From positions 1-29,420 of IMG/VR virus record IMGVR_UViG_3300050821_004633: 29,420 bases of DNA, one strand, 5' to 3'. Positions 1 through 29,420 of the stretch are shown here, piece by piece (positions within the stretch are counted from its first letter, which is position 1; each line of letters opens with the position of its first letter). Made by a program: the position numbers and the translations under genes. Under the pieces are notes generated by a model. The model worked only from the letters and a program-made list of their open reading frames with translations. It had not been told where the DNA came from and ran no database searches. The DNA is from a virus.

Positions 1-455
1 GCCGCGCCGCCGGACGCGGCGATCGCGGGCAGCGCGGCGATCGCCGCGACTATCCCCGCCGTGATCGCGTATCCCTGCAGGCCGAATCCTTCGGAGAACC
101 CGGAACCGGATTCATTCCCTGCCTGCTGCCCGGCCTTCCTCGCCGCGTTACTGTCGACCTTCGGCTTGACCTGCGGTGATGACGCGCTGTCCAGCTTGTC
201 TTTCAGCGCGGCCAGCGACCCGTCGTCAACCTTCGGCTTGATGTCCGGGGAGTCCGCCGAGACGTCCTTCAGCTCCTGCCTGAGCACGGCCAGTTTCGCC
301 GACGCGGCGGCGGTATCGATCTTCACCGACAGCTCGGGGTGCTTTTCCTTCAGCTCGTCGGCCTTGGCGGTGATCCGGTCGAGCTTCTCCTCGGTGTCCC
401 CGTCGTCAGACTGGATCTGCACCATGACGCGCTTGACGAGCGTTCCGCTGGCCAC
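1..455 (-). CDS. tail tape measure protein, N-terminal part
   Basis: This is probably the start of the tape measure protein, which sets tail length inside the siphophage tail tube. Only about 151 residues are in the window; the gene continues past the left edge. The N-terminus is Lys/Asp/Glu-rich and likely helical (LDRITAKADELKEKHPEL). It has repeated IKPKVDDGS / VKPKVDSN units and then a hydrophobic Ala/Ile/Gly stretch (AITAGIVAAIAALPAIAA), as is usual in this family. The GTG start follows a perfect Shine-Dalgarno AGGAGGTGAT with 6 bases of spacing, which overlaps the chaperone stop codon. Position directly after a frameshifting chaperone pair supports the call strongly; no domain can be proven from this fragment. 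Confidence 0.85.
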   Translation of the reverse strand, partial: MASGTLVKRVMVQIQSDDGDTEEKLDRITAKADELKEKHPELSVKIDTAAASAKLAVLRQELKDVSADSPDIKPKVDDGSLAALKDKLDSASSPQVKPKVDSNAARKAGQQAGNESGSGFSEGFGLQGYAITAGIVAAIAALPAIAASGGA

Positions 456-468
456 CGGGGATCACCTC

Positions 469-1085
469 CTAGCCGGGCTTCTTCATCTGGGCGATGTAGG
501 CGTCTATGTCGTCGATGTAGGCGGCGAAGTCGGCGACCCGCAGCGTGTCGACCTCAGCCGCGCCGAGGTTGCACAGTTTCGCGAGCGGGAACAGGTACTC
601 ACGGCGCAGCCTCGGTATAGGGGCCGTCAGTACCCGGTGGCTTCCTCCGTCTGGGCGCGGCGTGCCCGGGCCGGAGCCGTCGGGGTCGATGGCTCCGGTG
701 ACGCAGGACCGGGACTGGTCGAAGGCGGGGACGTAGGGCCCGGCTCAGCCGCCTGCTGCTCCAGCTGGCAGTTGCCGTCCTTGTCCGGGACGCACCGCCG
801 CCCGGCGTGGCCGTGCTCTTCCGCCAGCTGCTCTTCCCGCGCATCGCCGTAGGCGACGCCGAACGCGATGATCTTCGGGTTACAGTCGGCGATCGGCTTG
901 ATCACGCCGTTCTGCTGGAGCATCAGCCAGTAGGTGAAGTGCAGGCTGCGCTGGTCGACCTGGCTGACGCCCTCGATCCACTCCCGCAGCGTCATCTTGT
1001 ACGTCAGGTACAGGACAGTGGCCTGCCTGACGTCGATCTCGTCCTCGTCGAAGTCCCACTCGCGGTCCTCGAACCTGATCTTCAA
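469..1085 (-). CDS. tail assembly chaperone, -1 frameshift product (gpGT-like)
   Basis: The long chaperone is made by a -1 ribosomal frameshift within the preceding gene. It has about 117 residues in the first frame followed by about 88 in the -1 frame, ending KPG just before the tape measure. The -1 frame opens with a TGA immediately upstream of the slippery site. From there it has much higher third-position G/C than the zero frame (YVPAFDQSRS..., then RREYLFPLAKLCNLGAAEV and DFAAYIDDIDAYIAQMKK). The second part has no ATG or GTG start of its own in a sensible place. Gene pairs of this kind are conserved in lambda-like tails. The slip itself is inferred from sequence. Confidence 0.72.
627..1085 (-). 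CDS. tail assembly chaperone, unshifted product (gpG-like)
   Basis: This is the short form of the tail assembly chaperone, thought to coat the tape measure protein during tail polymerisation. It has 152 residues from a TTG start that overlaps the upstream stop as TTGA. The first 115 or so residues look like a folded domain (KIRFEDREWDFDEDEIDVRQ, then LREWIEGVSQVDQRS). The rest is a Pro/Ser/Thr-rich tail with poorer third-position GC, expected where the main coding signal has moved to the -1 frame. Location between tail tube and tape measure is the classical place. No paralogue of known structure can be identified by eye. Confidence 0.8.
   Translation of the reverse strand: MKIRFEDREWDFDEDEIDVRQATVLYLTYKMTLREWIEGVSQVDQRSLHFTYWLMLQQNGVIKPIADCNPKIIAFGVAYGDAREEQLAEEHGHAGRRCVPDKDGNCQLEQQAAEPGPTSPPSTSPGPASPEPSTPTAPARARRAQTEEATGY
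735..741 (-). promoter_or_regulatory. -1 ribosomal frameshift slippery heptamer GGGCCCT
   Basis: On the minus strand the zero-frame codons read G GGC CCT ACG, a perfect X XXY YYZ heptamer. A -1 slip re-pairs both tRNAs on GGG CCC and continues TAC GTC CCC. A -1-frame TGA lies 3 bases upstream (745-747), so the downstream frame is only usable after slippage at or beyond this point. Confidence 0.75.
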
Positions 1086-1483
1086 CTGAACCCTCTCTCC
1101 CTGCACATGTCGTCGACCTTCTGCGCGTACTTCGCCATCGCGTCCCCGGCCCGCTGTTCCACCGCGGGCAGCAGGAACCGCTCGCCGGGCGGCCCGTACC
1201 AGTGGCGCCTGTTGCCGAACAGCGGATGCCTGGCCCGCGTCTCGGCCGGGTAGGCGGCCGGCGCGTCCGCGTACACCACCGCCAGGCTGTCGCCCTGCAT
1301 CTCCACCCCGACCGACGCCGGTACCGTGCGGCTCCACTGCGCGTTCTCCCGCGCGCCGTCAGCGATCTCCTCCGCCGCCTCCTCAAGGCGGCCGCCGCCC
1401 GCCGCGCCGGTCGTCGTGTGGTATTCACCCGGCGACCGCGGCGACCGCGGCTTGCGGGCCCTGCGCGGCCTGCGGACCGCCAT
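1082..1483 (-). CDS. minor tail / tail completion protein (HK97 gp10-like position)
   Basis: This is a 133-residue protein between tail tube and chaperones. It starts at the ATG of a TGATG overlap with the tail tube stop. The N-terminus is very basic (RRPRRARKPRSPRSP). The middle is amphipathic (LEEAAEEIADGARENAQW), and the C-terminal half contains HPLFGNRRHWYGPP followed by FLLPAVEQRAGDAM. A motif of the type HPxFGxxxxW...P..FL.PA is common in actinophage proteins at this locus, often called HK97 gp10-like or minor tail proteins. Function is inferred from position and this pattern. Confidence 0.65.
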   Translation of the reverse strand: MAVRRPRRARKPRSPRSPGEYHTTTGAAGGGRLEEAAEEIADGARENAQWSRTVPASVGVEMQGDSLAVVYADAPAAYPAETRARHPLFGNRRHWYGPPGERFLLPAVEQRAGDAMAKYAQKVDDMCRERGFS

Positions 1484-2556
1484 CAGCTGGCGTCCACGGT
1501 CCAGTAGGTGGCCTGCAGCGAGTTGTTCGTCCCGTCGTCCAGGATGGTGAACGGGATCGTCTGCGTGAGCACCTCGGGCCCGGGTGTCTTGACCGACTCG
1601 CCTTCAAGGCGGATATTCGAGGCGAGCAGCACCAGCGACGAATGATCAGAGCCCGTGCCGATGACCGGCCCGGTGAAGCCGAGCTGGATGGCCGTCGCGG
1701 TGTCGTTGGAGAACGCGGCGTAGTAGGCGGTCGAGCTCTTGAACTCCACGACGATCTGGCCGGTGACCGGCAGCACCTGGTTCTGCAGCGGCTCGTTCCG
1801 CCAGCCCGCCAGCTCCGGGGAGAACCGTTCCAGGTCCAGCGGCCGGGTCATCTTCACGGAAAAGCTCTTGATGTTCCCCGCCACGGCCGGCGAGCTCAGC
1901 GATGTCACCCCGCCGCTAGTGGACGGCGTGCCGCCGTAGTAGACCTGGCCCAGGTTCCAGTAGAAGACACCGCCGGGCGGCGCGGCGTACGACACCAGCG
2001 ACGGCACCGACCCGTTCAGCGGGTCAGCCGGGCCGCCGGTGGCCAGCTCGTTACGGCCCTCGATCGTCATCGTCCAGTTGACGATCTCGCCCATGGCCGC
2101 CGACAGCTCCCATTCGGAGACCTTGCACCCGACCTCGGTCTCCGGCACCGCGGTGCCGTCGATGCCGGTCACGCCCTTCTGCAGCGCGAACGTGTGCCCT
2201 TCAAGCGCGCCCGGGATGTGGACCGCCGAGTAGGCGCCGGTGGAACCGTCCTCAGCCAGTGCCGCCTTGGTCTGCCCGAAACTGCCGAACATGCGGTACA
2301 GCCACTTGTTCAGGCCCTGCGCGGGCAGCTCGCCGGTAGTGCCGCCCTGCACCCGGTACTCGGTCACCACGCGCCGCGCCGCCTTCGCCACCAGCGCGCC
2401 CGCGTAAATCCCGGTCCCCTCCTTCGTCGTCTTCTTCAGCTCCAGCGTGTCGTTCTTGAAGATGGTGAACGGCGCGCCGGTCAGCGTCGGCGAGACACCG
2501 TAGGTGCCCTCATCGACAGCGCACCACTGAGAGGCGAGACCCGATGCCAGGCCCAT
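1483..2556 (-). CDS. major tail tube protein
   Basis: This 357-residue protein is predicted to polymerise into the tail tube. It is rich in beta-prone, Gly/Ser/Thr-containing segments without membrane spans. The opening (QWCAVDEGTYGVSPTLTGAP) and the segments EIVNWTMTIEGRNELATG and NIKSFSVKMTRPLDLERF resemble tail tube proteins of actinophages. The ATG start has the Shine-Dalgarno AAGGAGA 8 bases upstream, inside the last codons of the preceding gene. The size is on the large side for tube proteins, which leaves room for an extra C-terminal domain. Position between tail terminator-like and chaperone genes supports the call. Confidence 0.8.
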   Translation of the reverse strand: MGLASGLASQWCAVDEGTYGVSPTLTGAPFTIFKNDTLELKKTTKEGTGIYAGALVAKAARRVVTEYRVQGGTTGELPAQGLNKWLYRMFGSFGQTKAALAEDGSTGAYSAVHIPGALEGHTFALQKGVTGIDGTAVPETEVGCKVSEWELSAAMGEIVNWTMTIEGRNELATGGPADPLNGSVPSLVSYAAPPGGVFYWNLGQVYYGGTPSTSGGVTSLSSPAVAGNIKSFSVKMTRPLDLERFSPELAGWRNEPLQNQVLPVTGQIVVEFKSSTAYYAAFSNDTATAIQLGFTGPVIGTGSDHSSLVLLASNIRLEGESVKTPGPEVLTQTIPFTILDDGTNNSLQATYWTVDAS

Positions 2557-2559
2557 GGC

Positions 2560-2739
2560 TTACATCTCCTTCGGGGTGAGAAGCGCCGCGGGCGGCACTG
2601 ACGGGGACTTCGGCGGATCCGGCGGCGCGGGCGCGGCGGCCGGCTCGTAGTGGTACGGGTCCACCTCGGCGCCGTCAGGCACCTCCGCCAGGTCGCCGGG
2701 CTTGTGATGCCCGAACGCCCGGATGCACTTGACCTGCAT
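2560..2739 (-). CDS. small proline-rich protein in tail region
   Basis: This 59-residue gene fills the gap between tail terminator and tail tube. It starts with MQVKCIRAFGHHKPGDL and ends in a Pro/Ala-rich tail (PAAAPAPPDPPKSP). The ATG is preceded by AGGAG with 6 bases of spacing, and its last codons carry the ribosome binding site of the tail tube gene. Short proteins that begin with a VKCIRxFG...GD pattern are common next to tail tube or capsid genes in actinophages. Their role is unknown. Its frame has very high third-position GC, so I consider it real. Confidence 0.75.
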   Translation of the reverse strand: MQVKCIRAFGHHKPGDLAEVPDGAEVDPYHYEPAAAPAPPDPPKSPSVPPAALLTPKEM

Positions 2740-2748
2740 GACCTGCTC

Positions 2749-3261
2749 CTAACTCGTCGTCAGCCGGGCGCGGTAGATGATCTTGAAGACGACCAGGACA
2801 GCTGTCCCGCCCGCCACCTGGCGCGGGTACCACTCGGCGGCGTCCACCCCGGACCAGAGGACGAGGCCGCCCATCGACGCGTCACCGGGACCGCCCGCGG
2901 CCGGGTCGCCGCGCAGCAGCAGCTCGACCGCGGCCATGATCGCCGCCGCGCCGTCCCGGTGGGTCTTCACCGACGGGTCACCGGACCAGTGCTGGGCCGC
3001 GCAGGCGACCGTGCCGTCCTCGTCCCTGGTCCGGGCGTGGTCCAGCACCGGCCACGACTGGACAGAGTCGCCGAGCACCGCATCCGGGTTGGCGGGGTCA
3101 CACCCGATCCACAGCACCTGCTCAAGCGACTGGGTTGCCGCGGGCGGCTGCGGCCCGTCGAACACGTACACCTGCGGGGTCGCCTGGCCGAGCGACGGCG
3201 AGCTCTGGCAGGCGGTGACGAGGTAGTCGATGACGGCGGGGACCTGCGATGTCGTCGTCAT
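2749..3261 (-). CDS. tail terminator / minor tail-like structural protein
   Basis: This 170-residue protein starts at an ATG overlapping the upstream stop as ATGA. It opens TTTSQVPAVIDYLVTACQSS and has the pattern VYVFDGPQP and QVLWIGCDPANPDA. It then has a central helix DGAAAIMAAVELLLRGDPA and a closing beta-rich segment (GGTAVLVVFKIIYRARL). The order helix, beta strands, long helix, beta strand and its place just before the tail tube suit a tail terminator (gpU-like) or neck protein. No catalytic motif is seen. Function rests mostly on synteny. Confidence 0.62.
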   Translation of the reverse strand: MTTTSQVPAVIDYLVTACQSSPSLGQATPQVYVFDGPQPPAATQSLEQVLWIGCDPANPDAVLGDSVQSWPVLDHARTRDEDGTVACAAQHWSGDPSVKTHRDGAAAIMAAVELLLRGDPAAGGPGDASMGGLVLWSGVDAAEWYPRQVAGGTAVLVVFKIIYRARLTTS

Positions 3262-3575
3262 GCCGCACCGCCGGGGCAGTGCGGGCAGCACGACACGACC
3301 GGGCGGCCGCGCAGCCGCTTCCCGATCCGCACCGCGCTCGTCGTGCCGCCGAAGTTGGCAGCCGACACCGCGGCGCACACCGCGATCTTCAGCGCCAGCT
3401 CATGCCCCTGCAGCGCCGTCACCGTCGTGTAGGTGACAGCCATGCCCATCGGCCAGTTCAGCGTGTCCAGCACCCCGGACAGCACCGGCCGGTACCCGGC
3501 TTCGGCCTGCACAAGCCACGTCGACAGCAGATCCTGGCCGAACATCGCCAGCGCGGCTATCGCGACGCCGATCAC
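3258..3575 (-). CDS. hypothetical head-tail region protein
   Basis: This 105-residue protein uses a GTG start in a GTGA overlap with the connector gene and ends in an ATGA overlap with the tail terminator. The N-terminus is hydrophobic (GVAIAALAMFGQDLL), then it has a Leu/Trp/Thr-rich centre and an Ala-rich helix (LALKIAVCAAVSAANFGG). It ends with a basic segment and a CCPHCPGG tail. In HK97-like phages this slot holds a head-closure or minor tail component. No family is recognised with certainty. Confidence 0.6.
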   Translation of the reverse strand: MIGVAIAALAMFGQDLLSTWLVQAEAGYRPVLSGVLDTLNWPMGMAVTYTTVTALQGHELALKIAVCAAVSAANFGGTTSAVRIGKRLRGRPVVSCCPHCPGGAA

Positions 3576-4471
3576 GCCGCCACCATCCGCGACGGCGCCG
3601 AATACGGCTGGATCAGCTGCAGCGCCCGGTTCGGGATCGCGAACCCGAACCCCGGCAGGACTGTGGTCGACTCACCCGCCGCGACATCCTGCGCGCCGGT
3701 GCCGCCGCGGTAGACCTGGTACAGGTGCTCAAGGATGATCTTCGCCGCGTCATAGATGGCAAACGGGATGACCACGCGGCCCGCCTGGTACTGCCAGACG
3801 TACGAGCAGTAGTAGAACGGCAGGCCAGAGGTGTTGGTGACGACGCCGCGGCGCGGGTCGCAGTACAGCTCCGTGATCGGGTACTCGATCCCGTAGACGC
3901 GGGTGCGGATCATCGGCGACGCCGGGACCGGAACCGTGATGCCCAGGTTCGCCAGCTCAGCGGGAACCTCGGTCCACGCGACCAGCTCCAGCACCGGCGG
4001 CTTGCTCAGGTGCGTTTCGAGGCCGCGGGCGGGCAGCGTCTCGGTGACCGTCTGCTGCACGACCGGGCCGCACATGTACTCGATGACCTCTGTCGCCGAG
4101 CCGTTCCAGCCCTGCAGCCGGGCGTCGAACTGCGTCGTCCCGGTCAGCTGCAGGATGTCCTTGGCCTCGGCCAGCGACACGATCGTCGGATCGGACTGCG
4201 CCTGAACCTCGAAGCTGTCCGCGAACGCGCCCGGATAGGTGGTATCGGTGGCCACCCAGAGCACCAGGTGGTGCCCGGCCTGCGTCGTCGTGTACGTCGC
4301 GGTGTACTGGCCGGTACCGGTCTTCGTGACCGTCGGCGTGGCGGTGCTGCCGTCTGGCAGCGTGACGGTCAGCGTGACCGTCGCCGCGTTCTGCGGGTCA
4401 CCTGCCGTGTCGGTGTTCGTCCAGGTGAGGGGCACTACCGCGCCCTGATACCACGGAGTTGCCGCGGGCAC
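3572..4471 (-). CDS. head-tail connector with N-terminal Ig-like domain
   Basis: This 299-residue protein appears to combine two parts. Residues 1 to about 95 are Thr/Val-rich beta strands (NAATVTLTVTLPDG, GTGQYTATYTTTQAGHH), typical of a small Ig-like or adaptor domain. Residues from about 97 start with IVSLAEAKDILQL, the usual beginning of gp6-like head-tail connectors, and continue with helical material ending in a Tyr-rich segment (IYDAAKIILEHLYQVYRGG). The GTG start is preceded by GGGAGGTGAGG. The gp6-like call is from motif and synteny; the Ig-like domain is judged from composition. Confidence 0.72.
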   Translation of the reverse strand: MPAATPWYQGAVVPLTWTNTDTAGDPQNAATVTLTVTLPDGSTATPTVTKTGTGQYTATYTTTQAGHHLVLWVATDTTYPGAFADSFEVQAQSDPTIVSLAEAKDILQLTGTTQFDARLQGWNGSATEVIEYMCGPVVQQTVTETLPARGLETHLSKPPVLELVAWTEVPAELANLGITVPVPASPMIRTRVYGIEYPITELYCDPRRGVVTNTSGLPFYYCSYVWQYQAGRVVIPFAIYDAAKIILEHLYQVYRGGTGAQDVAAGESTTVLPGFGFAIPNRALQLIQPYSAPSRMVAA

Positions 4472-4510
4472 CGCCCCTCACCTCCCTCGTCTTCTCTCGC
4501 GCTCGTCAGG

Positions 4511-4804
4511 TCAGGCCGGAGCCGGGGCTTCCGGCGTTTCCGGCGTCTCGGGCTGCTGCGCGGCCTGAGCCGCTGCCGCCGCGGCGGCCTGCGCCTGCGT
4601 CACGTCCGCCTCGACGGCCTTCAGGAAGGTGGCCAGCATCGTCCGGGTGGACGGCGGGACAGCCAGGTCGATCGCCGTCTGGACCAGCGGGTCAGCCTCA
4701 GCCTTCTCCGCCCACTCGACGAGGACGGGCAGGTGGCTTGCGACCAGTTCCGCGCCCTGCTCGAGGTGGTTCTTCACGTCGGTCAGCATCTGCGAGATGC
4801 CCAT
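4511..4804 (-). CDS. hypothetical Ala/Gln/Pro-rich head-region protein
   Basis: This 97-residue protein starts at MGISQMLTDVKNHLEQG behind an excellent Shine-Dalgarno (GGAGG, 6-base spacing). It is largely helical (LPVLVEWAEKAEADPLVQTAIDLA) and ends in an Ala/Gln run and a PETPETPEAP tail. Small acidic helical proteins of this kind sit between capsid and connector genes in many actinophages. Their function is unknown. It overlaps the tail of the upstream gene in another frame. Confidence 0.7.
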   Translation of the reverse strand: MGISQMLTDVKNHLEQGAELVASHLPVLVEWAEKAEADPLVQTAIDLAVPPSTRTMLATFLKAVEADVTQAQAAAAAAAQAAQQPETPETPEAPAPA

Positions 4805-4955
4805 CTGTTGCCTCCATGGCCGGGTTGACGGCGGTCCCGGCGGACAGCCGCGTGATCTGGGTGCGCAGCTCGGCCGCGCGATCATGCTCGAAGCAGCCCT
4901 CGGCCTGCCGTCGCTCGGCCTCCAGGCGCGCGAGAATCACCGCGCGGTCGGTCAC
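4698..4955 (-). CDS. small protein with UVR-like helical motif
   Basis: This 85-residue gene starts at GTG in a GTGA overlap with the upstream structural gene. Its first 35 residues (RLEAERRQAEGCFEHDRAAE, then LRTQITRL) match the spacing of the UVR helical hairpin seen in UvrB/UvrC C-termini, here probably just a short protein-binding hairpin. The last 35 residues are Arg/Pro-rich and overlap the next gene for 107 bases, so the true product may be shorter in relatives. No link to repair is implied. Confidence 0.6.
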   Translation of the reverse strand: MTDRAVILARLEAERRQAEGCFEHDRAAELRTQITRLSAGTAVNPAMEATDGHLADADRREEPPRAGRGTGRKPPARPRRVGGEG

Positions 4956-5590
4956 TGCATCGACAGGACGACGTAGGGAATCGACGTCGCCTTCGTCGCG
5001 TTGCTCATCGTCGGCAGCACCGCCGGGGCGGTCGCCGTCGCCGACAGGGACGCGGTGGTCAGCAACGGCACCTGGCCCGTGATGATCACGTTCCCGGCGA
5101 CGCCGCCGCCCGAGTAGGTGCCGTCCACGACAGTCGAACCGGCTGTCGCGTACAGCACGACGCCGTAGATCGTCGGGCCGCTGGCCACGATGGCCGCGGT
5201 TGACGGGCCCTGCGGGGTGCCGACCGTCGGGCTGTTCGCGATCTCGGAGTTCAGCGTGATCTTGTTCGCCCCGGCCGCGAAACCGGTGGTCACGTCGGTG
5301 GACTGAGCGAGCAGCGCCGCGCCGGTCTTCACGCCGTTGTAGACCGCGACCCACGAGTGCGCGGCCGAGGCGGTCGCGGTGACCACCCCGAACGACACGT
5401 AGTTGAAAATGTCACCGGCCTGCACCGGCACCGCGATGCAGTACAGCGTGGCGGTCGAGAGGGTGACGCCGGTCGAGCCGGTCGCCAGGTCCCGGCGGTT
5501 CAGCGACCGCCGGTAGGGCGGGTACGGCTGCCCGTCGAACAGCCACTCTTCCTCCGCGAACGGGTACCGTCCTGCTCCCAGGTCTGACAT
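4952..5590 (-). CDS. structural protein downstream of capsid (putative head decoration or fibre)
   Basis: This 212-residue protein has a short Tyr/Pro/Arg-rich leader (EEWLFDGQPYPPYRRSLNRR). A long Gly/Ala/Ser/Thr/Val-rich beta-type domain follows, with no long helices and few charged residues. Such composition is typical of surface-exposed phage structural proteins, such as head fibres or decoration proteins. The ATG lies 3-4 bases after AGGACGC. It is the first gene after the major capsid gene, and its stop overlaps the next start as GTGA. The exact role is inference. Confidence 0.6.
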   Translation of the reverse strand: MSDLGAGRYPFAEEEWLFDGQPYPPYRRSLNRRDLATGSTGVTLSTATLYCIAVPVQAGDIFNYVSFGVVTATASAAHSWVAVYNGVKTGAALLAQSTDVTTGFAAGANKITLNSEIANSPTVGTPQGPSTAAIVASGPTIYGVVLYATAGSTVVDGTYSGGGVAGNVIITGQVPLLTTASLSATATAPAVLPTMSNATKATSIPYVVLSMQ

Positions 5591-5609
5591 CTGCGTCCTG
5601 CCTTCCTGC

Positions 5610-5650
5610 CCGGTTCTTCCGGGTCAGAGTTCCGGTTCTTCCGGGTCAGA
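5610..5650 (-). repeat. two exact 19-bp direct repeats, 22-bp period
   Basis: CCGGTTCTTCCGGGTCAGA occurs at 5610-5628 and again at 5632-5650 without mismatch. Each copy contains the imperfect palindrome CCGGttcttCCGG. The pair fills the 67-base gap between the capsid stop and the next gene, so it could act in RNA processing, attenuation or as a slippage-generated duplication. Confidence 0.8.
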
Positions 5651-5657
5651 TGGTTGG

Positions 5658-7343
5658 TTAGAAGCCGGACAGCAGCCCGGTCGTGGACAGCGCGACGCTG
5701 GCCGCCGTGTGCCCCACGTTGTTGTAGTTGCCGTAGGACACCGGGTTGCCGCTGGAGTCCTGGTAGCGGTTCGGCATGTCCGCGGCGTAGCCGTAGACCT
5801 GGAACCGGACCTGCAGCGAGGCCGACAGCACCTCGGACAGGACGCGGGAGCGCAGCTCGCCCTCCCACAGGTACAGGTCGTTCCACACCGCGGCGATCAG
5901 CGGCGTGAAGTCCGGGCTACCGCCCAGGCCGGGATAGGCGGCGGTGTTCCCGTTGCTGACCGCCCCGATATACGGAGCGGTAGTGCCGCCGAAGGTCAGC
6001 GGAATGTTCGGGTCGATCGACCACGGCGCCGACAGGATGTGCCCGACCGGCCCCTCAACCGCCAGGCCGCCGTCCTGCTGACCCGCCGCGTTGAAGAACT
6101 GACCCTGCTGCTGGACGGCGACCAGCGGGCGCTGGTTGCCGTCCACTGAGGTGGAGTAGGCGTACCAGACCGCGGTGTTGGAGATGACACCGGTCACCGG
6201 GCGCAGCCGGTTCCTGGCGATATTGCTCATCAGCTTCCCGGCGGACTGATAGAAGTTCGCCGTCCCGGCCGCGGCGGTCCACGCGTCCGCCGTGTCATTG
6301 ACGACGTAGCCGCTGGTCGTGCCGCCGCTGCTGCTGCCGAGCGTCCCGGCCGAGAACAGACCGGTCAGCTGGCCGTTCGTGCCCGATCCGATCATCAGCT
6401 GCGCGGACAGCTGCATGGCGTAGTCCGCCATCAGGTCGCCGAACACGATCTCGTCGAAGGCGATCGGTGACTGGTCGAGCAGCTGAATCGCCGCGTCCTG
6501 CTGACCGGCCACGGTCCGGATGATCGCGTTGACGAAGTTGTCGGCCATGTCCCTGCCGGGCACCGGGCCGCCGTCGGAAGTCTGCGGGCCGGTCGCCGCG
6601 CCGGTCGTTACCCGCGGGATGTTGATCGAGTCGGTGCCCGCCGGGAGCGGGAAGCCCCGCCACATGTCGGCGAAGACCCTGCCCGCGCGCAGATACGGAA
6701 TGTACTCATCGATCAGCCACAGCGGGGGCACGAAATAGCCGCCCTGACCGTCGGTGCGGGAGATGTAGCGCTTCTCCCGCTCGAACGGGGAGATGCCCGC
6801 CCGCTGCATCTGCGACATGCGCCGCTGGTCGGCGGGGGTGGACGCGAACGCTTCCTCGTACGCCTTCGCCGCGCGCTGCGCCACCTTCGCGCGCCGCTCC
6901 GGCATGATCTTGTCGATCTCCTGTGCGTGCCGCTTCTGCCGCTCAATGGCCTGGTCGAGGTACTTCGACTGGAACTGACCGGCCTGCGCCATCGCTACCC
7001 GCGCCTGGTCGAGGAAGTACGAGGTGCCCTCGCCGCGTCCGTACGTGGTCGGCTCGGAGGTGACCTGGATGCCGCTGGCGCGACCGCTCTCGGTGCCCTG
7101 CTGGCCCTGGCGCAGCTGCGCGGCGGTCGCCTCGCGGTCGCGCTGCTCGCGCATCCGCTTCAGCTGCTTGTCGATTGCGCCGATGCTGTTGTCGTCGCCG
7201 TCGCCGGTTATCCGGTCGTACTCGGCCAGTTCGTCGGCGGTGTTGCTCAGCGTCTCGCGGCCTGCCGCGAGGTTCAGCAGCTCGGTAGCGCGGGAGGTCA
7301 GCTTGGCCTTGCGCTCTTCAAGCTTGCGGATCAGCTCATCCAC
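5658..7343 (-). CDS. HK97-type major capsid protein with N-terminal scaffold domain
   Basis: This 561-residue protein starts at GTG (DELIRKLEERKAKL), 9-10 bases after AAGGGGA. Residues 1 to about 210 are charged and helical, as in the delta/scaffold domain of HK97-type capsid proteins. From about residue 240 the fold signature appears: GGYFVPPLWLIDEYIPYLRAG, then DSINIPRVTTG, a Gln/Ala-rich spine helix region, and SAPWSIDPNIP. The C-terminal EGELRSRVLSEVLSASLQVR leads into a P-domain-like ending. The N-terminal domain is presumably cut by the protease encoded two genes upstream. The length is greater than for most HK97-type capsids. Confidence 0.88.
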   Translation of the reverse strand: MDELIRKLEERKAKLTSRATELLNLAAGRETLSNTADELAEYDRITGDGDDNSIGAIDKQLKRMREQRDREATAAQLRQGQQGTESGRASGIQVTSEPTTYGRGEGTSYFLDQARVAMAQAGQFQSKYLDQAIERQKRHAQEIDKIMPERRAKVAQRAAKAYEEAFASTPADQRRMSQMQRAGISPFEREKRYISRTDGQGGYFVPPLWLIDEYIPYLRAGRVFADMWRGFPLPAGTDSINIPRVTTGAATGPQTSDGGPVPGRDMADNFVNAIIRTVAGQQDAAIQLLDQSPIAFDEIVFGDLMADYAMQLSAQLMIGSGTNGQLTGLFSAGTLGSSSGGTTSGYVVNDTADAWTAAAGTANFYQSAGKLMSNIARNRLRPVTGVISNTAVWYAYSTSVDGNQRPLVAVQQQGQFFNAAGQQDGGLAVEGPVGHILSAPWSIDPNIPLTFGGTTAPYIGAVSNGNTAAYPGLGGSPDFTPLIAAVWNDLYLWEGELRSRVLSEVLSASLQVRFQVYGYAADMPNRYQDSSGNPVSYGNYNNVGHTAASVALSTTGLLSGF

Positions 7344-7524
7344 GGGAGGCGTCCCCTTCACGAGATGCGTCGACGTGGGCGCGTCATCTCGTGTGCAGCG
7401 GGCGGGAACCTGCCGGGTGCAGCCGCCCGTATCCGGGGAGCTGCGGGCCTGCGGCCTGCGCGCTAGCGGGACTGTCCGATCTTGCCCGTAACAAGGCGAG
7501 GATAAGCGGGGTAAAGTCCGCTGG
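7344..7524. other. 181-bp gene-free segment between protease and capsid genes
   Basis: No open frame here shows coding bias. It contains the capsid ribosome binding site, a 9-bp perfect inverted repeat, and G/C-rich sequence. A capsid-specific promoter or mRNA stabilising element would fit the need for high capsid expression, but no clear -35/-10 pair was found. Confidence 0.6.
7359..7393 (-). repeat. 9-bp inverted repeat upstream of capsid gene
   Basis: CACGAGATG at 7359-7367 pairs with CATCTCGTG at 7385-7393 around a 17-base loop. It lies 16 bases before the capsid GTG and just upstream of its ribosome binding site on the minus strand, where a hairpin could protect or regulate the message. 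Confidence 0.6.
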
Positions 7525-8850
7525 TCAACTCGCCGCGCTGACCAGCGCCAGGCGGCGACGGCGCAGCTCAAGCTCAGCGCGCGACCGGGCCAGCGCCATC
7601 GCCGCATCCCCCTCGACTTCCTCCGGCACCCCGGAATCGCCCAGGATGATCGTCCCGTCCTCGCTGTACAGCGACCCGCCGCACTGATCGCAGCACCTGG
7701 CGTCCGGGCCGTTCACCGCGCCGCCCGTCACCGGGCACCCGCCGTTGCACGACGGCGCGCCGGCCGCGCAGCCGTCATCCGTGCACGACCCGTGCGGGCA
7801 CACCAGCTGCCCCGCAGCAGCCGCGTGCGGCGCCGGGTCATAGTCCGGGCCGTCCGTCGTGTCGACCTGGAACGCGCCCCGCTGCTCGCCCGCGCGCCGG
7901 TTCCGCAGCATCCCCACCGGGCGGCGCAGCGACAGCGCCTCGGCAGGCACTGCGGTCATCGACGAGCCCGCCGTGCCGTCGTTGGCGCCGAACACCACGG
8001 CGGACACGTCGCCCTTGTGCAGGTCCATCTCGATGATGTTCCGCTGCTCATAATCCGGTGACCACTGCTGCTGCATCACCATGAACGCGCAGCTCATCTC
8101 GTCCATGTCGCCGCGGTCCACCGCGCTGGCCAGCGCGCGCACGTCGTCCCGCGAACCGTCCATTTCCGGGACATCGACCCACAGCCCGTGGCTGTCCTGG
8201 CCGAGGGTCATCGTCCCGGCCTTGGTCCGGGCCATCGGGATGCCCGCGTCATTGTGGCCGATCAGGAACGGCACGTCACAGCTGTTCGCCAGCGTCCGGG
8301 TGCACGCTCCCTGGTTGACGATCTCAGTGAACTCATCGCCCCAGAAGTCCCACATGTCGAACGGGTGGTCGTAGACGGCGGCGTAGCCGTTGAACTGGAA
8401 CTTCGTCCCGCCCGTCCCGTTCGGCTTCGCGCGCATCTCCAGCCCGGACGCGCCGAACTGCAGCGACAGCCGCTCCGGTATGCGCAGCATCGACGAGCGG
8501 CGCTGCGCGCGCAGTTCAAGGCCGGGACGCGGCGCCGCGAACTGCTTCTCCGGCGGAGTCTCGCCCATCGCCCGCAGGTGGCTGGCCAGGTGCGAGTAAG
8601 CCTTGCTCTTCTCCGCCGCGCTCGCCGACACGCCGCCCCGGCTGCCGTTCAGCGCCGAGATCGCGGCGATACAGCCGTCCTTGTCCGCCGCGCCGACATG
8701 GCCGTCGGATGATACGTCGTGGTGCGGCAGCGACGAGTCCGACTTGCTGTCGCCGGGGATGGCGAACAGCGCGTTGATCGCCGACTTCGGCGGGTTGTCG
8801 CCCAGGTTCTTGACCTGCTGCGGGCCGTCCCAGCGGAACTCCATGGTCAC
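7525..8850 (-). CDS. HK97-family prohead protease with extra N- and C-terminal domains
   Basis: This protease should process the capsid scaffold domain. The catalytic core is at about residues 150-310. It starts FNGYAAVYDHPFDMW, has His199 in LIGHND and Ser253 in EMSCAFM, the His/Ser pair of S78-type proteases. At 441 residues it is about twice the usual size. Residues 20-100 form an extra N-terminal domain (KSAINALFAIPGD, DGCIAAISALNGSRGG, KAYSHLASHLRAMG). Residues 351-390 hold eight cysteines in a Gly-rich stretch. Start: GTG overlapping the portal stop as GTGA; an ATG two codons later is equally possible. Confidence 0.87.
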   Translation of the reverse strand: MTMEFRWDGPQQVKNLGDNPPKSAINALFAIPGDSKSDSSLPHHDVSSDGHVGAADKDGCIAAISALNGSRGGVSASAAEKSKAYSHLASHLRAMGETPPEKQFAAPRPGLELRAQRRSSMLRIPERLSLQFGASGLEMRAKPNGTGGTKFQFNGYAAVYDHPFDMWDFWGDEFTEIVNQGACTRTLANSCDVPFLIGHNDAGIPMARTKAGTMTLGQDSHGLWVDVPEMDGSRDDVRALASAVDRGDMDEMSCAFMVMQQQWSPDYEQRNIIEMDLHKGDVSAVVFGANDGTAGSSMTAVPAEALSLRRPVGMLRNRRAGEQRGAFQVDTTDGPDYDPAPHAAAAGQLVCPHGSCTDDGCAAGAPSCNGGCPVTGGAVNGPDARCCDQCGGSLYSEDGTIILGDSGVPEEVEGDAAMALARSRAELELRRRRLALVSAAS

Positions 8851-10088
8851 TCTCCCTGCCGTACGGGCGCCACCGGCGGCGGCAGCGGCGTCACCAGCGC
8901 GTCGATCTGCTCTTTCTGCTCCGGGGTCAGCGGCGAGCGGTCCACGATCTCCCGGCCCTCATCCTGGGTGATGATCCGGCTGCCCACCGCCATATGCAGG
9001 CCCGTCCACAACGTCTGGAAGTCCACACGGAGCAAGCTGTCAAGGTCGAACTTCACGTACTGGCCATCCGGCAGGCACTGGCCGAGCCACATCTCCCACT
9101 TCTTGATCCACCGGAACATGGTGTACGTAAGGAAGCTGAGCGCCCTCTGCTCAACATTGGCGTACGTGATCGCCGAGCCCTCCGACGCGCAGCCCACCAT
9201 CTCCGGCGCTACCCGCATGTACCGGCACACCTTGGAGTCGGACAGCTTCTGCGTGTCAAGGAACATGCTCTCGTCAGGGTCGATCTGGATTTTCTCGTAC
9301 TTCCAGCCGCCCCCCATCACCACCGGCTCACGACTGCCGCGCAGCGCCTCCATGAACCGCTGCTTCAGCGTCTTCGCGTCGTTCTGGCTGACCATGCCGA
9401 TCTTGTCGTTCGTCAGCACGCCCGACGGGTGGCCGCCGTCCTCGAAGTACATCGTCCCGAACCGCTCCGCCGACAGTCCTAGTCGCGTCGCGTGTACCCC
9501 GTATGCCACCGGCGACATTCCCAGCGGTGAACCGGGAAACCGGAACATCGGCCTGGACCACAGCTTCGCCGGGGGCACCAGCTGGTTGCGGAACTTGTAC
9601 TCATAGGTGCCGTCACCAAGCCGCTGAACGTGGACGACGCCCGGATTCTCCAGCTCCACCTGAGTGGGCAGCTGCAGCTTGTCCCGCGCCGCCACCTGGC
9701 CGAACTGGTTGCCCTTCAGGCAGTTGCTCAGCGTGCCCATGTACAGGAAGTCGTAGATATCGGCGTCCGAACCCGGCTGCTGCAAGATCAGCGGCTGTTT
9801 CGGAACCCTCGTGGCCTGCCCGGCACCGTAACCAGGCCCCTCGTACGCCCACGGGGTCAGCATCGCCATCGTGCTCGCGATCAGGTCAGCACACGCCCAC
9901 CACGCGCTGTGCTTGAGAGCACCCTCCGGGTCACCCTCCGACTGATTCTGAATCGCCTCGGTGTACGCGCCGATCGGCGGCGCCAGGAACGTCAGCGCGC
10001 GGCGCTCGAAACGGTCAGAGAACGAGTACGACGACGACCCCGGGACCACCTCGCCGGGCACGACGCGCGGCCGGGCGAAGACGGCCAT
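8847..10088 (-). CDS. HK97-family portal protein
   Basis: This 413-residue protein forms the dodecameric channel for DNA entry and exit. It has the features of the phage_portal (HK97) family: KHSAWWACADLIASTMAML near the N-terminus, a central beta region (GTYEYKFRNQLVPPAKLW), GSPLGMSPVAYG, FGTMYFEDGGHPSGVLTND, and ADxIxxxxxPL-like C-terminal helices. It starts MAVFARPRVV, inside the end of the preceding gene. Length and order (terminase, portal, protease, capsid) are standard. Confidence 0.9.
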   Translation of the reverse strand: MAVFARPRVVPGEVVPGSSSYSFSDRFERRALTFLAPPIGAYTEAIQNQSEGDPEGALKHSAWWACADLIASTMAMLTPWAYEGPGYGAGQATRVPKQPLILQQPGSDADIYDFLYMGTLSNCLKGNQFGQVAARDKLQLPTQVELENPGVVHVQRLGDGTYEYKFRNQLVPPAKLWSRPMFRFPGSPLGMSPVAYGVHATRLGLSAERFGTMYFEDGGHPSGVLTNDKIGMVSQNDAKTLKQRFMEALRGSREPVVMGGGWKYEKIQIDPDESMFLDTQKLSDSKVCRYMRVAPEMVGCASEGSAITYANVEQRALSFLTYTMFRWIKKWEMWLGQCLPDGQYVKFDLDSLLRVDFQTLWTGLHMAVGSRIITQDEGREIVDRSPLTPEQKEQIDALVTPLPPPVAPVRQGE

Positions 10089-10456
10089 AACCAGTCCTCA
10101 GCTTCAGGCAGATTGTGCCCGGCGATGATCTCGTAGGCGCGTTCCGCGACACGCTCGCGCCAGTCGCTGATCCTGTACCGCAGGCGTGTGCGCCACGGCA
10201 GCGGTGGCCGCGAACGTGGATTCAGCAGCTCGTCCGCCACGTCGATCTGCCCGTAGATCTTACGGATACCTTCGAGGCTTTCCGCGACTTCTCCGGTTAG
10301 CTCTAGCGCGAGGCCGGGCGGCACGAGAAAGCCGCCAGGGGGCGGCTCCGGCGAGCTGCCCATGACCTGCGCGGCGAACCATTCCTTGGTGCCGAACAAC
10401 GGGAGGCGGAGGTCTGCGCGGGCGGCGAAGTACTCCGCCAGCGGATCGGTCATCAC
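9992..10456 (-). CDS. hypothetical protein between terminase and portal
   Basis: This 154-residue frame starts GTG-ATG in a GTGA overlap with the membrane-protein stop. The first 120 residues look genuine (DPLAEYFAARADLRLPLFG, KEWFAAQVMGSSPEPPPGG, WRERVAERAYEIIAGH), with high third-position GC. The last 32 residues are Arg/Ser-rich and lie inside the portal gene in another frame (97-base overlap). They may be a read-through of a decayed end. No domain is recognised. Confidence 0.6.
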   Translation of the reverse strand: MMTDPLAEYFAARADLRLPLFGTKEWFAAQVMGSSPEPPPGGFLVPPGLALELTGEVAESLEGIRKIYGQIDVADELLNPRSRPPLPWRTRLRYRISDWRERVAERAYEIIAGHNLPEAEDWLWPSSPGRASCPARWSRGRRRTRSLTVSSAAR

Positions 10457-10713
10457 AGCCGCCTATCCAGCAGCAGCGCGAACATGCCGCCCGCGCCAAG
10501 CCCCACCCACGGCGCCAGGCCATGACCGAACACGTGACCAGCGAACTCACCCGCAGCGACCGAGAACATCGCCGCGCCCGCCACACCAGGAACCAGCGGC
10601 AGCAGCGACAGGAACCGCCCGATCACCGTCCCCGCCGTCTCGGCCAGGTTCCCCGCCGCGCCGTCACCGCTCAGGCGCCGCCGCACACTCGCGGGCACCG
10701 GGAAAGCAGCCAC
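10453..10713 (-). CDS. small membrane protein between terminase and portal
   Basis: This 86-residue protein starts at a GTG 4 bases after AGGAGG. An upstream ATG would add 18 residues without a ribosome binding site. Residues 27-80 contain two hydrophobic segments (VIGRFLSLLPLVPGVAGAAMF and LAPWVGLGAGGMFALLL), so it probably spans the membrane twice. The first 20 residues are basic and soluble. Two-span proteins can be holins, but the position next to terminase is unusual for lysis genes, so I leave the role open. Confidence 0.6.
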   Translation of the reverse strand: MAAFPVPASVRRRLSGDGAAGNLAETAGTVIGRFLSLLPLVPGVAGAAMFSVAAGEFAGHVFGHGLAPWVGLGAGGMFALLLDRRL

Positions 10714-10771
10714 GCCACCTCCTGTCATCACCTGCACCGATAATGCCACACGATGTGATCTGCACATAGGA

Positions 10772-12361
10772 TCACCAGATCGTCTGCAGCGGGTCGATTT
10801 CCTCCGTCAGTCGCGCCAGCGCGTCAACACCCATGCACAGCGTGATCGCCGCATCGATATGGATCCGCGACCGGCCCTTGCTGAGAGTGAAACCACGCTC
10901 CTGCTCACGCTTCACCGCCGCGTTCACCTGCCGCGCCTCGTCCGGGTCACCGGAGTGCACGATCTGCTGGCGGATGATCAGGTCGAATGCCAGCCCGCAC
11001 GCCGGGGTCATGTTCGCCGGAGACTGGTCGAACTCGATGACCAGGAAGCCCTCTTCCTCGAGCATCCGCGCGGGTAGCTCGAAGAACCGCGGGTCGTAGA
11101 CAAGTCCCCGGAACCGCGGGCCCAGCGCCGTCGCGGTGCTCTTGATGTAATCCCACACCTCGAGATGGTCGATCTTCCCGTCCCCCGGGTACCAGGTGCG
11201 GTTCACCGTGGCCACGCGGCCGTCATCGAGCTGCGCCAGCTCGCGCACCGAAACGCTGTCGCGCTTCAGCGCCATGTCAATCGCCAGCACCGTCGGCTCA
11301 TGGCCAAGGATCTCCCACGTGCCCCTGCATTTCGCCCACGCGCCCGGGTGATCCTTCAGCCACGAGTCCTGGCTGACCGGCACCCAGGCATTCGCGTAGT
11401 AGCGGATCCACTCGTGCGACGCCACTTCCGGCTTGTCGTACTCGCGGACCCGCGCCTCGACGTCCCACAGCACGCCCGCGGCGTCGGAGGCGTCCTGCAC
11501 GGCGATCCGCCGGTCCTCCGCACGGCTGTAGTCCAGGCCGTCGCGCGCCTCCCACCAGTCGAACAGCAGCCGCGGCGCGACCGACGGGTCACGCTCGGCC
11601 CGCCGCCCGTTCAGGTACATCGCACCGAGCAGCGAATGCTCGACGTCGAACCCGGCGGTCGAGATGTTCAGGTTCCGGCCCGGCCCGCGCTGAACCTCCG
11701 TGCCGTCCGGCAGACGGCAGATCATCCGCCGCTTCTTCGTCGACTTCCCGATCACCATGTGCACGCGGGCCTTCGTCGAGCCGATATCGCCCCACTCGTG
11801 GAGCTCGTCGCCGACGAACAGGCTGGGAAGGCCGCCCTCATTCGTCCCCGCGACCGCGGCGACCCGCTTCATGATCCCCGGCCGGCCGTCCGCGTACCGG
11901 ATCTCCGTGTCGTACACCTCGGCATAACCGCACAACGGCGCCTCCCGCACCGCCTGATCGCGGCCGCCGAGCATCACGCCAGCGATCGAGAACAGCAAGT
12001 CGGCCTGGTCGAAGCTAGCCGCGGCGTTCACGATGTTCGGCGACACCGGGGCGATCTGCGGCGGCCCGAACATCTCCAGGCACTCCAGCGCCGCCACGAA
12101 CGTCGTCTTCCCGTCACCCGTCGCCGCACCGCGAAGCGCCTGGTCGTAATGCCAGTATCCGCACCGCGGGCAGAACTCGTACCAGCGGTAGGTGAACCGC
12201 TTCTGACCAGCCCGCAGCCGCAACGGCTTCCCGAACCAGTCACCCTCCGCGCAGATCAGCAGCGACTGCATCCACTTCACCGCGCGCGGGCCCTCCGTCG
12301 GCCACAGCTCGCCCGGGGCAGGCTGCCAGCCGCAGTCGACGCAGCCGGGATCAGCGGCCAT
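10772..12361 (-). CDS. terL: terminase large subunit
   Basis: This is the ATPase-nuclease motor that packages DNA into proheads (529 residues, usual length). The ATG lies in a TGATG overlap with the upstream gene. The Walker A-like motif is RGAATGDGKT (77-86) and Walker B is LFVGDE (181-186). The C-terminal nuclease shows VLAIDMALKRDSVSV, GLVYDPRFFELP and the late acidic motif HIDAAITLCMGVDAL. The N-terminus has two CxxC pairs (Cys7/10 and Cys64/67, FCPRCGYW) that could bind zinc. Confidence 0.93.
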   Translation of the reverse strand: MAADPGCVDCGWQPAPGELWPTEGPRAVKWMQSLLICAEGDWFGKPLRLRAGQKRFTYRWYEFCPRCGYWHYDQALRGAATGDGKTTFVAALECLEMFGPPQIAPVSPNIVNAAASFDQADLLFSIAGVMLGGRDQAVREAPLCGYAEVYDTEIRYADGRPGIMKRVAAVAGTNEGGLPSLFVGDELHEWGDIGSTKARVHMVIGKSTKKRRMICRLPDGTEVQRGPGRNLNISTAGFDVEHSLLGAMYLNGRRAERDPSVAPRLLFDWWEARDGLDYSRAEDRRIAVQDASDAAGVLWDVEARVREYDKPEVASHEWIRYYANAWVPVSQDSWLKDHPGAWAKCRGTWEILGHEPTVLAIDMALKRDSVSVRELAQLDDGRVATVNRTWYPGDGKIDHLEVWDYIKSTATALGPRFRGLVYDPRFFELPARMLEEEGFLVIEFDQSPANMTPACGLAFDLIIRQQIVHSGDPDEARQVNAAVKREQERGFTLSKGRSRIHIDAAITLCMGVDALARLTEEIDPLQTIW

Positions 12362-12741
12362 CAATCGGGCCATTCCGCGAGGCAGCCCAGATACCACGGC
12401 AGCCATTCCGTGATCCGGTAGATCACCGTCCGGTTGACCGCCTCGATCCGCAGCACCGCGCCCTCATAACACGGTCCCAGCTCACGGCTGTGACCGGCGG
12501 CAAAAGTCAGCGTCACGCCATCCGCCGGGCCAGTCCGGATGAGGTCGAGCAGTTGCACGCTGATCACCACCTTCGGGTCCGCGTGCTCGATCCACAGGCC
12601 ATGATCCTTTACCGAGACAATGCAGTTGCCCTGCGGCAGCTGCGGCACGCGCGGGTCATTCGGGATCACCGTCGTCAGCTCCGGCCGCTCAGCCCAGTCG
12701 ACGGGGCCGAAGTCACCCGAGCCGGGCGTCTGGCTCGTCAT
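12361..12741 (-). CDS. hypothetical protein between small and large terminase genes
   Basis: This 126-residue protein overlaps the terS end by 29 bases and ends TGATG on terL. The ATG chosen is 8 bases after GGGAGGGG; another ATG directly behind that motif would add two residues. The sequence is acidic and beta-rich (GNCIVSVKDHGLWIEH, VVISVQLLDLIRTG, AVLRIEAVNRTVIYRI), ending in a Trp-rich helix (TEWLPWYLGCLAEW). The fold is unknown. Its place between the two terminase subunits suggests a packaging accessory. Confidence 0.65.
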   Translation of the reverse strand: MTSQTPGSGDFGPVDWAERPELTTVIPNDPRVPQLPQGNCIVSVKDHGLWIEHADPKVVISVQLLDLIRTGPADGVTLTFAAGHSRELGPCYEGAVLRIEAVNRTVIYRITEWLPWYLGCLAEWPD

Positions 12742-13198
12742 CGTCATCCCCTCCCGCGAAGCGCGCGTTCAGGTCGGCCAGCGAGATTTGCCGGTCCGCG
12801 ATCGTCAGCCCCAGCTTCTCCCGGTTCAGCGCACCCAGGCCAAGCAGCTGCTCGCACCGCTCCACCACCGAAATCGACCGCGCCATCGTCGAATACGACG
12901 GATGCTCGGCAGGCTGACCGACACTCCCGAGCACCACCGGCTTACGATCGGCCCGCCGCGCCGCCTTCTGCGCCCGCTCCCAGTGCTCGATGTACCGCAC
13001 CAGGATCGGCCCGTCCGCAGGCGTCCACGCGTCATGGACAGGATCAGTCCACGCCATCTCCCACGTCGCCAGAGCCGCAGCAGACGCCCGCGGCAACGGG
13101 CACGGGAAGTACGTCAGCCGCACGCCGCCCTCAAGCTCCGTACGGCGGCCATTGCGCTTGTCGACAGCGGTACCGGGCTGCTTCTTAGTCCGCGGCAA
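12713..13198 (-). CDS. terS: terminase small subunit, P27-like
   Basis: This 161-residue protein probably recognises the packaging site. The N-terminus is basic (PRTKKQPGTAVDKRNGRRTE). The central part YIEHWERAQKAARRA is followed by VLGSVGQPAEHPSYSTM and the helical CEQLLGLGALNREKLGL, matching the P27-type pattern (LGSxGQxxxHP ... LGLxxxxR). The start is TTG shortly after GGGGAGGG. It ends in an acidic DDDDEPDARLG tail that overlaps the next gene. It lies just after an HNH gene, as usual for this packaging type. Confidence 0.82.
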   Translation of the reverse strand: MPRTKKQPGTAVDKRNGRRTELEGGVRLTYFPCPLPRASAAALATWEMAWTDPVHDAWTPADGPILVRYIEHWERAQKAARRADRKPVVLGSVGQPAEHPSYSTMARSISVVERCEQLLGLGALNREKLGLTIADRQISLADLNARFAGGDDDDEPDARLG

Positions 13199-13213
13199 CG
13201 GCCCTCCCCGAAA

Positions 13214-13235
13214 GGATGGTCACGGATGGTGACCA
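13214..13235 (-). repeat. 7-bp inverted repeat and GGATGGT direct repeat upstream of terS
   Basis: TGGTCAC (13217-13223) and GTGACCA (13229-13235) form a perfect inverted repeat with a 5-base loop. GGATGGT also occurs twice 10 bases apart (13214-13220, 13224-13230). It lies 16-37 bases upstream of the terS start and could be an operator or a mRNA structure. Confidence 0.55.
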
Positions 13236-13744
13236 GTCCCGGCAAAAAATATCGCGTTTTGGTACCACGCGAAAAAGGAGCCGGGAGCGCGGGTCCTTAG
13301 GCCTGCCACTGCTAAAAAACGACATAATGTCCGGTTTCGTCTCTCATGGGCGAGTCTGCCGCAGTCGGATGAGTTGCATCGCCTGCATACGGCGAGTATC
13401 GGCCCGTCTGCGCCGCCGCGGCTGCGTGCCACAACGTGTCCTGCGGTCTTGGGGTTGTCGACGGTGAATGTCTCGCCGCAGACGCCTCGGTGCTGCGGGC
13501 AGCCGGGGCACTGGCAGCGGCTGGCTTGCTGGTAGTTCTGGTCATTGCGCTTGCGTTTGCTGAATGCCCATCCGAGGCCGCGTTGTGAGCCGCTAGGGCG
13601 CGCGTTGCGGGCGGCTGTGGCTTGCTGCTGGCATGGCGGGCATTTGAGTGTGCCGGTGTCGTCCATGTTGAACAGGACGCCGTGCGTGCGGCCACGGGGG
13701 CTGCAGGCACGGCATCCTGTGCAGGCGCACCAGCGGTGCGGCAC
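13220..13744 (-). CDS. HNH endonuclease
   Basis: HNH nucleases beside terminase genes help cut concatemers at packaging. This 174-residue frame starts at GTG (MPHRWCACTGCRACSPRG). It has zinc-binding cysteine pairs (LKCPPCQQQ; CQCPGCPQHRGVCG) and the HNH core AGHVVARSRGGADG...AVCRRCNSSDCG. The final 40 residues (after LAHERRNRT) have low third-position GC and run over a terminator-like hairpin. The functional end may therefore be earlier, or the stop was lost. An alternative frame ends RDETGHYVVF just before the hairpin, which could reflect a frameshift. Confidence 0.8.
   Translation of the reverse strand: MPHRWCACTGCRACSPRGRTHGVLFNMDDTGTLKCPPCQQQATAARNARPSGSQRGLGWAFSKRKRNDQNYQQASRCQCPGCPQHRGVCGETFTVDNPKTAGHVVARSRGGADGPILAVCRRCNSSDCGRLAHERRNRTLCRFLAVAGLRTRAPGSFFAWYQNAIFFAGTGHHP
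13244..13272 (-). terminator. probable Rho-independent terminator upstream of terS
   Basis: Reading the minus strand, TCGCGT pairs with ACGCGA around a 9-base loop (13252-13272), and the hairpin is followed directly by TATTTTTT. A U-tract is rare in this GC-rich sequence. It lies between HNH and terS and would end the early transcript before the packaging genes unless antiterminated. Confidence 0.6.
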
Positions 13745-13746
13745 GG

Positions 13747-13833
13747 CTAGCGTCCGCCTGTTGCGACGTAGATGCAGTAGGCGAAGAATGCCAGCAGCGC
13801 AGCGATCTGCAGTGCTTTCCCGATCTCGTTCAC
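13747..13833 (-). CDS. 28-residue single-span membrane peptide
   Basis: This very short gene begins at the GTG of a GTGA overlap and encodes NEIGKALQIAALLAFFAYCI followed by YVATGGR. It is one membrane helix with a short charged N-terminus. It shows the dense overlap coupling of this region, which argues for translation. Small membrane peptides are frequent in phage genomes; role unknown. Confidence 0.6.
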   Translation of the reverse strand: MNEIGKALQIAALLAFFAYCIYVATGGR

Positions 13834-14144
13834 TGGGTAGTCGTCTGCTGTGGTCCGGTCGGTGCTGGCTGAACCGGCTGCTGCGGTGCGCTGGCGCGTT
13901 CGTGCTCGAAGCTGGCGATGAGCCCGGTGACGAAGGTGATCTCGCCGGGTGCGAGCAGTTTGCCGACGCCTGCTTCGGCGAGGGCGACGACGAGTTTGTT
14001 GTCGGCGATCGCGGCGATGGCGGTTGCTGCTTCGGTGAGCTTGCTCATGTGGTTCTCCTGTGTCGCGGCCGGCGCGGGTGCGTCGTCCTGGTCGTGGTGG
14101 CGGTGGTGGACGAAGGCGTCGAAGCTTTCGATGACGCTGGTCAT
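13830..14144 (-). CDS. hypothetical Ala-rich protein with two possible starts
   Basis: The 104-residue frame starts at an ATG overlapping the upstream stop (ATGA). An internal ATG (SKLTEAATAIAAIADNKL) at 14048 has a clear AGGAG with 6-base spacing, so a 72-residue form is also likely. The common part is helical (VVALAEAGVGKLLAPGEITF, VTGLIASFEHERA) with a Pro/Gln/Thr tail. The N-terminal extension is His/Asp-rich (VHHRHHDQDD). No known domain is seen. Confidence 0.65.
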   Translation of the reverse strand: MTSVIESFDAFVHHRHHDQDDAPAPAATQENHMSKLTEAATAIAAIADNKLVVALAEAGVGKLLAPGEITFVTGLIASFEHERASAPQQPVQPAPTGPQQTTTQ

Positions 14145-14431
14145 GGCAGCCTCCAGTAGTCGGAGTTAGATGGCCGCGCACCGTCTGGCAGGGTGAAGAT
14201 TGAGTACACCTTGCAGCCGGGCACGACGATGGATGTGGTTGGTCCGGCGACGAGGGCGCACCAGTTGGAGTCGCGGTCGTTGACGTCGAATCCGAGTGCT
14301 TCGACAGCTGACAAGACGCTGACGGTGCCGATGAGGCCGCGCACGTTGCCGCCGCTGGGCAGCGGGATGAAGTCGATCAGCAGTAGTGCGCCATGGAAGT
14401 CGCGGCGATTCAGCAGCGGTTTTCTGGTCAT
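14141..14431 (-). CDS. hypothetical protein
   Basis: This 96-residue protein starts directly after the upstream TAG (TAGATG) and overlaps the next start as ATGA. It is mostly beta-type with hydrophobic strands (GALLLIDFIPLPSGG, RGLIGTVSVLSAVEALG, TTSIVVPGCKVYSIF). I recognise no family. High third-position GC and tight coupling to both neighbours support it as a real early gene. Confidence 0.65.
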   Translation of the reverse strand: MTRKPLLNRRDFHGALLLIDFIPLPSGGNVRGLIGTVSVLSAVEALGFDVNDRDSNWCALVAGPTTSIVVPGCKVYSIFTLPDGARPSNSDYWRLP

Positions 14432-14716
14432 CTAGAACGGGTCTCCGTTCGCGTCGCGGACCATGGCGGCGCGGTCGTCGCGTGCGGCGGCCTCACGGGC
14501 GGTGTCGTCCAGCCCGGCACGCTGCCGCCATCCGGCGACCTGATGGCAGCTGACCTCGGCCTCGTCCGTCTCGCAATCCGGTTCAGGGCAGTGGCGCTCG
14601 AAGGCTGCGAGGATCTCGGCGACAAGAGTGCGCAGTTCCTCGCATTCGGCGTGCTTGGCCCAGAACACCGGGCAGTAGATGGCGTCCGGGCCTTCGCCGC
14701 AGATCGGCTCGCTCAT
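14432..14716 (-). CDS. hypothetical Cys-containing protein
   Basis: This 94-residue protein starts at ATG in an ATGA overlap. It opens SEPICGEGPDAIYCPVFWAK and contains ECEELRTLVAEILAAFERHC followed by PEPDCETDEAEVSCH. Five cysteines and several acidic residues could bind a metal. The C-terminal third is charged and likely helical. Proteins with an ELRxxVAEIL helix and Cys/His residues are common among uncharacterised actinophage genes. Function unknown. Confidence 0.65.
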   Translation of the reverse strand: MSEPICGEGPDAIYCPVFWAKHAECEELRTLVAEILAAFERHCPEPDCETDEAEVSCHQVAGWRQRAGLDDTAREAAARDDRAAMVRDANGDPF

Positions 14717-15378
14717 TCGAAGTCCGCCTCCCTCGCGTGCTCGAACTCGCTCGCGTCGTCCCACACGCGCAGGCCATCGCTCGTGGCGGCGAAGCCGTAG
14801 GCGAATGACCCGCAGTGCTTGACGACGGCGTACCAGCGGTGGACGTCTGCGACCGGACGTTCGGCCGCGGCCTCACGGGCGGCGGGCGTGACCCCGGCGC
14901 GGTTGACGATGGCGAGCACGCGCCTGGCCAAGCCCTTGCCGTCGACCATGATGCCGGGCAGATTGAGGCTGCTCTCGCAGAGTCTGCCCACGTCCGCGAG
15001 CATGGCGCGGAGCTCGCGGCTCTCGGCCATGGCGGCGGCGAGTTCGGGTGCGACGCTGTTTGCCGCCTGGCGCTGCGTCAGCTTGTCGAGCCGCTGGTAC
15101 TTCTCGGCGGTGCTGTGGCCGTCCCATTCGGCGTTCGCGATGCGCAGGTGGCCGAACAGGTCGAGGTCGCGCGGCGCGATGTGCCACGTCATCTGGCCCG
15201 CTGGCGAGTCGACGCAGACGATTGCCCAGCCTTTCTCGTCGACGTCGTGAGCCGGGCCGATGCATGCTGGCCAGGTCGAGGACAGGAACGCGACGAGGTG
15301 GGCGCGCTCGCGGTAGAGCGCGTCGGTGCTTTCCTGCGGGCCTGCCTCATAGGCGTGCCAGGGTGTTTTCCCGCTCAT
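14713..15378 (-). CDS. hypothetical protein with WDGH motif
   Basis: This 221-residue protein starts at the ATG directly after the upstream TAG. A central NAEWDGHSTAEKYQRLDKL segment resembles the WDGHxTxEKY pattern that recurs in uncharacterised actinobacterial phage proteins. It is preceded by a beta-rich region (GWAIVCVDSPAGQMTWHI). A helical region follows (LAAAMAESRELRAMLADVG), and it ends HRWYAVVKHCGSFAYGFAAT. No catalytic residues can be assigned. It appears to belong to the early operon. Confidence 0.65.
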   Translation of the reverse strand: MSGKTPWHAYEAGPQESTDALYRERAHLVAFLSSTWPACIGPAHDVDEKGWAIVCVDSPAGQMTWHIAPRDLDLFGHLRIANAEWDGHSTAEKYQRLDKLTQRQAANSVAPELAAAMAESRELRAMLADVGRLCESSLNLPGIMVDGKGLARRVLAIVNRAGVTPAAREAAAERPVADVHRWYAVVKHCGSFAYGFAATSDGLRVWDDASEFEHAREADFE

Positions 15379-15618
15379 CTAGTCCGCCTCCGCCGAGATC
15401 TCGCCGTCGCCATCGTCCTCGAGCAGCTTCTCGACGGCATCGGCGAGCGGGGTCAGTGCGCGGTAGGCGGCTTCGAGTTTCGACCATGCCGCGGTGAGTT
15501 CGGTGTCGCCCTCGGGCATGTCGGCGGTGCTGATGCCGTAGTCGACGGCTTCGAGGATGCCGCCTTCCCACTCGATTTTGCCGCGCAGTGCGGCGCGGGA
15601 TTCGAATCGGTCGCTCAT
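15379..15618 (-). CDS. hypothetical acidic protein
   Basis: This 79-residue protein starts at ATG, 6 bases after AAGGAG. It reads SDRFESRAALRGKIEWEGGI and continues with acidic helices (LTAAWSKLEAAYRALTPLAD, AVEKLLEDDGDGE). It is the first gene downstream of the gene-free segment with repeats and a hairpin, so it may begin its own transcript. An in-frame upstream ATG has no ribosome binding site. The family is unknown. Confidence 0.65.
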   Translation of the reverse strand: MSDRFESRAALRGKIEWEGGILEAVDYGISTADMPEGDTELTAAWSKLEAAYRALTPLADAVEKLLEDDGDGEISAEAD

Positions 15619-15632
15619 GTATTGCTCCTTGC

Positions 15633-15647
15633 TGGCACGCTGTGCCA
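15633..15647 (-). promoter_or_regulatory. palindrome TGGCACgctGTGCCA upstream of the acidic-protein gene
   Basis: A perfect 6-bp inverted repeat lies 15-29 bases upstream of the ATG. Its TGTGCCA arm matches the core of the repeat array 100 bases away, so it may be bound by the same protein. Operator role is inference. Confidence 0.45.
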
Positions 15648-15718
15648 CATCTGGTTTTCGGCGGTTATGAATGCGCGTTTCTGGCTACCGTTTGTGAGCA
15701 GCGTGCCTGAGGTTTGGT

Positions 15719-15744
15719 CTGTGCCCCCCTAACGGGGGGCACAG
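15719..15744 (-). terminator. strong hairpin terminator after primase-helicase gene
   Basis: CTGTGCCCCCC and GGGGGGCACAG form a perfect 11-bp stem with a TAAC loop. It lies 108 bases beyond the primase-helicase stop on the minus strand. There is no U-tract, as in many actinobacterial terminators. It would also work in the other direction. Confidence 0.65.
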
Positions 15745-15750
15745 GACACC

Positions 15751-15840
15751 TGTGCCAAGGTGTGCGGCACATGTGCGGCACGCAGCTCAGAGGTGTTTTT
15801 CGGTTCAGGTGTGCCGGGGGTGTGTCGGACGTGTGCGGTG
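15751..15840. repeat. two clusters of 11-bp-phased TGTG repeats (possible origin iterons or operators)
   Basis: Six copies of a TGTGNSG-type element start at 15751, 15761, 15772 and at 15810, 15821, 15832. They are spaced 10-11 bases within each cluster and the clusters are 38 bases apart. Two copies are identical (TGTGCGGCAC); others read TGTGCCGGGG, TGTGTCGGAC and TGTGCGGTGA. Helical phasing and location directly behind the primase-helicase gene fit an origin or a cooperative operator. Confidence 0.55.
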
Positions 15841-15851
15841 ACTGCCCGTAG

Positions 15852-17585
15852 TTATGCACAGTCCCTCCACAGCTTGGCGGGACCTGCCGTGCCGACATTC
15901 CGCGCGAGTCCGAGGCTCTCCAGTTTGTTGAGCGCCTTCGACATATATGGTCGGTCTGGCCTTTCAGGAAGTGCCGTTCCGTGAATGGCGGCTATCCGGC
16001 TTTGCAATTCCCTGATGGTGGCGGGAATGCTGTCCAGTACTTCAAGCACCTTCTGCTCGGCCGCAGTCAGTTCCGGGTGTTCCCGGTCCGGCTCGGCAGC
16101 GGTGATCTTGAGCACCAGCGGCGCATCCTCGCTGGCCGTGTGAGTGAGAAAGGCGATTTCGTGGGCGCGGTGCAGCCAGCCGCGCCGGTCCTTGGTGACG
16201 CTCAGCCTGGATGTCCCGTTTTCCGTCTTGCTGAACGCCTTGACGGGCGCGATCTTGTAGGCCACGTCGGTGGCCGCGAGCTTGGCTCCGCTGCCGCGGG
16301 CGTACCGGGACGGTTCGGTGTTCTTGGTGTCGTGGTCGATGACGAGGACGGCGGCGTTGTGCTCTCGTGCCGCCACCGTCAGCACCTGTGAGTAGAACCG
16401 GGTCACGTCGGCGGCGGCGTTCTCATCCAGTCCTGCCCGCGCGAGGAACGCCGCCGAGCTGTCCCAGGCGACGACAGCGGGCTTGCGCTCGGCGAGCACG
16501 GCGTTCAGCATGGCGACGTCCTCAGCGTTCCATGAGCGGGACGGGAACTGGATGTAGCCGATCCGCTCGCCGGCCACCGTGCCGAGCGCCTGGAACTTCT
16601 CCACGACGATCTCCCGGCCGCCTTCCTCGTCGAGGAACAGCACGGGGCCCTCGCCGCGGATGGCGTGCAGCATCCACCAGCAGGCGAGCGTGGTCTTGCC
16701 GCAGTCAGGCGGCCCTGACAGCGTGTGCACGGCACCGCGGTAGAGCAGGCCGCCGCAGATGAGCACGGGCAGCGGGACGTCCTCGGTCGCCGGTTCCAGG
16801 TCGATGACGGCCAGGGCGCGCGATGCGGGCTGCTGGAGCACCAGCTCGGCGAGCGAGTGCCCTGCGGCGAGGTGGTCGGTGGCGTCCTTGCCGTCCGCCG
16901 CCTCGGCGACGGTGACGGTGCGGGCGATGCCGCCCAGGTGCGCGGCGACGTCGGCGGCGTGCTTGCGGCCGGGTTCGTCGCGGTCGGCGATGATGACGAT
17001 GATCGCGTCCTTGAACCACTGGTCGTACTCGCCGCGCCATTTGCCCGCGCCGCCGGGCGACGTGGTGGCGACCCCGCCGGCGCGCTCCACCGAGTGGACG
17101 TCTTTCTCGCCCTCGGTGATGTAGACGGTCCTCCCTTCGCTGATCGCGGTGATGAGCTTCGGCAGGCGGTACGGCACCCGCTGCATGCCCCCGAGACTCC
17201 AGCGCCACCCCGACTTCTTGGTGCTGTCGGGCCGTCGCTGGGGGAACTGCTTGTCAGCGGTGCGGCATACCTGGTAGAGCAGGCTGCCGTGCTCATCGGT
17301 GTAGTCATAGACGGCGATCGCCTCGCCGAACGGCGTCCACTCGCCCTTGTCGCGTTCCTCACGCGGCTTGCTGACGTCCGCCAGCTCCAGGCCGAGAGCG
17401 TCAAGGATGGCGTCGCGCTCGCATCCGGCGTGGCATTTGAAGACGACAGGCTGTTCTGTCCCGCGCGCGACTGAAAGGCTTGCCTTCCGGTCCTCGTGGG
17501 CGGGGCACTGCGCCATCCAGTAGCCGCCGTGCTGGCGGACTCCGTCCAGTTTGGCGAGGACGAACTGTAGGGCGTCATCGTCCAC
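15852..17585 (-). CDS. bifunctional primase-helicase (CHC2/TOPRIM/RecA-like)
   Basis: This 577-residue protein should prime and unwind DNA during phage replication. A zinc-binding primase start has Cys27, His30, Cys51 and Cys55 (CPAHEDRKASLS ... CHAGC). A TOPRIM domain follows with Glu158/160 (VYITEGEKD) and Asp201/203 (IIADRDEPG). From about residue 270 there is a RecA-like ATPase: Walker A GPPDCGKTTL (291-300), Walker B VVAWDSS (371-377) and VIDHDTKN. The last 90 residues look like a winged helix (AEQKVLEVLDSIPATIREL). GTG start directly after the upstream TGA. Confidence 0.9.
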   Translation of the reverse strand: MDDDALQFVLAKLDGVRQHGGYWMAQCPAHEDRKASLSVARGTEQPVVFKCHAGCERDAILDALGLELADVSKPREERDKGEWTPFGEAIAVYDYTDEHGSLLYQVCRTADKQFPQRRPDSTKKSGWRWSLGGMQRVPYRLPKLITAISEGRTVYITEGEKDVHSVERAGGVATTSPGGAGKWRGEYDQWFKDAIIVIIADRDEPGRKHAADVAAHLGGIARTVTVAEAADGKDATDHLAAGHSLAELVLQQPASRALAVIDLEPATEDVPLPVLICGGLLYRGAVHTLSGPPDCGKTTLACWWMLHAIRGEGPVLFLDEEGGREIVVEKFQALGTVAGERIGYIQFPSRSWNAEDVAMLNAVLAERKPAVVAWDSSAAFLARAGLDENAAADVTRFYSQVLTVAAREHNAAVLVIDHDTKNTEPSRYARGSGAKLAATDVAYKIAPVKAFSKTENGTSRLSVTKDRRGWLHRAHEIAFLTHTASEDAPLVLKITAAEPDREHPELTAAEQKVLEVLDSIPATIRELQSRIAAIHGTALPERPDRPYMSKALNKLESLGLARNVGTAGPAKLWRDCA

Positions 17586-18137
17586 TCACTGCCTGCCGAA
17601 CCGGTAATTACGCGCGAATGCGTAAGGCCGCCTGATCTCCTCCGCGTCGTACCAGCAATCGTTTCCGGTCCGGCAATTTTTGCACCCTCTTTCCGGGTAC
17701 GGCTGAATGTCAAAGTGATATCCGTCCGGGCACATGAGCCATGTCCCCCGGTCGTCTTCCCAGGTCTCCCCGTGGCCGTCCGGCCCCATCAGCAGCAGGT
17801 GCATATCACCTGACTCAATGGCGGGAAGCACGACGCCGCGTTCCATCCCTCGTGCGGCAATGAGGTTCCGCAGCTTCTGCACACCTTCGGGATCAGCGTC
17901 AAACGACGGCTTTACCTCAGCGATAATCGCCTGGCTTGGCAGCAGGAAATCCGGCAGATAGCCGATACCGTCCACGGCGAATCCTTGATCCTCATAGAGA
18001 TGCTTGATTTCAAGCTGGTCAAAGAACACCGCCCAGCGCGCTTCAGTGCGCGAGCGGTAAAGGATGCCGTCATATTCGGTCGGCAGCGCCTTCATGTGCC
18101 GCAGCGCTTCCTCTCGCGTCATTGCCCGTGCACTCAC
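17586..18137 (-). CDS. PD-(D/E)XK-type nuclease
   Basis: This 183-residue protein contains a compact nuclease core. Glu32 lies in YRSRTEARWAVFFDQL, Asp63 in GYLPDFLL, and Glu74-Val-Lys76 in IIAEVKPSF, the E-D-ExK arrangement of PD-(D/E)XK enzymes of the RSRTEAxWA type. The C-terminus adds a Trp/Cys-containing segment (GCKNCRTGNDCWYDAEE) that may bind zinc. Start chosen: GTG with AAGGA 5-6 bases upstream; an ATG five codons later is possible. It precedes the primase-helicase, so a role in replication or recombination is likely. Confidence 0.75.
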   Translation of the reverse strand: MSARAMTREEALRHMKALPTEYDGILYRSRTEARWAVFFDQLEIKHLYEDQGFAVDGIGYLPDFLLPSQAIIAEVKPSFDADPEGVQKLRNLIAARGMERGVVLPAIESGDMHLLLMGPDGHGETWEDDRGTWLMCPDGYHFDIQPYPERGCKNCRTGNDCWYDAEEIRRPYAFARNYRFGRQ

Positions 18138-18153
18138 GTTGTCCTTGTCTCCT

Positions 18154-18390
18154 CTAGAAAGCCGATGCGGGCTGTCCGCAGCACCAGCACCGCGACTGCG
18201 GGTCCCCGTGCCACCGCACACCGCACAGGCGGCAGACGGCGACGGGCAGCAGCAGCCCCTCCCAGGGGTCGCGTCCCTGGCCGCTGTCCGGCGGCCCGAA
18301 CACTGCCGGGTCGGGTCCGTACGGGTCGGGCCAGTGGCGGGCGCTGCCTTCGGCGGGGCCGAGCAGGCGCGGCGGTGCGGGGGCGCTCAC
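18154..18390 (-). CDS. small zinc-ribbon protein
   Basis: This 78-residue protein starts at GTG in a GTGA overlap. The first 50 residues are Pro/Gly-rich and probably disordered. The C-terminus holds CRLCGVRWHG and CWCCGQPAS, two CxxC knuckles spaced as in a zinc ribbon. It is one of several small metal-binding proteins in this operon. Such proteins may contact DNA or partner enzymes; no specific role can be given. Confidence 0.65.
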   Translation of the reverse strand: MSAPAPPRLLGPAEGSARHWPDPYGPDPAVFGPPDSGQGRDPWEGLLLPVAVCRLCGVRWHGDPQSRCWCCGQPASAF

Positions 18391-19124
18391 TCGTCCTCGC
18401 TGCCGCGCTTCTCGCCGGTCTCGACGTCGACGTCAAGCGTCAGCTCGGACAGCCACGGCGACTCGCGGAGCCGCTTGCCGGGCGCGTCGAGGTACTGCGG
18501 GATCGCCCACACCCCGGCGAAGTGCCCTTCGACGACGACGAGCAGCGGATCACCCGGCTCCGGGCCGCTGAACATGCACAGCCGCTCCCCGGACCGCGCG
18601 GCGGACGCCCAGCGGGCGAGGACATCGGCGCGCAGGTCCAGGCCGTTGAACGGACGGCCGCCCGGTCGGGTCATGGCGCGCAGCAGTGTCCTGCGCCAGC
18701 CCCGGAGCGGGTCGTGGTCGGGGTCGCGGTGGTCGTGCATGACCAGGCGGGTGCCGTCGTCACGCTGGACGGTGACGGCCAGGGCGGAGACGCTGCGCGG
18801 CTCGCCGACGACGGTCACCGGTACCGGAACGGTGTCGATGATGACGCGGAGCATCGGGTCGTCGTCCTTGCTGAAAGGGAACAGTGCGAGCGACGCCTTG
18901 GCTTCGCCCGCGCGGACGTGGACGGGCCCGGCTTCGAGGGTTCCGAGGTTGCGGTGCCGTTCGGCGCCAAGGGTCCGGCCATCGGTGGCGACGGCGTACA
19001 GGGACTGGCTGCTGCTCTCGATGCGGACGATGTTGTACTCGGGCGTGTCCTTGTCGGTGCTGGCGTGCGGCAGGACGGGCTTGATGAGCTTGTGCCAGTC
19101 GCTGGTGGTCAAGTCGGTTCTCAA
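18387..19124 (-). CDS. putative sliding-clamp-like protein
   Basis: This 245-residue protein starts at TTG (TTGA overlap). The N-terminal region NIVRIESSSQSLYAVATDGR followed by TLGAERHRN resembles DNA polymerase III beta-clamp repeats, where a strand ends in ATDGxxL. The C-terminal EPGDPLLVVVEGHFAGVWAI resembles the clamp pattern PLLV...FxGxxMP. It is shorter than bacterial DnaN (about 370), so it may hold two repeats only. Its replication-gene context fits a phage processivity or clamp-mimicking factor. The assignment is from motif shape only. Confidence 0.5.
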   Translation of the reverse strand: MRTDLTTSDWHKLIKPVLPHASTDKDTPEYNIVRIESSSQSLYAVATDGRTLGAERHRNLGTLEAGPVHVRAGEAKASLALFPFSKDDDPMLRVIIDTVPVPVTVVGEPRSVSALAVTVQRDDGTRLVMHDHRDPDHDPLRGWRRTLLRAMTRPGGRPFNGLDLRADVLARWASAARSGERLCMFSGPEPGDPLLVVVEGHFAGVWAIPQYLDAPGKRLRESPWLSELTLDVDVETGEKRGSEDE

Positions 19125-19423
19125 CGGATCTCCTCAAGTTCTTTCCGTATGCGGCCAGTGCGCAGGTCGTCGGGCCGCCAGATGTCCCAGTCCAGGCCCG
19201 CGAACGTGAGCCGCTTGCCCCACTCGACCTGCGCCGGGGTGGCGTTGTTCGTGTCGTTCTTGAGCTCGCGGAAGATGAGCTCCCGTCCGCAGATCGCGAG
19301 GTCCGGCCAGCCTTTTTCCGACCGGACGCTGATCCACGGGTGGTAGGCGTGCAGGCCGAACAGCTTGCACATGTCCAGCACGGCGGCCTGCAGCTGCGCT
19401 TCGGTCATGCGGAGTTCAGGCAC
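19121..19423 (-). CDS. VRR-NUC domain nuclease
   Basis: This 100-residue protein is a stand-alone VRR-NUC nuclease of the PD-(D/E)XK superfamily, likely a structure-specific nuclease in replication or recombination. Motifs: TEAQLQAAVLDMCKLFG, then HPWISVRSEKGWPDLAICGR (catalytic Asp in GWPDL), then IFRELKNDTN (Glu-x-Lys), then QVEWGKRL and WDIWRPDD. This is the standard order for phage VRR-NUC proteins of about 100 residues. The GTG start overlaps the upstream stop by 8 bases; an ATG five codons further is an alternative. Confidence 0.85.
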   Translation of the reverse strand: MPELRMTEAQLQAAVLDMCKLFGLHAYHPWISVRSEKGWPDLAICGRELIFRELKNDTNNATPAQVEWGKRLTFAGLDWDIWRPDDLRTGRIRKELEEIR

Positions 19424-19589
19424 GGAACACCAGCCGCTTGCCGTCGACAAGGTGAAGATGCTGACCGCCCGGCGCGATCCGCATCTCGCAGTGAGGGCAG
19501 ACGGCGTGCGCGTGCCCGGTATGGTTGCCTGCGGCGCACTGGCGGCAGACGCGCTTTTTCGGCTTCGGGAGCCGCTTGGCATTGCTCAC
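19416..19589 (-). CDS. 57-residue zinc-ribbon protein
   Basis: The gene begins at GTG in a GTGA overlap. After a basic start (SNAKRLPKPKKR) comes VCRQCAAGNHTGHAHAVCPH then CEMRIAPGG, two CxxC pairs with several histidines, typical of a small zinc ribbon. The C-terminus is QHLHLVDGKRLVFRA. It is tightly coupled to the VRR-NUC gene and to another Cys-rich protein, so the group may act together at DNA. Function unknown. Confidence 0.7.
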   Translation of the reverse strand: MSNAKRLPKPKKRVCRQCAAGNHTGHAHAVCPHCEMRIAPGGQHLHLVDGKRLVFRA

Positions 19590-19942
19590 GGCCTCGCCTG
19601 CCACTTCTCGCACCCTGGCCACCACGCCCGCAGGTCGGTCGCCGCGCCGTGCGTGACCCACGGCCAGCTGCTACCGCCCCGCGTGCACTTGAGGTAGCTG
19701 CTGTCGTGGTAGCCGACGCGGGCGATGTGCAGGCAGTCGCCGCAGCGCGGGCCCGGCGCGTCCCTGTTGTCCGCGGGCGGCGCGTCAGCGTGCAATGGCA
19801 CCGGGATGCCGAACGCGAGGCCGAGCGGGTGCCTGCGCCTGGCTAGCGCCTGCGCCTGGCGGATGGTGCGGCGCCGGTCGGCGGACAGCTTCTCCTCCGG
19901 CTCGCGGACGACGGGGGCCATGTCGAACAGGGCTCCGGTCAT
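19586..19942 (-). CDS. hypothetical protein with Cys/His metal-binding C-terminus
   Basis: This 118-residue protein starts at ATG in a TGATG overlap. A basic helix is in the N-terminal half (SADRRRTIRQAQALARRRHP). The C-terminal half contains GPRCGDCLHIARVGYHDSSY, LKCTRGGSSWPWVTHG and WWPGCEKW. The CGDC...KC...C set is a recurrent small zinc module of actinophage genomes. Role unknown, but it lies in the replication and recombination gene block. Confidence 0.7.
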   Translation of the reverse strand: MTGALFDMAPVVREPEEKLSADRRRTIRQAQALARRRHPLGLAFGIPVPLHADAPPADNRDAPGPRCGDCLHIARVGYHDSSYLKCTRGGSSWPWVTHGAATDLRAWWPGCEKWQARP

Positions 19943-20211
19943 CAGGCGTCCCGCTTGACGAAGCCCGTGTTGCCGCACACACCGCACACCAGGTAGTCCT
20001 TGAAGCCGCCGCCGGTCGGCTTCGAGGTGGTGTGCGTCATCGCCTCGCCGCAGGTGCAGACGGCCACGAGGTCGAACTTCACCTCGTCGGTGTCATGGTC
20101 GACCTGGAAGTGAAGCTGTGCGTCCCCGATGGTCATGCCTTCGGGCGGAACCCAGCCGCAGTGCTTGCACTGCAGGCGCATCGAGGCGTTCCGGTTGCCG
20201 AGGTCGGTCAT
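19942..20211 (-). CDS. hypothetical double zinc-knuckle protein
   Basis: This 89-residue protein starts at ATG overlapping the upstream stop (ATGA). It has three Cys pairs: LQCKHCGWVPP near the N-terminus, AVCTCGEAMTH in the middle, and LVCGVCGNTGF near the end, with HFQVDHDTDE between. This is consistent with a zinc-finger protein binding one or two metals. No DNA-binding specificity can be predicted. Confidence 0.7.
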   Translation of the reverse strand: MTDLGNRNASMRLQCKHCGWVPPEGMTIGDAQLHFQVDHDTDEVKFDLVAVCTCGEAMTHTTSKPTGGGFKDYLVCGVCGNTGFVKRDA

Positions 20212-20519
20212 CGCTCGCAGTCCTTCCGCGAGCACACGTAATCCAGCACGCGCCCTATGGCGCCCGCGTCCAGGTCTTCGAGGGCGGCGAGGATGCATCC
20301 GATGGCGGACAGTTCCGTGTCGCCCATGTGCAGGACGATCGGCGGCCGCTGCGGCGTCGCCAGCGCCGTGGAATCAAGTTCGGCGAGCGCTCGCGCGGCC
20401 ACCGTCTCCGGGTTCAGCAGCCAGCCCGCGAAGACCAGTGAGCCCGGCGTGCGGTTGTCGATCTCGACGGGAATCCCCGCGAGCGCCTGGCCGAGGTCAA
20501 CGGCGGTGATGTCAGCCAT
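20208..20519 (-). CDS. hypothetical protein
   Basis: This 103-residue protein has an excellent ribosome binding site (GGAGG, 4 bases from ATG). It reads ADITAVDLGQALAGIPVEID, then SLVFAGWLLNPETVAARALA, then HMGDTELSAIGCILAALEDL, ending CSRKDCER. It looks like a mixed alpha/beta globular protein. It is the first gene after a remnant and hairpin, and starts a new coupled group leading into replication genes. No family is recognised. Confidence 0.65.
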   Translation of the reverse strand: MADITAVDLGQALAGIPVEIDNRTPGSLVFAGWLLNPETVAARALAELDSTALATPQRPPIVLHMGDTELSAIGCILAALEDLDAGAIGRVLDYVCSRKDCER

Positions 20520-20548
20520 GTATCCTCCAGTTCGTGTGGTCCCGCTTC

Positions 20549-20580
20549 GCGCCCCTGGCCGGGGAAGTGGCCAGGGGCGC
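20549..20580 (-). terminator. 12-bp perfect hairpin downstream of the annealing-protein gene
   Basis: GCGCCCCTGGCC and GGCCAGGGGCGC pair perfectly around an 8-base loop. On the minus strand it follows the recombination genes and precedes the next strong ribosome binding site. It may terminate or attenuate transcription, or process the message. No U-tract. Confidence 0.6.
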
Positions 20581-20590
20581 GCGGGGTCTC

Positions 20591-20699
20591 CTAGTCGGCG
20601 ACGTAGGCGATTTCGTCGAGCTGCTCACGCTTGGTCGCGGATGGCGGGGAGTTGTGTTTGCTGTTGGGGTGTGAGGGTGGTGATGCGTGGTTTAGGCAT
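20591..20699 (-). pseudogene. remnant of a short gene (N-terminus resembling DUF6745-type proteins)
   Basis: An ATG overlapping the annealing-protein stop begins PKPRITTLTPQQQTQLPAIR, then DQA and a stop at 20625. This matches how I remember DUF6745-type actinobacterial proteins beginning (TLTPEQxxxxPxxRDEW). After the stop, another frame reads KREQLDEIAYVAD to a TAG at 20591. The two pieces look like the ends of deleted genes joined together. The family link is from memory and moderate. Confidence 0.4.
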
Positions 20700-21927
20700 T
20701 GTTGGCCTCGCTGTCCGCCGCGGGCTTCTCGCCGGTCTTGAGCAGGTCGGCGAGCTTGCGTGCGCCGCCGTCAGGAAGCGGCTTGACCGTCGCGATCACC
20801 TGCGCCGCCTCGTCCTGGGTGAGTTCGGTCAGCGCGGCCAGCGCGGCCACCTTCACGATCCGGGCACAGGCGGTGAGCATGTCCGCGTAGCCGTCTTCGG
20901 TTTCGTGGTCGATGCCGAGCCGCTTGAATTCCTTCTCGATCTGGGAGCGCTGGCCGCTGGCGATACCCGCTGGCGGCCGGTCGTCGGGGGCCTCGCCCGC
21001 GGACTCCGCGGCCGGAGGTCCGGCGGTTGCGTCAGCGCGGGGGGTTTGCTGACGGTCCGCGGGCGAGGGGTCTTCGGGCGCGCGGCGGCCGCGCCGTGCG
21101 GGCTTGCCCTGCTGTGCGGGCTGGCCGGTGATGTCGGCGGCGGTGACACGCGGCTGCTCGGGCGGGAACTCGTCGTCGACGGTGATGGTGCCCTGCTTCA
21201 GCGAGTCGTAGATGACGGCCAGCTGGCCAAGGTCGACGGCGGTGAGGTCGTCGACCGAGTCGTGGCCGAACTTGGCGGCCAGCCGGGCCGGGCTGACATG
21301 GCGCTGCTCGAAGGCCTTGACGGCTTCAGCGATGCGCGTGGCCAGCGGCTTGCCGCCGCCATCCTCCAGCGTCTTCTGGCACAGCGCGATGGCCTGCTCG
21401 CGGTACCAGACGGGCAGCACAGAGAAGATCGCCTCACGCAGCCGACGGGCGCCGTTATTGGCGTTGTTCTCGTAGATGTCACGCATGTCGGTGAGGTCTT
21501 TGACCCCTGCGCGGGTATCGCGCTTGTGCGGGACGATGAAGATCGACGCCGAGCGGGTGTTGGTTTCCAGGTCCCACGCGAACGCCTGCATCTCCGATTC
21601 GGAGGCGAGGTCGTCGCGGCGCAGCTCGGTGACGCCGTGCTCGATGTTGCCCCAGCATCGGGCGAGTTCGCGGGCGAGGTGGACGGACGGCCCGGAGACG
21701 GTCTCCCCGGCGCGGGGGAAGCGGAAGAACGCGCGCTGCGCCAGCTCTTCCTGGCGGCACGCTTCCTCCATCGCCCTGATGGCGGCCTGGGTGCTGCGCG
21801 GGCACTGCTGGGCGACGATGACCATGGCCTGCACCTGGGCGATGGCGCGGGACTGTTCGATGGCGGTGCCCTGGCTGACGCGCGCCGGCGCGCCGACGGG
21901 ACGGACGGTCTCTAGTGCGGTTGTCAT
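20692..21927 (-). CDS. probable single-strand annealing protein of the phage recombination pair
   Basis: This 411-residue protein directly follows the exonuclease gene (ATGA overlap), the usual place of the annealing partner. Core features: AIEQSRAIAQVQAMVIVAQQ, FFRFPRAGETVSGPSVHLAR, CWGNIEHGVTELRRDD, EMQAFAWDLETNT, DIYENNANNGARRLREAIFS. A protein type with GPSxxLAxxxAxxWGNI...WDxETN...NxGARRLR occurs beside phage exonucleases; I cannot tell whether it is RecT-like or Rad52-like. Residues 245-325 are a Pro/Ala/Asp linker. The last 80 residues form a separate helical domain (QIEKEFKRLGID...). Confidence 0.65.
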   Translation of the reverse strand: MTTALETVRPVGAPARVSQGTAIEQSRAIAQVQAMVIVAQQCPRSTQAAIRAMEEACRQEELAQRAFFRFPRAGETVSGPSVHLARELARCWGNIEHGVTELRRDDLASESEMQAFAWDLETNTRSASIFIVPHKRDTRAGVKDLTDMRDIYENNANNGARRLREAIFSVLPVWYREQAIALCQKTLEDGGGKPLATRIAEAVKAFEQRHVSPARLAAKFGHDSVDDLTAVDLGQLAVIYDSLKQGTITVDDEFPPEQPRVTAADITGQPAQQGKPARRGRRAPEDPSPADRQQTPRADATAGPPAAESAGEAPDDRPPAGIASGQRSQIEKEFKRLGIDHETEDGYADMLTACARIVKVAALAALTELTQDEAAQVIATVKPLPDGGARKLADLLKTGEKPAADSEANNA

Positions 21928-22799
21928 GCGTAGAAGTCCTCTCGGGCGCGCGACCAGCGGGGTAGCGCGATCGTCTCGATTTCAGGGGAATAGCCGGGCC
22001 ACGCGTCGGCGCGTCCTTCGGCTTCGGCTTCGCGGCAGTCACGCCAGATCTCCATGGCGCGTTCCGCGTCGGCGCGGCCGATCTGCATGGCCTCGGCGTC
22101 GAGCTGGTAGGTAGCGACCAGGTAAGGGGGCGCCTTCTCCTGGGCGACCAGGATGAACGTGGGATATTCGGTCAGCACGCCGCCGAACATGGCCTGGTAG
22201 GCGTCGCAGTACCAGGCGGCCTGGAGGTAGTAGCCGAAATTGGCGACTGATTTCGGGAAGCCGTGCTTGCTGGCGTCCTGGCAGGTCTTGTAGTCGCCGA
22301 TGATCGGGCGCACGTCCAGGGACGGCATCCAGTCGAACCGGCACCGCCGCCATATCCCGAACGGCTCGTCGACCCAGAACGCGGACATCTCGGCCTGCCC
22401 GCGGCCGGGGCTGAACAGTGCGGCGGCTACCGGGTGCTTCCGCAGCTCGGCGGCCATGTCGCGGACCACTTTCAGGTCCTTGCTCAGTAGCGGGACAGCG
22501 CCGCGGGCGCGGGCTTCGTCGGCCGCCTCATTGGCTGCCTTCGTGCGCCAGTTGTCCGCCCTCACCTCCGCGATCTCGGCACCGACGCCGAGCACCAGCT
22601 TGTGCGCGGCGGTGCCGAGGTCCAGCGCGTCGGAGGACGGTTCGGGGTTGTCGAGGTGGTAGCGGTAGCGGGCGGGGCCGCCGTCGGCGAGCAGCTTCTT
22701 GGCGCCACTGGCGCTCAGACTGCCCTCCGGGACAGGGTCGGCGTGGTACTGGTCCTCGGGGATGTCGTAGATGCCCGGTTCGGTGATGATCGCGGTCAT
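21924..22799 (-). CDS. lambda-exonuclease/RecE-type PD-(D/E)XK exonuclease
   Basis: This 291-residue nuclease should resect DNA ends for single-strand annealing. It starts MTAIITEPGIYDIPEDQYHA and SLSASGAKKLL, typical of RecE-like exonucleases. Catalytic motifs: His66 in LGTAAHKL, Glu137 in QAEMSAFW, Asp169-Tyr-Lys171 in IIGDYKTCQDA, and the Gln193xxxTyr197 motif in YYLQAAWYCDAY. The ATG overlaps the upstream stop (ATGA) and the annealing protein follows in the same way. Length is usual. Confidence 0.88.
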   Translation of the reverse strand: MTAIITEPGIYDIPEDQYHADPVPEGSLSASGAKKLLADGGPARYRYHLDNPEPSSDALDLGTAAHKLVLGVGAEIAEVRADNWRTKAANEAADEARARGAVPLLSKDLKVVRDMAAELRKHPVAAALFSPGRGQAEMSAFWVDEPFGIWRRCRFDWMPSLDVRPIIGDYKTCQDASKHGFPKSVANFGYYLQAAWYCDAYQAMFGGVLTEYPTFILVAQEKAPPYLVATYQLDAEAMQIGRADAERAMEIWRDCREAEAEGRADAWPGYSPEIETIALPRWSRAREDFYA

Positions 22800-23149
22800 C
22801 CGAGGTTCCCCTTGTGCAGGTCGTTGATCAGCGCGGCGATCGCCGTCGCAGCGTTGCCGCCGCCCCCGCACCACGCGATCCCCTCGCACCGCACCGTGCA
22901 GGTGCACGGCGTGGCGTTGTCCTCCAGGCTGGCGCACCAGGTGCAGTCGGTGAGCGTGCCGAGGTCGGCCCGCACGGGCACGGCCTGCACGGCCTGCTCG
23001 GCGCGGGTCAGCGGCGCGGTGATGAGCTTGCGGTCGCGGTGCCAGGCCCGGCGGGCCGCGCGGACGGCCCTGACGGCCAGGACGCCGAGCCACATGACGC
23101 CGAGCGCGACCAGGACGGCCACGAGGTCTGTGAGCAGGTCGCTGATCAT
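22796..23149 (-). CDS. membrane protein with Cys-rich C-terminus
   Basis: This 117-residue protein starts at ATG (ATGA overlap). Residues 5-30 are a membrane helix (LTDLVAVLVALGVMWLGVLA), followed by a very basic stretch (RAVRAARRAWHRDRK), so the N-terminus is probably outside and the rest cytoplasmic. The C-terminal part has CTWCASLEDNATPCTCTVRC and GIAWCGGGGNAA: six or seven cysteines that may bind metal. It sits directly upstream of the exonuclease. Function unknown. Confidence 0.65.
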   Translation of the reverse strand: MISDLLTDLVAVLVALGVMWLGVLAVRAVRAARRAWHRDRKLITAPLTRAEQAVQAVPVRADLGTLTDCTWCASLEDNATPCTCTVRCEGIAWCGGGGNAATAIAALINDLHKGNLG

Positions 23150-23514
23150 GATGTGCTCCGTTCGCGCAGGTCGCGCTTGTAGCGTTCGATGGTGCGCGGG
23201 CTGACTCCGAGCAGCTCGGCAGCCTGAGCGGCGGTGACATGGCCGGGAAGCGGTTCGTTGTCGCCGGAGATGTCGTGGAGCCGCAGTGACGCCAGCATGT
23301 TCAGGCGCTCTTCGCGCGCGGTGAGCTTCTTGCCGGTGGCGGCCTCGTCGTCGAGCCAGGGCGTGAGCGTGTCGACGCCGGTGCCCCGGTAGACGTAGGG
23401 ACGGAAGCCGGGCGTGTAGTTGCGCGGGACGGCGCCGGGCTCGGTTTGCACGGTCAGGTAGTGGACGGGTCGCCTGCGCGGAAAGAGCGGGTGCGGGACC
23501 GGGCGGCGGCTCAC
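23146..23514 (-). CDS. HTH protein (sigma-factor-like helix-turn-helix)
   Basis: This 122-residue protein starts at GTG in a GTGA overlap. The N-terminal half is basic and aromatic (HPLFPRRRPVHYLTVQTEP, PYVYRGTG). From residue 70 a charged helix (TAREERLNMLASLRLHD) leads to VTAAQAAELLGVSPRTIERY, a clear helix-turn-helix, and then a basic end (KRDLRERSTS). It may regulate the early operon or act as a directionality factor for the integrase. Neither is shown. Confidence 0.7.
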   Translation of the reverse strand: MSRRPVPHPLFPRRRPVHYLTVQTEPGAVPRNYTPGFRPYVYRGTGVDTLTPWLDDEAATGKKLTAREERLNMLASLRLHDISGDNEPLPGHVTAAQAAELLGVSPRTIERYKRDLRERSTS

Positions 23515-23768
23515 TGCCACCACCGCCCTTTGCCGACTTCCAGGGCGAGCGCGTTGCGCAGCCCGTGCACGGTCGGCTTGGTGATGTGGCGCACAGTGGT
23601 CGAGGGGTCGCCTGCCTTGGCGAACAGGCGTGCCGTGTAGGTGCTGACCCCGGCATCCTTGGCGTAACAGCCGACGATCAGGACGCCTATGCCGAGCTGA
23701 TCGGTGATGTGGGCGCGGATGTAGCCGGTCCCGTCGGCGGTGCGGATGAACGCGAACGTGATCTTCAC
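23511..23768 (-). CDS. hypothetical protein
   Basis: This 85-residue protein starts at GTG in a GTGA overlap and reads KITFAFIRTADGTGYIRAHI, then TDQLGIGVLIVGCYAKDAGV. A basic helix follows (VRHITKPTVHGLRNALALE) and it ends GKGRWWQ. The first half looks like three beta strands. No family is recognised. Coupling to the HTH gene suggests a shared early function. Confidence 0.65.
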   Translation of the reverse strand: MKITFAFIRTADGTGYIRAHITDQLGIGVLIVGCYAKDAGVSTYTARLFAKAGDPSTTVRHITKPTVHGLRNALALEVGKGRWWQ

Positions 23769-24275
23769 CGGTATCCCTCCCGCTCCGTGTACGGCCTCGC
23801 CCAGTCGAACGTGTCGGCCATGGCGGCCTGCGGCCTGGTCTCGGCTGCCCGCTGCGGTGCCGTGTTGGCCTTGAGCGCGACGGGCGCGTACCCGCGCCGG
23901 GGGACGGGCGGCGGGGTGATGACCCACCGTGCGGCGGGTGCCCGCCCCGAAGCGGGCAGGGCGGGCACCTCCCCCGGTGCCGCAGACCGGAGGTCGACCG
24001 GGAAGGCTGCCCGCCCCGCCCGTACCGGGGCGGGCAGCCTCTTCTCCGGTGCCGTAGCGCCAACTCCGGGACCGGAGGGCATGAGGGTGATGTCGGCGCG
24101 CAGCTGGCGGCACCACCACCAGATGACGACGGCTTCCCAGGCGCGGTGCAGTAGCGACGGGGAGCGCTGGCCGCGTTCTTGCTGGCGGGGGCTGGTCTTG
24201 GCGTGGCGCGGGGTGTAGCCGCGTTTGCGGGCCAGGTCTGCGGGGATGAGGTCGGGCGCCAGGAGGGGCGGTCAC
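23765..24275 (-). pseudogene. frameshifted gene of unknown function (about 169 residues if restored)
   Basis: The coding frame (very high third-position GC) runs from just after the Top6A-like stop to 23765 and reads LAPDLIPADLARKRGYTPRH...RAWEAVVIWWWCRQLRADIT, ending DTFDWARPYTEREGYR. It has no ATG or GTG at its 5' end. The expected GTG (GTGA overlap at 24275) is in another frame. Removing one C from the four-base run at 24265-24268 would join them as MTALLAPDLIPADLARK. So either the gene is broken, the base is a sequencing error, or a CTG is used. An internal ATG at 24082 could give a 105-residue product. Confidence 0.6.
23937..24039. repeat. two tandem long hairpins inside the frameshifted gene
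   Basis: Hairpin 1: GGTGCCCGCCC (23937-23947) with GGGCGGGCACC (23959-23969). Hairpin 2: GGCTGCCCGCCCCG (24005-24018) with CGGGGCGGGCAGCC (24026-24039), a perfect 14-bp stem with a 7-base loop. Each is followed on the plus strand by a similar tail ending CCGGTGCCG, so they look like two degenerate copies of one unit about 68 bases apart. They could stop transcription or be inserted repeat elements. Confidence 0.75.
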
Positions 24276-25192
24276 TGGCCCGCTCCCGTCAGTCCGTCGA
24301 GCGTGCGCAGGATCTCGGCGCGTTCCTCGTCGCCGCGCTCCCGCGCAGCCTCAAGCGCGTCGTGGTCGATGACCTCGCTGATAGCCGCGTCTATCTCGGC
24401 GGCCAGGACGTCGGGCGGCAGCGCCTCGGCCTGAACGGTGTCGGGCATCCGCTCGCCGCGTACGTCGGTGCGCTTCTGCGGTGACGTCGGCAGCCCGTAG
24501 CGCTCGATCTGGTCGGGCGTGACTGCGATGCGCCGCCAGTCGACCTCTTGCCGCCTGGCCAGCTCGCCGACGAAAGCGCCGACGTCAGCCGCCAGGGAGT
24601 CGATGATCGCGCAGCCGGAGGGGTCGTAGTCGCCGACGTGGAAGATGATGACGGGCTTGTCCTGCTGCGCGATGCGCTCGGCGGTCTCGTACTTGTCGGT
24701 CAGGCCGTTGAAGCCCCCGGCGGTGTACGAGGTGATGCCGTAGGGGTTGGCGACGGCGGCGGCCTGGGGCAGCATGCCGCCCGCTTCGACCCACAGTTCG
24801 CAGTGGTACGGCTGGCCGTCTGTCTCGTCGTGCTGGTAATAGTCTGCGCTGCGCTGGACGTAGCGCCAGAACGCGCGCGGGCTTGACCAGCCCGGGCCGC
24901 CTTGCGAGTCGGTGCCGTCGTCGCGGATCGAGCTGAACGGGATGATCCGGGCCCGGCGCGCCCGGTTCAGGTACTCGCACAGCCGGGCGTACGCCTGTTC
25001 GGTCTTCTCGTAGTGGTGGGCACCGACCAGCCGGTAGAAGATCTGGCGGTTGGTGAGCGGTAGCTGGGCGCGGTACTCGCGGAGGATGCCCTGAACGGTG
25101 TCCAGCAGTGCGAGCGTTTCCGGGCGGGGGTTCCACTCGGCGAAGCCGCGCACGCGGGTTGAGGTGTACGTGCGGCCGGTGACGGTGCTCAC
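24272..25192 (-). CDS. orphan Spo11/topoisomerase VI-A-like protein (TOPRIM)
   Basis: This 306-residue protein resembles the A subunit of topoisomerase VI and Spo11, which cut DNA through a tyrosine. TNRQIFYRLVGAHHYEK matches the R-x-I-Y/F-Y motif of the winged-helix domain, with Tyr53 at the catalytic place. Next come LNRARRARIIPFSSIRDDG and a TOPRIM domain with Glu136 (LWVEAGGM) and Asp188/Asp190 (FHVGDYDPSG). The end has GLPTSPQKRTDVRGERMP and a helical tail. No B subunit (GHKL ATPase) is in the window. Orphan short relatives called Mini-A are known from mobile elements. GTG start in a GTGA overlap. Confidence 0.75.
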   Translation of the reverse strand: MSTVTGRTYTSTRVRGFAEWNPRPETLALLDTVQGILREYRAQLPLTNRQIFYRLVGAHHYEKTEQAYARLCEYLNRARRARIIPFSSIRDDGTDSQGGPGWSSPRAFWRYVQRSADYYQHDETDGQPYHCELWVEAGGMLPQAAAVANPYGITSYTAGGFNGLTDKYETAERIAQQDKPVIIFHVGDYDPSGCAIIDSLAADVGAFVGELARRQEVDWRRIAVTPDQIERYGLPTSPQKRTDVRGERMPDTVQAEALPPDVLAAEIDAAISEVIDHDALEAARERGDEERAEILRTLDGLTGAGQ

Positions 25193-25353
25193 TTCGCTGG
25201 CTCCTTCGCTGCGGCGTTAGCCGCCTTGATCGCGGCGTTCGCCTCGGCCTTGCGGACAGCGCGCCCGCCCGCCCGGTCGGCGGTGATCTTCGCGGCGAGC
25301 CGGTCAGCGAGGACCGCGACGATGGCGGCGAACAGATCCCAGTTCGCGTTCAC
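25189..25353 (-). CDS. 54-residue Ala/Lys-rich small protein
   Basis: The gene starts at GTG in a GTGA overlap and ends in another GTGA with the Top6A-like gene. It encodes NANWDLFAAIVAVLADRLAA, then KITADRAGGRAVRKAEANAA and a helical Ala/Lys tail. The first 20 residues form an amphipathic or weakly hydrophobic helix and the rest is basic and helical, so it may bind nucleic acid or a partner. No homologue recognised. Confidence 0.65.
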   Translation of the reverse strand: MNANWDLFAAIVAVLADRLAAKITADRAGGRAVRKAEANAAIKAANAAAKEPAK

Positions 25354-25814
25354 ATCCGGCTCGCTTCCGGTGCGGCAACGCCCCACTTGCGGCCCTGCTC
25401 GTCCTCGTGCATGGTGTGCGGCGGGTCGAACGGGAGCTTGCACCAGGAGCCGACGATGTGACCTGGGGCGGCGCACCGGGCTTCGGGCGCGTCCGCGTCG
25501 CCGAGCACGTCGCGGAGGACGTCGGAGACACGGGGGACGGTGTTCGCGGGGTCGGCGGGGGTGTCGCACGCGCCGGACGGCTGCACTGCCGCCTTCTCGG
25601 CGATCCTGTTCAGCGTGACCGCGCGCTCGTGCAAGTGCACGGCAGCGTCGGGGCCGGTGCAGTACTCGCTGAGATCGAGGTAGGCGGCGATCGTCTCCCG
25701 CATGCCCATGACGGCCAGCGGGGAGACGCGGACGCTGGCGGCCTGCTGTGCGGCGGCGAGCAGTTCGCGCAGCGCGAAGACCTCGGCTTCGAGCTGGATT
25801 TTCGTCTTGCTCAT
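25350..25814 (-). CDS. hypothetical protein with N-terminal coiled coil
   Basis: This 154-residue protein starts at an ATG with AGGAG 7 bases upstream; an upstream in-frame start is not supported. It opens SKTKIQLEAEVFALRELLAA followed by AQQAASVRV, a probable coiled coil. The middle is helical (GMRETIAAYLDLSEYC, AAVHLHERAVTLNRIAEKA). The end has CAAPGHIVGSWCKLPFDPPH and MHEDEQGRKWGV, a Cys/His module often seen at the C-terminus of small actinophage proteins. It follows a hairpin, so it may start a transcript segment. Confidence 0.7.
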   Translation of the reverse strand: MSKTKIQLEAEVFALRELLAAAQQAASVRVSPLAVMGMRETIAAYLDLSEYCTGPDAAVHLHERAVTLNRIAEKAAVQPSGACDTPADPANTVPRVSDVLRDVLGDADAPEARCAAPGHIVGSWCKLPFDPPHTMHEDEQGRKWGVAAPEASRM

Positions 25815-25872
25815 TGATCGCTCCTGTAATCTGGTCGTTATCCGGCGCAAGCTGATCGCTCCCGCCGGGTTC

Positions 25873-25907
25873 GCGGCCCCCTTTGCCCCTGCGAGGCGGG
25901 GGGCCGC
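25873..25907 (-). terminator. 9-bp hairpin after the small regulator genes
   Basis: GCGGCCCCC (25873-25881) pairs with GGGGGCCGC (25899-25907) around a 17-base loop. On the minus strand it lies 3 bases after the stop of the 48-residue gene. It could end or attenuate the leftward early transcript. No U-tract. Confidence 0.6.
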
Positions 25908-25909
25908 TG

Positions 25910-26056
25910 TTATGCGGGGACTGGCTCGGCGAGCCTGACGAGGTGCGGCGCGAGGATCGCGGCGACGCGGTCGGCCTGTTCCTGGCTGAGCGGGGGCAGT
26001 GCGGCGCTATCGCGGTCGGCTGCGGCGATCACCTCGGCCAGGGTGCGGCAGATCAT
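25910..26056 (-). CDS. 48-residue protein coupled to the leftward regulator
   Basis: The ATG overlaps the stop of the Cro-like gene (ATGA). The product reads ICRTLAEVIAAADRDSAALP, then PLSQEQADRVAAILAPHLVR and LAEPVPA. The PLxxEQADRVAxILAPHL segment is a pattern frequent in small actinobacterial phage proteins. It is short and helical. Being second in the early operon, it may assist regulation or excision, but that is a guess. Confidence 0.7.
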   Translation of the reverse strand: MICRTLAEVIAAADRDSAALPPLSQEQADRVAAILAPHLVRLAEPVPA

Positions 26057-26307
26057 GACGCGGCCTTCGCGATCTGCTCGTAGCCTTCGACGGTGATCGC
26101 GGCGAGCGGGATGTTCAGCTTGTCCGCGATAGCCCGGCAGACCTGCGGGGTTGCTCTCCGCGCGCCAAGCTCGATGTTGCTGAGCTGCGGTCGGCTGATC
26201 CCGATGGCGTAGGCCAGCTCGGCGATCTTCAGCCCGTGAGCTTCCCGCAGGGCCCTGATGGTGGCGCCTAGGCGGGTCGCCTCAGGGTCGGTTGTGGCTT
26301 GCTCCAT
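26053..26307 (-). CDS. Cro-like XRE-family regulator (leftward)
   Basis: This 84-residue protein is almost only a helix-turn-helix: LGATIRALREAHGLKIAELA, then YAIGISRPQLSNIELGAR, with a short tail. It is the first gene of the leftward early operon. Its promoter is near consensus and its ATG lies 7 bases after the -10 box, so the mRNA should be leaderless. One 17-bp operator fills the spacer of that promoter. By analogy with other phage switches it would be the Cro-type partner of the divergent repressor; it could alternatively act as the repressor itself. Confidence 0.8.
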   Translation of the reverse strand: MEQATTDPEATRLGATIRALREAHGLKIAELAYAIGISRPQLSNIELGARRATPQVCRAIADKLNIPLAAITVEGYEQIAKAAS

Positions 26308-26314
26308 ACAGGAG

Positions 26315-26344
26315 ACAATACGAAACCTTCGGAAACCTTGTCAA
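26315..26344 (-). promoter_or_regulatory. leftward early promoter
   Basis: Minus strand: -35 TTGACA (26339-26344, perfect), an 18-base spacer, -10 TATTGT (26315-26320). The Cro-like ATG begins 7 bases further, at the predicted transcription start. The spacer consists almost entirely of operator O1, so a bound regulator would block RNA polymerase directly. Confidence 0.75.
26322..26338. promoter_or_regulatory. operator O1 (17 bp)
   Basis: GAAACCTTCGGAAACCT is the exact reverse complement of O2 at 26424-26440. Internally GAAACCTT occurs twice 9 bases apart (the second extends one base past the 17-mer). It lies between the -35 and -10 boxes of the leftward promoter. Confidence 0.75.
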
Positions 26345-26347
26345 GCT

Positions 26348-26362
26348 GAAACCTCAGGAATC
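26348..26362. promoter_or_regulatory. degenerate operator O3
   Basis: GAAACCTCAGGAATC matches the first 15 bases of O1 with three differences and lies in the same orientation just upstream of the leftward -35 box. It could be a lower-affinity site. Weaker evidence than O1 and O2. Confidence 0.45.
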
Positions 26363-26423
26363 GGCAACCTGTTACGCAAGGCTCAGTTATTACAGGCGAC
26401 TTAACGCGGCACATGCCGACTTG

Positions 26424-26440
26424 AGGTTTCCGAAGGTTTC
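26424..26440. promoter_or_regulatory. operator O2 (17 bp, inverted copy of O1)
   Basis: AGGTTTCCGAAGGTTTC is the exact inverse of O1. It ends 15 bases before the repressor ATG and just upstream of its ribosome binding site, a position suited to autoregulation. Confidence 0.75.
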
Positions 26441-26455
26441 ACGGAAGATGTGCAC

Positions 26456-27037
26456 ATGGATGCACACGGCAGGCTGCGCGCCGGGCAGGCGACAGCAGCC
26501 CGGCGCGGCAGGATGGATCTCACCCAGGAAGAGCTGGCCAGCAAGGCTGGCGTGTCCGCCAGGACGATCGGCGACCTTGAGTCAGGGAAGCGGTGGCCCA
26601 TAGCCCGCAACCGGACGCGCATCGAGCTGGCTCTCGAATGGCCAGACGGCGAGATCGCTCGCAAGGCGCAAGAGCCTGCACCAGAGACTCCCCTGATCCG
26701 TCCCGGCCTGTATCGCGAACTCGTGCGGGAAGTCGGCGACGACGACGCGGCGGCGGTGCTGGAACTGCTCGCCGAACGCCGCCGCAGGAAGGAGTTAGCC
26801 CTTCGATCGCGCCATGTGCGCGATGTCGGCCACCGCGTGAATAAGGAACCGCTTGTCGGCATCCTTGTCCTTGACCACGACCGTCCCGGCCACCGCCGCG
26901 CCTGTGGCGACGATCACCACCCGCACGGGCAGCAGCCATATCCCGGCGATAGCCGCGGCCCATGCGATGGCTGTCGCGGTCCTGAGCAAGATGCGCCTGG
27001 TTCTGTGCATACCGATCCCCCCTTAGTGATGCGGTAG
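26456..27037 (+). CDS. XRE-family repressor (rightward), 3' part doubtful
   Basis: The ATG lies 8 bases after GGAAG. Residues 18-45 are an HTH of the common actinobacterial type (GRMDLTQEELASKAGVSART, IGDLESGKR). A linker and helical region follow (LYRELVREVGDDDAAAVLEL, LAERRRRKEL). Beyond about residue 114 the frame continues over the convergent membrane-protein gene with weaker coding signal, so the original end is uncertain. It is the likely lysogeny repressor: divergent from the Cro-like gene and sharing operators. It lacks an evident peptidase domain, so induction by RecA cleavage is not predicted. Confidence 0.68.
   Translation: MDAHGRLRAGQATAARRGRMDLTQEELASKAGVSARTIGDLESGKRWPIARNRTRIELALEWPDGEIARKAQEPAPETPLIRPGLYRELVREVGDDDAAAVLELLAERRRRKELALRSRHVRDVGHRVNKEPLVGILVLDHDRPGHRRACGDDHHPHGQQPYPGDSRGPCDGCRGPEQDAPGSVHTDPPLVMR
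26795..27010 (-). CDS. small two-span membrane protein
   Basis: This 71-residue protein starts at ATG, 5 bases after AAGGGGGGA. Two hydrophobic segments (TATAIAWAAAIAGIWLLPV and VVIVATGAAVAGTVVV) are followed by a charged helix (KDKDADKRFLIHAVADIAHM). It is convergent with the repressor gene, whose frame runs through it on the other strand. Expressed in the lysogeny region, it could be a superinfection-exclusion or membrane regulatory protein. Function is not shown by sequence. Confidence 0.65.
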   Translation of the reverse strand: MHRTRRILLRTATAIAWAAAIAGIWLLPVRVVIVATGAAVAGTVVVKDKDADKRFLIHAVADIAHMARSKG

Positions 27038-27140
27038 TTACGCGGCGGGATCGCGTGAAAAGGGACGCTACTCGCTTAACCAGTCCCATGCAATCCCATT
27101 GGGGCTTTTCCGGCCAGCACTGTAACAACAGGGTTTTAAG

Positions 27141-27170
27141 GTGACAGTTATCTAACCTTTCCGGTGTAAT
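27141..27170 (+). promoter_or_regulatory. promoter for the exported-protein gene
   Basis: Plus strand: -35 GTGACA (27141-27146), 18-base spacer, -10 TGTAAT (27165-27170), each one base from consensus. Start of transcription would be near 27177, leaving a leader of about 53 bases with a GGAGG ribosome binding site. It is free of the operator sequence, so it could be on during lysogeny. Confidence 0.55.
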
Positions 27171-27229
27171 CCGGCAGGCCCCGCCGGGCGTCATAATCAG
27201 CGCAACCGGGGAAAACGGAGGAAACGCAC

Positions 27230-27784
27230 ATGTCCGGATGGCAGCCACCACAGTACGACCCGCGCCAGCATCAGGAGCGCATCAGTGGTCCGCAGTCGCC
27301 GCAGTACGCGCCTCAACCGCCGTGGCTGCAGCCCGGCCATGGCCAGCCGTCAAAGCGCAAGAGCCACAAGCTGATTATCATGCTCGGCATCATCGGCGGA
27401 CTGGCTCTCGGACTAGCTCTCATCGGCGGCGTAGCATCCGTGCTCCGTTCACCATCGGGCGTTCATGCACAGGCCGCTGCGCAGGCGCCCGCAGCCAAGG
27501 TCACTCCGGAGGTTGTCGCCCGGTATCGGGGCGCGGGCATCCTGAACACGCCCCGCTTCACGGTGGGTGCCACGTGGGAACTGGAATGGTCCTACAACTG
27601 TGGGAATGGCCCCGGTGTTTTTGTCATCATGGAAGACGGCGGCAACGACATGGCTGCATACACGGGTGGCGACGGCGGCACAACACAGTCCTCATCCACC
27701 TGGGTTTACGACGATGCAGGCACGCACTATTTGGAGATAGATACCGGATGCGCGTGGACTGTCAAGGTGATCAACCAGAGCTGA
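27230..27784 (+). CDS. membrane-anchored exported protein (possible lysogenic conversion gene)
   Basis: This 184-residue protein has a Pro/Gln-rich cytoplasmic start (1-45), a membrane helix at about 48-71 (LIIMLGIIGGLALGLALIGG), a short linker, and an extracytoplasmic beta-rich domain (FTVGATWELEWSYNCGNGPG; HYLEIDTGCAWTVKVINQS). Cys124 and Cys174 could pair. Domains with a WELxWSYxC ... YLEIxxxCxWTVKV pattern recur in actinobacterial membrane proteins and prophages. The ATG is 8 bases after GGAGG. Its orientation, opposite to the lytic genes, suggests expression in the lysogen, for example exclusion of other phages. Confidence 0.75.
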   Translation: MSGWQPPQYDPRQHQERISGPQSPQYAPQPPWLQPGHGQPSKRKSHKLIIMLGIIGGLALGLALIGGVASVLRSPSGVHAQAAAQAPAAKVTPEVVARYRGAGILNTPRFTVGATWELEWSYNCGNGPGVFVIMEDGGNDMAAYTGGDGGTTQSSSTWVYDDAGTHYLEIDTGCAWTVKVINQS

Positions 27785-27791
27785 CTCTTCC

Positions 27792-27845
27792 CTGGAAATC
27801 GACTCCGAATGCAACTGGAGTATCAAGGTCATCGATGAGGGTTAG
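27792..27845 (+). pseudogene. 3' remnant of a second copy of the exported-protein gene
   Basis: After the stop codon, an in-frame stretch reads LEIDSECNWSIKVIDEG and a TAG. It matches the end of the upstream protein (LEIDTGCAWTVKVINQS) position for position around the Cys and Trp residues. Only the last 17 codons survive. The TAG overlaps the integrase stop. It is the trace of a replaced or deleted paralogue. Confidence 0.65.
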
Positions 27846-29290
27846 AGCGGTTCCAGCCGGACATCCTCGGTGCGGAATCCGGGCCCGCGGCCCGACGCGG
27901 GCAGCACGGTCACCCGCAAGCACGAGGACACCAGTGCGCGGCTCACCGGCAGCGGGAGCGCCCTGAACTCCTCCAGGGTGATGCCGCGGTAGTCGGCGAG
28001 CAGCCGCGAGCCCTCGTTCGCCGCCTCCAGCCCGCGCAGCTCGGTGATGCGCGCGTCGATCGAATCCAGTCGCCTCATCAGCAGCCGCGTGCGCCCCGCG
28101 CTGCCCCGGTAGTCGGCCAGCGCCGCCTCGACGTCGGCGCGCTCACCGGCCAGCGCCGTCCACTCCGGCATGAAGTCCGCGGCGGGCACGCGCGCCTGCG
28201 GGTTGAGCGGGCTGTTCAGCCGGGCGACAGTGTGCACCGACACCCAGGCGTCCAGGTGCGCGGCGTTGCGGTACACCTTCCCGCAGCCGCCCCTGTCCCG
28301 CTTGGAGCAGGCGTAGACGACCGTCTTGTACGACCGGCCCTTGGCCCGGTCGCCGCTGGTGATGTGAGCGATCCGCATCGGCCGGCCGCACCGGCCGCAG
28401 CAGGCGATGCCGGACAGCAGCCAGCGCGCCGGGTGCGTGCCGCGCGGGAAGGCGCCGGCGCGCCTGTCGACGGCCATGCGGGCCCGCTCCCATGTCTCGC
28501 GGTCCAGCACCGGCTCCCAGGCTGCCTTCGTCTCGCCGTCCGGCATCAGCCCGGCGTAGCGCGGGTTGCGCAGTATCCGCTTCAAGGTGCTGCGATCAAG
28601 AGGCTTGGCCGCCGGGCTGGCCCATCCCCGGGCGGCCAGGTCCGTCACGATCGCCCCGGCGGACTCCCCGGCGATTGTCCGCCGCGCCATCTCGCGCACG
28701 ATGTCAGCCTCGGTAACCTCCCGGCGGCCCGCGACCTCGCACCGGTCGGCGGCCAGGTGCGTCACCCCGTCGCTGGCGAACCCGAACCGCCTGCCGCCCG
28801 GGCCGCCCGCCATCACCTTCCCGTCCCGGCGCCACCGGTCGAAGCGGGCTTTCTGGCGCCGGGAGATGTTCGCGGACTCGCGGCGCGCCATGGCCGCTTC
28901 GATGGACAGCACGAACTGGTCCTCAGCCGAGTCGAGGTCGCGCTCGCCGGTCGGGCTGGCCAGGCGGATGCCCTTGCCGCGGGCGAGGTTGAGCAGCATT
29001 TCCAGGTCCCACGGCTGCCTGATCAGCCGGTCACCGTGGTAGACGACGATCGCGCGGACGTGCCCGGCCTCGACGTCGGCGAGCATCCGTTCCCACTCCG
29101 GGCGGTGGCGGTCATGGTGCCACGCGGACTTGTTGTTGTCGCTGTAGACGTCGAACACGTCCCATTCGCGGCCCTCGCACAGCTGGCGGCAGATGCGCGC
29201 CTGGTCGTCAACCTTGGTCGTGTCGCCGTCGCGGGCGAGGGAAAGTCGGCAGTAGATGGCGGCCGGAAGCCGCCGGGCTACGGTTGTCAC
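27842..29290 (-). CDS. int: large serine recombinase (phage integrase)
   Basis: This 482-residue enzyme integrates and excises the phage. The N-terminal resolvase domain has Ser17 as nucleophile (AAIYCRLSLARDG), KVDDQARICRQLC, and VVYHGDRLIRQPWDLE with the catalytic arginine. Then come a recombinase domain (GGRRFGFASDG; RNPRYAGLMPDG) and a zinc ribbon (ACCGRCGRPM and ACSKRDRGGCGK). A coiled-coil region follows (ERADVEAALADYRG; RRLDSIDARITELRG). Size is usual for actinophage large serine integrases. The GTG start has no ribosome binding site but lies 8 bases from a -10 box, so a leaderless mRNA is likely. Confidence 0.93.
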   Translation of the reverse strand: MTTVARRLPAAIYCRLSLARDGDTTKVDDQARICRQLCEGREWDVFDVYSDNNKSAWHHDRHRPEWERMLADVEAGHVRAIVVYHGDRLIRQPWDLEMLLNLARGKGIRLASPTGERDLDSAEDQFVLSIEAAMARRESANISRRQKARFDRWRRDGKVMAGGPGGRRFGFASDGVTHLAADRCEVAGRREVTEADIVREMARRTIAGESAGAIVTDLAARGWASPAAKPLDRSTLKRILRNPRYAGLMPDGETKAAWEPVLDRETWERARMAVDRRAGAFPRGTHPARWLLSGIACCGRCGRPMRIAHITSGDRAKGRSYKTVVYACSKRDRGGCGKVYRNAAHLDAWVSVHTVARLNSPLNPQARVPAADFMPEWTALAGERADVEAALADYRGSAGRTRLLMRRLDSIDARITELRGLEAANEGSRLLADYRGITLEEFRALPLPVSRALVSSCLRVTVLPASGRGPGFRTEDVRLEPL

Positions 29291-29298
29291 GCGCCGAT

Positions 29299-29327
29299 GA
29301 TATATGTACCTTCGGTGAAGCGGACAA
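29299..29327 (-). promoter_or_regulatory. integrase promoter, leaderless
   Basis: Minus strand: -35 TTGTCC (29322-29327), 17-base spacer, -10 TATATC (29299-29304), and GTG 8 bases later. The spacer contains CCGAAGGT, the same core as in the switch operators and at almost the same distance from the -10 box. Confidence 0.55.
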
Positions 29328-29420
29328 GCCGGTCTCGAGCGCGAACACGTGCCCGGCGAGATCGGCGTAGCAGTCGCCGACCCGGTCGAACCCGGACTGC
29401 GAGCCGAGCACCGCGAACCA
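29310..29420 (-). pseudogene. probable host gene fragment at the attachment junction
   Basis: From the right edge inward the minus strand reads WFAVLGSQSGFDRVGDCYAD followed by LAGHVFALETGL, with almost every third base G or C. Coding bias is lost near the integrase promoter and the frame then drifts on to a stop inside the integrase gene (29208). This fits a host gene interrupted by integration. I do not recognise the protein. The exact junction cannot be placed without the other end; roughly 29300-29330. Confidence 0.5.

What the first reader, a model, noticed from the sequence alone, without database searches (positions are those of the whole stretch)
24272..25192. Orphan Spo11/topoisomerase VI-A-like protein in a phage early operon
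Seen: RQIFY with Tyr53 at the place of the catalytic tyrosine of Top6A/Spo11, a TOPRIM domain with Glu136, Asp188 and Asp190, and no GHKL-type B subunit in the window. Known: topoisomerase VI needs A and B subunits, and short orphan A-like proteins (Mini-A) occur on mobile elements with no clear function. Inference: this may be a DNA-nicking or cleaving enzyme serving phage replication, recombination or chromosome attack. It sits upstream of an exonuclease/annealing pair, which is suggestive of a break-then-repair route.
Basis: partly seen in the sequence, partly recalled or inferred. Interest (0 to 1): 0.8.

Follow-up and report, generated by a model that had tools for sequence, protein, structure and literature searches.

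The report
Phage-borne orphan Spo11-like DNA-cutting enzyme
A phage gene encodes a small relative of the enzyme that cuts DNA to start meiosis, apparently without its usual partner subunit; it belongs to a known but functionally uncharacterised family called Mini-A, so it is a good test case rather than a new kind of protein.

Summary
The gene is on the minus strand (25192 to 24272, 306 aa, GTG start). It is a member of Mini-A, the orphan topoisomerase VI-A/Spo11-like family of mobile elements: it aligns with Pseudomonas phage NP1 Mini-A (26%, E 2e-23), and a family profile hits an archaeal plasmid protein annotated "Topo Mini-A" (E 8.5e-60). AlphaFold2 (pLDDT 92) gives a winged-helix-like domain plus a TOPRIM domain matching Top6A (Z 11.9, 2.3 A over 131 residues). 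Tyr53, Arg49, Glu136, Asp188 and Asp190 are nearly invariant, also in relatives not chosen by motif. Top6B was found in 0 of 58 Mini-A records and genomes, GHKL ATPases in 0 of 21. The window sits in a well-supported subclade (38 of 66 tree rows) that holds none of the 13 phage-database proteins aligned. Best explanation: a B-independent homodimer that cuts DNA with Tyr53 plus metal in early replication or recombination. Exonuclease/annealer genes recur nearby, in different versions, but with the models used only 10 of 34 records have an exonuclease within 5.5 kb. Chromosome attack is disfavoured because plasmids carry the gene too. No activity is shown; reviews call the function unknown.

The parts
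24272..25192 (-). Mini-A (Top6A/Spo11-like) gene, 306 aa, GTG start, AAGGAG ribosome site
24908..25135 (-). winged-helix-like domain, about residues 20-95
   Evidence: model of residues 1-125, pLDDT 84; top VIA rows are Fur/PerR, MukE-MukF and linker histone, Z up to 6.6; that these are winged helices is recalled
25034..25036 (-). Tyr53 codon, predicted catalytic tyrosine
   Evidence: 67 of 68 rows Tyr, the other row has a gap there; codon checked
25046..25048 (-). Arg49 codon, four residues before the Tyr, as Spo11 R131 and Top6A R102
   Evidence: 67 of 68 rows, one gap; Spo11/Top6A numbering from passages of PMC11746154 and PMC13040014
24374..24805 (-). TOPRIM domain, residues 130-273
   Evidence: Z 11.9, rmsd 2.3 over 131 residues to Top6A 1d3y
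24785..24787 (-). Glu136 codon, predicted metal ligand
   Evidence: 67 of 68 rows Glu, one Lys (L031)
24629..24631 (-). Asp188 codon, predicted metal ligand
   Evidence: 67 of 68 rows, one gap
24623..24625 (-). Asp190 codon, predicted metal ligand
   Evidence: 67 of 68 rows, one gap
25189..25353 (-). small ORF (54 aa) overlapping the Mini-A start (GTGA), possible translational coupling
   Evidence: no Pfam hit
25350..25814 (-). ORF upstream in the same operon, unknown
26053..26307 (-). HTH_3 protein in Cro position, first gene of the leftward operon
   Evidence: PF01381 E 7.3e-14
26315..26344 (-). promoter-like site TTGACA-18-TATTGT before the operon
   Evidence: 1 found, mean 0.2 in shuffles of the region
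26450..27037 (+). divergent repressor-type HTH_3 gene
   Evidence: PF01381 E 3.1e-8
21924..22799 (-). exonuclease VIII-type PDDEXK nuclease
   Evidence: phrog_412 E 1.6e-94, PF12684 E 1.3e-22, both on the longer ORF 21924-23240; gene limits
20692..21927 (-). exonuclease partner, phrog_3657, function unknown, possible ssDNA annealer
   Evidence: a C-terminal stretch is shared with the RecT-like protein of L027 (E 2e-4)
15852..17585 (-). primase/helicase of the same leftward region
   Evidence: phrog_239 E 6.5e-38; AAA_25 E 1.4e-16
27842..29290 (-). large serine integrase: temperate element
   Evidence: phrog_95 E 3.3e-80

Best explanation
The gene encodes a Mini-A protein: a stand-alone Top6A/Spo11-type enzyme that works without a B subunit. 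Two copies would form a homodimer around DNA. The winged helix of one copy presents Tyr53, oriented by Arg49, to the metal site (Glu136, Asp188, Asp190) of the other copy's TOPRIM domain. Tyr53 then attacks the backbone, leaving a 5'-phosphotyrosine link and a cut that can be resealed or passed to repair. It would be made early in infection or induction and act on replicating phage DNA, most likely to open DNA for recombination-linked replication or to relax and unlink it. Shown here: sequence, predicted fold, near-invariance of the catalytic residues, no B subunit found, and a switch-plus-leftward-operon setting. Inferred by homology: dimer, tyrosine chemistry, B-independence. Inferred from neighbourhood only: the replication/recombination role.
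For: Family: phrog_6247 E 8.2e-37; BLASTP to phage NP1 Mini-A 26% over 258 columns, E 2e-23, with Tyr, Glu and DxD in register, hhalign probability 99.6%; A3 profile to an archaeal 'Topo Mini-A' plasmid protein E 8.5e-60. Fold: pLDDT 92; TOPRIM Z 11.9 to Top6A, 11.0 to MksG nuclease, 10.3 to JetD, 9.5 to Spo11; N-terminal domain like winged helices, Z up to 6.6. Catalysis: in 68 aligned sequences, window included, Tyr53 and Arg49 67 (one gap), Glu136 67 (one Lys), Asp188 and Asp190 67 (one gap); in the 31 not picked by motif Tyr 30, Arg 30, Glu 31, Asp 30 and 30, the misses being gaps. No partner: PF09239 in 0 of 58 records and genomes; PF13589 and PF02518 in 0 of 21 each; controls ring. B-independence is plausible: mouse SPO11 dimers cut DNA alone with hybrid active sites (PMC11922746, abstract and section 8 read). 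Setting: promoter-like site and two HTH_3 genes facing apart; exonuclease and partner downstream; neighbours in 18 clade contigs include primases, PDDEXK nucleases, RecT-like proteins, RusA and polymerases.
Against: No activity has been shown for this protein, and my searches listed no biochemical study of any Mini-A; a review calls the function unknown. Direct sequence similarity to Top6A is weak. Foldseek's whole-chain superposition on Top6A is poor (TM 0.30, rmsd 16 A); only the TOPRIM domain superposes well. The N-terminal domain matches winged helices in general, below the Z at which a family can be claimed; Top6A is not in its list. No dimer model could be made. One relative has Lys for Glu136 (L031), and some genome copies are cut or broken (L026; L055 with an inside stop). 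With the models used, 24 of 34 records have no exonuclease within 5.5 kb. A 5'-protein-blocked end is not a direct substrate for a RecE-type exonuclease, so a break-repair route needs a clean-up step (recalled knowledge).
Confidence: 0.6

Rival explanations
1. ATP-independent topoisomerase: Mini-A cuts and reseals to relax or unlink phage and plasmid DNA, with no stable breaks.
For: Two Topo VIII enzymes relax supercoils, one of them without ATP (review passage, PMC7614492). A review suggests a role in plasmid maintenance (PMC8084294 passage). The family is on circular plasmids as well as phages. SPO11 may reseal nicks (PMC11922746 abstract).
Against: Strand passage in type II enzymes is normally driven by a GHKL ATPase, none of which was found in the records searched. 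Hosts have their own gyrase (recalled).
Confidence: 0.25
2. Replication initiator: Tyr53 nicks or cuts at an origin to prime replication, like a Rep protein with another fold.
For: An 8.8-kb archaeal plasmid carries Mini-A; 10 of its other 15 annotated proteins were scanned and none passed a Pfam cut-off. A 15-kb Paenibacillus element is similar: 10 of its 28 other proteins were scanned and no known Rep was found.
Against: The window has its own primase/helicase, and primases and polymerases occur near Mini-A in other phages. The unscanned ORFs and the unassigned larger proteins could be Rep genes.
Confidence: 0.12
3. Attack on host DNA or on competing elements: a nuclease that degrades the chromosome or invading DNA, like JetD/MksG effectors.
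For: TOPRIM fold near MksG (Z 11.0) and JetD (Z 10.3). Of five Mini-A proteins scanned against PADLOC, three hit JetD models weakly (best E 0.00025, 0.0047 and 0.058).
Against: The window protein and its nearest relative L027 have no PADLOC hit at E up to 1. Plasmids, which live with their host, carry the gene. The Tyr is invariant where present. No SMC-type partner is among the families shown for the neighbours, but only the first 25 families of each tally are shown.
Confidence: 0.08
4. Non-catalytic DNA-binding protein that keeps the fold but not the activity.
For: Two Microbacterium phage homologues are annotated only 'DNA binding protein'. Many Topo VIII enzymes are said to be in variable states of inactivation (review passage). 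L031 has Lys for Glu136.
Against: Five active-site residues are near-invariant across a family with identities down to about 25%.
Confidence: 0.05

Closest known systems
Mini-A (Takahashi et al. 2020, paper not held; named in PMC7614492, PMC8185306, PMC8084294), example Pseudomonas phage NP1
   Same: About 300 aa, orphan A-type protein on phages and plasmids, RQxxY, Glu and DxD in register over 258 aligned columns.
   Different: Only 26% identical to NP1. It lies in a separate, strongly supported group (100/99) in which the Lys after the catalytic Glu is Ala or Thr, mostly with IRDD and QAEAL motifs in place of IEDR-type and ELDAL.
Topoisomerase VI subunit A (Top6A)
   Same: TOPRIM fold (Z 11.9, 2.3 A over 131 residues), Tyr with Arg at -4, metal acids.
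   Different: Top6B found in 0 of 58 records and genomes; PF04406 does not match; sequence similarity barely detectable; whole-chain TM only 0.30.
Spo11
   Same: Same catalytic set; Phe before the catalytic Tyr as in yeast; mouse SPO11 acts without a partner in vitro.
   Different: TOPRIM Z 9.5 only; bacterial virus, no meiotic partners.
Topoisomerase VIII
   Same: Carried by mobile elements; a review says Mini-A is close to it (PMC8185306 passage); weak ATP-independent activities reported (PMC7614492 passage).
   Different: Topo VIII has a GHKL part (recalled); no GHKL model matches in 21 records.
JetD / MksG (Wadjet) nucleases
   Same: TOPRIM fold Z 10.3-11.0.
   Different: Work with an SMC complex and lack a Top6-type catalytic Tyr (both recalled, not tested). 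The window protein has no PADLOC match.

Membership tests
Mini-A | homology to a protein named Mini-A over most of its length | tested here: met
   NP1 26% over 258 columns, E 2e-23; A3 profile to archaeal Topo Mini-A, E 8.5e-60
Mini-A | truncated A-type protein with winged helix and TOPRIM only | tested here: met
   306 aa; the winged helix is matched only generically
Mini-A | no associated B subunit | tested here: met
   PF09239 in 0 of 58; PF13589 and PF02518 in 0 of 21 each; virus records may be incomplete
Mini-A | carried by mobile elements | tested here: met
   phage window with capsid, portal, protease and integrase genes; phages and plasmids
Mini-A | diagnostic motifs and C-terminal features of the original paper | not tested
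   paper not held
Topoisomerase VI A subunit | Pfam TP6A_N match | tested here: not met
   PF04406 no match in the window, controls ring
Topoisomerase VI A subunit | partner Top6B in the same genome | tested here: not met
Type IIB TOPRIM fold | TOPRIM like Top6A | tested here: met
   Z 11.9, rmsd 2.3, 131 aligned; Foldseek top row E 1.3e-4 but TM 0.30
Type IIB winged helix | winged helix specifically of Top6A type carrying the Tyr | tested here: inconclusive
   generic winged-helix rows, Z up to 6.6; Top6A not listed
Type IIB catalytic set | Tyr, Arg at -4, Glu, Asp-x-Asp conserved | tested here: met
Tyrosine DNA-cleaving enzyme | Tyr-dependent cleavage, 5' covalent link | not testable with these tools
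   needs purified protein
JetD/Wadjet effector | PADLOC JetD model match | tested here: not met
   window protein 0 families at E up to 1; three of the four other Mini-A proteins scanned hit weakly

The most novel reading that the evidence does not exclude
A distinct Mini-A clade encodes a complete, partner-free Spo11-like break maker that starts recombination-dependent replication of temperate phages and plasmids, paired with exchangeable exonuclease/annealer modules: a viral counterpart of meiotic break formation with no B subunit.
Probability: 0.25. Interest if true: 0.82.

Novelty: new member of a known kind. Interest (0 to 1): 0.5.

Why it matters
Mini-A is a stripped-down form of the Top6A/Spo11 nuclease whose function reviews call unknown. 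Showing whether a natural B-free A protein cuts, nicks or relaxes DNA would bear on how Spo11 arose and on how such cuts are controlled without an ATPase. The window's clade gives a compact example in a clear leftward operon behind a phage switch. The recurrence of different exonuclease/annealer pairs near it suggests a testable recombination role.

Tried and rejected
Single-sequence search of IMG/VR found nothing; an alignment query was needed. Pfam has no family above cut-off for the protein. Foldseek against viral models gave no match at E up to 0.001, and the isolated N-terminal domain gave none in PDB; Top6A is not in the VIA list for that domain. The profile of the N-terminal domain finds no topoisomerase in PDB by sequence. 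No Top6A sequence was obtained for a direct profile comparison: PF04406 rings in 0 of 296 Actinomycetota genomes. No near nucleotide relative was found: megablast of window:15000-29420 against plasmids and of window:1-25000 against phages.

A general exonuclease/annealer association was tested and found mild. PF12705 was hit in 18 of 34 records (16 over the cut-off), 7 of the 18 within 5.5 kb of Mini-A; one-sided KS p 0.025 against uniform placement. RecT PF03837 was hit in 3 of 34, 2 over the cut-off, AAA_24 in 6 of 34, 5 over the cut-off, phrog_298 in 3 of 34, phrog_4171 in 4 of 34. There is no control set of phages without Mini-A, and DUF3799 was not searched in all 34. Two large clusters in the all-against-all ORF comparison proved to overlap the Mini-A gene on the other strand.

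Rows dropped: L018, L024 and L026 before the 68-row count (cut, over-long or broken), L051 not added (same place as L012), L055 and L058 before the tree. L052 is identical to L011 and L035/L037 are near-identical, so rows are not all independent. The neighbour scan used 140 of 246 called neighbour genes of 90 aa or more, picked by hand for length (about 132 aa upwards; some of 135-136 aa were left out).

Full report
What is there. The reading frame at 24272-25192 is on the minus strand and encodes 306 aa from a GTG. It has coding-type composition, an AAGGAG site before the start and a GTGA overlap with a preceding 54-aa ORF. It lies in a leftward gene run that begins with an HTH_3 gene (26307-26053), has a promoter-like TTGACA-18-TATTGT at 26344-26315 (1 found, mean 0.2 in shuffles), and faces a divergent HTH_3 gene. 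The window also has a serine integrase, portal, protease and capsid genes, and a terminase-like protein whose Pfam hits are below the cut-off. It is probably a temperate tailed phage, and 'early operon' is a fair inference.

Family. PHROGs gives phrog_6247 'DNA topoisomerase' (E 8.2e-37). In 50,697 phage records tblastn finds 69, all under 60% identity; among the 60 listed the highest is 29.9%. In 72,556 plasmid records it finds 59, the best at 50-53% identity on Streptomyces and Kitasatospora plasmids. Pseudomonas phage NP1, one of the 69, is the Mini-A example in a review figure legend (PMC7614492, passages read). The window protein aligns with NP1 Mini-A at 26% over 258 columns (E 2e-23) with Tyr, Glu and DxD in register. 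The profile A3 finds an archaeal plasmid protein annotated 'Topo Mini-A' at E 8.5e-60. Membership in Mini-A is therefore well supported; the original paper could not be read.

Active site. Relatives were fetched from genome contigs (15 loci) and viral contigs (24 loci). Those searches used motif patterns that include the Tyr or the Glu, so Tyr and Glu counts from them are biased; the two Asp were not in the patterns. Over 51 sequences, window included, Tyr53 is 51 of 51, Glu136 50 of 51 (L031 Lys), Asp188 and Asp190 50 of 51 (L026 broken). Adding further profile and tblastn hits and dropping three poor rows gives 68: Tyr53 and Arg49 67 of 68 (one gap), Glu136 67 of 68, Asp188 and Asp190 67 of 68 (one gap). 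In the 31 not picked by motif (30 different: L052 equals L011) none of the five residues is substituted; the misses are gaps in cut sequences. Arg49 lies four residues before the Tyr, as R131 does in yeast Spo11 and R102 in M. mazei Top6A (passages of PMC11746154 and PMC13040014).

Fold. AlphaFold2 on 34 sequences gives pLDDT 92 and pTM 0.83. Foldseek puts Top6A first (1d3y, E 1.3e-4), but the whole-chain superposition is poor (TM 0.30, rmsd 16.3 A). VIA-align gives Z 11.9, rmsd 2.3 A over 131 residues for residues 130-273 against Top6A, then MksG 11.0, JetD 10.3 and Spo11 9.5. The N-terminal part folded alone (pLDDT 84) is matched at the top by Fur, PerR, MukE-MukF and linker histone at Z up to 6.6, which I recall to be winged-helix domains. 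That is below the level at which a specific family can be claimed, and Top6A is not in that list.

No partner. Top6B (PF09239) was found in 0 of 58 records and genomes (25 virus records with the window, 22 genomes, 11 phage or plasmid records), while four archaeal controls ring. GHKL models PF13589 and PF02518 match 0 of 21 records each, with all 14 controls ringing. Virus records may be fragments. In Actinomycetota the A3 profile rings in 10 of 396 genomes, one of them the genome at the centre of the search and some by short or weak matches; Top6A rings in 0 of 296.

Subclade. In a tree of 66 rows the 38 rows with Ala or Thr after the catalytic Glu form one side of a branch (support 100/99, length 0.94), apart from the 28 with Lys, which include NP1 and the archaeal protein. 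The five rows named nearest to the window are metagenomic viral contigs (L027 78%). All 13 phage-database proteins aligned fall on the Lys side; the other phage hits were not aligned. Part of the Ala/Thr group was retrieved with a pattern that contains the Glu-Ala motif, but the tree uses whole sequences. Whether the 2020 paper already contained this clade is unknown, so I file it as a new member of a known kind.

Neighbourhood. The window has an exonuclease VIII-type nuclease and a phrog_3657 protein downstream; L029 (63% identical Mini-A) has homologues of both. The closest relative, L027, has a different exonuclease (phrog_298) and a RecT-like annealer (phrog_4171), also downstream. The two exonucleases show no significant BLAST similarity, though both hold a GDYKT stretch, so distant kinship is possible. 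The two partner proteins share only a C-terminal stretch of 57 residues (E 2e-4), which supports an annealing role for phrog_3657 without proving it. NP1 has a Sak4-like annealer next to Mini-A and a Cas4-type exonuclease 1.9 kb on, as annotated. So different exonuclease/annealer pairs recur near Mini-A. The rule is not general: with the models used and the NP1 annotation, 10 of 34 records have an exonuclease within 5.5 kb: the window, L027, seven of the 18 with a PF12705 hit, and NP1. Among 140 neighbour proteins of 18 clade contigs (140 of 246 called, mostly the longer ones), the families met most often are primases and exonucleases or PDDEXK nucleases (4 members each), then integrases, invertases, terminases, RusA and a family of unknown function (3 each); only the first 25 families of each tally are shown.

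Mechanism. From homology: a homodimer with hybrid active sites, Tyr53 of one copy acting with the metal acids of the other. Mouse SPO11 does this without partners and stays bound to 5' ends (PMC11922746, abstract and section 8). From distribution: what phages and plasmids share is replication, recombination and segregation of their own DNA, which speaks against host attack as the main role. Two outcomes remain open, stable breaks that feed recombination, or cut-and-reseal relaxation. A stable 5'-linked break would need clean-up before a RecE-type exonuclease could act (recalled knowledge).

Literature. A review says that the function of Mini-A is unknown, with a guess at plasmid maintenance (PMC8084294, passage); another that no archaeal Mini-A had been characterised by 2021 (PMC8185306, passages). 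Searches for Mini-A with phage, Spo11, topoisomerase VIII, type IIB and related terms listed no biochemical study of Mini-A; most papers of subscription journals are not held.

Verdict. It is a well-supported member of a known, functionally unsolved family, in a setting that makes the question testable. Interest 0.5.

Noticed in passing
L078:9144-10037 (Paenibacillus durus 15-kb circular element): Mini-A sits on a small circular element with a Zot-domain ATPase and no recognised Rep among the 10 other proteins scanned (of 28), which might be a filamentous-phage-like replicon using Mini-A.
   Followed up: partly
L010:1-8776 (archaeal plasmid P-7H_11): Mini-A is the only protein annotated as an enzyme; 10 of the 15 others were scanned and none passed a Pfam cut-off.
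   Followed up: partly
L032:5869-6891, and genes near Mini-A in L035, L037, L046: A gene of one homologous group (phrog_2045 for the L032 member; function unknown) lies near Mini-A in four contigs, one of them (L046) from the other subclade.
   Followed up: no
L072:907-2397 (Haloterrigena plasmid pHTUR05): A 496-aa haloarchaeal homologue with the catalytic residues kept follows an MCM gene; long branch in the tree.
   Followed up: partly
window:20692-21927: A C-terminal stretch of the phrog_3657 protein is shared with a RecT-like annealer of L027, while the rest shows no significant similarity.
   Followed up: partly
L031:5673-6599: Natural variant with Lys in place of the catalytic Glu136, possibly inactive or a sequencing error.
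   Followed up: no

What the first reader, a model, noticed from the sequence alone, without database searches (positions are those of the whole stretch)
26308..26460. Compact lysis/lysogeny switch with exact inverted 17-bp operators
O1 (26322-26338) and O2 (26424-26440) are exact inverse copies placed at the two divergent HTH genes. O1 fills the spacer between a perfect TTGACA and TATTGT. A third degenerate site lies between. This is an unusually clear switch readable from sequence alone.
Basis: partly seen in the sequence, partly recalled or inferred. Interest (0 to 1): 0.6.

Follow-up and report, generated by a model that had tools for sequence, protein, structure and literature searches.

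The report
Phage repressor/Cro switch with paired operators
This is the on/off control region of a temperate bacteriophage of actinobacteria: two back-to-back regulator genes share a repeated DNA binding site, and the same layout, which I did not find described, recurs in dozens of related phages.

Summary
A 17-bp sequence at 26322-26338 recurs as an exact reverse complement at 26424-26440, between two divergent XRE-type HTH genes, well beyond chance. O1 fills 17 of the 18 bp between TTGACA and TATTGT. The third, degenerate site (26348-26364) is real but weaker.

The window is a temperate actinophage record. The minus gene (84 aa) is Cro-like and heads the early genes; the plus gene is the immunity repressor. 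Each operator is not a palindrome but two head-to-tail half-sites (AGGTTTC-N3-AGGTTTC, 10 bp apart) reading along its own promoter, which is why the copies are inverted.

In 36 non-redundant related cro promoters the -35/-10 spacer repeats itself at exactly 10 bp (59% match versus about 25% at most other spacings; z 13). An in-frame start codon follows the -10 by 4-8 nt in 43 of 45, so cro is probably leaderless. About ten relatives show the same inverted layout at the repressor promoter.

It is a new member of the known actinophage repressor/Cro kind; the operator layout was not found in the papers searched. Because O1 and O2 are identical, affinity for the 17-mer alone cannot rank them. Binding is untested.

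The parts
26053..26307 (-). cro-like gene, 84-aa XRE/HTH_3 protein, first gene of the leftward early genes
   Evidence: Pfam HTH_3; 51-59% identical over its core to HTH proteins of M. abscessus prophages and mycobacteriophages
26339..26344 (-). -35 element TTGACA of the early (cro) promoter
   Evidence: sequence; promoter scan; conserved in relatives
26315..26320 (-). -10 element TATTGT of the cro promoter; 7 nt before the ATG, implying a leaderless cro mRNA
26322..26338 (-). operator O1: two head-to-tail half-sites AGGTTTC (26338-26332 and 26328-26322) in the promoter spacer
26348..26364 (-). operator O3, degenerate: plus-strand half-sites GAAACCT 26348-26354 and GAATCGG 26358-26364, same orientation as O1, upstream of the cro -35
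   Evidence: 12/17 match to O1, shuffle p 0.015; relatives have an upstream half-site pair at a similar place
26424..26440 (+). operator O2: AGGTTTC 26424-26430 and 26434-26440, in the repressor promoter, exact inverse of O1
   Evidence: same position in relatives
26421..26426 (+). predicted -35 TTGAGG of the repressor promoter (overlaps O2)
   Evidence: sequence plus relatives with TTGATG-TTCC at the same place
26444..26449 (+). predicted weak -10 GAAGAT of the repressor promoter, 6 nt before ATG 26456
   Evidence: inference from relatives with CACACT at this place
26456..27037 (+). immunity repressor gene, XRE N-terminal domain; the 3' end is uncertain (overlaps a minus-strand ORF)
   Evidence: Pfam HTH_3; homologous to annotated immunity repressors
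25910..26056 (-). 48-aa ORF overlapping the cro stop (ATGA), probably co-translated with cro
   Evidence: reading frame
27842..29290 (-). large serine integrase; marks the phage as temperate and lies near the repressor
   Evidence: PHROG integrase 3e-80 and Pfam Resolvase/Recombinase

Best explanation
This is the immunity switch of a temperate actinobacterial siphophage. Back-to-back promoters drive Cro and the early genes leftward (strong promoter, TTGACA/TATTGT) and the repressor rightward (weak promoter, TTGAGG/GAAGAT). Each promoter carries, in its -35/-10 spacer, an operator of two head-to-tail half-sites one DNA turn apart, both reading along the direction of transcription. A regulator bound there blocks RNA polymerase. 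The repressor bound at O1, helped by the neighbouring O3, silences the early operon in a lysogen; repressor or Cro bound at O2 limits repressor synthesis. cro, and probably the repressor, are translated from leaderless mRNAs. Shown: the DNA sites, the genes, and conservation of the layout. Inferred: who binds, the transcription starts, the cooperativity and the switching.
For: Genes and temperate context: HTH_3 domains and serine integrase; Cro homologs at 44-59% identity and repressor homologs annotated as immunity repressors, in the same divergent order, in M. abscessus prophages and mycobacterial and Gordonia phages. Operator chance tests. The hypothesis came from ten phage records and was tested on other loci: 28 held-out representatives below 80% Cro identity match at lag 10 in 144/243 spacer positions (59%, z 11.5); other lags lie at 24-27% except lag 11 at 33%. 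18 of 38 representatives have a repeat of 5 or more bases at lag 10 versus 0.2 expected (maximum 2) in shuffles, and the signal sits on the spacer, with a lesser peak 30-40 bp upstream, near where O3 lies. The repeated word differs among phages (GTTCC, AGGTTTC, CGTTGGG, TGACGCG, ATCGCGA) while the repeat stays. In-frame start 4-8 nt after the -10 in 43/45. Repressor promoters: lag 10 z 4.5, e.g. TTGATG-TTCCTTGTTGTTCCCGA-CACACT-N7-ATG; inverted operator copies near the repressor start at p 0.025 or less in ten relatives.
Against: No binding or transcription data. The repressor-side -10 (GAAGAT) is poor, and the repressor-side repeat signal is weaker and split between lags 10 and 11. Promoters were picked by a -35/-10 score, although that choice does not favour a 10-bp repeat in the spacer. 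Operator differences track Cro phylogeny at least as much as the Cro recognition helix (partial Mantel r 0.25 for the helix, 0.38 for the rest of the protein), so the bound protein is not identified.
Confidence: 0.85

Rival explanations
1. Only one of the two proteins uses these sites; the other (for example Cro) acts by protein-protein contact or at other DNA, so this is a one-regulator autoregulated switch.
For: The recognition helices of the two proteins differ (SRPQLSNIE versus SARTIGDLE), and two identical operators offer no way for two proteins to rank them by sequence.
Against: Both genes start directly at a copy of the operator, and the layout persists in relatives, as expected of control of both genes through it.
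Confidence: 0.3
2. The operators are bound by ordinary dimers on hidden inverted half-sites, and the direct repeat is incidental.
For: XRE proteins usually bind palindromes as dimers (general knowledge); L008 has a palindromic core TGACGCGTCA.
Against: No shared inverted half-site was seen, while the lag-10 repeat is the conserved feature across unrelated half-site words.
Confidence: 0.15
3. The repeats are a promoter or DNA-shape feature (bending, RNA polymerase contact), not regulator sites.
For: They sit in the promoter spacer, one helical turn apart.
Against: The repeated word changes between phages in both copies together, and further copies lie upstream of the -35 and at the second promoter.
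Confidence: 0.05

Closest known systems
Divergent immunity repressor / cro modules of M. abscessus prophages and mycobacterial and Gordonia phages (e.g. MW584207, MW584152, NC_051738 ThulaThula, OP297548 Lton)
   Same: Homologous Cro and repressor, divergent order, integrase nearby, same promoter/operator geometry
   Different: Here a serine integrase, a 148-bp intergenic region, a different half-site (AGGTTTC), and O1 and O2 exactly identical (11-15 of 17 in relatives)
Phage lambda OR switch (CI/Cro)
   Same: Divergent repressor and Cro genes with operators at both promoters and three sites in all
   Different: Operators are asymmetric direct repeats rather than palindromes; two of the three are identical; no peptidase domain found in the repressor
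Phage P2 C repressor (PMC4752584) and phage 186 Apl (PMC7498355)
   Same: Lysogeny regulators that bind direct repeats in the switch region; Apl sites are 10-11 bp apart
   Different: P2 repeats are 22 bp apart; Apl is an excisionase-type protein; in 186 the promoters face each other; no sequence kinship was tested
Mycobacteriophage BPs gp33 (PMC4557955) and L5/TipsytheTRex repressors (PMC9283540)
   Same: Actinophage repressors; BPs has PR and Prep divergent; L5 sites are asymmetric and oriented with transcription
   Different: BPs half-sites are 12-bp palindromes; L5 sites are single 13-mers dispersed over the genome, whereas here sites occur only in the switch

Membership tests
Actinophage divergent immunity repressor/cro module | HTH repressor gene divergently transcribed from a small cro-like HTH gene | tested here: met
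   arrangement as described in PMC8092301
Actinophage divergent immunity repressor/cro module | Sequence homology of both proteins to annotated members | tested here: met
   Cro up to 59%, E 8e-17; repressor E 5e-5 and 1e-4 to two annotated immunity repressors and shared conserved columns
Actinophage divergent immunity repressor/cro module | Repressor closely linked to the integrase | tested here: met
   integrase at 27842-29290; serine type
Actinophage divergent immunity repressor/cro module | Cloned repressor confers superinfection immunity | not testable with these tools
   needs an experiment
Lambda-type OR switch | Palindromic operators bound by dimers | tested here: not met
   O1 and O2 are direct repeats; the binding stoichiometry itself is untested
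Lambda-type OR switch | Repressor with a self-cleaving C-terminal peptidase domain | tested here: not met
   only HTH domains found
L5-type stoperator immunity | Many copies of the repressor site dispersed over the genome | tested here: not met
   two copies only within 3 mismatches in the window

The most novel reading that the evidence does not exclude
A widespread, so far undescribed class of actinophage immunity switches in which XRE-type Cro and repressor bind head-to-tail to half-sites one DNA turn apart, set inside the spacers of two leaderless divergent promoters. Because the operators are (nearly) identical, the decision rests on promoter strength, an upstream helper operator and protein contacts rather than on graded operator affinity.
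Probability: 0.35. Interest if true: 0.55.

Novelty: new member of a known kind. Interest (0 to 1): 0.4.

Why it matters
The layout lets one read the likely immunity operator, and hence a likely immunity group, directly from sequence in many actinophages, including M. abscessus prophages, where at least 30 immunity groups are predicted but operators are not mentioned in the paper consulted (PMC8092301). It also raises a testable question: how XRE proteins recognise direct repeats one turn apart.

Tried and rejected
Single-protein scans with the Cro protein found nothing in viral contigs and one weak locus in genome contigs; a scan with the topoisomerase-like protein found nothing. Scanning 395 genomes of one bacterial class gave one close Cro, not analysed further. 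The Mantel test did not separate the recognition helix from phylogeny. BPs-type palindromic half-sites and L5-type dispersed stoperators were considered and rejected. Paper searches found no description of this operator layout, but only open-licence papers are held. The C-terminal end of the repressor gene could not be settled from codon-position GC.

Full report
Observation. The 17-bp sequence GAAACCTTCGGAAACCT at 26322-26338 occurs again as its exact reverse complement at 26424-26440. It is the longest exact inverted pair within 200 bp in the window; Markov copies of the window reached at most 16 in 200 trials, and shuffles of the intergenic region at most 13 in 3000. Even with three mismatches there is no other copy in the window. 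The minus-strand promoter TTGACA-18-TATTGT is the only promoter-like match in the region, and O1 fills 17 of its 18 spacer bases. A third site, 26348-26364, matches O1 at 12 of 17 positions (p 0.015 by shuffling).

Context. The window is a virus record of 29,420 bases. Leftward genes include exonuclease VIII, primase/helicase, terminase, portal, protease and major head protein, and a large serine integrase lies at 27842-29290: a temperate tailed phage whose nearest relatives are actinophages. The minus gene 26053-26307 heads the leftward early genes and is Cro-like; its stop overlaps the start of a 48-aa ORF (25910-26056). The plus gene from 26456 is the repressor.

Relatives. The Cro protein matches HTH/Cro proteins of M. 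abscessus prophages, mycobacteriophages (ThulaThula, dwieneke, Mycofy1) and Gordonia phages (Lton, annotated Cro; Murp; Cashline) at 43-59% identity. All ten inspected lie divergently to an HTH or immunity-repressor gene, and the repressors share conserved columns with the window protein. Repressors divergently transcribed from cro-like genes are described for M. abscessus prophages (PMC8092301), so the gene arrangement is known.

What the operators are. O1 read along its promoter is AGGTTTC-CGA-AGGTTTC: two identical half-sites in the same direction, 10 bp apart. O2 is the same along the repressor promoter. The inverse copies therefore mean that each promoter carries the operator in the same orientation relative to its own transcription. 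Reading the intergenic regions of ten phage records suggested the same design with other words, e.g. TTGACA-TGTTCCTGAGTGTTCCGA-TAGATT. I then tested it on loci from a separate scan of viral contigs and on loci fetched earlier. Across 45 distinct promoters the spacer matches itself at lag 10 in 222 of 385 positions against 108 expected (z 14.5). In 28 held-out representatives below 80% Cro identity it is 144 of 243 (59%, z 11.5); other lags lie at 24-27% except lag 11 (33%). Segments outside the spacer lie between 0.23 and 0.35 except for a secondary peak of 0.39-0.42 some 30-40 bp upstream, near where O3 lies in the window; half-site cores also peak there in the GTTCC group. Half-site words differ (GTTCC, AGGTTTC, CGTTGGG, TGACGCG, ATCGCGA) while both copies agree, so the repeat is maintained as the word changes.

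Leaderless start. In 43 of 45 loci an in-frame start codon follows the -10 by 4-8 nt, mostly 7. In M. tuberculosis the TANNNT -10 lies 7-12 bp upstream of the start site and 26% of genes with a primary start are leaderless (PMC3898074). cro is therefore very probably leaderless, and no Shine-Dalgarno-like sequence precedes the window's cro ATG.

Repressor side. In relatives the repressor promoter reads TTGATG-TTCCTTGTTGTTCCCGA-CACACT-N7-ATG or close to it; the window reads TTGAGG-TTTCCGAAGGTTTCACG-GAAGAT-N6-ATG. The lag-10 signal there is significant (z 4.5) but weaker and shared with lag 11 (z 4.2). Reverse-complement copies of the cro operator lie about 13-16 nt from the repressor start in ten relatives.

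Mechanism. Regulator bound in the spacer would exclude RNA polymerase (inference). Since O1 and O2 are identical over 17 bp, a protein's intrinsic affinity for the two should be alike, so the lambda logic of opposite affinity orders cannot apply to these two sites alone. The asymmetry that remains is the strong cro promoter versus the weak repressor promoter, O3 beside O1 only, flanking bases, and protein contacts. The -35 boxes are 76 bp apart, so the promoters do not overlap. Head-to-tail binding at one-turn repeats is known for 186 Apl and other excisionases (PMC7498355), and P2 C binds direct repeats 22 bp apart (PMC4752584); BPs and L5 repressors use other site types. Which of the two proteins binds is not settled: operator differences follow the Cro recognition helix (partial r 0.25, p 0.003) but follow the rest of Cro more (0.38).

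Verdict. It is a new member of a known arrangement. The operator layout, shared by dozens of phages, was not found described in the literature searched; that search covered open-licence papers only.

Noticed in passing
window 26795-27010 (-) versus 26456-27037 (+): The 3' third of the repressor reading frame overlaps a 71-aa minus-strand ORF that reads like a small membrane protein; the true end of the repressor is uncertain.
   Followed up: partly
window 27230-27784 (+): A 184-aa ORF with a P/Q-rich start and one likely transmembrane segment lies between repressor and integrase, on the repressor's strand; no family match. A candidate lysogeny-expressed gene.
   Followed up: partly
L006, L008, L015 (cro promoter spacers): More distant actinophage Cro promoters keep the 10-bp direct repeat with entirely different half-sites (CGTTGGG, TGACGCG, ATCGCGA).
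   Followed up: yes
window 24272-25192 (-): Protein matching only PHROG 6247 (annotated DNA topoisomerase), without a Pfam or NCBIfam match; no close relative found in viral contigs.
   Followed up: no
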